42,511 nucleotides of DNA from the IMG/VR virus record IMGVR_UViG_3300034072_002239, positions 1-42,511 of that record. One strand, 5' to 3'. The stretch comes from a virus. This document shows positions 1-42,511 of this stretch, piece by piece. A program made the translations under genes and the position numbers. Within the stretch, counting starts at the first letter, position 1. Each line of letters begins with the position of its first letter. The notes under the pieces are model-generated. The model was given only the letters and a program-made list of their open reading frames with translations, was not told the DNA's origin and searched no databases.

Positions 1-321
1 TCATGCCGCAAGCCCTAGGTGCCGGGCGAGCGAACCCGAGATGCGCTTGGCGGCGTCGGCAATCGCTTCGTCCGCGAGGTGCGCATAACGCTCGGTAGTC
101 TCAGCGAGCGCGTGGCCAAGGAGCTTGCCAATCACGACGAGTGAAATTCCGTCAGCGATGGCGATCGAAGCAAAGCTGTGGCGCAAGTCGTGCAACCGAA
201 CATCTGGCAAGGCCGCGTGCCGCCTCATTTCGAGCCAGACAGGGCTTAGCGCGATCGGCTTTGTATCCGACGCCGTGAAAATCAACGTCGAGCAGATTTT
301 CCGCCAGCTTTCGCCGTCCAC
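1..321 (-). pseudogene. Tyrosine-type phage integrase, C-terminal remnant
   Basis: This is the C-terminal catalytic part of a tyrosine recombinase (phage integrase family), which cuts and rejoins DNA at attachment sites. The box II motif HDLRHSFAS, the downstream GH in GKLLGHA and the ERYAHL segment carrying the nucleophilic tyrosine are all visible, and the stop lies at the window edge (1-3). The N-terminal arm-binding and core-binding domains and the first catalytic arginine are missing. The only start in frame is a GTG at 321, with no integrase-like sequence upstream. It is therefore a broken gene, probably left by a mobile element older than the prophage, which has its own serine recombinase. 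Recognition of the family is firm; calling it non-functional is inference. Confidence 0.8.
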
Positions 322-350
322 CGACGTTAAAGCAATCTGAGGCTGTACCC

Positions 351-686
351 ATGAAACTGAAGTTCAAGGTCCAGCCCTACCAGACCAATGCTGTTGAAGC
401 GGTAGTCGATTGTTTCGCTGGTCAACCGAAGGTCGATGGTTTGACCTACCGCATCGACCCTGGCCAGAAGGCACAGGCAGCCGCTTTCGAGGAAGGGTTC
501 AAGAACTCCGATTTCGCGCTGAGCGAGGCCCAGATTCTCGAGAACATTCAGGCTGTTCAACGCCGCCAGAACCTCTCTGTCGCGCAGCGGTTGGACGAGT
601 TCATGGTGCTCGACCGGAACAATCAGCGCGTCCCCGCACCGGCGACCTATCGACGCGACGCGCTGGCTGCAACCCGCGTGCACCTC
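351..686 (+). pseudogene. Type III restriction enzyme Res subunit, N-terminal fragment
   Basis: The first ~112 codons match the N-terminus of type III restriction endonuclease Res subunits (helicase/nuclease that works with a Mod methylase). The start MKLKFKVQPYQTNAVEAVVD and the later segment PATYRRDALAATRVHL are typical of the stretch just before the helicase Walker A region. After about 686 the homology ends, before any helicase motif. The same DNA continues in another frame into a GIY-YIG-type protein. The reading frame stays open to 890 but the residues past 686 look like out-of-frame sequence. This is a deletion scar and the product cannot be an active restriction enzyme. No mod gene is present in the window. 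Confidence 0.7.
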
Positions 687-691
687 TCCTG

Positions 692-1468
692 CTGGGCTTT
701 GATGAGGCGCAGCCAGATCGGCTCATGGCTTACATCGGTGAATCCGAGGGCGTGGCCAATAGGCTCCAATACCATGCCGGCAACGACAAAGGCATGGATA
801 GCAAGCCCTTTTGGACTGAAACCATTGTCTTGGTCAGCAAGGACGAGAACCTCACCAAATCACATGCCCGGTATGTTGAAGCCAGGCTGATCGCTGACGC
901 AGGACAGAACCCACGTTGGACGCTGCTCAACTCCCAGAAGGCAAGCGAGGTCGGAAAGCTGCCGCTGCCGGATCGGGCCGCCATGGAAGAGTTCATCGAC
1001 CAAACCAAGACGCTGGTTGGCGCTCTCGGCTGCGATCTGTTCAAGGTCGTCTCGGGCGACCTGACAAACGGTAACAAGCTGGAGATCCCCGCTTCAACCA
1101 CAGCGCCTAATGTCGTTTTCGCTTATCGGGGACAAGGCTTTGCCGCTCAGATGTCGATCACGGCCAGCAGCGAGTTCGTGGTGAAAAAGGGATCTATTGC
1201 CCGGGTCAAAACGACGAACACGATCCCCAAGGGGACTGTCGCCCTGCGCTCAGATCTGCTCGCTAAGGGCATTCTTGTGGAACAGAATGACGGCCTTCTG
1301 TTCACCTCGGACTACATCTTTTCGTCGGTTTCGGCCGCTGCCGCTACAGTGACCGGAGCCGCAGCAAACGGCCGAATTCTGTGGCGTTTGCCGGATGGTA
1401 GAACCTACGCTGAGTGGGAGGAGGCTGAAAATAGCACCCTTCCGCCTGACCCAGAACTAGAGTTCTAG
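692..1468 (+). pseudogene. GIY-YIG nuclease family protein with DUF4357, 5'-truncated
   Basis: From about 692 the frame ending at 1468 reads like the body and C-terminus of a GIY-YIG family protein. It has a YIGES motif, then RLQYH, KPFWTETIVLVSKDENLTKSH and ARYVEARLI, a region of small residues, and a DUF4357-like end (ILWRLPDGRTYAEWEEAE). The normal N-terminal part, about 50 residues before YIGE, is missing and replaced by the Res fragment in a different frame. The frame is open upstream to 410, but residues before about 692 are the antisense-like shadow of Res. Proteins of this type are often found beside restriction systems, so both fragments may come from one collapsed defence locus. Expression of the remnant is unlikely but cannot be excluded. 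Confidence 0.65.
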
Positions 1469-1557
1469 CAGGTCCGCGCCTTCGCGGTCTTCCGGAAAAC
1501 CACACTTCCGGTACCGGTCAGCGCCAGTACAACAGTCAGGACGTCGTCCTCCGTCAA
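1465..1557 (-). pseudogene. Holin C-terminal relic
   Basis: Read on the minus strand, this short stretch translates to a peptide containing DVLTVVLALTGTG and then VVFRKTA before a TAG stop at 1465. The intact phage holin at 5591-5785 has DVLTVVLALTGMGG and VLFRKTA at the same place, so the two are clearly homologous over about 25 residues. The upstream half of the holin is absent; the relic begins where the gene at 1554-1925 ends. It is either the edge of a related prophage that once occupied the site or a product of recombination inside this phage. It is too short to make a functional holin. Confidence 0.65.
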
Positions 1558-1925
1558 TCCTCCGCCGCCAATCTCTGAAAAAAGGCTATGTCCTCATCAG
1601 GCTCGTCCCAGCGGTCGGCGATCCTGGCCCAACGATCGACCCGATTCCGGAATTCCTGATCATCGATCGAGATGTTGAACGTGTAGAGCCGGTTGACGAT
1701 TTCCTTCATCAGCGTGCGCATCTGGCCGTCGTCGAGGTGGGAGACATCATTCCAGGCGATTTCGCGCCCATCGGCATCGATGACGCGAACATCGGAATAA
1801 TCCCCGGCATGGGTAACCGGAACGATGCCCGCATGAAGGGTTTCAAGGCCGGTATTCCGAACGCACATCATCGCGAGCGTTTTGGCCATCTTGGCCGCAA
1901 TGCGCTTTTCGTCGTCCCGGTTCAT
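1554..1925 (-). CDS. Conserved hypothetical phage protein
   Basis: A 123-residue protein with an ATG start, last in the late operon and 7 bp after the micro-gene at 1933-2070. I do not recognise the family. It is acidic at its C-terminus (DEPDEDIAFFQRLAAED), has an N-terminal helix rich in charged residues (NRDDEKRIAAKMAKTLAMM), one cysteine and no membrane segment or signal peptide. The segment SDVRVIDADGREIAWNDVSHL looks like a compact beta-rich domain. Its position at the distal end of the late operon suggests a non-essential or host-interaction gene. The downstream sequence is the holin relic, so it marks the left edge of recognisable prophage sequence. Confidence 0.75.
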   Translation of the reverse strand: MNRDDEKRIAAKMAKTLAMMCVRNTGLETLHAGIVPVTHAGDYSDVRVIDADGREIAWNDVSHLDDGQMRTLMKEIVNRLYTFNISIDDQEFRNRVDRWARIADRWDEPDEDIAFFQRLAAED

Positions 1926-1932
1926 CGGCGCA

Positions 1933-2070
1933 CTATAGCGGCAAATCGCTGCTGTAGTAGGCCCGAACCAATTCGGCCTCCGACATGCTCAGCACTGGCA
2001 ATAAGCCCGCCGCTGCATTGATCTGGGGGATCTCCACCGACTCCCGTTTCTCCGAGCAACACTGGATCAC
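1933..2070 (-). CDS. Small 45-residue phage protein
   Basis: A GTG start at 2070 overlaps the TGA stop of the upstream tail gene in the GTGA arrangement used repeatedly in this operon. The frame runs to TAG at 1933. The product has an N-terminal CC pair and ends MSEAELVRAYYSSDLPL, which reads like genuine coding sequence with an amphipathic helix. It lies on the coding strand between two phage genes with only 7 bp to the next ATG, so otherwise there would be a 141-bp gap in a tightly packed operon. Function unknown; no family is recognised. Confidence 0.6.
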   Translation of the reverse strand: MIQCCSEKRESVEIPQINAAAGLLPVLSMSEAELVRAYYSSDLPL

Positions 2071-2534
2071 GCATATCCCTCGTTGATCAGCTCAACTTGC
2101 CAGTACCGGGTGATGCCTCCTGCGGTCGCACTGACCGTCCAGAAACTTTGGCGGATAGTGTAGCCCGTGTTTGACAGGCGGAAGGTGATCGCTGTTGATG
2201 ATCCGCCGGACACAACACTAACAAATGACCCAGCTCCACCCGTGCCAGACCAGGTCCAAACAGCGGACTGTGTGCACTGGATCGTGACTGATGCATTTCC
2301 ACCACCGGCCGCCCAGTCGCTGAGCGCGACCGGCGATCCACTCGACAGCCCGCCCGCGGGCGTGAATGCGACAGACGACTTGCCATAGAGGTTGGACAAT
2401 TTGATCGCCCCGGAGGCAATCCCAGCCAAATTGCGGACAGCGGTTTCGCCTAGTGAAGTGGTGGTGCCGGCCGCGCGGCCGAGCTCTGCGCCGACATTGC
2501 CCAGAGATATTGGGCCGGTTGTTTGCAGGGTCAT
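2067..2534 (-). CDS. Phage tail/virion structural protein
   Basis: A 155-residue protein starting MTLQTTGPISLGNVGAELG. This opening, followed by SGAIKLSNLYGKS, is typical of small virion-associated proteins encoded at the end of tail-fibre clusters in many tailed phages. The remainder is rich in Ser, Gly and Thr and looks like a beta-sandwich (FTPAGGLSSGSPVALSDW, then alternating hydrophobic strands). Its ATG overlaps the stop of the upstream fibre gene by 4 bp, which suggests translational coupling and a role in the same fibre or baseplate structure. Exact function is unknown; it may be a fibre tip or receptor-binding accessory. Confidence 0.75.
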   Translation of the reverse strand: MTLQTTGPISLGNVGAELGRAAGTTTSLGETAVRNLAGIASGAIKLSNLYGKSSVAFTPAGGLSSGSPVALSDWAAGGGNASVTIQCTQSAVWTWSGTGGAGSFVSVVSGGSSTAITFRLSNTGYTIRQSFWTVSATAGGITRYWQVELINEGYA

Positions 2535-3412
2535 TGTCGCGCCTCCAGCTTGGCAATGGTGCGCGCTTGTGCGTCGATGTGTTCAGCGAGCTCTTTGACC
2601 GCTTCGATGAGCAGTCCCACCAGGTTTCCGTAGGCAACAGACATGAGCCCATCGTGATGGGTCATGACTGCTTCGGGCACGATGGGAGCCAGTTCCTGGG
2701 CAACGAGGCCGATACCACGACGGCCCGTGTCACGCCGGGAAAATGTCACCCCGCGAAGCTTGCGGACGCGATCCAGGGCGTCAGAAACGGTCTCCACGTC
2801 GGTCTTGAGCTGAGCATCGGAAAACGCTGTCACATCGCCAGTTGCGGTGATGGTTCCCGAGACCGAGATACTACCCGTGAAGCTTTCGCCCGCTTTGTTG
2901 GCCGGCGTGAAGCCCAGTGCACCGGTCACATCGCCCGACGTCATCGGGGAACCTGCCGTTACTCGCCCTTTGGCGTCTACGGTGACCTTGAGATAGGTCC
3001 CGGCCGTGACCCCGCTGTTGGCCAGCGTGGCGGCGAACGAAAGATTGCCAGAGCCATCGAAGCTGCCGCTCGTCCCGGTCACATCACCGGTCAGCGCAAT
3101 GGTGCGCCCAGTTGCCCACCTGGTCGCTGTCGCGGCATTGCCAGTACAAGATCCCGACGAGCCAGTAATCGACCCACTGGCCGTGATATAACCGCTGGGG
3201 TTGGTCGAATTATAGGGCGTGAAGCCCAGCGCAGTCGTCACCATCGCCGAAGTCAGATTGCCAAAGCCCACCTGAACGACGGTGCCGCCAGCAGTCTTAG
3301 AATAGAGCTTCTGATCAGCCAGGTTGACGGCGAGTTCGCCCGCCTGCAGCGAAGCCGCCGCGGGCACGCTGGAGGCAGTCGAAGATCGTTTGAGCAGGAT
3401 GGTGCTTGGCAT
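2531..3412 (-). CDS. Tail fibre protein with S74 intramolecular chaperone
   Basis: A 293-residue fibre protein. The N-terminus ([37 protein letters not shown], split here only to name it) is the usual short fibre-start module with the ELAVNLADQKLY signature. The middle carries a GDVTG...[20 protein letters not shown] repeat-type shaft. From about residue 197 it has a Peptidase_S74 domain (SDAQLKTDV, GLVAQELAPIVPEAV, VAYGNLVGLLIEAVKEL), which trimerises fibres and then cleaves itself off. The C-terminal helix is a coiled coil. It starts 1 bp into the stop of the next upstream fibre gene. A second S74 protein is encoded at 6634-7779, so this phage makes at least two self-chaperoned fibre types. 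Confidence 0.88.
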   Translation of the reverse strand: MPSTILLKRSSTASSVPAAASLQAGELAVNLADQKLYSKTAGGTVVQVGFGNLTSAMVTTALGFTPYNSTNPSGYITASGSITGSSGSCTGNAATATRWATGRTIALTGDVTGTSGSFDGSGNLSFAATLANSGVTAGTYLKVTVDAKGRVTAGSPMTSGDVTGALGFTPANKAGESFTGSISVSGTITATGDVTAFSDAQLKTDVETVSDALDRVRKLRGVTFSRRDTGRRGIGLVAQELAPIVPEAVMTHHDGLMSVAYGNLVGLLIEAVKELAEHIDAQARTIAKLEARQ

Positions 3413-4953
3413 CAGAAGGTTCCACCATCCAGCGTCACGCCATCAATCGAGCCACCGGTGATGGCGACGTTGCTCGCCGCCTGCGTCGACATGGTGCCAA
3501 GGCCAGAAATGTCAGTATTGGGAATGGTCGCGGACGCCGTGAACGCCGCCGTGCCGTTGCCCTTGAGGTAGCCGGTGAGCGTGGTCGCGCCCGAGCCGCC
3601 CTTGGCCACGCCGAGCGTGCCGCCGATATTGCCCAGCGTCAGGTTGGCTTCGTTGACATCGACGGTAGGGTTGCCCGCCACCCCATCACCATTGGTGATC
3701 GCAATTTTGCTCGAGCCGGCTGTCAGCGTCCGCGCTGCAACTGTCCCAGAGGCCGTGCGGGCGATAATCCCATTGGTGCCAAGGTTGTGGAGCGCCAGCG
3801 CCTGACCGGTCAGTGCGACAGCGTCAGCGGCCACAGCAATGCCTGTGCCGGCCCCCACGTCGATCGTGTTGCCGGTCTTGGTGAGGCCATTGCCGGCAAC
3901 GATCTGTCCGGCGCCGTTGAACTGAACGAAGATGACAGCAGTGGTGCCCAGCGTGCCGCCCACATCAACCGTGCAGAGGTAGCCGACGTCCGCGTTCACT
4001 GTGCCCTGTTCGACAAACAGGTAAGCCGAGACATGCTCGTCCCAGGTCGAGAGATCGATCGCCCGAGCCCAGGCGCCAGAGGCAACCACATAGACGCCGT
4101 TCTGGGACGGCGTGGTCTGGTCCTTCACTAGCACGCGGTCGCCCGCGGCAAGCGCCACGCCGTCGATCGTCATGGTGCCGGACAGCGAGGCAATATTGGC
4201 AGTCGATGCGGCTTTCACCGAAGCCTTGGGATCGAGCCCCTGAACAGTCAGATCGACGTAGTTCTTGGTGGCTGCGTCTTGCGCAGCTGTCGGGTCAGAA
4301 AGGCCTGTGATGCGCTGGCTGTTGAAGTCCACCGCAGCCGTAGGTGCAGCCAGCTGGTCGAGCCGGTTGGCGCGCACCCGGGCATCTGTGAAATAGAGGC
4401 TGGTGCCTTCAGAGACGTCGCTGGTCGAGAGCGTGATGGCACCGGTACGACCAGCCACCGAAGTCACCGGGAACGTGATCGCGACGTTGCTGGCGGCTGT
4501 CACCCGACCTTTCGCATCGACCGTGACCTGACCGACTTGCGTGGCAGAGCCATAGGAGCCAGCGGTGACGCCGCTGTTCGCCAAGGTCGCCGCAATCGTC
4601 GCATTGGCGGTGCCATTGAACGAGGCCGTGCCGGTGACATCGCCGGACAGACCGAGCGATCGTGCCGTTGCCAGCGCCGTTGCGGTGCCAGCATTCCCCG
4701 AGATCGAACCTGCAATCGTGCTCGAGAAGGTCTTGATCCCGGCGACGGTCTGGTCACCGGAAAGCCCGACAAAGGCGCCCGGGCCGCCAATCGCAATGAC
4801 GGAAGTCGCCGTCCCGCCAGCGCCGCCCGTGCCGGTGCCGTAGTAGAGCGTGTTGTCCTGCTCATTGAATGCAAGCTCGGCATTGGCGAGCGATGCCGGG
4901 GCACCGGCTGCGCCGCCTGCGGCGCGGCGCTTGATACGAAGAGTATTGGCCAT
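3412..4953 (-). CDS. Tail fibre protein (repeat shaft)
   Basis: A 513-residue protein with a fibre-type N-terminus ([18 protein letters not shown], then [16 protein letters not shown]). The long shaft is rich in Gly, Thr, Ala and Val. It contains the same GDVTGTASF...[11 protein letters not shown]...[14 protein letters not shown] module seen in the neighbouring S74 fibre, evidence of module exchange. The segment [25 protein letters not shown] followed by [17 protein letters not shown] is a known fibre motif that recurs in phage tail fibres. It ends [12 protein letters not shown], whose last residues resemble those of the upstream collagen-like gene (ARLVDGGNF). No S74 domain is present, so folding may depend on the neighbouring proteins. 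Its start codon overlaps the previous stop (TGATG). Confidence 0.85.
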
Positions 4954-5213
4954 CAGAAATTACCTCCATCGACCAGCCTGGCCGAATTCGTGTTGGTCCA
5001 CCGGTTGTCGGGGGATGAGAAAATCAGGACATCGCCGCCTTCGGGCTGCGTGAGGTCCACGTCAGAAAGGTCGTTGAGCGCGCTGAGCGGGCCCGGTGGC
5101 CCCTGCGGGCCCTGGGCGCCGGTCGCGCCGGCTTCGCCGCGCGGGCCAGCAATACCCTGGGGTTCTATGACGATGGTCTGCACCGTCTCCAGGATCTGGA
5201 TGGTACCCGTCAT
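4953..5213 (-). CDS. Collagen-like phage tail protein
   Basis: An 86-residue protein with a central collagen-like tract of about eight Gly-X-Y repeats (from [17 protein letters not shown] to GPPGPL). This is followed by [26 protein letters not shown], the common phage structural motif that ends a fibre N-terminal block, and a C-terminal VDGGNF. Collagen-like repeats in phage proteins form trimeric rods. It lies between a small beta-rich protein and the large fibre gene, with 4-bp and 1-bp overlaps, so it probably links or shapes the fibre. The product is cytoplasmic until assembly. Its precise position in the virion is unknown. Confidence 0.85.
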
Positions 5214-5521
5214 TCAACGTCAAACGTGAAGACCGGCAGGACCTCACGCTCCCCTTCGCCATTTTCGAGGCCGATAATCAGCCAGACCCGGCCAGCCCCT
5301 GGTTTGAGGTGGGCTGTCTGCTCGTCAGTCCAAAGCACTTCGATTTCGCCCAAATTGGGCGGGCTCCGTATGGTGACCGCTGGAACCTCGATATTGGGGC
5401 TCTGGTCGACGACCAGCGCGGAAAGACCGGTCAGATCTCGGCGGTCGCCCGCAGCAAGATCGGCATAGAGCGTCGCGCGCAGCCGCCTGGTGCCGCCGCG
5501 GCGGATAGTCAGCCTGGTCAT
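5210..5521 (-). CDS. Putative baseplate/fibre accessory protein
   Basis: A 103-residue protein without a firm family assignment. The layout (LTIRRGGTRRLRATLYADLAAGD, LTGLSALVVDQ, TIRSPPNLGEIEVLWTDEQTAHL, then [25 protein letters not shown]) looks like a single beta-sandwich domain of the kind found at the N-terminus of phage baseplate upper proteins. The gene is the first of the group of coupled fibre genes running left to 2067 and overlaps the collagen-like gene by 4 bp (ATGA). Downstream of the holin, it lies after a 69-bp gap that holds a small GGAGGC/GCCTCC hairpin (5550-5565). A baseplate role is inference from fold impression and position. Confidence 0.7.
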   Translation of the reverse strand: MTRLTIRRGGTRRLRATLYADLAAGDRRDLTGLSALVVDQSPNIEVPAVTIRSPPNLGEIEVLWTDEQTAHLKPGAGRVWLIIGLENGEGEREVLPVFTFDVE

Positions 5522-5590
5522 GCATGCACCTGTTCGTAAAAGGGCGAGCGGAGGCCAAAGCCTCCGTCTGCTGGGTTAAAGGTCTTGGGA

Positions 5591-5785
5591 TCAGCCGATC
5601 CGGGTGGTCGCCGTCTTGCGGAACAGAACGCCGCCCATGCCGGTGAGCGCCAGGACCACGGTCAGGACGTCCGTTTGGCTGAGACCTTCCGGCAAGATGC
5701 CGATCGCGCCAGCGACACCCCAGATGCTGCCGATGATCCCGGTCCAGATGGCCTTCGAGGTCCACCAAGGCTTCAAGTCTTCCAT
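5591..5785 (-). CDS. Holin-like membrane protein
   Basis: A 64-residue protein with two hydrophobic segments: TGIIGSIWGVAGAIGILP (about residues 16-33) and VLTVVLALTGMGGVLF (about 40-55), followed by a basic tail (RKTATTRIG). The N-terminus MEDLKPWWTSKAIWTG with paired tryptophans is typical of small holin-type proteins that sit in the inner membrane and release the endolysin. It lies one gene after the endolysin (5868-6404), which fits a lysis cassette, and is preceded by a strong intrinsic terminator (5796-5821). A truncated homologue lies at 1465-1557. Holin assignment rests on size, topology and context. Confidence 0.75.
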   Translation of the reverse strand: MEDLKPWWTSKAIWTGIIGSIWGVAGAIGILPEGLSQTDVLTVVLALTGMGGVLFRKTATTRIG

Positions 5786-5795
5786 GTCAGTTCTC

Positions 5796-5821
5796 CGAAA
5801 GAAAACCCGCCAGAAGGCGGG
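5796..5821 (-). terminator. Intrinsic terminator between endolysin and holin
   Basis: On the minus strand CCCGCC and GGCGGG form a 6-bp GC stem with a TTCT loop (5806-5821), followed by TTTTCTTTC. This is a canonical rho-independent terminator shape. It lies downstream of the endolysin stop and 20 bp before the holin start, so it may damp or time transcription into the holin and fibre genes, or end a host-phage read-through. Confidence 0.7.
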
Positions 5822-5867
5822 CGGTTGTCCGGCTGCTCAAAAGGGCAGCGGATTGGTCGTGGCCTGA

Positions 5868-6404
5868 TCAGGCCTCGTTGGTGGACAGAGTGCCGGTTGC
5901 AGCCAATAGGACCGGCTTCGCGGTCGCTGGCGCCTTGCGATAGGCCGGCCGGCGCACGGCAATGCAGCGGTCTTTGGCAATCCGGGTGATGGTCACGCCA
6001 TCAGACTGGTTGCCGCCGAGCACATGGTAGGCACCGTAATCTTCGCCGACATAGAGCCCGACATGGCCAGATCCCTGGCCGCGACGGAACACCAGCACAT
6101 CGCCCAGCTGGGCCTTGTCAGCGGCCTTGCCGAACTTTGCCCAGTTGCGTGCCCAGAGCGGACCTTCGACGATCGGCTTGCCGCCGCGTTTGGCGACCAC
6201 AGCCATGAACAGACCGCACCACGGGATGCCGTCTTCCAAATAGGTCCGGGCAAGCCCGACCTCCTTGGCCCAGTCGAGAATGAGCGGATTGCTGGCAGGA
6301 CCGGCCACCTCAAAGGTGCCGAAGAGCTTGCGCGCTTCTTCCATCATCCGGGGCAATGGGGACAGATCATCGAGCCAACCATAGGCCGGCGGCAGAGCGT
6401 TCAT
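5868..6404 (-). CDS. Endolysin, TIGR02594/CHAP-like peptidase
   Basis: A 178-residue protein of the TIGR02594 (NlpC/P60- or CHAP-like) family, which cleaves peptide bonds in peptidoglycan at lysis. The family pattern is visible: an N-terminal ARKLFGTFEVAGPASNPLI segment, catalytic Cys63 in GIPWCGLFMAVV, the WARNWAKFG and GDVLVFRRG segments, and His114 in SGHVGLYVG. No signal peptide or membrane anchor is seen, so export needs a holin. A good ribosome site (AGGAGA about 9 bp before the ATG) precedes it. It sits between a membrane protein (6426-6641) and the holin, forming the lysis cassette. The C-terminal 25 residues are an Ala/Thr-rich tail. Confidence 0.85.
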   Translation of the reverse strand: MNALPPAYGWLDDLSPLPRMMEEARKLFGTFEVAGPASNPLILDWAKEVGLARTYLEDGIPWCGLFMAVVAKRGGKPIVEGPLWARNWAKFGKAADKAQLGDVLVFRRGQGSGHVGLYVGEDYGAYHVLGGNQSDGVTITRIAKDRCIAVRRPAYRKAPATAKPVLLAATGTLSTNEA

Positions 6405-6425
6405 GGGAGTTTCTCCTGTGGGAGG

Positions 6426-6641
6426 TTAGCGGCCGGAAAAGCCCTTGAAGGCAGCCGTGATCACCGCGATCGCGGCAACCAGGGTCGAGAGCCATTTGAC
6501 AAAGCGCACGACGCCGGTCGCCGTGTTCCAGGCGTCGAGCAGGTCTTTGAGTTCTTTGCGCACGGCCTTGAGCTCAGCCTGGACGGCTTCAAGATCCGCG
6601 CGGATCAGCGCCATTTCGACGGCGGGGTCTTGCTCAGCCAT
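6426..6641 (-). CDS. Small coiled-coil membrane protein of the lysis cassette
   Basis: A 71-residue protein with an N-terminal acidic coiled coil (MALIRADLEAVQAELKAVRK and following KELKDLLDAW, about residues 10-40) and one C-terminal membrane segment (KWLSTLVAAIAVITAAFKGF). It is placed directly before the endolysin and overlaps the end of the upstream fibre gene by 8 bp. Small phage proteins of this shape act as holin-associated or spanin-like components, or as second holins (XhlA-like haemolysins). Which of these applies cannot be told from sequence alone. The position supports a role in lysis. Confidence 0.75.
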   Translation of the reverse strand: MAEQDPAVEMALIRADLEAVQAELKAVRKELKDLLDAWNTATGVVRFVKWLSTLVAAIAVITAAFKGFSGR

Positions 6642-7779
6642 GGTCGCCCCCGCTGATGGTTGAGGCCGTCACCTGCGCTCGCAGCGTATCAAGCTCGGCC
6701 TTGAGCTCCACAATCGCCTGGAACGCGAGCGCGGTCAGTTTGGCATAATCAACGGCCATATGCCCATCTGGCCGGGTGCGGACAGCGAGGGGAAAGGCCC
6801 GCTCGACATCTTGGGCAATAACACCGAAGTCAGCCTTGCGCACAAAGAGATCATCTTCGCCGCCGCGGGCCGCAATATGCTCGTCGCACCAGTTAAAGAA
6901 CTTGCCGCCAATCTCGCCAACAGCGCGCAGCGCACCGTTAATGGGGCGAACATTCTCTTTGAGCCGCGCGTCAGACGCAAAATATGCGGTGATGTCGCCG
7001 GTTGCACGGATCTCGCCGGCAATTGCCGATGCCGGTGTGCCAACACCAAGCGAGCCGACTTGATAATTGCCGGCCGTGTTGAGGGCATTGGCCGTGCCGG
7101 CAACGGTTGCGGTCGTCGCGGTGCTGGCGCTTGCCGCACTTCCACTGATGGAAATGCCCCATGTGCCGGTTGCGCCCACACCGCTCCTCGATGGCACATC
7201 GAGATTGGCACGGGCTTCAACCCCAGTGGTTCCGCCAGTGCCGCCGCCAGCAACGAGCACCGTGCCGGTGAGCTTGGAGGCGGAGAGCGACGTCAGCCAG
7301 GTAGGATCGGCATAGCTCGATGTGGAAAGCAGCGCCGCACTGGATTGAGCCGGTGCGCTCAGGCCAACCGTCCAGGCCGCATATGTACCGCTGCCGCCGA
7401 TCGCCGAGACGTTGACCGTAAGCGCGCCGGTGCCGCTCGTATAAGCTGTAATCTGACCATGCATCCAGTTTGCGGGCGTGGTCGTGCTGGTAACCGTCAC
7501 CCATTGCCCAACCACAAAGGCCTTCGCCGTCTGGACAGTGAACGATTTGGATCCGGTGCCGATCGCCAGCGAGGTCGTGCTGGTGGCACTGGTTCCGGGC
7601 GCGTTGGTAGCAGTCGCGGCGCTCGCCGCGGCGTTGCTGGCATAGCCATTCACTTCGCTGGCGAGGGCATTAGCCTGGGTGGCGAAGTTCGGTAGTGCCG
7701 CCAGAAAGGCGTCAGCGCGCGCGTTGAAGTTCGTCGCGTCCGACCGGGTCGGCGGCGCGGGCAAGGCCGTAATGGGCAT
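6634..7779 (-). CDS. Tail fibre protein with S74 intramolecular chaperone
   Basis: A 381-residue fibre. The N-terminus (LPAPPTRSDATNFNARADAF) and following Ala/Ser/Thr-rich segment (NALASEVNGYASNAAASAAT) are typical of phage tail fibres of the lambda side-fibre type. A middle region TGTSSTSLAIGTGSKSF-like, then VGQWVTVTSTTTPANWMHGQ, is a conserved beta domain in many tail proteins. From about residue 264 it has a Peptidase_S74 chaperone (DARLKENV, FGVIAQDVERAFPLAV, VDYAKLTALAFQAIVELK) with a C-terminal coiled coil. It follows the tail-tip protein 7805-8698 with a 25-bp gap. It probably forms the main receptor-binding fibre; the second S74 fibre lies beyond the lysis genes. Confidence 0.88.
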   Translation of the reverse strand: MPITALPAPPTRSDATNFNARADAFLAALPNFATQANALASEVNGYASNAAASAATATNAPGTSATSTTSLAIGTGSKSFTVQTAKAFVVGQWVTVTSTTTPANWMHGQITAYTSGTGALTVNVSAIGGSGTYAAWTVGLSAPAQSSAALLSTSSYADPTWLTSLSASKLTGTVLVAGGGTGGTTGVEARANLDVPSRSGVGATGTWGISISGSAASASTATTATVAGTANALNTAGNYQVGSLGVGTPASAIAGEIRATGDITAYFASDARLKENVRPINGALRAVGEIGGKFFNWCDEHIAARGGEDDLFVRKADFGVIAQDVERAFPLAVRTRPDGHMAVDYAKLTALAFQAIVELKAELDTLRAQVTASTISGGDHG

Positions 7780-7804
7780 GGCAGTTCCTGCGCTGGGGGT
7801 AAGG

Positions 7805-8698
7805 TTAAGTCAGGCCTTCAATGGTCAGGCTGCAGTAGCTGACCGTCGGATAGGCAAGGTCGATCGAGAATTCTTTGTAAAAGCCGAAGACGGTCAGGCT
7901 CTCGAAGCTCTCCGAGCCGATCCAGAGGACTGGCGTTGCACGGATTGCGGCAAGGGTACGGTGCACATCGTCAATTGCAGATGTCTGCATGACCACGCGC
8001 GCCGTCATCCGTTTGGCAAAGGCGCGTTCGACCACCGAGGTCACTCCGAACTGGTCGGTTTCCTTGCGCGAATAGTCGATGATCCCGAGATCGACCCCGT
8101 GCTCGGTATCTCCAATGTCGAACTGACGCCCGACGAGCAATGTGCCGCAGGAGACCAGGTCAGCCGGGTTATCGCGAGTCATGCTGACAGTCAGCACACC
8201 CGTCTCGTAGACCGGGATATCAAGGAACAGCATGCTGCTTTTCTTGCCCAGTGGCTCGAAGAACCAGGCGAACCAGCTATCAATCGCATTCCCGCCCGCA
8301 TTGAAGCTCTGGGTCTTCGAATAGAGCTGCGTGCCCGAAACCGTGAGCGACACCGTAGCGCTCTCCGCATCGGTATCGATGAGCGCGACCCCGTCGGTTG
8401 CGCCTGGCGTCAGGACAACCTGCAAGCTTCCAGCCCGGGTCGTGGCAGTGCCAACCCGGTCATCGAACATGGCCCAGCGGTTGGTCGGCCCGAGATCCAG
8501 CCACTTGGTAGGATCGCTCGCCGGGTTAACGCCGGTCGATGCGACCAGTGCCTCGTAGCGCCGATGGGTTGCCGTCAGGATCACCCGCGCACCTACCGCA
8601 TAGGCTGTCCCGGATGCCCAGACCGGGTGGTCGTTCTCCGGGGCCGTGCTGCTGGTCAGCATGGCATCGGTCAGTGTGGTCGGCCGGATCAGTTTCAT
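7805..8698 (-). CDS. Phage tail protein, probable tail-tip component
   Basis: A 297-residue protein encoded directly after the tape measure, overlapping it by 4 bp. An N-terminal segment WASGTAYAVGARVI resembles the carbohydrate-binding type 5/12 fold seen in several phage tail-tip proteins, followed by RYEALVASTGVNPASDPTKW. The rest looks like beta sandwiches (LTVSGTQLYSKTQSF, DWF-like aromatic patches, FGFYKEFSIDLAYPTVSY). In siphophages the gene after the tape measure encodes the distal tail protein, and this is likely its counterpart here. No larger hub protein (J/Tal type) or NlpC/P60 tail protein follows, so this protein may carry much of the tail tip. The exact role is inferred from order. 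Confidence 0.8.
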   Translation of the reverse strand: MKLIRPTTLTDAMLTSSTAPENDHPVWASGTAYAVGARVILTATHRRYEALVASTGVNPASDPTKWLDLGPTNRWAMFDDRVGTATTRAGSLQVVLTPGATDGVALIDTDAESATVSLTVSGTQLYSKTQSFNAGGNAIDSWFAWFFEPLGKKSSMLFLDIPVYETGVLTVSMTRDNPADLVSCGTLLVGRQFDIGDTEHGVDLGIIDYSRKETDQFGVTSVVERAFAKRMTARVVMQTSAIDDVHRTLAAIRATPVLWIGSESFESLTVFGFYKEFSIDLAYPTVSYCSLTIEGLT

Positions 8699-11600
8699 GC
8701 CGCCGTTCTCACGGCTAGGGCATCGCCGTCTGGCGTCACCCGTTCGAGGATGCGGGCCGTCTTGCTGGTGCCAGATGCGATCGTAGCGGAAGCAATCCGC
8801 TGTTCATCGCGCAGATCGGCAAGCTCCTGACGGAGTGCGGCGAGCCCATCGACCAGAATCTCGGCGCTGTCGTTTGCCGGCAACGACGCTGTCGCCGATT
8901 GATTGGATGCGAACTGCTCCCACCAGATGGGCGCGCTCGACGCGGCTGCCGTTGCCGTGTCCGTTGGCAACCCGGCCACCCCGTTGATGATCGCGACGGT
9001 CTGCTCGAGGCTGGCGGCGGTCTGGCCTTGAATGCGCGCCAGTTCCTGTGCGGAGGTGGCGGCATCGGCTGCCACGGTCAGCAGGCTTTGGCTAAGCCCA
9101 GGCAGCGACTTGGCCGCATCCTGATCACCGGCCCGGGCAGCAAGAGTAGCAGCGTTGAAATCGGACAAAACCTGAGCGTAGGTTTTGGTACCGGTGCCCA
9201 TGCTCCCACGGATGCGGGCGACCTCGGACAGCAGGCTATCGGTAATGCTCTCCCAGGCCGAGCGTAGCTTTTCGGCTGCAGCAGCAGCCTCATCAGCTGC
9301 TTTTTGCTGGTCCTGGAGTGCCCAGATCTGCTGCTGCAGCGCGCGGTTGCTTTCGTCGAGCTGGGCCAGATCAAGCGCCCGAAGCGCAGCGGTATTGCCC
9401 TGAACCTCCAGCAGTTGGCGCTCGAGCGACAGACGCTCGTCGGCAATGGCGGCTGCACTGGCGGCGTCCTGCGCCGCGCCAATGAGCTCGGCAAAGGCCG
9501 GGGCCAGCTGGATCAGGGTGACATAGGCCGCGCGGCCAGCCTCGGTGGTCAGGTCCTGCGCTTCGACTAGCGCCCGGAAGCCTGCGATGCTTTGCGGCAG
9601 CCCAAGCCCAAGGCTCTCGAACACCCGGGCCATCTGCGCGGTCTGGGCCGTCGCCTGTTCGGCCTTGCTGTAATAGAGCGTAAAATACTCGCCCGTCGCC
9701 GAAGTCATATCGCTGGCCGAACCGAACAGGTCGAACAGGTTCATCTTCGCCGCAAGGCTCAGATCCTCGACCGAGGTGCCGAGCAGGCTGAGCGAGGAGC
9801 TCACCGCCTCGACGCTCGATGCAACCCGGATCAGCGTCTCGAAATAGCCTTCGCCAACTTTCTGGAATTGCTCGAGCCCTGGCACGGCATAGCGGGCCAG
9901 ATTGTCGGCCGCTGCGCCAAAGACAGCGGTGAGCTTTTCCTGGATCTCGGCCCCGGTGAGACCCTTCAGATCGATCTTGCCGATGTTGACGACGAAACCC
10001 TGAAGACGGGTTTGAACGTCGCTCAGCGACAAGCCCAGCGGACCGGCTGCGGCCGAGATCGCATCATAGAAACCGGAAAAGATCAGCGCGAACTGGCGCT
10101 CAAGCTCAGCATCAGCGGCAGAATATTGGGTCGAGTAACTCGAGCCCATGCTGATCCCGAGGAACTTCTTGGTCTTCTTGACGTCGCTGTAATAGCTCGC
10201 GTCAAACCCGCCAGAGAGGATGTCTGCCAGCGACTGGCCGCGACCGAAGATGCCCTGGCCGGTGATCGAAGTCTTGGTGCCGAACAGTGCGCCGAACGCC
10301 TTGCCGACGAGCCCGACCAGACCTCCCAGAATGCCGCCGATGATGGGGATCTTGTTCAGAACGGCCCCGACGCCTTCCAGTCCCCTGCCAATGAGGCCAG
10401 TCACGCCCGTGGACTGATAGCCGGTGTTCACACCTGCAGCCGAGGCTTCAGCGCCATTGGTGCGGATGATGAGGTTGGTGAGCCCGCCGATATTGGCCTC
10501 GATGTTGCGCAAGGAAGCCAGCATGGCGGCGGAGTAGCGCATGGTCAGCGTGTCCACCTCGCGCAGGTGATCGATGGCCTTGGCAATGCTCTCCGACTTG
10601 GCCGTGCTGTCGCCGAACACGGTGCCCGTACCATCATTGGCGGCAGGCAGTTTGGGAGACCCGCCAAAGGCGCCGCTGATCGCGACACCGAGAGAGGCAA
10701 TGACGCCCGCGGTGATGGCGCCGGCCGCAATATTGAGCGGGAATGGTATTGAGCGGATGGCATTGACCACAGCTTCCACTGCCTTGATGCCGGTCGTAAC
10801 GATCGAGTTGCCTTGTTCGACACCAGCACGCGCAGTGTCTGAAGCTGCCATGGCGGTGTCGCTCGTGACTTTGGCGGCCGTCTGCGCGCCGATCAGTCCA
10901 ATCTTCACCGCCGCATTCTTGATGGCGATCGCCAGCTCAAAGGCGCGAAACACCTTCTCAGCGGCAAGCAGCGCCTTGTAGCCGTCCGAGCCTTCCTTGA
11001 AGAAGCCCTTCGCGGCCGAGGCGAGATTGCCATAGTGATTGATCTCGGCCGATGCCTGCGCCGCACGCGCGTCGGCATACTGAAACGAGGTGCGTCCATA
11101 TTCGCGCTCGGCTTCAGCCACGCGCTGGGCTGCAGCCACCTGCGCCGAGGCAAAACGGGTGATCTCAACCGTGATCGCACCAATTGCCCCGCCGACGGAA
11201 CCGAAGGCATCAGCCATGTTCTGGGCCGCTGCTTCCGTGGCCGAGACCATGTCTTCCAGGCTTTGGAGGAACTGTTCCTGACCGCTTTGCGCGAAGTCTG
11301 CTTCCATCAGCCGGATCCGTGCGGCGCGATACCGCTCCCAGGCTTCAACCCCGCGTTCGAGCACGATCTGTTCGCGCTCGGCCTCAAGATTGGCGAGTGC
11401 CTGAGCGCGAGCCGATTGGCCGAGCAAAGCGACCTGCTGTTCAAGCGGGCCGACAGTCTGGCGCAGAAACTCCGAGGTGGCGAATGCACGTGTCGCCTGT
11501 TCCCAGGCTTCACCGGCTTGGAGAATGGCAATGCGCGCTTCATCGGTCGGCGCCTTGAGTGCGGCCATCGCAACTTCCATCCGCTTGATCTCGATCGGAG

Positions 11601-12822
11601 TCTTGCCGATCTTGGCAGTCTCAAGCGCGAGATTGGCGGCAAAGTCGCGGGCAGCCTGGAGCGCGCGTTCGGCTTCCGTTTCCTTGGGGCCTTTTGCGCT
11701 GCTGGCACGGTCGGTGCTGTCGCCGCGGATCTCTTCCGCCTTGGCGGCAAGCCGGGCCTTGGCAGCAGCGATGCTGTTCTCGCGCCACCGCGCTGAAAAG
11801 GTGTCCATCATGCTCATCGCATCACCAAAGGCAGATGCAAACTCGTCGCGGACCTGGGCGCCCATACGCGCGGTCGAACCGGCAAAGCTGTTTTCCATTC
11901 GCGGTAGTGCCACGCTCTCGATCCGGGTGATGGTGGCAAGGCCCACTCGGTCAAGCACCGGGTTCACCCATTCGGCGAGCCAGTTGAGGGCAGCGATCGC
12001 TTTGTTGGCGAGGTATTCGATTCCGCTGATTGCCAGATTGGCGGCGCCAACAGCGGCTTCTCCGATAACGCCGGGCAGTGCAGCCCAAGTCACGCGGATT
12101 GCATTAAACCCGCCGACCCAGCCAGCATAGAGAATGGCGACGGCGTATTTGCCAACAGTCAGAACGGCCTCAAAGGCCGTGACCGCCCAGTCCTTGAGTG
12201 TCGAGAATACCGAGCCGAGGTTGAGCCCATCCGAGACGGTCTTCCACAGCCCCTTCATGGTATCGCCGACGGTGATCCCGACGGGGCCCAGCTTTTCCAT
12301 TTCCTTTTTGGTGAGGCCGAGGCTTTGCGCATAGCGGTCGAGCTCGCCCGTCTGTTTGACGCTCGACTGGAACAGCTTGAATGCGCCGAACGCGATGCCA
12401 GCGGCGGCAGCGGCTGCGAGAAGATAAGGGTTGGTCAGTGCGGCAGCGGCAGCACTGGCGGCAAGCCCCAGCAATGCCCGGGCCATGCCGCCGATGCCGA
12501 CACCAGCCTGCATTGCGATCTGCCCGATCTGCGTGCCCTGCTGCATGAACACGGTCATGGGTTTCTGGCCGGAGAATAGGCCGACCACCATGTCGTTGAG
12601 CTGAAAGACGAGGTTCTGGACATGATGCCCGGCAAGCTTCGCCGAACCACCCATGCGCGTGACACCGCCGCCACCGACCGCATTGAGCGCCCGGTCTGCA
12701 CGCGAGGCGCTGTCCGCCATATCGCCCATCGCGCCTGCCACCGTGCGCTTCATGTCAGCCATCTCTTTCTGGAGCCGGGCGACGTTGGTGATCATTTCAA
12801 TTTCGAGGGTGCCTGCTTTCAC
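8695..12822 (-). CDS. Tail tape measure protein
   Basis: A 1375-residue protein, the largest in the window, with a GTG start at 12822 that overlaps the TGA of the tail-chaperone frame. The start LEIEMITNVARLQKEMADMK and following SASRADRALNAVGGGG are typical of tape measure proteins. It contains long Ala-rich helices and coiled coils, a hydrophobic block (about residues 105-140), further hydrophobic stretches near 230-260 and 690-850, and a helical C-terminus. Tape measure proteins set tail length; about 0.15 nm per residue would give a tail near 200 nm (inference). Its position between the G/GT chaperones and the tail-tip protein is the standard siphovirus order. Confidence 0.93.
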   Translation of the reverse strand: MKAGTLEIEMITNVARLQKEMADMKRTVAGAMGDMADSASRADRALNAVGGGGVTRMGGSAKLAGHHVQNLVFQLNDMVVGLFSGQKPMTVFMQQGTQIGQIAMQAGVGIGGMARALLGLAASAAAAALTNPYLLAAAAAAGIAFGAFKLFQSSVKQTGELDRYAQSLGLTKKEMEKLGPVGITVGDTMKGLWKTVSDGLNLGSVFSTLKDWAVTAFEAVLTVGKYAVAILYAGWVGGFNAIRVTWAALPGVIGEAAVGAANLAISGIEYLANKAIAALNWLAEWVNPVLDRVGLATITRIESVALPRMENSFAGSTARMGAQVRDEFASAFGDAMSMMDTFSARWRENSIAAAKARLAAKAEEIRGDSTDRASSAKGPKETEAERALQAARDFAANLALETAKIGKTPIEIKRMEVAMAALKAPTDEARIAILQAGEAWEQATRAFATSEFLRQTVGPLEQQVALLGQSARAQALANLEAEREQIVLERGVEAWERYRAARIRLMEADFAQSGQEQFLQSLEDMVSATEAAAQNMADAFGSVGGAIGAITVEITRFASAQVAAAQRVAEAEREYGRTSFQYADARAAQASAEINHYGNLASAAKGFFKEGSDGYKALLAAEKVFRAFELAIAIKNAAVKIGLIGAQTAAKVTSDTAMAASDTARAGVEQGNSIVTTGIKAVEAVVNAIRSIPFPLNIAAGAITAGVIASLGVAISGAFGGSPKLPAANDGTGTVFGDSTAKSESIAKAIDHLREVDTLTMRYSAAMLASLRNIEANIGGLTNLIIRTNGAEASAAGVNTGYQSTGVTGLIGRGLEGVGAVLNKIPIIGGILGGLVGLVGKAFGALFGTKTSITGQGIFGRGQSLADILSGGFDASYYSDVKKTKKFLGISMGSSYSTQYSAADAELERQFALIFSGFYDAISAAAGPLGLSLSDVQTRLQGFVVNIGKIDLKGLTGAEIQEKLTAVFGAAADNLARYAVPGLEQFQKVGEGYFETLIRVASSVEAVSSSLSLLGTSVEDLSLAAKMNLFDLFGSASDMTSATGEYFTLYYSKAEQATAQTAQMARVFESLGLGLPQSIAGFRALVEAQDLTTEAGRAAYVTLIQLAPAFAELIGAAQDAASAAAIADERLSLERQLLEVQGNTAALRALDLAQLDESNRALQQQIWALQDQQKAADEAAAAAEKLRSAWESITDSLLSEVARIRGSMGTGTKTYAQVLSDFNAATLAARAGDQDAAKSLPGLSQSLLTVAADAATSAQELARIQGQTAASLEQTVAIINGVAGLPTDTATAAASSAPIWWEQFASNQSATASLPANDSAEILVDGLAALRQELADLRDEQRIASATIASGTSKTARILERVTPDGDALAVRTAA

Positions 12823-13298
12823 GTGCTGGGCTCCTTCGACATCATCAGCGCCCGGAAGGCGTTGGATACTTTCCGGGAGACTTCATCACGGTTGAGGGCG
12901 GACGTGGCAGTCCATGGGGGCGGGCAATCAGGCTCGCGGGCGCGGACGGTTTCAGCGACGAATTCGACAGAAAGCCGTCGCAAGAGGCGAACCAGCCACG
13001 GAGGCAGGTCGAGCCCCATGCAATGCTGCCACTGGCCTATCGTGGCCCAGGAGATGGGGACTGCGCCCATCGCGCCGGGATCGGTGGGGCCGACTTCCAT
13101 GAGCCAGTCGATCACCCAAGGGGTGCGGATAGGTGGGAAGTCGGGGGCAAGGTCGTCGATGGCCATTCGCTGCAGGCGGGTCAGCGGTTCAGCATCGGTG
13201 TCGGGTTTGATTTGTTTGGTAGTGCGCGGCTTGGGCGCCGTGCCCAGCCACGCCAGTTGCCGGACGTAAAGGCTCAGCTCTGCCCTGAGCTCTTCGTA
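12819..13298 (-). CDS. Tail assembly chaperone T extension, made by -1 frameshift (GT)
   Basis: This frame is open from the slippery site at 13298-13304 to TGA at 12819 and encodes about 159 residues beginning YEELRAELSLYVRQLAW. It then continues through a proline-rich KPRTTKQIKPDTDAEPLTRL segment into a helical domain (MAIDDLAPDFPPIRTPWVID, SWATIGQWQHCMGLDLPPW). The FYEELR start fits the T domain of phage tail chaperones. A start at 13166 is possible but has no ribosome site and would discard coding-like sequence. The expected product is a fusion of about 290 residues with the G protein, which binds tape measure and tail tube protein during assembly and is absent from the virion. The G:GT ratio is set by slippage. 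Confidence 0.8.
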   Translation of the reverse strand, partial: YEELRAELSLYVRQLAWLGTAPKPRTTKQIKPDTDAEPLTRLQRMAIDDLAPDFPPIRTPWVIDWLMEVGPTDPGAMGAVPISWATIGQWQHCMGLDLPPWLVRLLRRLSVEFVAETVRAREPDCPPPWTATSALNRDEVSRKVSNAFRALMMSKEPST

Positions 13299-13690
13299 AA
13301 ATTTGCCCAGTCATTGATGTGAGCGGCGACCTGCGTGGCGATGAACCCGATCGATGGATCGGCATAGGCCTTGCGAAACAGTTCCTGGCCTTCGAGCCCG
13401 TCGGCGGGCGGATAGGTGAAGCCGTTGAAGCTGACCGTGCAGGCAGCCAGAAAATCAGCCTGTTCGGCGAGCTTCTCCTCGGCCGACTGGTCCATCTTCC
13501 CGCGCTTCTTGATCTTGTCCATCAGCTGGTTCTGCTGGCGAGCCTGGGCGCGCTGATAGACCTTGGAGCCTGGGCCGTAGACCGTGATCGAGAGGCGCTT
13601 GCCCTTCTCGTCGAACAGCGGGGCATCGTCGCCGCCCACCAGTTCGAGGGTCGAGGTATCGGTGGCAGCGAGCGTCGTGATGTCGAACAT
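13274..13690 (-). CDS. Tail assembly chaperone G
   Basis: A 138-residue protein from ATG at 13690, which has a good ribosome site (AAGGAGA 10 bp upstream); a TTG at 13708 is a weaker alternative. The protein reads TLAATDTSTLELVGGDDAPLF, then KRLSITVYGPGSKVYQRAQ, and a Lys-rich helix, resembling gpG-type tail assembly chaperones. It lies between the major tail protein and the tape measure, where this gene is always found in siphophages. Near its end the codons AAT TTT, preceded by A, form a slippery heptamer leading into the T frame. The unshifted product ends DWANFTKSSGQS. Two tRNA genes on the other strand separate it from the tail tube gene. Confidence 0.88.
   Translation of the reverse strand: MFDITTLAATDTSTLELVGGDDAPLFDEKGKRLSITVYGPGSKVYQRAQARQQNQLMDKIKKRGKMDQSAEEKLAEQADFLAACTVSFNGFTYPPADGLEGQELFRKAYADPSIGFIATQVAAHINDWANFTKSSGQS
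13298..13304 (-). promoter_or_regulatory. Programmed -1 ribosomal frameshift site AAATTTT
   Basis: On the minus strand the heptamer A AAT TTT fits the X XXY YYZ rule with X=A, Y=T, Z=T, read in the G frame. Slipping back one base exchanges AAT TTT for AAA TTT and continues with TAC GAA GAG, that is into the T domain. The G stop follows 22 bp later. GC-rich sequence downstream could form a stimulatory structure, but I have not folded it. Confidence 0.85.
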
Positions 13691-13741
13691 CAATGTTCTC
13701 CTTGGCAATAGCGTAATGTTCTGGGAAATGCCCGCCCGAGT

Positions 13742-13826
13742 GCGGGCGTGGCGGAATTGGTAGACGCACCAGATTTAGGTTCTGGCGCCTAACAGCGTGG
13801 GGGTTCGAGTCCCTTCGCCCGCACCA
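13742..13826 (+). tRNA. tRNA-Leu (anticodon UAG)
   Basis: An 85-nt cloverleaf. Acceptor arms GCGGGCG and CGCCCGC pair fully, followed by A and an encoded CCA. The D arm has GGCGGAATTGGTAGACGC, typical of tRNA-Leu. The anticodon stem CCAGA/TCTGG encloses TTTAGGT, giving anticodon UAG. A long variable arm (class II) and GGTTCGAGTCC T arm are present. It reads CUA codons, which are rare in GC-rich genomes. It is on the strand opposite the surrounding late genes, so it needs its own promoter; no good one is evident. Confidence 0.95.
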
Positions 13827-13841
13827 TGCCGATATGGCTGC

Positions 13842-13927
13842 GCGGATGTGGCGGAATGGTAGACGCCCGAGACTTAAAATCTTGTGAGGGTATCCTCGTG
13901 CGGGTTCGAGTCCCGCCATCCGCACCA
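13842..13927 (+). tRNA. tRNA-Leu (anticodon UAA)
   Basis: An 86-nt cloverleaf starting 15 bp after the first tRNA. Acceptor arms GCGGATG and CATCCGC pair, followed by A and an encoded CCA. The D arm GGCGGAATGGTAGACGC is tRNA-Leu-like. The anticodon stem CGAGA/TCTTG (one G-T pair) encloses CTTAAAA, giving anticodon UAA. A long variable arm and GGTTCGAGTCC T arm are present. It reads UUA, the rarest Leu codon in GC-rich bacteria. The two genes are alike and may come from a duplication or be acquired together. It could be co-transcribed with the first. Confidence 0.95.
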
Positions 13928-13935
13928 CAGCATCA

Positions 13936-14397
13936 TTATGGCGCCAGCACCTCAACCACACCGACTCCGGCGGAATTGGTGGTGAGTTCGAGGGTCACGG
14001 TGGCGGTGGTGATCTGATCGACCGAACCGACATTGACCTTGAAGCTCATGACCTGCGCCTGGAAATAGTACTTGTCGCCGTTCTGGGTGGTGACGAGGAA
14101 GCTGTGGTCAGCGTCCGATAGCGATGCGGACTTGAGCAGGATCTGGCCGGCATCATCAGTGTCGAGCCCCAGCTGGATCTGCATCGTGCCCTGGTTGAAG
14201 CTCCCCTTCTTCTTGACCACGCCACGGCTGCCGACCGGGTTGAAGGTCACGAGATTGAACTCGCGTCCGAACTCGCCGAGGTCGGATACTTCGCCGACCG
14301 CAGTCATGGTCAGCGCATTATAACCGGTGGCATCAAAGGTCGCAGGGGTAGAGGCCGACACCTTCAAGGTGGTGCCGGCGGAAGTCCGAACGGTCAT
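13936..14397 (-). CDS. Major tail (tube) protein
   Basis: A 153-residue protein in the normal place for the siphovirus tail tube gene, after the tail completion protein and before the tail chaperones. Start MTVRTSAGTTLKVSASTPAT. Features typical of tail tube proteins are VGEVSDLGEFGREFNLVTFNPV, the KKKGSFNQGTMQIQLGLD stretch, and a C-terminal beta strand set (VDQITTATVTLELTTNSAG) that resembles the family's Ig-like end. It polymerises in rings to form the tail tube. The start has an ATG at 14397, with AAGGACC-type spacing only weakly matching a ribosome site. High expression is expected. Confidence 0.85.
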   Translation of the reverse strand: MTVRTSAGTTLKVSASTPATFDATGYNALTMTAVGEVSDLGEFGREFNLVTFNPVGSRGVVKKKGSFNQGTMQIQLGLDTDDAGQILLKSASLSDADHSFLVTTQNGDKYYFQAQVMSFKVNVGSVDQITTATVTLELTTNSAGVGVVEVLAP

Positions 14398-14424
14398 AAT
14401 TGCAGGTCCTTATGAAGGTGAGGC

Positions 14425-14829
14425 TCAACGCGCCTCGTTGAATGAGACGCGGAAGTCCTGCGTCTGCATGTGGATGCCGGTCTCCTCGTCGAGGAAATCT
14501 GGACCAGCGGAATCTGTGTGGACGGTCACGTCAAAGAGCCCGTCGATGGTGGGCATCTGGTCGGCCGCCGCCTGGCGGACAGCTGCGATAATGGCTTTCA
14601 CTTCAGGGTAGGTCCGGGCCAGAACGGTCACCTGCACGCGTTCGGTGACGCGGCGTTTCGCGCCCGGAGCCGGAACGTTGCGGTCGACACTGCTGACCGA
14701 CATCAGCGATATCGCCGGCAAGTCCGTGCCTTGGGGCAGCATTCCAGCGGCTATCCGCGCAACGGGGACAAGCGCCGTCACCCCGGTGTCAGCCACCAGG
14801 AGCGAGCGGACCGCAATAACCCCGTTCAT
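14425..14829 (-). CDS. Tail completion protein (DUF3168 / gp17-like)
   Basis: A 134-residue protein fitting the DUF3168 family of tail completion (tail terminator) proteins that cap the tail tube and join it to the head. The N-terminus AVRSLLVADTGVTALVPVAR and then GMLPQGTDLPAISLMSVSS is characteristic. Next comes ERVQVTVLARTYPEVKAI, a C-terminal HTDSAGPDFLDEETGIHMQT and a final beta strand (QDFRVSFNEA). It overlaps the upstream gp10-like gene by 4 bp and precedes the tail tube gene, the standard order in HK97-like phages. Confidence 0.87.
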   Translation of the reverse strand: MNGVIAVRSLLVADTGVTALVPVARIAAGMLPQGTDLPAISLMSVSSVDRNVPAPGAKRRVTERVQVTVLARTYPEVKAIIAAVRQAAADQMPTIDGLFDVTVHTDSAGPDFLDEETGIHMQTQDFRVSFNEAR

Positions 14830-15389
14830 TCGTCATCGACCTCAAGGGTCGGTGCTTTCAGGTTCCCGATCTGGACGCGGTGGGCGATGTAGGTGCCCAT
14901 GGCGGTGACCGCGTCCTCGGCTTTCTGGTCAAGCGCCGGGCGCAGGAAGGGTTTGGCGGCGTGGCCGGGGTGCATGACCGTGGGCCCGACGAAGTTCTGG
15001 CCGATCTTGAGGCTTCCGCGCTTCACCATCTTGTTGATCGTGCCGATACTGACCTTGCGGGGGCCATGACGGGTCTCACGCACCGGCTTGTCGGCGTCTG
15101 ACACCGAGATCAGGTGAGGTGCGACGCCATATTCAATGAAGAGGCCCAAATAGGAGCCTTTCCCGCGCAGTTTGACGTAAGACGAAAGCTTGGCGCCCTC
15201 GGTCCGGGTGCCAATCCCGATCGCGCGCTTCAATTGCCCGGTCCTCACCGGCACATTGGCCTTGGCCTGCTGCTGGATCACCTTGGCACCGGCCCGAAGT
15301 CCGCCACGGATCACGTTGCGCTCCAGGTTCTTGGGCAGTTCATCGAGCAAACGCAGCAGTTCAGGGCCGCCCTTGAGCCGTATCGTCAT
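14826..15389 (-). CDS. HK97 gp10-type head-tail/tail-component protein
   Basis: A 187-residue protein of the HK97 gp10 family, which connects the head to the tail. The family start LKGGPELLRLLDELPKNLE is followed by GGLRAGAKVIQQQAKANVPVR, with the diagnostic VRTGQLKRAI motif. A loop with KVSIGTINKMVKRG is inserted before a terminal MHPGHAAKPFLRPALDQK segment, also diagnostic. It overlaps both neighbours by 4 bp, and the gene order connector, adaptor, gp10, DUF3168 matches HK97-type phages. The HK97 gp10 fold is the evidence for its role; no catalytic function is expected. Confidence 0.9.
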   Translation of the reverse strand: MTIRLKGGPELLRLLDELPKNLERNVIRGGLRAGAKVIQQQAKANVPVRTGQLKRAIGIGTRTEGAKLSSYVKLRGKGSYLGLFIEYGVAPHLISVSDADKPVRETRHGPRKVSIGTINKMVKRGSLKIGQNFVGPTVMHPGHAAKPFLRPALDQKAEDAVTAMGTYIAHRVQIGNLKAPTLEVDDE

Positions 15390-15739
15390 GGTACGGCTCC
15401 TTCGCTCGAATGTTCCTCGACCATGAACTCCAGCCCCAAGCGCCTGCCCAGCACGGCCGGGCCAGAGATGATCTGGTAGACGCGGGTTTCGATGATGACC
15501 CGCATGTCTGCGGCGAGCCCTGCCAGATACCGAATGCGCACCCGGGCGGGACGGCGACCAATCTGGATGCTGTCGGCCAGGCGCTCAGCCTTGGACGGCA
15601 GAATGTCCTTCACCTCGGCCCAAACGCAGGCGAACTCGGTCCAATTGACCTGTTCGGTGCCATAGTGCGGGTCGTGCGTGACGACCTTGCACTCAATCCG
15701 GATCCTTGTGTCGAGCTTCGAGGCTAGATCCAGCGACAT
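15386..15739 (-). CDS. Head-tail adaptor protein (SPP1 gp16 / HK97 gp9-like)
   Basis: A 117-residue protein with the small beta-barrel layout of phage head-tail adaptors (head closure proteins). Typical features are the start LASKLDTRIRIECKVVT, the WTEFACVWAEVKDILPS segment, then RVRIRYLAGLAADMRVI, and a C-terminal region around YQIISGPAVLGRRLGLEFMVEE. It closes the portal channel after DNA packaging. It overlaps the upstream connector by 16 bp and the gp10 gene by 4 bp. Assignment rests on length, motifs and order. Confidence 0.87.
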   Translation of the reverse strand: MSLDLASKLDTRIRIECKVVTHDPHYGTEQVNWTEFACVWAEVKDILPSKAERLADSIQIGRRPARVRIRYLAGLAADMRVIIETRVYQIISGPAVLGRRLGLEFMVEEHSSEGAVP

Positions 15740-16266
15740 TTGAGCTGACCCACCAACGTGTCGAAGGCGAGACAGGCTGCACCTTCGCGGTTTTCGAACA
15801 GGGATGCGGTTTTGACCAGGATTGCAGCTCGGGCGATCGCCAGATCAGGGTCGTTCTCATCCAATCCGGCCGACAGTGTGATCCGGATCAGGCCGTCTTC
15901 ACCCATCTCGGGCCAAGATTTCCCGGATGCCGGGCGGATGCGGGTGAACCCGTGCCGTCGGCGGACGACATAGTCCGTCTCTGGGAGGGGCACCGTTGCA
16001 CCGCCCAGGGCAGTGTAGCGGATTTCAGCCACCGTGCAGGGCCGGATGGGCACGGTGATTTCGTCCAGCCAGTCTTCCAGCTGCAGTTCGAGGGTCTGTT
16101 CGCACAGCTTCAGGCCAGTCTGCTGCTCCAGTTCAGCTTGGGCTGCATCCAGTTTAGCGCCGAGCAGCAGGTCCTCGTCACGGCCATCAAGCCGAAGCTG
16201 CTGGCGTGCTTCCTCGAGCGTCACGGCACGGTCCTGGGGTAGCTCGATCGTGACGATCTCGGACAT
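15724..16266 (-). CDS. Head-tail connector (gp6 / phiE125 gp8 family)
   Basis: A 180-residue protein from the ATG at 16266; the TTG at 16269 is a worse start and the ATG overlaps the upstream stop (ATGA). It reads VTLEEARQQLRLDGRDEDLL and AAQAELEQQTGLKLCEQTLEL, typical of phage gp6-like connectors, in particular the phiE125 gp8-type family. Next come VAEIRYTALGG, a beta segment YVVRRRHGFTRIRP, and a helical C-terminus. These proteins form a ring below the portal. It overlaps the adaptor gene by 16 bp. The N-terminal helix pair and order are the basis for the call. Confidence 0.87.
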   Translation of the reverse strand: MSEIVTIELPQDRAVTLEEARQQLRLDGRDEDLLLGAKLDAAQAELEQQTGLKLCEQTLELQLEDWLDEITVPIRPCTVAEIRYTALGGATVPLPETDYVVRRRHGFTRIRPASGKSWPEMGEDGLIRITLSAGLDENDPDLAIARAAILVKTASLFENREGAACLAFDTLVGQLKCRWI

Positions 16267-16532
16267 CAAACCACCTTTTTACGGGTGTGTGCACCTGCCT
16301 TATTGGCGATCGGCGACTGTTCGGTGATTTCCTCAGCCTGTGGGGGTTTCACAGACTGCGCTTCGGCCTTTGCGGCGGGTTCTGGCTTTGCAGCAGCATC
16401 AACCTCGATGGCCAGACCGCGCTCGATCAGGCTGCGGCCGCCCAAATCATCGATCTCGAATGTCTGACCGCTAATAATGTTGTCCGAGCTCACCGAGCTC
16501 ACGTGAATGGTATCAAGTGCCTTTAGAAACAT
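16266..16532 (-). CDS. Small phage protein between capsid and connector genes
   Basis: An 88-residue protein. The first half, ALDTIHVSSVSSDNIISGQT and FEIDDLGGRSLIERGLAIEV, resembles small proteins often found between capsid and connector genes (pattern: short beta hairpin, then L..RGLA). The second half is a low-complexity Ala/Pro/Lys/Glu linker (DAAAKPEPAAKAEAQSVKPP) ending in a basic tail (THTRKKVV-like). No enzyme motif. It may act in head assembly or as a minor capsid-associated protein; function is not known. It is separated from the capsid gene by a hairpin (16553-16585). Confidence 0.75.
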   Translation of the reverse strand: MFLKALDTIHVSSVSSDNIISGQTFEIDDLGGRSLIERGLAIEVDAAAKPEPAAKAEAQSVKPPQAEEITEQSPIANKAGAHTRKKVV

Positions 16533-16552
16533 CAGCTCATCTCCCGGAAGAA

Positions 16553-16585
16553 TGAAAGGGCCAGCCCAAAGGCCAGCCCCTTTCA
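16553..16585 (-). terminator. Hairpin downstream of the major capsid gene
   Basis: TGAAAGGG (16553-16560) pairs with CCCTTTCA (16578-16585), with a further GCC/GGC pairing inside. On the minus strand it is followed by TTCTT. It lies 6 bp after the capsid stop, where an attenuator or mRNA 3'-end hairpin would keep capsid expression higher than that of downstream genes. The T tract is weak, so partial termination is likely. Confidence 0.5.
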
Positions 16586-16590
16586 GTTCA

Positions 16591-17922
16591 TCAGACCTTC
16601 GTGGCCGCAGTCGCCGCCGCCGCGAAATCTCCCTTCACGAAGGCCTCGGGGCGGTAGACCGCGAGCGCGAGACGCTCTTCGGCGAGCACCGTCACCAGGT
16701 TCTTGCGGAAGTTCTGATCATCCTCCGTCGAGATTTCGACCACTGCGTCCATGCGATCGAAGATCTGCGCGCCCAATTGGAACGCGCCAGTCAGGAACTT
16801 GCCGGTCGCCATCGACTGGGTTGCAACCACCGGCTGCCCCCAGAGCGTGGGTGTCATCGTCCCTTGCGGATTGCCAACGATGAACTGGCCCGCAGTGTCC
16901 TTTAGCAGCTCAATCGCCGCCCAGTCCGCCGGATGGAGCACCACGCCGGTTGACATCAGCTCGGACAAAGCCGTCTGCAGCATGGCCAGGCGCAGCACGT
17001 CGATCCTGGTCACCGTCGCCGGAATGGTGATCGGCGGGGTGAACGCTGTTGCCTGCGTGTAGATGCCGGCAAGATCCGTGCCCGTGCCGCTGCCATTCAG
17101 CAGCTGGTTTTCCTCGATCAGCGCAAGGCCATATCGCAGGCGCCCATCGATGTAGGACTGGAGCATCGGCACATCGTCCAGAATCTGGCGGGTCGCCAGC
17201 ACCCAGTGCGCGATCGTGGTGACGTTACTGGTCAACACATCGAACTTGATATCTGACTGCGGTTTGGTTGGGCCGGAGGTTTCAGAAACGGTCGCCGCCG
17301 CATTGGCGTAGCCCGTTTCCTTGACGTACTGCACCGAATTGCTGGCCGTGCGGCCCGGGGTGAGCAGATCGCGCACCGTCAGACGGCGCTGACCCGGGGT
17401 TATGATGCCTGGCATGCGATCGGGTACGATCATGTCGCCTGCCGAACCATTGGCATCTGTGGTGAGCGCAGAAATGATCGCCTTCACCTCGACGCTCGCC
17501 CGGCCGCGCACCGTGTTGTTTCCGAGGAAGGCCTTGATGGCTTCATCGGCCACGACCTGCTCACCGATCGTCTTGAACTCAGGGATGACATCATCTGCTA
17601 CGCGGCGGGCAAGCTTCTGCTCCACCTCGTCGAGACGCGCTTTGGCTTCGTTGAGCGCAGTTAGCGCCTCGTCCGCCAGTTCCTTGGTCGCATTGGAGAG
17701 ATCTTCACCGCGCTGCGCTTTGCCCAGCGCTTCCTCTGCAAGCGCCTTCACCTTGTCATGCTTTCCCTCAAGATCGGATTTGATCTCGTTGTGGCGGGCA
17801 TCAAGAACGCCTCGCAGCTCAGCTTGCTTTGCCTCAAGGCTCGATTTGACTTCACCAAAGCGTGCATCAAGCACGCCTTTCACTTCGCCGGCCAGTTGCT
17901 CGGCGGTCTTAGAATCGCTCAT
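16591..17922 (-). CDS. Major capsid protein, HK97 family
   Basis: A 443-residue major capsid protein of the HK97 fold. The N-terminal ~115 residues form the delta scaffold domain: long charged coiled coils (LAGEVKGVLDARFGEVKSSL, KSDLEGKHDKVKALAEEALG) that the neighbouring protease should remove. The shell domain follows, with ADEAIKAFLGN, the MIVPDRMPGIITPGQRRLTV segment, VRDLLTPGRTASNSVQYVKE, and later IDGRLRYGLALIEENQLLNG, LHPADWAAIELLKD, TLWGQPVVATQSMATGKF and a final RMDAVVEISTEDDQNFRKN. All are family hallmarks. The protease and portal lie just upstream in the standard order. Cross-linking as in HK97 cannot be judged from sequence. Confidence 0.95.
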   Translation of the reverse strand: MSDSKTAEQLAGEVKGVLDARFGEVKSSLEAKQAELRGVLDARHNEIKSDLEGKHDKVKALAEEALGKAQRGEDLSNATKELADEALTALNEAKARLDEVEQKLARRVADDVIPEFKTIGEQVVADEAIKAFLGNNTVRGRASVEVKAIISALTTDANGSAGDMIVPDRMPGIITPGQRRLTVRDLLTPGRTASNSVQYVKETGYANAAATVSETSGPTKPQSDIKFDVLTSNVTTIAHWVLATRQILDDVPMLQSYIDGRLRYGLALIEENQLLNGSGTGTDLAGIYTQATAFTPPITIPATVTRIDVLRLAMLQTALSELMSTGVVLHPADWAAIELLKDTAGQFIVGNPQGTMTPTLWGQPVVATQSMATGKFLTGAFQLGAQIFDRMDAVVEISTEDDQNFRKNLVTVLAEERLALAVYRPEAFVKGDFAAAATAATKV

Positions 17923-17947
17923 GATTGTATCCTGTCTGGGAGTAGGG

Positions 17948-18574
17948 TCAGACGCTGATTTGCGCCTTCAAGGCCGACAGAAAGTCGGATGGGGTGCTGC
18001 CAGACTCACTCCGGAACAGCGGTGCCAGGCCTTTGCCCGCGATTGCGGTGGCCTGACTTTTCGAGAACCCTGCCTCGCGCAGGAAATCCTCAAATTCTGG
18101 CAAGGTCGGAAGTCGTCCGCCCTCGACGAGCGACTTCACGGATGTAATCACCGCGCGCTCGTTCATCGGGATCGTGACGAGGCTGACCTCGTAAAGGGCA
18201 AGCTCGAGCAGTTGACGGGTTTTGCCCACGACCTGCTCACGAATGGTTTTATAGCCGATCGACAGCCCGCCGATAGCGCCGTCGCGAACGAGGGCGTGGG
18301 CTTCCTGCCCGATCTGGGAAGAGAGCGAGAGCTGGCCCTTGACCACAAGGCCATCGCGGCTCTCGGCAAAGTCGGTCCAGATCCCGGCCGGGCGGGTCTG
18401 GTCGTGGTACATGAGCATTGGCACCGAGGTGCGGCCCTTCAAAGAACGGGCAAGCGCGCCGGGTACGATCACATCGCCGCCGGCATCGACGTTGCCGTAG
18501 CCGGCAGCCAGCCCTTCGATCTGGCCATCTTCGGTGACGGCCTTGGTATCGAGGATGAAATCGAGATGGTTCAT
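17948..18574 (-). CDS. HK97-family prohead protease
   Basis: A 208-residue serine protease of the HK97 prohead family (U35/S78). It cleaves the capsid delta domain during maturation. His57 in VPMLMYHDQTRP and Ser105 in IGGLSIGYKT are the visible catalytic residues; the first strand LDFILDTKAVTEDGQIEGLA, DVIVPGAL and GRTSVPML are typical. A C-terminal region of about 60 residues (EFEDFLREAGFSKSQATAIA) matches the linker to scaffold often seen. Its ATG overlaps the portal stop (ATGA), so translation is coupled. The separate scaffold function is fulfilled by the capsid N-terminus. Confidence 0.93.
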   Translation of the reverse strand: MNHLDFILDTKAVTEDGQIEGLAAGYGNVDAGGDVIVPGALARSLKGRTSVPMLMYHDQTRPAGIWTDFAESRDGLVVKGQLSLSSQIGQEAHALVRDGAIGGLSIGYKTIREQVVGKTRQLLELALYEVSLVTIPMNERAVITSVKSLVEGGRLPTLPEFEDFLREAGFSKSQATAIAGKGLAPLFRSESGSTPSDFLSALKAQISV

Positions 18575-19824
18575 GGGGTGGCTCCGGGATCTGCAGGCAG
18601 GAGCGCTGCTGGCGCTGCGCCTGATCCAGTCTGGATGATGGGCACGTTCTGCATCTGCATGCGGGGGACATCGCCGCCTTCGACGGGCGGCAGGTTTTCG
18701 AGCGCGCGCACCTCGTTGATGGTCATCACGCCATTGGTCAGCATCTGCTGGTAGAAGGAGGCGCGTGCCGCGCTGTCACCGCGCAGCAGGCCTTCGAGGT
18801 TGAATTCAATCACGAGCCCCGCCTGCCGGTCGGCGGGTGAGAGCAGCTGCTTGGCCAGTGCCTGTTCGATGCGCTTCAGACGGCGACGCAGTGTGAACTT
18901 CTGGAACCCCAGAGTCTGCTGTTCGAGCCCGGTGCCCCAGCTAGTAGTCTTCTCAGTGTGGCCGACCATGAACGGTGGCACCCCGAAGAAGCGGCAGACT
19001 TCCTCCACTGAGAAGGCCCGGCTTTGAAGCATCTGCGCGTCTTCCGGGCTGATCGAGAGCTGGACCCAGTCCATGCCGCGATCGAGCAGCATCGGGCGTC
19101 CGGCATTGATCGCGCCGGCAAACTTCTCCTGCAGCAGTTCCTCGGCCTGTTTGCGCTGATCGAGCGTCAGGCTGTCGGCAGTCTTGAGCAGGCCAGATGG
19201 TCGCACCCCGTTGCGGAAGGTGTCGCCTGAGGCCCGTTCGATGGCCTGCGCCAGTCCGAATGTCTGACGTCCGAAGCTGAGGGTCGAAAGGCCGCCCAGC
19301 GGATTGCCGCCGAAGCCCCGGATATGGAGCATGTTGTCCTGGCCGACGATGGAACGGACGCCATTGTCGGACCACTCATATTCGAGGCTTCCATCGCGCA
19401 AACGGCGTACCGTCATCAATTCCGGTGCGATGGGGACGCTCAGCGCCACCACCCGGCCATTGTTGCCCCGGATGATCTCAGCATAGGCGTTGCCGCTGAG
19501 TTCAATCGAGGCGCAGATGAACTCCCAGAAGTCGACCGCGGTCTGGTCGGCATTCGGGCTGTCGTGCAAGATCCGGTAGAGCGGATGGTCGCTTGCGACC
19601 GTTCGTGCATCGCCCCGGGTACGGTAGACCATGAGCGGAAGCGAGGCGATCGTACCGGCAAGCAGGTTGACGCAGGCCCAGGCTGAGGCGAGCCCCAGCA
19701 CGGAGCTGGTTGAAACCAGTTCACCAGTCGTGGTCGTTCGGCCACCTGCTGCCTGCACCAGCCGCGGATCAGTGAGGCCGATAGAGCGCGCGATGTAGCC
19801 CAGCGCCTTCTGGAGAAGGTTCAT
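18571..19824 (-). CDS. Portal protein, HK97 family
   Basis: A 417-residue portal protein that forms the dodecameric DNA channel at one capsid vertex. Family features: SSVLGLASAWACVNLLAGTI, then LPLMVYRT, the HPLYRILHDSPN segment, ELSGNAYAEIIRG, LEYEWSDNG, MLHIRGFGGNPLGGLS, and the C-terminal LRRRLKRIEQALAKQLLS and LLRGDSAARASFYQQMLTNG with MTINEVRALENLPPVEGGD. It overlaps the terminase by 4 bp upstream and the protease by 4 bp downstream. Length and order are normal for HK97-like phages. Confidence 0.95.
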   Translation of the reverse strand: MNLLQKALGYIARSIGLTDPRLVQAAGGRTTTTGELVSTSSVLGLASAWACVNLLAGTIASLPLMVYRTRGDARTVASDHPLYRILHDSPNADQTAVDFWEFICASIELSGNAYAEIIRGNNGRVVALSVPIAPELMTVRRLRDGSLEYEWSDNGVRSIVGQDNMLHIRGFGGNPLGGLSTLSFGRQTFGLAQAIERASGDTFRNGVRPSGLLKTADSLTLDQRKQAEELLQEKFAGAINAGRPMLLDRGMDWVQLSISPEDAQMLQSRAFSVEEVCRFFGVPPFMVGHTEKTTSWGTGLEQQTLGFQKFTLRRRLKRIEQALAKQLLSPADRQAGLVIEFNLEGLLRGDSAARASFYQQMLTNGVMTINEVRALENLPPVEGGDVPRMQMQNVPIIQTGSGAAPAALLPADPGATP

Positions 19825-21641
19825 GCTAGGCTCTTCAGCCAGTCATCGATGGTCCCGGAGGTATCGCCTGCCATCGCTGCCCCCACTGCCATGCACAGCG
19901 CCACGGCTGCGTCGATCTTGTTGATGGCCCGTTGTTTGGAGAGCCACTTGTTGTCCCAGCGGTCGGTCTCGGTGACCGCCGACATCATTGCCGAGATTAG
20001 AACCGGATTGCGTTTGAGCCGAATGCGGCCCTCAAGGATCAGTTCTTCGAGGTGCCGAAGCGAGCCCGGCATCCAGAGGCCTTCTGTCATCTCGCCCGCA
20101 GGCTTGGCCCGCTTGGTGCCGCCCTGCGGGTGTTCGACAAAAGCCAGTTCGAGGCCGAGTTCGGCGACTTCCTCCTCGAAGCGCCGGAAGACGTAGCGGT
20201 CGTAAGCGACCGCCTCGACCCGGTATTCCGAGGCGAGCTCAGCCAGCGCCTGTGCCACATGGCGAAAGCTGATGTTCTCACCGGCCGGCGCATTCAGAAA
20301 TCCGTCGGCGACCCAGAGGTCGTAGGGTTGCTTGTCGCGTAGGACCCGGGCGGCAAGCGTGTCGCCCGGCGTCCAGACTTCGACCCACGCATCGAAACAG
20401 GGTTTGCCATCCTTCTCGCCATTGCGCTGAACAGCGGCTAGCGCAGTCAAATCCCGGTTCTGGCTGAGGTCGAGCCCGAGCCAGACGGATTGTCCGGCCT
20501 TAGGGTTGAACTCTGCAAGCAGCGGTTCCAGCGTGGCTCGGGCCATCCAGGCGGTCTCGGCATCCGTCCAAACGCAGAAGTGCAGCCGCAGTATGCCGTT
20601 CAATTGCCCTGGGATGGCTTTGGCCTGCGCCACCACCTCCGAGAGGTATTGCTCGGTGATCGTGATGCCCAGCAGCGGGTTCGCCTTGATCCAGCATCTG
20701 GGGTCCGTCAGCGGATCGTCGCCCTCGTCGAGCGAACAGACATAGCTGAACGTGGTGTCGTCGATGACCTGACCCAGAAAGGTCGGGTCGGTCACGGCAT
20801 CGGGATTACCGGCCGCCACCCTGATAGCGTGTTCGTGTTCCTCCCATGCGACCGAATTGCGGTCCGAGCCTGAGTTGGTGATCATGAACAGCAGCGGGTC
20901 GCGGCGGAACTTGAAGCCGCGCTCCAGCATCTCGATGATCGAGCGATCGGGAAGCTCGTGGACCTCGTCCGCCAGCACAAAGTATGGCCGAGGGCCCGAG
21001 CCGGTCTTGCCGGTATCGCGCGACACTGGCCGAAAGAAACTGCCCGATGCCAGATGCGCGATGTTGAACTCGCGTCCCGGACCGCCCGAGAATTCCAGCC
21101 GCCGGGCCAGCGCCGGTGATTGCCGGACCATCCGCACCGCATCCCGGAACAGGATGTTAGCCTGCTCCTTCTTGGCCGCCGCCGCATAGATCTGGGCGCC
21201 CGCTTCCTGGCAGGCGGTCATTCCGTAAATGCCAATACCGCCCGCGACCGGTGACTTCCCGTTGCCTTTGCCTTGCTCGATGTAGGCGCGGCGGAAACGG
21301 CGGCGGCCGTCCTTGCGCTTCCAGCCGAACAGCGAGCCGACGATGAACGCCTGGCTGGGCTGGAGCTCGAAGGGCTGCCCTTCGAACTGGCCCTCGGAAA
21401 GCTTCAGTACCTCCTCGAAAAAGGCGAAGGCGTGGTTGGCCGCATCGTGATCGAACCAGATGCCGTCCTTGCGCTTCAGGTCCGTGATGTGCCTGTGGCA
21501 CGCATTGCGCACATGCGGTCCCGCGACGATCTCGCCTGAGACCACCGCCTTGGCGTATGCCAGCGTCCGGTCAGGCGAAGAAGCGGTCGGCGGGGTCCGC
21601 GCCTTCTTCTGGCGGCTGGGCCGCGATCCTGCTCCTGGCAC
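19821..21641 (-). CDS. terL: Terminase large subunit
   Basis: A 606-residue TerL, the ATP-driven DNA packaging motor and nuclease. Walker A is EQGKGNGKS, Walker B and catalytic acid lie in YFVLADEVHELPD, and MITNSGSD is coupling motif III. The nuclease domain begins with LGLDLSQNRDLTAL and contains AYDRYVFRRFEEEVAELG; TERLWMPGS-like and KSLA ends complete it. The marked start is GTG at 21641, 71 bp inside the small subunit gene; no ATG is available before the ATPase domain, and a later alternative start is possible. Sequence type suggests an HK97-like (P27-associated) packaging machine. Confidence 0.93.
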   Translation of the reverse strand: MPGAGSRPSRQKKARTPPTASSPDRTLAYAKAVVSGEIVAGPHVRNACHRHITDLKRKDGIWFDHDAANHAFAFFEEVLKLSEGQFEGQPFELQPSQAFIVGSLFGWKRKDGRRRFRRAYIEQGKGNGKSPVAGGIGIYGMTACQEAGAQIYAAAAKKEQANILFRDAVRMVRQSPALARRLEFSGGPGREFNIAHLASGSFFRPVSRDTGKTGSGPRPYFVLADEVHELPDRSIIEMLERGFKFRRDPLLFMITNSGSDRNSVAWEEHEHAIRVAAGNPDAVTDPTFLGQVIDDTTFSYVCSLDEGDDPLTDPRCWIKANPLLGITITEQYLSEVVAQAKAIPGQLNGILRLHFCVWTDAETAWMARATLEPLLAEFNPKAGQSVWLGLDLSQNRDLTALAAVQRNGEKDGKPCFDAWVEVWTPGDTLAARVLRDKQPYDLWVADGFLNAPAGENISFRHVAQALAELASEYRVEAVAYDRYVFRRFEEEVAELGLELAFVEHPQGGTKRAKPAGEMTEGLWMPGSLRHLEELILEGRIRLKRNPVLISAMMSAVTETDRWDNKWLSKQRAINKIDAAVALCMAVGAAMAGDTSGTIDDWLKSLA

Positions 21642-22053
21642 TCGGCGTCATCCCGAATTCTGCGGCGTAACGCATCATGTCCGCCGCCGCCTTGTTGGCG
21701 GTTCCCACCAGCGGGTTCTGGATCGCGTTGCCGTTCGATGTCTTGATCATGAGGCCGCCGGTCAGCTGGTCCTTCTCGGCCATCTTGGCGATCGCGCGTT
21801 CGGCCTGGACCCAGCGGCCATAGGCCATGGCGTAAGCGGCGAGCGCCGCCCGATCGATCTCGGAGAGGATTCCGAGGTTGTAGAGCTCGGTCGCCACCCG
21901 GTTCCACTCGTCGACTGCATCGGCCGTCAAATGCTGAGGCGGCGCTGGGATGGCTGCCTTGGTCTTGGCCTCCTTGCGGTTGAGCGCCCGCTTGCCGGGG
22001 TTACCCGTGACCAGCTTCAGATGGGTGGGCTTCGGTTTTGTTCCGGGTTTCAT
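21571..22053 (-). CDS. terS: Terminase small subunit, P27 family
   Basis: A 160-residue small terminase of the P27 family (DNA recognition at the packaging site). The start MKPGTKPKPTHLKLVTGNPG followed by KRALNRKEAK is diagnostic. LTADAVDEWNRVATELYNLG and LAAYAMAYGRWVQAERAI form the helical oligomerisation region. PLVGTANKAAADMMRYAAEFGMTPSARSRI matches the conserved end. It is the first gene of the head operon and its ATG lies 53 bp inside the end of the upstream methyltransferase gene; the TerL start overlaps its end. Both HNH nucleases, often required by cos phages with this terminase, are encoded about 3 kb upstream. Confidence 0.93.
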   Translation of the reverse strand: MKPGTKPKPTHLKLVTGNPGKRALNRKEAKTKAAIPAPPQHLTADAVDEWNRVATELYNLGILSEIDRAALAAYAMAYGRWVQAERAIAKMAEKDQLTGGLMIKTSNGNAIQNPLVGTANKAAADMMRYAAEFGMTPSARSRIAAQPPEEGADPADRFFA

Positions 22054-23305
22054 CGCTCATGTCCTGCGTCTGCCCGGCCGAAATCTCTGCAAAGGTCCGT
22101 CCATCTCCTTCGAGCCGGGCCTCATGCCCCGTAAAATCCTGCCAGCGCTTGATGGCGACATCGACGTAGGCCGGGTTGAGCTCGATCGCGTGGATCGAGC
22201 GGCCGGTCATTTCGCCGGCAATGATCGTGGTGCCCGAGCCAGAGAATGGCTCGTAGACCGCTTGGCCGGGGCTGGAATTGTTCTCGATCGGGCGCTTCAT
22301 GCACTCGACCGGCTTCTGGGTACCGTGACCCGTCTCGTTCTTCTTGGGCTTGGCGATGTGCCAGACGGTGGTCTGCTTGCGGTCCCCGGCCCAGTGGCCC
22401 TTCGCGCCCTTCTTCACGGCATACCAGCAGGGCTCATGCTCCCAGTGATAATCGCCGCGCGAGAGGACGAGCTGGCCTTTGTCCCAGATGATCTGGGAGC
22501 GGAGCATTAGGTCGCAGGCCGCGAGGCTGTCGCCGACTACACCGGCATAAAGACCAGCGTGCCAGACGTAGGCTACATCGCCCGGGAACAGTGCCCACGC
22601 CTCGCGCCAGTCGGCCTTGTCGTCGTTCAGAACCTTGCCCTTGGCAGTACCTGAAGCGGCAACGCCGGCTTTCTCACGCCAGGCGGGATCATACTCCACG
22701 CCGTAAGGTGGATCAGTGACCATCAGGTGGGGCGAAACACCGTTCAGCGCCTTGGCCACTGTGTTGGCATCGGTGCTGTCACCGCAGACCAGCCGGTGCT
22801 TGCCGAGCAGCCAGACGTCGCCGAGTTTGGCGATGGGGTCGATGGGCGCCTCGGGGATTTCGTCGGGATCGGTGTTACCCTCGGTCTTTTCGGCAAGCAG
22901 CTTGGCCAGTTCATCATCCGAGAAACCGGTCAGCATCAGATCAAAATCGAAGCTCTGCAGATCGCCGAGTTCGACGGCCAGCAGTTCGAGGTCCCAGCCA
23001 GCGTTCAGCGCCAGCTTGTTGTCTGCGATGACATAGGCCTTTTTCTGGGCCTCGCTCCATCCCTTGGCAACCATGGTCGGGATCTGGCTGAGGCCAAGCT
23101 TGCGCGCTGCGAGAAGCCGGCCATGGCCAGCTATCAGGCCACCGTCCTCATCGACGAGGATCGGGTTGGTCCAGCCCCACTCGCGGATCGAGGCGGCAAT
23201 CTGGGCGACCTGTTCGTCCGAGTGCGTGCGGGAGTTGCGCGCATAGGGCGTGATCTTCTCTATCGGCCAGAGCTCGCTGCTCTGGGCCGGCCAGTTTTGG
23301 GTCAT
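22001..23305 (-). CDS. ParB-domain DNA methyltransferase
   Basis: A 434-residue two-domain protein. Residues ~10-100 are a ParB/sulfiredoxin-like nuclease domain (PYARNSRTHSDEQVAQIAAS, IREWGWTNPILVDEDG, LIAGHGRLLAARKLG). Residues ~160-420 are an N6-adenine/N4-cytosine DNA methylase with catalytic DPPY (198-201) and an FSGSGTT SAM-binding motif after it, the order of the beta class. Phages use such enzymes to protect DNA from host restriction or to mark it. The ATG at 23305 (starting MTQNWPAQSSELW) is preferred; a TTG at 23356 would add 17 residues. The gene overlaps terS by 53 bp. No cognate restriction enzyme is next to it. Confidence 0.92.
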   Translation of the reverse strand: MTQNWPAQSSELWPIEKITPYARNSRTHSDEQVAQIAASIREWGWTNPILVDEDGGLIAGHGRLLAARKLGLSQIPTMVAKGWSEAQKKAYVIADNKLALNAGWDLELLAVELGDLQSFDFDLMLTGFSDDELAKLLAEKTEGNTDPDEIPEAPIDPIAKLGDVWLLGKHRLVCGDSTDANTVAKALNGVSPHLMVTDPPYGVEYDPAWREKAGVAASGTAKGKVLNDDKADWREAWALFPGDVAYVWHAGLYAGVVGDSLAACDLMLRSQIIWDKGQLVLSRGDYHWEHEPCWYAVKKGAKGHWAGDRKQTTVWHIAKPKKNETGHGTQKPVECMKRPIENNSSPGQAVYEPFSGSGTTIIAGEMTGRSIHAIELNPAYVDVAIKRWQDFTGHEARLEGDGRTFAEISAGQTQDMSDETRNKTEAHPSEAGHG

Positions 23306-23385
23306 GAAAATTCCGATGAGATCCCGGCAGATCAGCCAGAGTGGCGATCTTGCCAATTTTTGCCAAAAGTGGTATTCACGCCCTC

Positions 23386-23625
23386 ATGAGCACGATGAAC
23401 ATCTCTTTGCCGGACACGCTGAAGTCGTTCGTCGACCAGCAGGTCAGCACCCGAGGCTACGGCACCAGCAGCGAATATGTCCGTGAGTTGATCCGCAAGG
23501 ATCAGGACATCCAGAAACTGCGCGGACTCCTGCTGGACGGCGCGGCATCAGCTCCGACGGCACCAGCCGATGAGACCTATTTTGCCGGGCTTCGCGCCAG
23601 GGTCAGCCCGCACGCTGCTTCGTGA
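23386..23625 (+). CDS. parD: ParD-family antitoxin
   Basis: A 79-residue ParD-type antitoxin. The N-terminal ribbon-helix-helix (MNISLPDTLKSFVDQQVSTR, then GYGTSSEYVRELIRKDQ) binds its own promoter, and the C-terminal half (LRGLLLDGAASAP to the end) wraps the toxin. The ATG at 23386 is chosen over an upstream alternative start, since the RHH begins 3 residues later. The gene is divergent from the methyltransferase across ~80 bp. The GTG of the toxin overlaps its TGA by 4 bp, which couples translation. It is on the plus strand in an otherwise minus-strand region, so it is an inserted cassette with its own promoter. Confidence 0.9.
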   Translation: MSTMNISLPDTLKSFVDQQVSTRGYGTSSEYVRELIRKDQDIQKLRGLLLDGAASAPTAPADETYFAGLRARVSPHAAS

Positions 23626-23951
23626 AGTCGCTTCCCGTGATCCCTCGCGAACTGGCGAGGCTGGATGCTGAGCAGGCAATCGATCATTATCTCGCCGAAG
23701 CCGGTCGCGATGTCGCATTCGGCTTCATCGATGCGCTTGAGGCCACCTACGCGCAGATTGCTGCAAACCCCTCCGGCAGTACGCCGCGATGGGGGCAGGA
23801 ACTCAATCTACCGGGTCTGCGCAGTCAGAAACTGAAGCGCTATCCCTATCTCGTGTTTTTCATGACGCGTGAGGATCACGTCGATGTCTGGCGCATCCTG
23901 CACGCGCAGCGTGATATTCCATCGTGGCTGCAAGACAGCGAAGAGGACTGA
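23622..23951 (+). CDS. parE: ParE-family toxin (RelE/ParE superfamily)
   Basis: A 109-residue toxin of the RelE/ParE superfamily; ParE proteins poison DNA gyrase. The GTG start at 23622 overlaps the antitoxin stop. Typical segments are IPRELARLDAEQAIDHYLAE, AFGFIDALEATYAQIAANP, GSTPRWGQELNLPGLRSQKLKR-type loop, YPYLVFFMTREDHVDVWRIL and HAQRDIPSWL. The length is normal. With ParD it forms a type II toxin-antitoxin pair that could stabilise the prophage or act in phage exclusion. Whether it targets gyrase or something else cannot be told from sequence. Confidence 0.9.
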   Translation: MKSLPVIPRELARLDAEQAIDHYLAEAGRDVAFGFIDALEATYAQIAANPSGSTPRWGQELNLPGLRSQKLKRYPYLVFFMTREDHVDVWRILHAQRDIPSWLQDSEED

Positions 23952-23967
23952 TGTCCGTTTCCGGAGG

Positions 23968-24192
23968 TCAGATCAGTTCGAGTTCGGTGAGCGTCTTTGC
24001 GGTGTCGAGCAACTGATCGGTTCGGACCGTGATTTCGATGGTGAAGCTATCGGCGGTTGCACTGGCGTAGACGCCGCCGTCGTAGAGTTCCTGTTCGATC
24101 GTCTCGATCACCGCGACGATCCGGCTGCGGTCGAAGTTCTCCGGCAGCGTGCGGATCGCAAGGCGGATGGTGCTGGTGATGCCCGCGCTCAT
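23968..24192 (-). CDS. Small hypothetical phage protein
   Basis: A 74-residue protein, family not recognised. It has an alternating strand-helix pattern: TSTIRLAIRTLPENFDRSRI, VAVIETIEQELYDGGVYAS, FTIEITVRTDQLLDTAKTLTE. This suggests a small alpha/beta fold such as ferredoxin-like. It overlaps the upstream gene 24189-24557 by 4 bp, which argues for a shared role. Its 3' end converges with the ParE gene 17 bp away. Confidence 0.7.
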   Translation of the reverse strand: MSAGITSTIRLAIRTLPENFDRSRIVAVIETIEQELYDGGVYASATADSFTIEITVRTDQLLDTAKTLTELELI

Positions 24193-24557
24193 TCTGCCTC
24201 TGCCATTATTTCGTAAAGGCCGACAAAGCCGGTCAGGTAAGGCAGGCCCTTTGAAATGCCATGTTCGCGCGCGGTGGCCCGATCGATCTTCCAGCCCATC
24301 CAGCGAGTGATCGCAGCGTCGATCGCCGCCTCGAGGTCAAGCCCCGCGTGGATCCCGTTGTGCACATCGTCGGCGAAGTGCCGGCCGTGGCGGCTGTCGA
24401 GAAAATCCCGCACCCCTTCGGCGCTGCCCATCGTGACCTTGGCAATCGCCGGGGATGCGATCTCCCAGGCTTTGTGGGCATCAGTGAAGCCCGCTGTGGT
24501 TCCGAAAAAGCCCCAGGCTTCGTTGGCGGTTGGCAAGGTCGAGTTAGTCATCTGCAT
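24189..24557 (-). CDS. Conserved hypothetical protein
   Basis: A 122-residue soluble protein that I cannot name with confidence; it resembles hypothetical proteins seen in sphingomonad plasmids and prophages. The N-terminal half NEAWGFFGTTAGFTDAHKAW and the middle FADDVHNGIHAGLDLEAAID, then ITRWMGWKIDRATAREHGIS and LPYLTGFVGLYEIMAEAE, suggest an all-helical domain. Two Met starts are close (24557 and 24551). It is translationally coupled (4-bp overlap) to the 74-residue gene downstream. It could belong to the phage's accessory genes since it stands next to the toxin-antitoxin cassette. Confidence 0.72.
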   Translation of the reverse strand: MQMTNSTLPTANEAWGFFGTTAGFTDAHKAWEIASPAIAKVTMGSAEGVRDFLDSRHGRHFADDVHNGIHAGLDLEAAIDAAITRWMGWKIDRATAREHGISKGLPYLTGFVGLYEIMAEAE

Positions 24558-24607
24558 CGCTCCGTGTTCGTGAAGCGACTACCGCTCTTATCGCGGCGAC
24601 TATCCAG

Positions 24608-25432
24608 TCAATTCGACGGAAATCTAAGACTTTCTGCTTTCCGACCCCCGGTCGCTAACTCGCGGTTGCGTAAAGTTTGGGCCAAGCGCGGTGTCCGCCC
24701 CGCAGGTGCCAGACTATGCGAGGCCCCCATCCCCTGGTGCACCCAGCGGCGCTCCCGGATGACCGATCCTGGAGGTAGCGCATCGCCTTTTTCCAGATTG
24801 CACGCGCGGTGGGCGCAAGCGACGTTTTCATAGGTGTGCGCCCCGCCAGCCGACAGCGGAATGATGTGGTCCAGCTCTGGAGCGTTCCACCGCATCGTCC
24901 CCCGCAATTCACGCGGAGCTTCCTCTCCACAGATATGGCAGGTCCATCCATCACGTTCCATGACAGCAATGGGATTGAGCGGCTCTGCGTGCACTCCGTA
25001 AGACTGTGCCCTCTCCACGCCCTTGGACACTCGCTTGAGGTGACGGCTGGAACAGGTTTCCGAGCAAAAGACGCGCCTCTTGTCTCCGTAGTCCGGGAGG
25101 AAGGTGATGCCACATTCGCGGCATGAACATTCCACCTTCTTTGCTGCTCTGCTACGCGTCCAGCATTGCGGTGAACAAAATCTGGCGCTTGCCTGAGCTT
25201 CGAACACCACTCCGCACTCAGCACACTGCCGTTGGCGATTAGCGCTTCTGATTTCCGCAAGTTTGGCCAATCGCGCGGACCTGGCTGCCGAACGCTCGCG
25301 CCGCATCAACTCGAACCCACAATCCCGTGAGCAGCATCGGCCACTATCTCGTGACTTACGGATATGCCTTGTGATCGGGCTGGAGCAAATTTGACACAGA
25401 GGGACGATGCCCGCCGAAGCGAGTTGCACCAT
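24608..25432 (-). CDS. HNH endonuclease with zinc-ribbon repeats
   Basis: A 274-residue protein with a C-terminal HNH nuclease motif (CHICGEEAPRELRG, ELDHIIPLSAGGAHT, ENVACAHRACNLEKGD). The N-terminal two-thirds hold several Cys pairs: CQICS, CCSRDC, CAECG with FCSPQC, CRECG and FCSETC, at least three zinc-binding units that may bind DNA. Large multi-zinc HNH proteins of this type occur as phage or mobile homing-type nucleases. In cos phages a small HNH protein aids terminase; the smaller gene at 25485 is the better candidate for that. Coding sequence appears somewhat less GC-rich than its neighbours, which fits recent acquisition. Confidence 0.85.
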   Translation of the reverse strand: MVQLASAGIVPLCQICSSPITRHIRKSRDSGRCCSRDCGFELMRRERSAARSARLAKLAEIRSANRQRQCAECGVVFEAQASARFCSPQCWTRSRAAKKVECSCRECGITFLPDYGDKRRVFCSETCSSRHLKRVSKGVERAQSYGVHAEPLNPIAVMERDGWTCHICGEEAPRELRGTMRWNAPELDHIIPLSAGGAHTYENVACAHRACNLEKGDALPPGSVIRERRWVHQGMGASHSLAPAGRTPRLAQTLRNRELATGGRKAESLRFPSN

Positions 25433-25484
25433 GGCGACCTCCCTGTGATTTCCGAAATTCGATCCGCCCTAAAGGCGGATTAGC

Positions 25485-25751
25485 TCACCCGATCGGCCAC
25501 CCGTCGGGCCCCACGGCGACCGTCCTGCGCTGACCGAATTGTTCGGCAGTCCGCTTGGCATGGCACTCGGCGCAGAGGCAGCGGATGTTGCTGTCCTCGT
25601 CCGATCCGCCATGGGCCAGCGGCACGATGTGGTCAGGTACGGTCGCCTCGCGGACAATCCCGGCGGAGGCACAATCGCGGCAGAGGGGTTCAATACGGAG
25701 ACGACGCAAGCGCTGGGCGACTGCACGGCGTCCGCGCAATCGTTCAGCCAT
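25485..25751 (-). CDS. HNH endonuclease (small)
   Basis: An 88-residue HNH nuclease. CRDCASAGIVREATVP, DHIVPLAHGGSDEDSN and CLCAECHAKRTAEQFG make the complete Cys4 HNH fold. Short HNH proteins encoded near terminase genes in HK97-like and other cos phages cooperate with the terminase in cutting at cos; its length and position between the promoter and TerS fit that role. The basic N-terminus RLRGRRAVAQRLRRLRIE may contact DNA. It follows the DUF6771-like gene by 16 bp and precedes the larger HNH gene by about 50 bp. Confidence 0.88.
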   Translation of the reverse strand: MAERLRGRRAVAQRLRRLRIEPLCRDCASAGIVREATVPDHIVPLAHGGSDEDSNIRCLCAECHAKRTAEQFGQRRTVAVGPDGWPIG

Positions 25752-25767
25752 GCATCACCCCCTAGGG

Positions 25768-25935
25768 TCAGATGGGTGCGTGAAGCTCTGCTATCGCCAT
25801 GGCGATCTTGGTCGCCACGACGTCTTCAGCGCTCTGGCGCACTGCAGGATCTCGCGAGGCGAGGTCGGCACGCAGGAGATCAGGAAGCTTGCGCACGACT
25901 TCCGCGATGACAGCTCTGTAATCTGTGTCGCTCAT
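25768..25935 (-). CDS. Small DUF6771-like protein
   Basis: A 55-residue protein with ATG at 25935. It reads MSDTDYRAVIAEVVRKLPDL, then LRADLASRDPAVRQSAEDVV and ends AMAIAELHAPI. The layout (helix, DLASRDPAVR, helix) resembles the small DUF6771 family that is common in sphingomonad genomes and prophages. It is the first gene after the late-type promoter region and is followed by the HNH gene 16 bp on. Function unknown. The frame is short but has a good helix-helix composition and phage context. Confidence 0.65.
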   Translation of the reverse strand: MSDTDYRAVIAEVVRKLPDLLRADLASRDPAVRQSAEDVVATKIAMAIAELHAPI

Positions 25936-26006
25936 GGATTGTGCGATGCTCTACTAATCCGGTTGAGACAAGCTTCAGGGTGCAGCCATCCCCGGAAAAC
26001 GAACAA

Positions 26007-26031
26007 CGCCCGGAAGCGTTTGCCCCGGGCG
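26007..26031 (-). terminator. Terminator-like hairpin downstream of the late-type promoter
   Basis: CGCCCGG (26007-26013) and CCGGGCG (26025-26031) pair over 7 bp with an 11-nt loop; on the minus strand the stem is followed by TTGTTCGTTTT. It lies about 80 bp downstream of the putative start of the promoter at 26113-26142 and 72 bp before the first gene of the next block. It could stop early transcription until an antiterminator acts, as tR' does in lambda. Confidence 0.55.
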
Positions 26032-26112
26032 CAGTTCTGAACTCTCTATTTCGGAAGCCCTACGCTTCAGCAACAGTCCCGTCAATCACCTTATTGCACT
26101 TTACCGTTCAGA

Positions 26113-26142
26113 ATCATATTTTTATTTTATCTTGCTTAGCAA
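26113..26142 (-). promoter_or_regulatory. Putative minus-strand promoter for the late block
   Basis: On the minus strand TTGCTA (26142-26137) and TATGAT (26118-26113) are spaced by 18 bp in a local AT-rich island (about 26090-26150). The -10 is 5/6 and the -35 is 4/6 to the sigma-70 consensus. It lies just downstream of the gene 26148-26729 and drives toward the HNH, methyltransferase and head genes. The hairpin CTTGC/GCAAG overlaps the -35. Confidence 0.5.
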
Positions 26143-26147
26143 GAATC

Positions 26148-26729
26148 TTAAAAACTGTCTCGCCTGATCCGGAAGAACCGGCACAGGGAATCAAGCCCAA
26201 GACGCAGGTTATGAAGGTCCGCAGGAGACCAACGCAAAGCCTCCACATCATGACAGGCCAGGATGTGGACCAGTACGCTGGAACGCCGCCCTGCCCTGCC
26301 CGCGATGTCCTGATCGCAGCCCCGTAGCATGAGCGCCGCGCCTGCTGCCTGACGCCGGATCTTGTCGACCAGCTCGGGATCGGGATCCGGCGCACCGCCC
26401 CCAAAGATTCCCTCGTTGATGAGCAGACCCGTGACCGAACGCGGCTGGTCGATGGGCAATCCCATGACCGCATTATGGCGGGCCATGAGCTCCCCGTAGA
26501 GCTCGCCGGCCGCATACTGATCAGGCGTGATTTTGCCGGCGAAGGAGAGCCGCCCCAGCGCTGTGCCAAGCCGTTCGTCCCGCGCCTGCCTGGCACCGAT
26601 CCCGTAATGGCGCTGCCGTGCGTCAAGCGCCGTGCCCATGATATCGCTCTGGCTTTCGCCCCGGCGCGGCTGGACCAGCTTGCCGGACGGGTGCCGCTTG
26701 CCTGTTTTACGCTTACGCCCCCTTGCCAC
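26148..26729 (-). CDS. Hypothetical phage protein, candidate late regulator
   Basis: A 193-residue basic protein from GTG at 26729, with a GGAGG ribosome site 5 bp before. The frame is open upstream but overlaps other coding genes. It has a strongly basic N-terminus (ARGRKRKTGKRHPSGKLVQP) and helical segments (LDARQRHYGIGARQARDERL, KITPDQYAAGELYGELMARH). The C-terminus (ILACHDVEALRWSPADLHNL, then LRLGLDSLCRFFRIR) looks like a helical DNA- or RNA-binding end. It lies directly before the putative pR'/tR'-like node at 26007-26142, which is where antiterminators or late activators are encoded. I do not recognise the family; regulation of late genes is inference. Confidence 0.7.
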   Translation of the reverse strand: MARGRKRKTGKRHPSGKLVQPRRGESQSDIMGTALDARQRHYGIGARQARDERLGTALGRLSFAGKITPDQYAAGELYGELMARHNAVMGLPIDQPRSVTGLLINEGIFGGGAPDPDPELVDKIRRQAAGAALMLRGCDQDIAGRAGRRSSVLVHILACHDVEALRWSPADLHNLRLGLDSLCRFFRIRRDSF

Positions 26730-26901
26730 GGCCGCCTCCGTAAAGCCGCTCGCCAATCGCCAGGATCGCTTCACGCTCCAGGGTGGTGAGCCGCTGATCG
26801 CTGACCGAGATCGCAAGGATGCCATTCCTCCAGCCATCCCGGCGCAGCTGCTCGCCATCACGCTGGCTGGCGTGGGTGTAAATCCGGGAGGTCATGCTCA
26901 T
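26713..26901 (-). CDS. Small hypothetical phage protein
   Basis: A 62-residue protein, ATG at 26901 overlapping the stop of the upstream gene by 1 bp (TGATG). It reads TSRIYTHASQRDGEQLRRDG, then WRNGILAISVSDQRLTTLER and EAILAIGERLYGGGRGKGA. The basic N-terminus and one amphipathic helix pair suggest a small nucleic-acid-related protein, but no family is recognised. Its 3' end overlaps the start of 26148-26729 by 17 bp. It belongs to the RuvC operon. Confidence 0.7.
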   Translation of the reverse strand: MSMTSRIYTHASQRDGEQLRRDGWRNGILAISVSDQRLTTLEREAILAIGERLYGGGRGKGA

Positions 26902-27155
26902 CAGCGAACCTCCTTGAGCAGTGCGGCATAGCCAATTACATCGACGATGCTGTCGGTGTGGCGGGGATCGTAGGCGAGCCGGGTCAACTTGAGATCGATC
27001 ATGCACAGCACGACCTGATCAGCGGTCACTGGTGTTCCGAGCGTGATCGACCAGCGCTCAGCGATAGCTTTGAACTGTTCGGCCGGATCGCCGTAGTCGT
27101 CGCGGCGCTCCTCGAGCACCTTGGCGGTGTGACCGAGAATGGACCAGGTGGTCAT
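26901..27155 (-). CDS. DUF6378-like phage protein
   Basis: An 84-residue protein whose pattern matches DUF6378 phage proteins: ERRDDYGDPAEQFKAIAERW near the N-terminus, then a helix DQVVLCMIDLKLTRLAYDPR and HTDSIVDVIGYAALL at the end. The ERRDDYGDP and H.DS..D..GYAA elements look like those of MazG-like or ANMT-type phage proteins of unknown function. ATG at 27155 overlaps the RuvC stop (ATGA). A link to nucleotide metabolism is possible but unproven. Confidence 0.78.
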   Translation of the reverse strand: MTTWSILGHTAKVLEERRDDYGDPAEQFKAIAERWSITLGTPVTADQVVLCMIDLKLTRLAYDPRHTDSIVDVIGYAALLKEVR

Positions 27156-27697
27156 CGCACGCCTCCCCGGGTCTCGATGGCCCAGAGCAGGATGGCGAGC
27201 GCATCCGCCTCGTTGTCGTCGACCGGCGCATAGCCGCGCTTCCGAACCGCATCGATGACCGCAGCCTTGTCGGCATTGCCCTTGCCGGTGGCGAAGCGCT
27301 TGATGGTTCCGACCGGCACGCCCTGGTAGGCAACCAGCCGGTCCTCGCACCATGCGCTCAGAACAGCGAGCAGACCGCCATGGACCTGAGCGGAATCATT
27401 ACTGACGTGCCGGCGGACTTCCTCGAAGTAGACCGCCCCGATTGGCCCGGCGTCCTCGTCAATCTGCTCAAGCCAGCGCTGGAAGCGCAGGTAGCGCATC
27501 CCGCCGCCATCATAGCGGCTGTTCTTGAACGATACCGTTCCGCTGGCGATGTAGCCGTCCTTGCCCTCCAGGGCCCAGCCGGTCGTCGTGGCGATGTCGA
27601 GTGCAAGGGTCGCGCCGCGCATCCGGCCTGCAGCTGCAGATCCGAGGGGCACGCGCGCATCCGATCCAGCGGATGCGGCAGGGGCTGTCTGATTCAA
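27152..27697 (-). CDS. RuvC-like Holliday junction resolvase
   Basis: A 181-residue RNase H-fold resolvase of the phage RuvC type. It resolves branched DNA before packaging. Conserved acids are Asp34 in LALDIATTTGWA, Glu92/93 in YFEEVRRH and a C-terminal DDNEADALAILLWA with Asp165; GVPVGTIKRFATGKGNADKA is the typical linker. The start given is TTG at 27697, preceded by a GGAGGA site; an ATG at 27622 (before RGATLALDIA) is possible. It is the first gene of a minus-strand operon and divergent from the HTH/PIN pair across the motif-rich region 27792-28031. Confidence 0.87.
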   Translation of the reverse strand: MNQTAPAASAGSDARVPLGSAAAGRMRGATLALDIATTTGWALEGKDGYIASGTVSFKNSRYDGGGMRYLRFQRWLEQIDEDAGPIGAVYFEEVRRHVSNDSAQVHGGLLAVLSAWCEDRLVAYQGVPVGTIKRFATGKGNADKAAVIDAVRKRGYAPVDDNEADALAILLWAIETRGGVR

Positions 27698-27791
27698 AGC
27701 AATCCTCCGTTTTCGAGGATCGCCGCGTCAGGGGCCTTGTACCGCGCGCCATGGGTGCAGGGAAATAGGACGGCTCCCACAAAGCAAATTG

Positions 27792-28031
27792 CTCAAACCA
27801 CTCAATAACTGCTCAAGGTCAGATCAAGAGAGAAAATGTCCTGGATACAGTAAGTTTATAAAACTTCTCAATTACTCAATATATATACAATCATATCTCC
27901 TCCCTCCTTCCCCCTCCCCCCTTTTTCGCGCGCGCGAGAGAAGTTGAGTTTTTGAGAAATTGTCAAAAGTCCTACTTTTCTGGGGGTTCTGGCTCTTGAG
28001 GAGTTTCGTTGAGGGGTTTCAGAGCGTTGAG
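27792..28031. promoter_or_regulatory. Divergent regulatory region with CTCAA/TTGAG motif array
   Basis: The 438-bp gap between the RuvC and antitoxin starts (27698-28135) holds no gene I can support. Five CTCAA motifs (27792, 27801, 27812, 27867, 27875) lie to the left and five TTGAG (27944, 27952, 27996, 28009, 28027) to the right, so the set is arranged as a large inverted array. The inner pairs 27866-27880 and 27944-27958 match in inverted orientation over most of 15 bp. Between them is a pyrimidine tract (27896-27925) and alternating CG. The whole gap is AT-rich at its edges. It probably holds divergent promoters and operators; an origin is another possibility. Confidence 0.6.
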
Positions 28032-28135
28032 GAGTTAGGACAGCGATCGGCATCTTCAGGTTTCCCCTTGCAGCAAATTTTGTTGCGTTTATTTCGAATA
28101 TCGCATAGTGAGGAATTCAACCTCGGAGAGTACCA

Positions 28136-28594
28136 ATGACCTTGCCAGCGCATTCTGAGCCCTTCGGCGGCCAATTGCCGTCTGCCAGCGATCGCCAGAT
28201 TGCTAACCAACTGCGCCGGATGCTCGCTGCACAAAAATCCGGCGAAGCCACCCTACGCGTGCGTGAGCCCGAGACGAAAAAACCGGTCGAAGTTACCCTC
28301 ACCCCGGCGATGTCAGATATCTTCCTCGAACTCCTTCGACACATTGGCAGCGGCCATGCCGTCACGTTGGTACCAATCCAGGAGATGCTGACCACCCAGC
28401 AGGCCGCCGATCTACTGAACGTCTCTCGGCCTCACCTGATCAAATTACTGGAACAGGATGCGATCCCCCATACCTTTGTCGGCCGGCACCGCAGAATTAA
28501 GGCTGAGAACATTTTTGACTACAAGGCAAAGCGAGATGAGGAACGGGCTCGCGCGTTGGATGCCCTGATTGGCAACGACGCGGACCTGATCTGA
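28136..28594 (+). CDS. HTH antitoxin (excisionase/MerR-like) of a PIN toxin pair
   Basis: A 152-residue protein. The C-terminal half has an excisionase-type winged helix (residues ~85-130: LTTQQAADLLNVSRPHLIKL, LEQDAIPHTFVGRHRRIKA), followed by a charged helix (KRDEERARALDALIGND). The N-terminal half (SASDRQIANQLRRMLAAQK, RVREPETKKPVEVTLTP) may dimerise or regulate. The PIN-domain gene begins 10 bp after its stop. This two-gene layout is a known type II toxin-antitoxin type. A GGAGAG site precedes the ATG. It probably represses its own promoter in the AT-rich gap upstream. Confidence 0.87.
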   Translation: MTLPAHSEPFGGQLPSASDRQIANQLRRMLAAQKSGEATLRVREPETKKPVEVTLTPAMSDIFLELLRHIGSGHAVTLVPIQEMLTTQQAADLLNVSRPHLIKLLEQDAIPHTFVGRHRRIKAENIFDYKAKRDEERARALDALIGNDADLI

Positions 28595-28603
28595 TCACAC
28601 GCC

Positions 28604-29194
28604 ATGTTCGCCAACCGCTACACCGCATTTATCGATGCATGCACATTGGTCAGCGTGTGGCGCAGGAATCTGCTCCTGACTTTGGCTGAGGCCGAGTTCT
28701 TCCGTGTGCGGTGGTCAGAGAAGGTTCTTGAAGAGACAGAACGGGCAATCACACGTTTGATGGACGAGCGTAGCATTGCCGATAGCAGGGCGCGAGCCGC
28801 TCAGTCTGTCGCCAGTATGCGTGCCGCATTTCCCGAAGCCTTGGTGGAAGACTTCGGCCTATTTGAGGCTACGACCTATGGCTTGCCGGATCGAAACGAC
28901 GAGCACGTTCTAGCTGCAGCCATCAAAACGCAAGCTCAAGCTCTCGTGACTGAGAACCTGTCGGACTTCCCGGCATCTGCTCTTGCGCCACTGGCGATCG
29001 AAGCACGCAGTGCGGACGATTTTATCGCTGACACAATCGCCCTTGAAGAGGGGCGGGCCGTTGCTGCGATAAATCGCATGAGGCTGCGCTTGAAACGACC
29101 GGAGCTCACCCCGGAAGACATGCTACGGTCGCTCGAGGCCCATGGCCTGCTGGAAACAGCTTCAGTTCTAGCGCCACATATTGAATCGCTCTGA
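28604..29194 (+). CDS. PIN-domain toxin (VapC-like ribonuclease)
   Basis: A 196-residue PIN-domain protein. Catalytic acids expected of PIN nucleases are visible: Asp11 in AFIDACTLVSVW, Glu44 in SEKVLEETERAI, Asp96/99 in YGLPDRNDEHVLAAA and the Asp121 region in TENLSDFPA. The remaining C-terminal ~70 residues form a helical extension (ADDFIADTIALEEGRAVAAI, LTPEDMLRSLEAHGLLETA). It follows the antitoxin gene by 9 bp and starts the accessory island. The expected action is cleavage of RNA when antitoxin is lost; substrate unknown. Confidence 0.88.
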   Translation: MFANRYTAFIDACTLVSVWRRNLLLTLAEAEFFRVRWSEKVLEETERAITRLMDERSIADSRARAAQSVASMRAAFPEALVEDFGLFEATTYGLPDRNDEHVLAAAIKTQAQALVTENLSDFPASALAPLAIEARSADDFIADTIALEEGRAVAAINRMRLRLKRPELTPEDMLRSLEAHGLLETASVLAPHIESL

Positions 29195-29228
29195 CTACAA
29201 TCTAACTGAGCGGAGAGGAGACGGAAAT

Positions 29229-29477
29229 ATGGCCAAAAAACCGGATCTACCCAAATACCATCTGGTGTCGAAAAACGACAAATGGCGCCTTGAGCCTGAA
29301 GGCGGCGGGCGCGCTAAGCGGGTTTTTGAAAGCAAGGCCGAAGCAACTGCGGGAGGAGCCTTGAAGGCAGCGCTTGGTAGCGCTGGCGGGTCAGTCCGAA
29401 TCCACAGAGGGGATGGCCAAATCCAGGAAGAGAGAACCTTCCCGCGAAGCAGGGATCCAAAAGATTCAAAAGGCTAA
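29229..29477 (+). CDS. DUF2188-domain protein
   Basis: An 82-residue protein from ATG at 29229. The DUF2188 pattern is clear: YHLVSKNDKWRLEPEGGGRA, KRVFESKAEATAGGALKAAL, then SVRIHRGDGQIQEERTFPRS. DUF2188 proteins are small beta-alpha-beta units of unknown function, often near toxin-antitoxin or stress genes. The start of an earlier in-frame codon overlaps the PIN gene, but the ATG chosen has a GGAAAT-type site. It lies between the PIN toxin and the unknown membrane protein, so the four genes may form one operon. Confidence 0.85.
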   Translation: MAKKPDLPKYHLVSKNDKWRLEPEGGGRAKRVFESKAEATAGGALKAALGSAGGSVRIHRGDGQIQEERTFPRSRDPKDSKG

Positions 29478-29509
29478 CTGACACCGGTGCCGCACAACCA
29501 ACGATTTTC

Positions 29510-30391
29510 GTGAGAACCAGAGATGTTACCGTGACCCAAGCGCAATCAAATCCCTCGACGGTAGCTCAGCCCTGCAATGAAGTAGAGGCAACAAAACACG
29601 AAAAGCCAAAGAGTGCACCAAATCCAATGCGGCAAAAGGAAGCTCGCAGAAAACTGGAAAGCCTCTTTTCCGATCGATCAAATGTTTGGGTCATCCATTA
29701 TTCGTGCGAGAGCTTCTACGACCGGCCAAACGGCGCGTCTCCGCGTATAACGTCACTTGCAGTTCGCAGTCTCGACACCGCGCAAACGCACTCCTTCTCA
29801 ATCCATCAAGTAGCAGAGCGACTAAAGGTGCCATTTGCTGAAATTGAAACGCGATATGACGAGTTGGAGCGACAGATGCTGGCTGACTACTATACGCATC
29901 TAGGGTCCCATCGCGGCATGAAGTACCTCCACTGGAATATGCGCGATATCAACTATGGTTTCGCCGCAATCGATCACCGATTCCAGGTTCTCGGAGGCAT
30001 GCCAGTCTCAGTTGATGATACGAAGAAGTTCGATCTCTCTCGCATTCTCATGGACATTTATGGCGGGGCCTACATAGGTCATTCACGCCTTGAGAAACTG
30101 ATCGAGAAGAATGGGATTAACCCGCGCGACCTGATGAGCGGCGCTCAGGAGGCTCAGGCATTCGTTAATGGCAATTATGTCGGGCTTCACCAGTCCACGC
30201 TGCGCAAGGTTGACGTGCTTGCCAATATTGCAGAGCGCGCTCACAACAAGCAGCTGCTGACCAATACAAGCTGGTGGCAGATGCATGGCGGAAGCCTGAA
30301 GAGCGTCATAGAATGGATTGCCGAAAACAAAATCATCACGCTGATATTCGCAGTCATTGGTCTCATCCTTGGCATTTACACTATCAGATAA
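29510..30391 (+). CDS. Unrecognised membrane-anchored protein of the accessory island
   Basis: A 293-residue protein that I do not recognise with certainty. Residues 1-45 are low in structure. Residues ~55-260 form a domain with VWVIHYSCESFYDRPNGASP, ITSLAVRSLDTAQTHSFSIH, YLHWNMRDINYGFAAIDHRF, then KKFDLSRILMDIYGGAYIGH and HQSTLRKVDVLANIAERAHN. Residues 274-291 are a membrane segment at the very C-terminus, placing the domain in the cytosol. The spacing of D/E, N/D and D residues loosely recalls DEDD exonucleases (RNase H fold), but this is impression only. The GTG start at 29510 is uncertain; another GTG lies at 29531. The gene looks less GC-rich than the phage average, so it is probably acquired. 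It ends 24 bp from the convergent primase gene. Confidence 0.75.
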   Translation: MRTRDVTVTQAQSNPSTVAQPCNEVEATKHEKPKSAPNPMRQKEARRKLESLFSDRSNVWVIHYSCESFYDRPNGASPRITSLAVRSLDTAQTHSFSIHQVAERLKVPFAEIETRYDELERQMLADYYTHLGSHRGMKYLHWNMRDINYGFAAIDHRFQVLGGMPVSVDDTKKFDLSRILMDIYGGAYIGHSRLEKLIEKNGINPRDLMSGAQEAQAFVNGNYVGLHQSTLRKVDVLANIAERAHNKQLLTNTSWWQMHGGSLKSVIEWIAENKIITLIFAVIGLILGIYTIR

Positions 30392-30415
30392 CGATATATT
30401 TCAAATACTTATAAG

Positions 30416-32815
30416 TTAGGCCACATCGAAATACACCCGCCGCGCTGGCCCTCTCGCCCCCTCACTTTTGGCCATCTCCATAACCCTAATCATCCCAGCC
30501 TCCTCGAGATGCGCCAGGATATCGATGCGCTTCTTTCGATCGACCTTCTGGGTCTTACGCGAGAGCTCGTTGCCATCGATCCCGGCACTGCCAGCATCCG
30601 CAATGGCCTTGTGAACCCGCTTGAGCGTAGCCTCATACTCATTGTCAGCGACCCGCTCCTTCACCGCATGCATCAAGGTCTGGACGCTCCGACTGGCGAT
30701 CCCCATGCCCCAGTCGAGGTCCGCCGCCGTAATCTGCGGGCTGCCCGGATTGTCGGTGATCGCCTTGATCAGCGCGACCTTGGCCGCATTCTCGGCCAGC
30801 CGGGCGATGATACCGGTCAGATGCGTGCCCTGGTGCCGGCGCAGCATGTCGATCTGCTCCTCGCGCATCGCCCGGGCCCGGGCTTCCGCCTGCGGCGTCG
30901 CATAAGGCACCGTCCAGGGCTTCGGGATGGCCGCAGCCGTATTGCCCAGCGGGAACGGCGTTGAGTCGTCTGCCCCCTTCGCGACCTCCTCCATGAGCGC
31001 CACCAAATCGGCAGGCGGTTCGTTCGAGATCAGGTCGTGCTGCGGATCGGGGTAGTGGTTCTCACTCTCGAAGATCAGCATGCGCGCCAGGCTGCCATCG
31101 ATCACATTGTCGCTGGAGAGCGAGCCCCAGAACACGCCCGGCGTCGTGACCCCGAACAGGCAGAGACACGGCTGCTCGATGACCTCGCGCGGCTTCTCCT
31201 TATCGTTGGCATAGGCAATGCCAAGGAACGTGCTGTCGGCCAGGCTGTAGAACTCGGTGAGGTTGTCGATGATCTCGGTTAAATGCTTTGGTGCGCGCTT
31301 ACGGTCAGCTGCTGACGAGATCAGGAACCCCACCTCATCGAGCGGGAAGTAAATCGATGGGTTGCGGGTGATCGCGGTCAGCAGCCCGGCGCCCGAGGCG
31401 ATCTTTGACGAACCCACATGGTTGGCCAAACCTGCGGCGATCATCAGCCGGGTTGAGGCACGCAAGGGATGGTCCTTACCGCCGCCGGAGTCTGCAATGC
31501 CAATCGCATAGAGATTGGTGCGCAGGTTCGTCGGCCCGGCATAGCGCCGGCCGGCAGCCGCCCCGAACATGGCAAGCCCTGCACCCAGCGTTAGCCAGGG
31601 CTGCGGCGACGGCGCCGAGGCACAGGTGTGCGCCACAAATTGCGCCAACGCGCCATCGCCAAGATCACGTTGCCAGCCCGGTATGCCGATCATCGGCATC
31701 GGTTGTTCATGATCAAGGCCATGGCCATGGTCATGCTGGTGATGATGATCATGGCCATGCTCGTCGCGCAGCGTGGCCGGCACCATGACGTGGCGGACCT
31801 TAGCCTTCTCGTTGGCGACAAACATGGCGAAGTCGGCGTAGGACATGATCGGCGCGTGCAGTGTCACGCCCTCGGGCGGACTGTCCTGGCGCACCAATTG
31901 AATCGCACGCGCCGCTGCCCGGCGCGGATCTCGCTGATCAAGGAAGTGGCCCGAGACCGCATTGGCGGGATTGAGCAGCACGCTCATGATCTGGGTATCG
32001 GTATGACCCGAGTTGGCCATCAGCCGGGCCACCGCCAGCCCATCACCGGAGCGATCCTGCCCGGGCGGGGTTTCGATGGCGAGGCGCAGCGGGTCGAGCA
32101 CGCTGAGCCCCAGATCATCCGGCGTGAACGGCGCTACATCGGCTGGAAGCGCTGGAAGCGCGCGCGCAGTACCTGGTTCCGGGGTGCGCGCTGGCGGAAA
32201 GCTCGCGGCCAAATCTTCCGGCGGATAGGAGATCCCGTCATCCGCCATGGCCCAGCCTGCAAGCCGCGATGTGCGACCTCGTGCCACCTTGCGCTTGTCA
32301 GGATAGTTGACCGAGCCGGGCACCCGCATCAGCCGGTCGATATTCTGACAAGCATCCGCCTCGAACCAGTCGCGCACCTGCAGGTTGATCGCCTCGATGC
32401 TGGCAAGGTTGGCGCACGGGGCTTCAAGCCGCCAGAACGCCTGAAGCCCGCCACCGGAATCGATAATGAAACTCGGCGGGCAAGCAATCTCCTGCAGTGC
32501 GGCCGTGATCTCCGCCCTGTCGAACGCCCCTCCAGACTTGGGCGGATCGATATCGACATGCACAAAGCGGGCGGCGCGTATGTCGTACTTGGCAGGCTTT
32601 TTGTTCAGCCCGGTCGCAACCCGGTTCACTGTCCAGTAGATGTTGAAGCCGTTGGTGTTGGCCTTTGCGGCATCAGCCAAGGCCTCCTCGACCCGCTCGC
32701 CGAAGTCGCGCCCGTGCACGCCCACCCCATTGGGATGGATGTAAACGAGATGGATCTGGTCGAGGCTCTCGAACAGGGGGCGGGCAATATCAGGGTTGAA
32801 GGCCAGCGATGCCAT
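30416..32815 (-). CDS. Primase/DUF3987 helicase-like ATPase
   Basis: A 799-residue protein with an N-terminal RepB-like primase domain (FVHVDIDPPKSGG with the D88xD90 metal pair, SFIIDSGGGLQAFWRLEAP, ADACQNIDRLMRVPGSVNYP). From about residue 380 it has a DUF3987 ATPase domain whose P-loop is GIADSGGGKDHP (an atypical Walker A). Between them is a His-rich linker (about residues 345-372, HGHDHHHQHDHGHG). The C-terminal region is a winged-helix-like end (GIDGNELSRKTQKVDRKKRI, DILAHLEEAGMIRVMEMAKS). It is the phage replication initiator/primase-helicase. ATG at 32815 overlaps the upstream stop; the upstream frame is not used. Confidence 0.9.
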   Translation of the reverse strand: MASLAFNPDIARPLFESLDQIHLVYIHPNGVGVHGRDFGERVEEALADAAKANTNGFNIYWTVNRVATGLNKKPAKYDIRAARFVHVDIDPPKSGGAFDRAEITAALQEIACPPSFIIDSGGGLQAFWRLEAPCANLASIEAINLQVRDWFEADACQNIDRLMRVPGSVNYPDKRKVARGRTSRLAGWAMADDGISYPPEDLAASFPPARTPEPGTARALPALPADVAPFTPDDLGLSVLDPLRLAIETPPGQDRSGDGLAVARLMANSGHTDTQIMSVLLNPANAVSGHFLDQRDPRRAAARAIQLVRQDSPPEGVTLHAPIMSYADFAMFVANEKAKVRHVMVPATLRDEHGHDHHHQHDHGHGLDHEQPMPMIGIPGWQRDLGDGALAQFVAHTCASAPSPQPWLTLGAGLAMFGAAAGRRYAGPTNLRTNLYAIGIADSGGGKDHPLRASTRLMIAAGLANHVGSSKIASGAGLLTAITRNPSIYFPLDEVGFLISSAADRKRAPKHLTEIIDNLTEFYSLADSTFLGIAYANDKEKPREVIEQPCLCLFGVTTPGVFWGSLSSDNVIDGSLARMLIFESENHYPDPQHDLISNEPPADLVALMEEVAKGADDSTPFPLGNTAAAIPKPWTVPYATPQAEARARAMREEQIDMLRRHQGTHLTGIIARLAENAAKVALIKAITDNPGSPQITAADLDWGMGIASRSVQTLMHAVKERVADNEYEATLKRVHKAIADAGSAGIDGNELSRKTQKVDRKKRIDILAHLEEAGMIRVMEMAKSEGARGPARRVYFDVA

Positions 32816-33006
32816 CAGAACGGCACCTCGTTTTCCCAGACCTTGCGCACTTCGGCGCAGACCGATGCATAGACATGGGCGAGGAAGCTGAGCCATTCGC
32901 TTTCCGTCATCTGCGCCAGATCGGTCTTGCCGAGCGCGTCGAGCCACTCCCCGATCACAGGGCTGGCAGTGTTTACGGCGCGCTTTTCATCAACGTTCAA
33001 CTGCAT
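32815..33006 (-). CDS. Small phage protein upstream of primase
   Basis: A 63-residue helical protein starting MQLNVDEKRAVNTASPVIGE at ATG 33006, preceded by GGAAAA. It continues WLDALGKTDLAQMTESEWLS and FLAHVYASVCAEVRKVWE. The GKTDLAQMTESEW-type segment resembles a small domain present in phage and plasmid proteins (DUF6511-like), but I give that name with low certainty. An in-frame ATG at 33045 has no ribosome site. Its stop overlaps the primase ATG (ATGA), so it is coupled to replication. The 134 bp upstream (33007-33140) hold no gene that I can support. Confidence 0.7.
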   Translation of the reverse strand: MQLNVDEKRAVNTASPVIGEWLDALGKTDLAQMTESEWLSFLAHVYASVCAEVRKVWENEVPF

Positions 33007-33140
33007 TTTTCCGCGCCTTTTAGTCGGGATATCAAGGCACGCCATCGAACAGGCGTGGACGGTTGGGAGACGATCGAAAGGGGAGTTCGTGAAGTCTCGC
33101 CAGGCAAACCCGCGGGCAGCACGGCCGCAAAAGCACGCCC

Positions 33141-34745
33141 TCACGCCGCAAGCCGGCCGGGATCAAACCGAAAGGCCGTGATTTCGTGGTAGCGGCCCGA
33201 GGGCTTGACCCGGATGTGGCTGGGAACGGCAAGCTGGTGCTGACGGGCGAGCGCCTCGCCGACGGACTTCGGCACCGGGGTTGGCCCCCGCCGCATCCAC
33301 CAGCTTTCTGCCTTGGTGCGGGCATAGCCTTGGTGCTCGAAGCAGATCCATTCGCGGTGGACGGTCAGACCAGCTTTGTAGGTCACCCGCAGCGACGGCG
33401 GTGAGCCCTCCTTCTCGTGGCGCCGGAAAGAAACCCCATCCACTTCAATCCAGTCAGTCTCGATCGCCAGAACCGAGGTTTGCTCAGGCCGGGTCGTGAC
33501 GCGCCGATCGGGCGGCGGGAACTCGAATCCGCATGCCGGACAAAAGGCCGTCATGGTGCCGCAAACGCACTCGCATTCCGGGCACGTCTTGTAGGGAGCA
33601 GGTCCCTCGCCCTTGTTCTTCTTATCCGGGATGGCTGGATCATCGAACGGCCCGTGCCGGGCAATGTTGCCGCCAAAGTCGAGGATCAGACAGTTGGCCT
33701 TGGCCGTCTCGGGCGAGAGCCGTGTGCCGCGCCCGATCATCTGGATATAGAGCCCGGTCGACTTGGTGGGCCGCGCCAAGGCAATCAGATCGACATGACG
33801 CGCGTTGAACCCGGTCGTGAGCACGCCCTGGCTGACGAGGAACCGCAGCCGCTCTGCCTTGAAGTCGGCAATGATCCGGTCGCGCTCGCGCCTGTCGGTG
33901 TGGCCATAGACCCCGGCACCTGCAAATCCCCGCTCGGTGAGCGCGTCGCACAGCGCCTCGCAGTGCTTGATCGTGCAGCCGAAGACTAGCCAGCCGCGCC
34001 GGTCGGCACCTTGCTCGACAATCCGGTCAGCAATCCGGTTGATCACACTCTGGTCGAGTGCCGCAGCTTCAAGCTGCGATGAGATAAACTCCCCGCCGCG
34101 CGTACCAACCCCGGTCGTGTCGATCTGGGCGGCCTGGCGGTAACTGATCGGCGGGCAGAGAAAACCATCGTCAATCAGCCCACGCACCTTCGTCTCATGG
34201 GCAATGCCATCGAACATCGCGTCATCGCCCTTGTCGAGCCTTCCGCTGTCGAGCCGAAATGGGGTTGCGGTCAGCCCGATCATTTTGAGCGCGGGGTTGA
34301 TCGTGCGCAGGTCAGCCAGGAACTTGCCATACATAGTGTCGGCATTGCGCGGGATCATATGGGCTTCATCGATCAGCACCATGTCGACCCGGCGCGGCAG
34401 ATTGTACGCCTTCTTGTGGATCGACTGGATCGAGGCAAACAGCAGCTGCGCGCCAATGTCGCGGCGACCAAGTCCTGCCGAATAGATCCCCCACGGCGCC
34501 TCCGGCCAAAGGCCAACCAGCTCGGCCGCGTTCTGCGCCACAAGCTCGCGCACATGGGTCAGCACGAGGATGCAAGCCGTGGGATCGGTCTCGAAGACGA
34601 GCTTTGACCATTCGGCTATGACCAGGCTCTTGCCCGCACCGGTGGGCAGGATGACCAGCGGGTTGCCCGACTGGTTCGTAAACCATCCCCACAGGTCCGT
34701 GAGCGCAGCCTCCTGGTAGGGGCGCAGGGTAAGCGGCACACTCAT
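33141..34745 (-). CDS. DEAD/DEAH-box helicase (superfamily 2)
   Basis: A 534-residue SF2 helicase from ATG at 34745. Motifs: LRPYQEAAL (Q-like), Walker A PTGAGKS (residues 34-40), LVLTHVRELVAQN, DEAH at 126-129, TATPFR, then the second RecA domain with LVSQGVLTTGFNARHVDLI and QMIGRGTRLS (motif VI). After residue ~400 it has a zinc-binding CPEC...CPACG cluster and a beta-rich C-terminal domain. It is a phage replication/recombination helicase of the type encoded beside DUF669 and AAA annealing proteins. The ATG overlaps the stop of the nuclease gene by 4 bp. Confidence 0.92.
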   Translation of the reverse strand: MSVPLTLRPYQEAALTDLWGWFTNQSGNPLVILPTGAGKSLVIAEWSKLVFETDPTACILVLTHVRELVAQNAAELVGLWPEAPWGIYSAGLGRRDIGAQLLFASIQSIHKKAYNLPRRVDMVLIDEAHMIPRNADTMYGKFLADLRTINPALKMIGLTATPFRLDSGRLDKGDDAMFDGIAHETKVRGLIDDGFLCPPISYRQAAQIDTTGVGTRGGEFISSQLEAAALDQSVINRIADRIVEQGADRRGWLVFGCTIKHCEALCDALTERGFAGAGVYGHTDRRERDRIIADFKAERLRFLVSQGVLTTGFNARHVDLIALARPTKSTGLYIQMIGRGTRLSPETAKANCLILDFGGNIARHGPFDDPAIPDKKNKGEGPAPYKTCPECECVCGTMTAFCPACGFEFPPPDRRVTTRPEQTSVLAIETDWIEVDGVSFRRHEKEGSPPSLRVTYKAGLTVHREWICFEHQGYARTKAESWWMRRGPTPVPKSVGEALARQHQLAVPSHIRVKPSGRYHEITAFRFDPGRLAA

Positions 34746-35845
34746 GCTGCCACCTCGGATTTCGGCAGCCAGCCACCCCTCGCATTGCAGCCCGTGCAAC
34801 GCAGGCCCGCTGCGTGCGGCCCTTTGCCTTCGGTCACAGTCCAGGAAAACGAACCGCACGAGCGGCAGACATGCCGGTCGATGACATCACCCGGAGCATA
34901 ATTATAGGGACTGTCATCGACCCACTGCGAGCCGTCGGCCATACGGTAGATGATCCGCCCATGCACGGCATCGACCTGTTCGCCCGCGACCAAATCGGGC
35001 AGATATCGGTGGTCGCCGCAGCCTGCTTCCTGATCGGTGCGCGACAGCTCGTGGCCGTAGCGGACGCAGAACCAATAGCCATCGCGGGCCACTCCAGCAT
35101 CCATACAGGTGCGGCAATTTCGCTCAGCGCGCGCACCTTCATGGCACAGCGGCACAAGGTCGCAGAACCTGCAGGCAAAGCTGTCCGGCCCGCCGATCCG
35201 GTTGGGGGCGTGATCAGAGAAGATGATGCTCTCGGCCTTCGCCTTCAGGACCCCCGCAAAGGCCGGGTCGGCATTGGTGCGCACCGCCGTCCAGCGCCGG
35301 CCGCCCGGCGAAACGCATACCAGCCAGTGCCGGTCGATGCCGGCATAGTCCATGTAGAGGACGGCCTGCGCGTAATAGACCGGGTTCCACTCGGCGAGCG
35401 CGGACTTCTCCCCCACCTTGCGGCGCGCCTTGTCGAGGTCCTGCCACTTTTCCGAGGCCTTGATCTCAAGCACGTGCCAAGTTTGCGGTGCCTGCACGAG
35501 ACCCAGGCACACTCCATCCATGTGGCCGGAAAAGTGTCCGCCAAAATCCTTGAAGCCCCACTGCCCGCCCGCCTCATCGGTTTCATGGACGGTAAGGCCG
35601 GGAAGCTGCTTGAGGCGCGCAACCGCAAGATCTTCGCTGCGGTGCCCATCTTCAAAGCGCTTCAGCGTCGTCGCATCAAAGCGCACACTCCAGGCCCAGC
35701 GAAACTGGTACCAGAGCGCACGCGAACACGCGCTGCCGATTACCGACATGCCGAGATAGGCACGCCGGCGCATATCCTGTCCATCCACCAGCGCTCTGTC
35801 GGCAGAGGCTAGCGTGGGACACACAAATTCAGGTAGAGCGGCCAT
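34742..35845 (-). CDS. PD-(D/E)XK (RecB/Cas4-like) nuclease
   Basis: A 367-residue nuclease. The core motif is Asp110 in GHFSGHMDGV, then Glu127 and Lys129 in WHVLEIKAS, the classical D...ExK site. NPVYYAQAVLYMDYAGIDRH resembles the RecB/Cas4 QxxxY motif. A cysteine-rich region follows (FACRFCDLVPLCHEGARAER, then CRTCM and a final CRSCGSF...CTGC pair), which may hold a metal or iron-sulphur cluster. Such proteins work with helicase and annealing proteins in phage recombination. It is translationally coupled to the helicase. The C-terminal zinc-ribbon makes it longer than minimal family members. Confidence 0.88.
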   Translation of the reverse strand: MAALPEFVCPTLASADRALVDGQDMRRRAYLGMSVIGSACSRALWYQFRWAWSVRFDATTLKRFEDGHRSEDLAVARLKQLPGLTVHETDEAGGQWGFKDFGGHFSGHMDGVCLGLVQAPQTWHVLEIKASEKWQDLDKARRKVGEKSALAEWNPVYYAQAVLYMDYAGIDRHWLVCVSPGGRRWTAVRTNADPAFAGVLKAKAESIIFSDHAPNRIGGPDSFACRFCDLVPLCHEGARAERNCRTCMDAGVARDGYWFCVRYGHELSRTDQEAGCGDHRYLPDLVAGEQVDAVHGRIIYRMADGSQWVDDSPYNYAPGDVIDRHVCRSCGSFSWTVTEGKGPHAAGLRCTGCNARGGWLPKSEVAA

Positions 35846-35882
35846 TGCCTGCTCCTTCGATCTTTCAGTCAGGGGAATGGGT

Positions 35883-35913
35883 GGCAGGGGGCGGGCTCAA
35901 TCGACCCCCTGCC
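35883..35913. terminator. Strong hairpin in the early operon
   Basis: GGCAGGGGG (35883-35891) and CCCCCTGCC (35905-35913) form a 9-bp, GC-only (bar one A-T) stem with a 13-nt loop. It lies between the DUF669 gene stop (35922) and the nuclease start (35845). No T tract follows on either strand, so it may stabilise the upstream mRNA 3' end or attenuate, rather than terminate fully. Confidence 0.4.
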
Positions 35914-35921
35914 CTCCAGGC

Positions 35922-36446
35922 TCACGCCGCGCTGCGTTTCCAAGGCGCCGAAGCAGACTGGCCGCTACCGGCAGCAGGCGCGGTATTCGCGGGCTTCATG
36001 CCGCCGCTGCGAAAGCTGGCTGCCTGCCCAGAGCCAAGCGCCTTGTACGTCTGGACCTCGTTGGAGGCGGCATAGGTCCGTCCATCTTTACCGGTGCGCT
36101 CGGGTTTGACGATCACGACCGCGATCATCGGCAGCATGTGAAGCTCTTCGCTGTCCTGAACCGACAGCTTGCCCACCGCATGGCAGATCGCCGACAGCGT
36201 GCGCTGCGCGATCTCGACCGCCTGAGCATTAGGATTGTCGAGGTTGAGACGATCATAGAGCCGGCGGCCGGCCTGATCGCCTTCGAGAATTTCCATCTCG
36301 AGCTTGAGCTGGTGCCCGTTGCCAGTCGAAGTCTGGCAAAACTCGGACGAGATAATCTGCACTTTGTATTCGCCGGGCGGCACCGGCCGGTAATCGCCCT
36401 TGGGTTCAACTTGCGAGGCGTCGAACGAGCCTCCGAGGAAAGCCAT
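35922..36446 (-). CDS. DUF669-family protein (ssDNA-binding-like)
   Basis: A 174-residue DUF669 protein. The family start MAFLGGSFDASQVEPKGDYR, then PVPPGEYKVQIISSEFCQTS and GHQLKLEMEILEGDQAGRRL with YDRLNLDNPNAQAVEIAQRT and LSAICHAVGKL are diagnostic. DUF669 proteins are phage recombination/replication partners, thought to bind single-stranded DNA. The C-terminal 40 residues are a low-complexity Ala/Ser/Gly tail as in single-strand binding proteins, ending in a basic rather than acidic tip. It lies between the Sak4-like ATPase and the nuclease, a conserved group in many siphophages. Confidence 0.9.
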   Translation of the reverse strand: MAFLGGSFDASQVEPKGDYRPVPPGEYKVQIISSEFCQTSTGNGHQLKLEMEILEGDQAGRRLYDRLNLDNPNAQAVEIAQRTLSAICHAVGKLSVQDSEELHMLPMIAVVIVKPERTGKDGRTYAASNEVQTYKALGSGQAASFRSGGMKPANTAPAAGSGQSASAPWKRSAA

Positions 36447-36476
36447 ACTTCAATCCTTTCTGTCTGACTGTGATGA

Positions 36477-37271
36477 TCAGGCTGCTTCGCTCATGCGGGC
36501 AGCCTCGCTCGCAGCGGCCATGGACGAAGCGAGCGCGTCCCATGACAGCGGGAGTTCGGGGGGCAGGTTGTGCCGGTTCTTGGCGAGGAAGGCCGGGCGC
36601 TCTTCGGTGTAGAGAACGCGAGTGCCGGCCCCGACGCCGCGTGCGACCTTCTTCATGCCAACATCAGACTTGGTGACGCTGGTCTTGAAGTTGGCGAACA
36701 GCACCATGTCGGCGTGCTCCTGAATGAGCGCCGAGGCCATCTTGTGGAGCTTGATCTGGTAGCGATCGAACGGCTCGGTTTCAGGGCTATCGAACCGCTT
36801 CACCTCGGCGTGCGCGGTCTGGATGACCGCCATACCCTTATCGTTCCGGAGCGCATTGATGCCATCGAGGTATTCCCGCCAAACATCGAGGGTGGCGATA
36901 TAGCCCTTCCCGTAGCCGGCATCCTCAATCGAGGACCACTGTTTGGACGGGTTCGCCTCATTGTTGCGGCGGATGGCTTCGGCCCAGACGAGCGGCTCCA
37001 GCCAGTCGAGGCTATCGATCACCAGCGTCTGTAAGTCATGCTCCTCGTTGTAGAGGGCCTGCATCGCTTCCATGACCTCGGCAAAACTCTCGGCGCGCGG
37101 GAATGCGTCGATCGGCTGGCCGGCCGGATGCCCATCTTCCAGGTTGATCAGCACCGGACGCGGCGCAGCGCCAGCAAAGGTATTCTTGCCGATCCCGTGA
37201 GGCCCGTAAATCACAATGCGCGGGGGTTTCGGAACCGAGAGACGATTGAGCGAGGAAAGCGAAATAGCCAT
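36477..37271 (-). CDS. AAA_24/Sak4-like RecA-fold ATPase
   Basis: A 264-residue protein of the phage nucleotide-binding (AAA_24, Sak4-like) type, which assists single-strand annealing. The P-loop is GPHGIGKNT at residues 23-31, where the usual Ser/Thr after Lys is Asn30 followed by Thr31. Walker B is TLVIDSLDW (Asp86). Other family features are PRPVLINLEDGHPAGQPIDA and DKGMAVIQTAHAEVKRFDSP, and AYGKGYI-like helices. ATG at 37271 overlaps the TAA of the upstream gene. The frame is open upstream but does not look coding. It operates with DUF669 and the nuclease. Confidence 0.88.
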   Translation of the reverse strand: MAISLSSLNRLSVPKPPRIVIYGPHGIGKNTFAGAAPRPVLINLEDGHPAGQPIDAFPRAESFAEVMEAMQALYNEEHDLQTLVIDSLDWLEPLVWAEAIRRNNEANPSKQWSSIEDAGYGKGYIATLDVWREYLDGINALRNDKGMAVIQTAHAEVKRFDSPETEPFDRYQIKLHKMASALIQEHADMVLFANFKTSVTKSDVGMKKVARGVGAGTRVLYTEERPAFLAKNRHNLPPELPLSWDALASSMAAASEAARMSEAA

Positions 37272-37717
37272 TACGCTGCCTCCTTCATCCCGGGCGCGAT
37301 CTCGAACTTTGCCCTGCCCGGCTTCACTGTGCGCGCAGGCGTAAACAGGTCGCGGATCGCGGGCGGCCAGGCCTTGTAGATGGTCTCCGATACCGAGAGC
37401 CTGGTCTCGACATAGTCGGCGGGGTTCTCGCCCCAGCTGCGGATGGTCTCGATCGCGCTCGCCAGCTTGTCCTGATCCCACGAGACGTTCTTGGGCACCT
37501 CGATGCGGATTTCGAAATCGCCATCAGTACGACGGTGGGTGCCGGTCTCGTTGAGACCCTGCGCGTAGCGGCGGGTCAGGACGCCATGAAGAATGGCGAC
37601 CATTTGTGATGCGCCGGCAAGGCGGGTCTGAGCCTGCCCCTGCAAGCGGGCCAGCACTTCGACTGGCAATGCATCAAGGGTGGCAGGGGTCTGGGTTGGC
37701 AGATCCTCAAGTGTCAT
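37271..37717 (-). CDS. Conserved phage protein of the recombination operon
   Basis: A 148-residue protein of unknown function with a helical N-terminal half (TLDALPVEVLARLQGQAQTR, ASQMVAILHGVLTRRYAQG) and a C-terminal region SVSETIYKAWPPAIRDLFTP, ending GRAKFEIAPGMKEAA. Proteins of this layout are often encoded directly before the Sak4-like ATPase in alphaproteobacterial phages. DGDFEIRIEVPKNVSWDQDK is a beta-rich central part. TAA overlaps the ATPase ATG. A partner role in recombination is inferred from conserved adjacency. Confidence 0.8.
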   Translation of the reverse strand: MTLEDLPTQTPATLDALPVEVLARLQGQAQTRLAGASQMVAILHGVLTRRYAQGLNETGTHRRTDGDFEIRIEVPKNVSWDQDKLASAIETIRSWGENPADYVETRLSVSETIYKAWPPAIRDLFTPARTVKPGRAKFEIAPGMKEAA

Positions 37718-37779
37718 CGTGTGATCCTTTCGTCTGTGATTTCACGTGATCAGTCGTCAGCAATCCCACCAGCAAAGGC

Positions 37780-37843
37780 GGGGCAGTGGTTGACGCGGCG
37801 ATCGAATATCCGTGGGCGCCTCGCGGTTAGCCCCCACTGCCCC
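37780..37843. repeat. Inverted repeat in the early operon leader
   Basis: GGGGCAGTGG (37780-37789) and CCACTGCCCC (37834-37843) are a perfect 10-bp inverted repeat with a 44-nt spacer. The pair lies in the 133-bp gap between the genes 37271-37717 and 37851-38195. It could form a long mRNA stem in the early transcript. A nearby ORF covering this DNA in another frame does not look coding. Confidence 0.5.
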
Positions 37844-37850
37844 TGTCCCG

Positions 37851-38195
37851 TCAGGCCGCCTGGGGCAGCGTGAGTGCGGCAATCATCGATTGGACCTTCC
37901 GGCTCTTGGGTCTTGCGATCGCGACGTAGCTGAAATCTCCCGCACCCCGGCGGATCTGGACGAGGTGGACCACCCCGTTCTCCGCAGCCCAGCGGGCACG
38001 GGCGGCGAGACGCATCAGCGATTGGCGGCGCCATTCCGGCAGGCGCTGGGGCTTTGCCGTATCGACATCACGCGCCAGAAACCCGCGGTGGTATTCAAGA
38101 CGCTCGCCCGGTTCGGCCGCATCAAGCCAGGCACAGAGCAGATCTTCATTTGGCAGGCTTGCCTGCTGCCTTGCGGCAGTGATGTGCTCAACCAT
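37851..38195 (-). CDS. Hypothetical phage early protein
   Basis: A 114-residue protein starting MVEHITAARQQASLPNEDLL at ATG 38195, 8 bp inside the end of the upstream gene. It continues CAWLDAAEPGERLEYHRGFL, then a helical LPEWRRQSLMRLAARARWAA and a terminal GDFSYVAIARPKSRKVQSMI. It resembles small early proteins found in sphingomonad prophages. A segment GVVHLVQIRRGAGDFSYVAI looks like a beta hairpin. Function unknown. Second gene of the early operon downstream of the Cro-position gene. Confidence 0.72.
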   Translation of the reverse strand: MVEHITAARQQASLPNEDLLCAWLDAAEPGERLEYHRGFLARDVDTAKPQRLPEWRRQSLMRLAARARWAAENGVVHLVQIRRGAGDFSYVAIARPKSRKVQSMIAALTLPQAA

Positions 38196-38415
38196 GGTTT
38201 GCGGCTCCTGCCACGCCGGCACTTCGCTCCCCGCGCGGGCGGTAGCTGGCCATGAAGTCACGAATGCGCTGCTCGGTCTGGGGCCAAAGGCGCCTGCCCT
38301 TCCTGAGCTGGCTAATCAGCTTCCAGTCGTTGGCTGCCTGGCGGCCAAAATAGGTCTCCGAGAGATTGGTGCGGCGGAGGAAGGCGTCAATGTCATGAAG
38401 GATAGGATGCGTCAT
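38188..38415 (-). CDS. Cro-position small DNA-binding-type protein
   Basis: A 75-residue protein divergent from the repressor and first in the early minus-strand operon, where Cro lies in lambdoid phages. The sequence THPILHDIDAFLRRTNLSET, YFGRQAANDWKLISQLRKGR, RLWPQTEQRIRDFMASYRPR has the length and helix pattern of a compact HTH (YFGRQA..DWKLISQLRKGRRL reading as helices 2 and 3). A family of similar small proteins in alphaproteobacteria supports a regulator role. ATG at 38415. It should repress the repressor promoter; this is inference from position. Confidence 0.8.
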   Translation of the reverse strand: MTHPILHDIDAFLRRTNLSETYFGRQAANDWKLISQLRKGRRLWPQTEQRIRDFMASYRPRGERSAGVAGAANHG

Positions 38416-38450
38416 GAGTCGGATTAATACCGTTCACATCCCATCTCACA

Positions 38451-38469
38451 AGTAGGGATCAATCCCACA
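38451..38469 (-). promoter_or_regulatory. Operator O-left (19 bp, repressor site)
   Basis: On the minus strand it reads TGTGGGATTGATCCCTACT, with GGGAT and ATCCC half-sites. It lies in the 95-bp intergenic space between the divergent early gene and repressor. Its partner at 39250-39268 differs from it only in the central 3 bases. Binding by the S24 repressor is inferred from the match and position. Confidence 0.75.
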
Positions 38470-38510
38470 TTTGTATTGACCGGCAATATCCACAGAGCTA
38501 GACACAGCTC

Positions 38511-39233
38511 ATGACCCAACGCTCACTCGTCAACATCGAGCACCTCAGGAAGGTTCTCGAGACTGCCACTGCCCCTGGAACCGAGTGGAATGCCCGCTCG
38601 CTTTCGCTGGCTGCGACTGGCGGGAAATCTCCGCATATCGTGCGCGAGATCCTTCGTGGCCGCAGCAACAACCCGACACTCGAAACCCTGGTCGGGCTCT
38701 CTCGCGCCCTTGGCATCGACATTTCCCGCCTGGTTTCTGGCGGCGAAGGCGTAATGCCCCGCGTTGGCGGCGTTGCACCTTACGAACGCCTGCAGGTTCT
38801 GGGCGCAGTTGCGGCAGGCGTCTGGCGCGAACAGACCGAATGGCCCGAGGAAGATCGCTACTTCATTGAGGTCGGCCCAAGTCCGGTTGTTGGCGGCGAG
38901 CGCTTTGCCCTGCGCATGGAAGGCAATTCCATGGACAAGCTCATTCCGCCCGGGTCTGACCTTGAGTGTCTGCGCACGATCTTTGGCGAGATAGAGCCGG
39001 TCCCGGGCGACATCGTTATCGTCCAGCGCGACCGCCACGACATGCACGAGCTCACCTGCAAGCGCCTCGATCACGACGGGAAGAATTACATCCTGCGCGC
39101 TGAGTCCACGCGGCCAGAGTTTCAGGAGCCGATTATCATCGGCAGGCCCGATGCCGACAACTTCAGCGATGACGGCGTTCAAATCATTGGGATCGTCTTG
39201 CGCGCGCACCAGCGGCTTTACAGCCGCCGCTGA
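38511..39233 (+). CDS. Phage repressor, S24 (LexA-like) autopeptidase
   Basis: A 240-residue repressor. N-terminal DNA-binding helix-turn-helix (ARSLSLAATGGKSPHIVREI, LRGRSNNPTLETLVGLSRAL, about residues 28-75). C-terminal S24 peptidase with Ser140 in MEGNSMDKL and Lys184 in ELTCKRL; the AVAAG sequence (residues 99-103) gives an Ala-Gly cleavage site as in LexA. DNA damage (RecA) should cause self-cleavage and prophage induction. It is divergent from the Cro-position gene and flanked by two 19-bp operators, one on each side. A possible -35 TTGACC is 33 bp upstream of the ATG. Confidence 0.93.
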   Translation: MTQRSLVNIEHLRKVLETATAPGTEWNARSLSLAATGGKSPHIVREILRGRSNNPTLETLVGLSRALGIDISRLVSGGEGVMPRVGGVAPYERLQVLGAVAAGVWREQTEWPEEDRYFIEVGPSPVVGGERFALRMEGNSMDKLIPPGSDLECLRTIFGEIEPVPGDIVIVQRDRHDMHELTCKRLDHDGKNYILRAESTRPEFQEPIIIGRPDADNFSDDGVQIIGIVLRAHQRLYSRR

Positions 39234-39249
39234 GTGCCGCCGCGTCGAT

Positions 39250-39268
39250 TGTGGGATTTTGCCCTACT
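39250..39268 (+). promoter_or_regulatory. Operator O-right (19 bp, repressor site)
   Basis: TGTGGGATTTTGCCCTACT matches the minus-strand read of O-left at 16 of 19 positions; the mismatches are the 3 central bases. It is 17 bp after the repressor stop and 8 bp before the putative -35 at 39277. The repressor may therefore control the recombinase operon too. Confidence 0.72.
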
Positions 39269-39276
39269 CGTTCTCG

Positions 39277-39306
39277 TTGACGACGTTTATATCCCGCACA
39301 TATTCT
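39277..39306 (+). promoter_or_regulatory. Putative promoter for the recombinase operon
   Basis: TTGACG (39277-39282) and TATTCT (39301-39306) are spaced by 18 bp, matching sigma-70 at 5/6 and 4/6. The O-right operator is directly upstream. The operon start at 39369 is about 60 bp away. Confidence 0.45.
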
Positions 39307-39315
39307 TCCTGACAT

Positions 39316-39340
39316 GATCAGGGAGACAGTTCCCCTGATC
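39316..39340. repeat. Inverted repeat upstream of recombinase operon
   Basis: GATCAGGG (39316-39323) and CCCTGATC (39333-39340) make an 8-bp inverted repeat around a 9-nt spacer, in the leader of the operon and downstream of the putative promoter. It may be an RNA hairpin, an operator, or a recombinase or accessory-protein binding site. Confidence 0.5.
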
Positions 39341-39368
39341 GCCTTGCCAGCCATCAGGTTCTACAAAC

Positions 39369-39587
39369 ATGCACGACCTTTCCGCGGGAAGTAGCTCGCA
39401 ACTCATCAACAATATGACCGACGACGAGCGCTTCACCGAGTTGGGGCAGATCATCGCGGCAGGCATCATCCGGATGCACGCAAAGTCCAGTTCTATATCT
39501 GCGGGCGACGCAGATAGTTCACTTGGCTCTTCGGCGAGCAAGAGCGTGTGTCGAACCCGGGGACGCCCCCGAGTTGGAGAACGCTAA
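39369..39587 (+). CDS. Small hypothetical protein, recombinase operon
   Basis: A 72-residue protein, ATG at 39369, whose TAA overlaps the ATG of the DUF2924 gene. A helical stretch SSQLINNMTDDERFTELGQI, IAAGIIRMHAKSSSIS, then a basic tail (CRTRGRPRVGER). Small proteins of this kind commonly precede DUF2924 in the alphaproteobacterial recombinase module. Function unknown; a second ATG is at 39414. Confidence 0.75.
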   Translation: MHDLSAGSSSQLINNMTDDERFTELGQIIAAGIIRMHAKSSSISAGDADSSLGSSASKSVCRTRGRPRVGER

Positions 39588-40048
39588 TGCAGAACTATGA
39601 CGACCCGCAGGTGCTTGCTCGCCTGGCCGCGCTAAAGGCTATGACAATGCCGCAGCTACGGCAGGAGTGGGAGAAGCTATTTGATGCCGCTGCTCCCAAC
39701 AACAGCCGCCCGTTTCTCGAGCAGCGCCTTGCCCACCGGATCCAGGAGCTGGCCTTCGGTGGCCTTTCCAAACCCATCGTCCGTACCCTCAATATGCTGG
39801 CCGACGAGGTCGAGGGCAAGAAGGTCAGGAAGTCGGTAATCTCCGATCCCCGCAATCCAATCATTGGCACGCGCCTGATCCGGGATTGGAAAGGGACCGA
39901 GTACACGGTCGTGGTCGCCAAGGATGGATTCGACTGGAATGGTCGGCGCTACAAATCGCTGTCGGCGATTGCCAAATCTATCACCGGCACCAACTGGAAC
40001 GGATATCGCTTCTTTGGCCTGCGGGCAGCCGAAGGAGGCGCGCGATGA
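39587..40048 (+). CDS. DUF2924 protein, partner of the serine recombinase
   Basis: A 153-residue DUF2924 protein from ATG at 39587. LKAMTMPQLRQEWEKLFDAA, PNNSRPFLEQRLAHRIQELA and FGGLSKPIVRTLNMLADEVE are the family pattern. The C-terminal GTRLIRDWKGTEYTVVVAKD, FDWNGRRYKSLSAIAKSITG, TNWNGYRFFGLR is a small beta domain (RAMA-like) seen in DNA-interacting proteins. DUF2924 genes lie just before recombinase genes in many alphaproteobacterial integrated elements and may direct or regulate recombination (inference). The stop overlaps the recombinase ATG by 4 bp (ATGA). Confidence 0.9.
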   Translation: MQNYDDPQVLARLAALKAMTMPQLRQEWEKLFDAAAPNNSRPFLEQRLAHRIQELAFGGLSKPIVRTLNMLADEVEGKKVRKSVISDPRNPIIGTRLIRDWKGTEYTVVVAKDGFDWNGRRYKSLSAIAKSITGTNWNGYRFFGLRAAEGGAR

Positions 40049-41361
40049 CTGAAGCACGACGCCGCATCCGCTGCGCTATCTACACCCGGAAGTCATCAGA
40101 GGAAGGCCTTGAGCAAGAGTTCAACAGCCTCGATGCGCAGCGCGAAGCCTGTGAAGCCTACATCGCGAGCCAACGTCACGAAGGCTGGCTCACCATGCGC
40201 GAGGGCTATGACGACGGCGGGTATTCAGGGGGCAACCTTGATCGCCCCGGCCTGCAGAACCTGCTCGAAGACATCCGTACAGGCCTGGTCGACGTCATCG
40301 TAGTCTACAAGATCGACCGCCTGTCCCGCTCGCTGATGGATTTTGCCCGGCTCGTTGAGGTGTTTGATGAGCACAAGGTGACCTTTGTCTCGGTCACCCA
40401 GTCATTCAACACGACGACCTCGATGGGGCGCTTAACCCTAAACGTCCTCCTGTCATTTGCGCAGTTCGAGCGCGAGGTGACCGGCGAGCGCATTCGCGAC
40501 AAGATTGCAGCCAGCCGCGCCAAGGGTATGTGGATGGGCGGGTTCGTGCCGTGGGGATATGATGCTGTCGACCGCAAGCTTGTGATCAACGAGCCGGAAG
40601 CGGCACAGATCCGCTTCATCTTCGAGCGATTTGTCGAGTTGGGATCAGCCACCAGGCTCACCCGCGAGCTTGTCCGCAAAGGCATTACCAACAAGCGAGG
40701 TCGGCCCATCGACAAAGGGTTCCTCTACAAGCTCTTCCGCAATCGTGTTTATCTTGGTGAAGCGGTTCACAAGGGCACAAGCTACCCTGGCGAGCATCAA
40801 GCGATCATCGACCAGCCGCTCTGGGATAAAGTCCACTCTATCCTGAAAATCAGCCCCCGGGTTCGGGCCAACAACACCCGTGCGCAAACCCCCGCAATGC
40901 TCAAGGGGCTTATCTACACCGACACCGGCGTTGCGATGACGCCGACGCATACACGTAAGGGTGAGAAGCTATATCGCTATTACATCTCGATGGATGCTCT
41001 GAAGAACCGCAGCGATGAAGGCCAGGGCTCAATTGCTCGCCTCAACGCCGGCGTAATCGAAAGCGCGGTCGTTCAGAAAATCCGACAGATGTTGCGCGCG
41101 CCCGAAATTGCAGCCAAGGCTTGCGCTGCACTCAGTGCTGCGAGATCGGGCCTTACCGAGAACGATGTAGCGAGTGCTTTGGCAACCTTCGACAGCTTCT
41201 GGGACAATCTGTTCCCGGCAGAGCAGGACCGGACCGCCCGGCTGCTCATCGAACGCGTTGTTGTCAGCAAGGAAGGCATGTCGCTTGATCTGCGGACCAG
41301 CGGGCTTAGCTCTTTGGTCAGCGACATGTTGCAATTGCCCAAGCTGGACAAAGCCGCATGA
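40045..41361 (+). CDS. Large serine recombinase (phage integrase)
   Basis: A 438-residue serine recombinase with catalytic Ser17 in YTRKSS. The N-terminal resolvase domain includes FNSLDAQREACEAYI, the SLMDFARLV and FNTTTSMGRLTLNVLLSFAQ segments. The Recombinase domain (residues ~170-290) contains MGGFVPWGYD and KGFLYKLFRNRVYLGEAVHK. The zinc-ribbon position lacks Cys pairs, as in this alphaproteobacterial subfamily, and a coiled coil follows (about residues 370-400). It would integrate the phage at attP/attB. ATG at 40045 overlaps the DUF2924 stop. It is the likely integrase of this prophage; the tyrosine integrase at 1-321 is a separate relic. Confidence 0.93.
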   Translation: MTEARRRIRCAIYTRKSSEEGLEQEFNSLDAQREACEAYIASQRHEGWLTMREGYDDGGYSGGNLDRPGLQNLLEDIRTGLVDVIVVYKIDRLSRSLMDFARLVEVFDEHKVTFVSVTQSFNTTTSMGRLTLNVLLSFAQFEREVTGERIRDKIAASRAKGMWMGGFVPWGYDAVDRKLVINEPEAAQIRFIFERFVELGSATRLTRELVRKGITNKRGRPIDKGFLYKLFRNRVYLGEAVHKGTSYPGEHQAIIDQPLWDKVHSILKISPRVRANNTRAQTPAMLKGLIYTDTGVAMTPTHTRKGEKLYRYYISMDALKNRSDEGQGSIARLNAGVIESAVVQKIRQMLRAPEIAAKACAALSAARSGLTENDVASALATFDSFWDNLFPAEQDRTARLLIERVVVSKEGMSLDLRTSGLSSLVSDMLQLPKLDKAA

Positions 41362-41774
41362 GTGAAGCCGCCTGCATCACCACGGTCTTTATCCCACTCG
41401 TGATCCGAAAGCGGAACGGGCGGCCGCGCATTGCGCCGCCTGATGACTATGTCGCTGATGACGACAATGGCGGCGTAGACCCGCACATAATGCGCGCCAT
41501 TGCGCTTGCATGGAGCTGGAAGCGCAAACTTGAGACTGGGGAAGCATCCTGCAACCAGGACATAGCCACTGCTGAGGGGTTTACCGCTGCCTATGTCGGT
41601 CGGGTTGTGAGACTGGCTTATCTCTCGCCCGCCGTGCTCCACAAGCTGCTGATTGAGCGGAATGCTCCGGCCGCCAGGCTTAAGGACTTATGGTCTGCGA
41701 TTGATCTGCCTTGGGCGAAGCAGGAGGCGGTCATCTTTCGGACAGGCGGCAACCAATATGAACGCCCCCTTTGA
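41358..41774 (+). CDS. Small conserved protein downstream of recombinase
   Basis: A 138-residue protein that recurs downstream of DUF2924-linked recombinases. The start VFIPLVIRKRNGRPRIAPPD is basic, then DPHIMRAIALAWSWKRKLET, ASCNQDIATAEGFTAAYVGR and LAYLSPAVLHKLLIERN form a probable HTH (IATAEGFTAAYVGRVVRLAYLSP region). This suggests DNA binding and a role as recombination directionality factor or regulator; this is inference. Its ATG overlaps the recombinase stop (ATGA). Its last five codons are within a 23-bp tandem duplication. Confidence 0.8.
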   Translation: MSEAACITTVFIPLVIRKRNGRPRIAPPDDYVADDDNGGVDPHIMRAIALAWSWKRKLETGEASCNQDIATAEGFTAAYVGRVVRLAYLSPAVLHKLLIERNAPAARLKDLWSAIDLPWAKQEAVIFRTGGNQYERPL

Positions 41775-41800
41775 TTCAATATGAACGCCCCCTTTGATTC
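41754..41800 (+). repeat. Two tandem copies of a 23-bp sequence
   Basis: A 23-bp unit (41754-41776) is repeated exactly at 41777-41799, plus one extra base. The first copy includes the final codons and stop (TGA 41772-41774) of the upstream gene. It could be a replication slip, or a mark of recombination at the right end of the prophage. Copy number is two only. Confidence 0.8.
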
Positions 41801-41821
41801 AGCGCCTCTATGGGCGCTGAA
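41798..41821. terminator. Hairpin at the right prophage edge
   Basis: TTCAGCGCC (41798-41806) pairs with GGCGCTGAA (41813-41821) over 9 bp with a 6-nt loop. It starts at the end of the second tandem copy. It lies between the convergent recombinase operon and GntR gene ends and could terminate in both directions, although no T tract follows on either strand. Confidence 0.5.
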
Positions 41822-41869
41822 GACCGCTATGTCGGCTGTAGCCCGCATTACAATTTCGATGCGACCGAA

Positions 41870-42511
41870 CTAGCCGGCGCCTCGCAAGGGCTTAACCCGG
41901 TCAACAGCGTTTACGTGACGGGCCAGGAGTGCGCCGGCTTGCTCAAGATTGGCAGCCGCGTAGGCTTCGAAGATCCGCCAATGGTCGAAGTTGTATCTGG
42001 GCTTCCATGGTCCGCGTTCGCGCGACGCAAACACGTGACGGGAATAGGCTAAATTCAGCTCCGCAATCGAGGCAATCAGCCACGGCATCCCGCAGGGTTT
42101 GGCGAGGCCGACATGAAATTCGCGATTAGCGGCCTCACTTTCAAACAAGTCCTGCGCTGCATCACCTCGGCGCAGCACGCTTTCGAGGAACTTGAGGTGA
42201 TCCTTGCCTGGGGGTCGCGCGATCGAGCGCACTGCCAGCACCTCGAGAGCTCCGCGCATTGCCGCGACTTCACGTTCTGTCGCGGCATCCAGCGTGGTTA
42301 CGCGCACGCCGCGACGCGGCAGGGATTCGAGCAATCGTTGGGCTTCGAGCTTTCGAAATGCCTCGCGCATGGTTCCCTGGCTGACGGCAAATTCCCGGGC
42401 CAGATCATCCTGCCTGAGGCGCTCATTGGGTGCGAAGTCGCCGTGGAGGATGCGTCGCAGCAAGGCTTCCACAATCCGCTCGACCAACCCATCGGCGTTT
42501 CCATGAGGTGA
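41870..42511 (-). CDS. GntR-family regulator with FCD domain (partial at window end)
   Basis: A transcriptional regulator of the FadR (FCD) subfamily of GntR. The winged-helix part (ALLRRILHGDFAPNERLRQD, DLAREFAVSQGTMREAFRKL, EAQRLLESLPRRGVRVTTLD) is followed by the FCD domain (EVAAMRGALEVLAVRSIARP, SEAANREFHVGLAKPCGMPW, YSRHVFASRERGPWKP) with histidines of the metal site. The frame is open to the edge, so the true start is probably outside the window; a TTG at 42487 is the last in-window start. It is the first non-phage gene on the right side and thus marks the host flank. Target genes are unknown. Confidence 0.88.
   Translation of the reverse strand, partial: SPHGNADGLVERIVEALLRRILHGDFAPNERLRQDDLAREFAVSQGTMREAFRKLEAQRLLESLPRRGVRVTTLDAATEREVAAMRGALEVLAVRSIARPPGKDHLKFLESVLRRGDAAQDLFESEAANREFHVGLAKPCGMPWLIASIAELNLAYSRHVFASRERGPWKPRYNFDHWRIFEAYAAANLEQAGALLARHVNAVDRVKPLRGAG

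Follow-up and report, generated by a model that had tools for sequence, protein, structure and literature searches.

In the immB region of phages phiKO2 and N15, three OR and two OL operators are arranged around the repressor gene cB, according to the part of the published description available to us (PMC4997575). In HK022 and lambda the cI gene is likewise flanked on both sides by operator sets, and the accessible text of PMC8053113 reports repressor looping for phiKO2, HK022 and lambda, gives an OL-OR distance of ~630 bp for phiKO2 and ~700 bp for HK022, and states that the helical phasing of loops matters below ~500 bp. Rhizobium phage 16-3, an alphaproteobacterial temperate phage, has operators for its C repressor on the left and on the right, which the available portion of PMC12429752 lists as oL1, oL2, oR1 and oR2. 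A literature search for repressors and operators of Sphingomonas phages or of the Sphingomonadaceae found no paper.

The locus described here lies in the viral record IMGVR_UViG_3300034072_002239, the whole of which (42,511 nucleotides) we call the window. An initial annotation, made from the sequence alone, had pointed to two matching 19-bp operators flanking an S24 repressor gene and had proposed that one protein could act through them on the early operon, its own gene and the recombinase operon. Our comparison with related loci indicates that these two sites are very probably the two strongest of five operators in a compact lambda-like immunity switch. The features of the region are listed below, with each predicted promoter given as -35 box, spacer and -10 box.

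38188..38415, minus strand: cro-like gene (75 aa), first of the early operon, divergent from the repressor gene
38424..38451, minus strand: predicted early promoter, TTGTGA, 16-bp spacer, TATTAA, ending ~8 bp before the cro-like ATG
38428..38445, no strand assigned: UP1, candidate degenerate operator with one good half (ATCCC), within the predicted spacer of the cro-side promoter; TACCGTTCACATCCCATC, 4 of 6 core letters
38451..38469, minus strand: UP2, predicted strong operator (first site of the initial annotation), between two divergent promoters; 6 of 6 core letters
38476..38504, plus strand: predicted repressor promoter, TTGACC, 17 bp, TAGACA, ending 6 bp before the repressor ATG
38478..38495, no strand assigned: UP3, candidate degenerate operator inside the predicted repressor-promoter spacer; GACCGGCAATATCCACAG, 4 of 6 core letters
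38511..39233, plus strand: repressor gene (240 aa), HTH and Peptidase_S24
39250..39268, plus strand: DN1, predicted strong operator (second site of the initial annotation), upstream of the recombinase-operon promoter; 6 of 6 core letters
39277..39306, plus strand: predicted recombinase-operon promoter, TTGACG, 18 bp, TATTCT; 9 of 12 in a consensus scan
39281..39298, no strand assigned: DN2, candidate degenerate operator at 31 bp from DN1, within the spacer predicted for the recombinase-operon promoter; CGACGTTTATATCCCGCA, 4 of 6 core letters
39369..41774, plus strand: downstream operon of a 72-aa ORF, a DUF2924 protein, a large serine recombinase and a 138-aa ORF (PHROG 14161)

The repressor and its divergent neighbour

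The repressor is predicted to combine an N-terminal HTH with a C-terminal S24 domain in a CI/LexA fold. It matches PF00717 (Peptidase_S24) at 4.5e-10, with HTH_3 just under the cut-off, and a PHROG repressor family at 5.2e-17. A search by sequence for a solved structure found none, and an AlphaFold2 model built from 19 sequences (pLDDT 80.8, pTM 0.58) has helices at residues 28-36 and 43-48, which we take as the HTH, and is of low confidence in a linker at 77-89; the top PDB matches of the model are a lambda-186 hybrid, lambda repressor and LexA. The residues Ala102-Gly103, Ser140 and Lys184 are invariant in 19/19 repressors, and this combination of an Ala-Gly site with a Ser/Lys pair is consistent with self-cleavage. 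In contrast, the CB repressor of phiKO2/N15 is described in the available part of PMC4997575 as being without the Ser/Lys self-cleavage pair. Because S140 and K184 are present in the window's protein, its switch is N15-like in layout and does not have an N15-type repressor.

The codons of the HTH contain a palindrome of their own. In a clade of about 70% identity (L009, L010, L021, L045, L046, L049, L050, L052 and L054, below called the 70% clade) the codons for Gly-Lys-Ser-Pro-His spell GCGGGAAAGAGCCCGCA, which is operator-like, and a weaker version, GGCGGGAAATCTCCGCAT, is seen at 38619-38636 of the window. This may be an intragenic operator or a mere coincidence of codons.

The divergent 75-aa protein has no Pfam match, HTH families included, and the name 'Cro-like' therefore rests on its position, its size and an HTH-like sequence pattern. 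By tblastn a cro-like partner lies at the same place in 35/37 relatives. Beyond this gene the early operon encodes an AAA ATPase, a DUF669 protein and a helicase.

The pair of 19-mers in the window

The two 19-mers that had been reported to flank the repressor gene are present, at 38469-38451 on the minus strand and at 39250-39268 on the plus strand, and they are the only two occurrences of the pattern TGTGGGATTNNNCCCTACT in the 42,511-base window, in which no third copy is found with up to three mismatches. In 100 shuffles of the window the pattern had a mean of 0.15 occurrences and none of the shuffles contained two. Because TGTGGGATTNNNCCCTACT was derived from the data, a fairer test was run on the pair itself. 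When the 95-bp cro-cI gap was compared with the 135-bp cI-orf72 gap on both strands, the best ungapped 19-base match was that of UP2 with DN1, which are identical at 16/19 positions, and this score was equalled in 4/2000 Markov shuffles and in 6/2000 pairs of window segments of the same geometry, a chance of ~0.2-0.3%. UP2 and DN1 are each a GGG-N6-CCC inverted repeat; of the 11 copies of this core in the whole window, each gap flanking the repressor gene has one, with 0.06 expected in 230 bp. The two sites do lie on opposite strands, as the initial annotation had stressed, and this orientation has little meaning since the site is a near-palindrome.

Conservation among relatives

Related loci were collected from viral contigs with three queries, which gave 8, 34 and 58 loci that overlap, while a viral-contig search with the L023 repressor found no relative. 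A scan of genome contigs recovered only L011, a 91% relative that belongs to a Sphingomonadaceae MAG; matches were then seen in 22 of 397 genomes of the same family, three of them at 68% or more, and phage GenBank records yielded distant repressors only, at less than 60% identity. None of the eight relatives of 88-100% identity (L003-L008, L011 and L044) has lost either site, and no site differs by more than one arm letter. The spacing from UP2 to DN1 is 797-801 bp in the window, L008, L011 and L044, and helical phasing is uninformative at such a spacing because it exceeds the ~500 bp limit given in the available text of PMC8053113.

A matrix trained only on 16 relatives of 63-72% identity ranked UP2 first and DN1 seventh in a scan of the whole window. 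Their scores, 13.3 and 8.0, are not decisive for the window taken alone since the best scores in Markov sequence range from 6.9 to 20.0. A strict scan for 18-bp palindromes missed the window and its nearest relatives altogether.

Five proposed operator positions

The initial annotation had identified two sites, both of which stand; comparison with relatives adds three degenerate positions that it had missed, so that five are recognised. UP1-UP3 lie between the cro-like and repressor genes, and DN1 and DN2 in the gap that separates the repressor gene from the operon downstream. In relatives of 63-72% identity, clean repeats occupy two to three places upstream, centred at about -76, -50 and -25 from the repressor start, and there are one to two downstream repeats, at positions 28-31 bp apart. 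The UP1 position is a perfect repeat in L062, L064 and L066 and aligns with TACGGGAC..ATCCTACA in the 70% clade, the UP3 position is a perfect GGG-N6-CCC repeat in 17/22 representatives, and that of DN2 is CGCGGGATATATCCCACC-like in the 70% clade. Among 22 non-redundant representatives of 40 loci, five or six of the six core letters were found at UP1 in 13/22, at UP2 in 11/22, at UP3 in 17/22, at DN1 in 4/22 and at DN2 in 14/22, against a background of 2.7% at random places; the counts for DN1 and DN2 are underestimates, because L044, L064 and L066 have downstream sites, visible in other scans, that are not caught by fixed anchors. UP1, UP3 and DN2 are strong sites in other clades and UP2 and DN1 strong sites in the window, where UP1, UP3 and DN2 are candidate operators by alignment to relatives and not by their own strength.

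With the promoters as predicted, each degenerate site would lie inside one promoter spacer, with the strong sites just outside. The recombinase-operon promoter came from the consensus scan, and its TTGAC...TATTC/TATCC pattern is seen again in most relatives; the early and repressor promoters are absent from the scan list and were both read by eye from the sequence. The cro-like and repressor messages (ATG at 38415 and 38511) may be leaderless, since both predicted -10 boxes end 6-8 bp before the ATG.

Linked change of repressors and predicted operators

The operator sequence is not constant across the family. The loci L064-L066, with repressors 31-44% identical to that of the window, carry operators of a GCGGGTA type on both sides of the gene, and other types found on both sides are GTCGGA in L023, ATGTGA in L024 and L111, and TCGGGA in L106. 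The start of the putative recognition helix differs by type as well, being SPH, NPY, NAY or SPN with GGGA, NPD with GGGTA, HSQ with CGGA and GET with TGTGA. When the downstream regions were swapped among eight loci, the total score of the true pairing was equalled in 1/20000 permutations; a locus's own partner scored highest in only 5/8, and the GGG types cross-match. A change of operator sequence on both sides together, at similar spacing, is what one would predict for sites bound by the co-encoded repressor. We regard this linked change, the strongest of the sequence evidence for repressor binding, as support and not as proof, because the independent changes of type are few.

In a test that used no motif, a palindrome shared by both sides and unequalled in 60 shuffles was found in 16/43 loci; in a further 3/43 it went beyond all but one shuffle, in 4/43 the result was unconvincing and in 20/43 there was no shared palindrome. 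This last group includes the window, L007, L011, L084, L086 and most of the repressors below 40% identity. The window fails this test because its arms are imperfect and three of its sites are degenerate.

A proposed immunity switch

Taken together, the operator reading of the sites is well supported by the sequence comparisons. From their positions the predicted operators could act on the early (cro) operon, on the repressor gene and on the recombinase operon, and the proposal that one repressor governs all three gains backing from the conserved positions and from the co-change of sequence on both sides. We infer the binding, cooperativity and autocleavage, and any loop between the two sets, as follows. 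Repressor dimers would bind tightly to UP2 and DN1 and would cooperatively recruit further dimers to the weak neighbours within the promoter spacers, that is to UP1 at the early promoter, DN2 at that of the recombinase operon and UP3 at the repressor's own. In a lysogen, the early and recombinase operons would be held off and the repressor would limit its own level; upon DNA damage, self-cleavage by the S24 domain would release all three promoters.

The features by which a lambda-type OL/OR module can be recognised are found here apart from an HTH match in the Cro-like protein, with the binding and the loop being predictions. Between repressor and cro the family has three positions for operators that overlap both promoters, of which the window has one in strong and two in degenerate form, and beyond the repressor gene a second set of predicted operators is present at an early promoter. 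The 3+2 count and its order around the repressor gene are those of immB in phiKO2/N15, although three of the five are degenerate in the window. In those phages, as far as the available part of the description goes, OL controls repA and the operators are 16 bp of the form T-A-N10-T-A, whereas the window's downstream sites precede a recombinase operon and its operators differ both in sequence and in which of them are strong. In lambda the sets are 2.3 kb apart with three operators in each, while the window has one strong site per set outside the promoter core.

A repressor loop, also raised in the initial annotation, is plausible over the ~798 bp between the strong sites, a distance within the range covered by the published cases, as against ~630 bp between OL and OR in phiKO2 in the available text. 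The window's clade is unusual in having its strong sites outside the promoter cores, a short way upstream of the -35 boxes, and degenerate sites within the promoters. The repressor might instead act mainly by a UP2-DN1 loop, or by activating its own promoter from UP2, and not by simple blocking; we think this unlikely. If it were true, the loci of the wider family would form a natural series, with operator sequence and the strength of the sites rewired and the geometry nearly fixed.

The switch proposed here is of a known design overall and opens no new kind of regulation. It places uncultivated phages, some at least from Sphingomonadaceae, in the lambda/N15 switch class, and five operator positions with a consensus are now given for them. 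Operators turn over at similar geometry across repressors of 28-45% identity, which makes these loci a useful data set on the co-change of repressor and operator.

Other explanations for the sites

The sites could serve mainly the Cro-like protein, with the S24 repressor binding elsewhere or weakly. This protein is the constant divergent neighbour noted above and its putative HTH also varies with operator type, being DWK in the GGG types and DAS or DAH in others. However, the putative recognition helix of the repressor varies with operator type as well, and in phiKO2, according to the accessible part of PMC4997575, Cro binds at OR3 only and the repressor at all five sites. We therefore consider a Cro-like binder improbable and the repressor the better candidate.

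Also to be weighed is whether the sites belong to a host LexA-like or similar regulator that the phage exploits. Some prophages borrow host regulators, but the genomic distribution of the sites speaks against this idea. The initial annotation had suggested looking for further copies in the host genome; in the 3.4-Mb MAG that carries the 91% relative, only the two prophage copies are found with at most one mismatch. In two other hosts every exact occurrence of the palindrome TGYGGGANNNNTCCCRCA lies just upstream of the repressor, and hits with one mismatch are few and scattered. Together with the tracking of the repressor by operator type, these results largely refute a host regulator, which we hold to be very improbable.

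Slighter still is the prospect that the serine recombinase, whose gene is found downstream of the second site, has its attachment or binding sites in these repeats. We have dropped this explanation since the sites are placed at promoters, ~0.8 kb from the recombinase start, and since L064, L066, L023 and L024, where no homologous recombinase gene follows directly, still carry them in altered sequence. A chance likeness of two GC-rich stretches, to which the probability calculated for the pair leaves a small room, not nil given the many possible comparisons, is refuted by the conservation and recurrence of the sites at the same positions in diverged relatives and has next to no likelihood. The sites are best read as operators of the S24 repressor.

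The downstream operon and other features of the window

DUF2924 and recombinase genes lie downstream in all examined relatives with a repressor identity of at least 60%. The switch as proposed suggests that in this phage family a serine recombinase operon is under the control of the immunity repressor. At 39548-41774 of the window the gene for the DUF2924 protein directly precedes that of the large serine recombinase, and the 138-aa partner is usually next. The leader of this operon, at 39307-39368, could form a GATCAGGG...CCCTGATC hairpin; the z-scores for folding of the leader are -1.7 in the window, -3.4 in L009, -2.7 in L011, -1.9 in L022 and +0.2 in L062. Elsewhere in the window, Rfam identifies two adjacent tRNA genes at 13742-13924 on the plus strand. 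The very end of the record carries, at 41870-42487 on the minus strand, a gene for a GntR/FCD regulator, which is possibly host DNA past the phage end.
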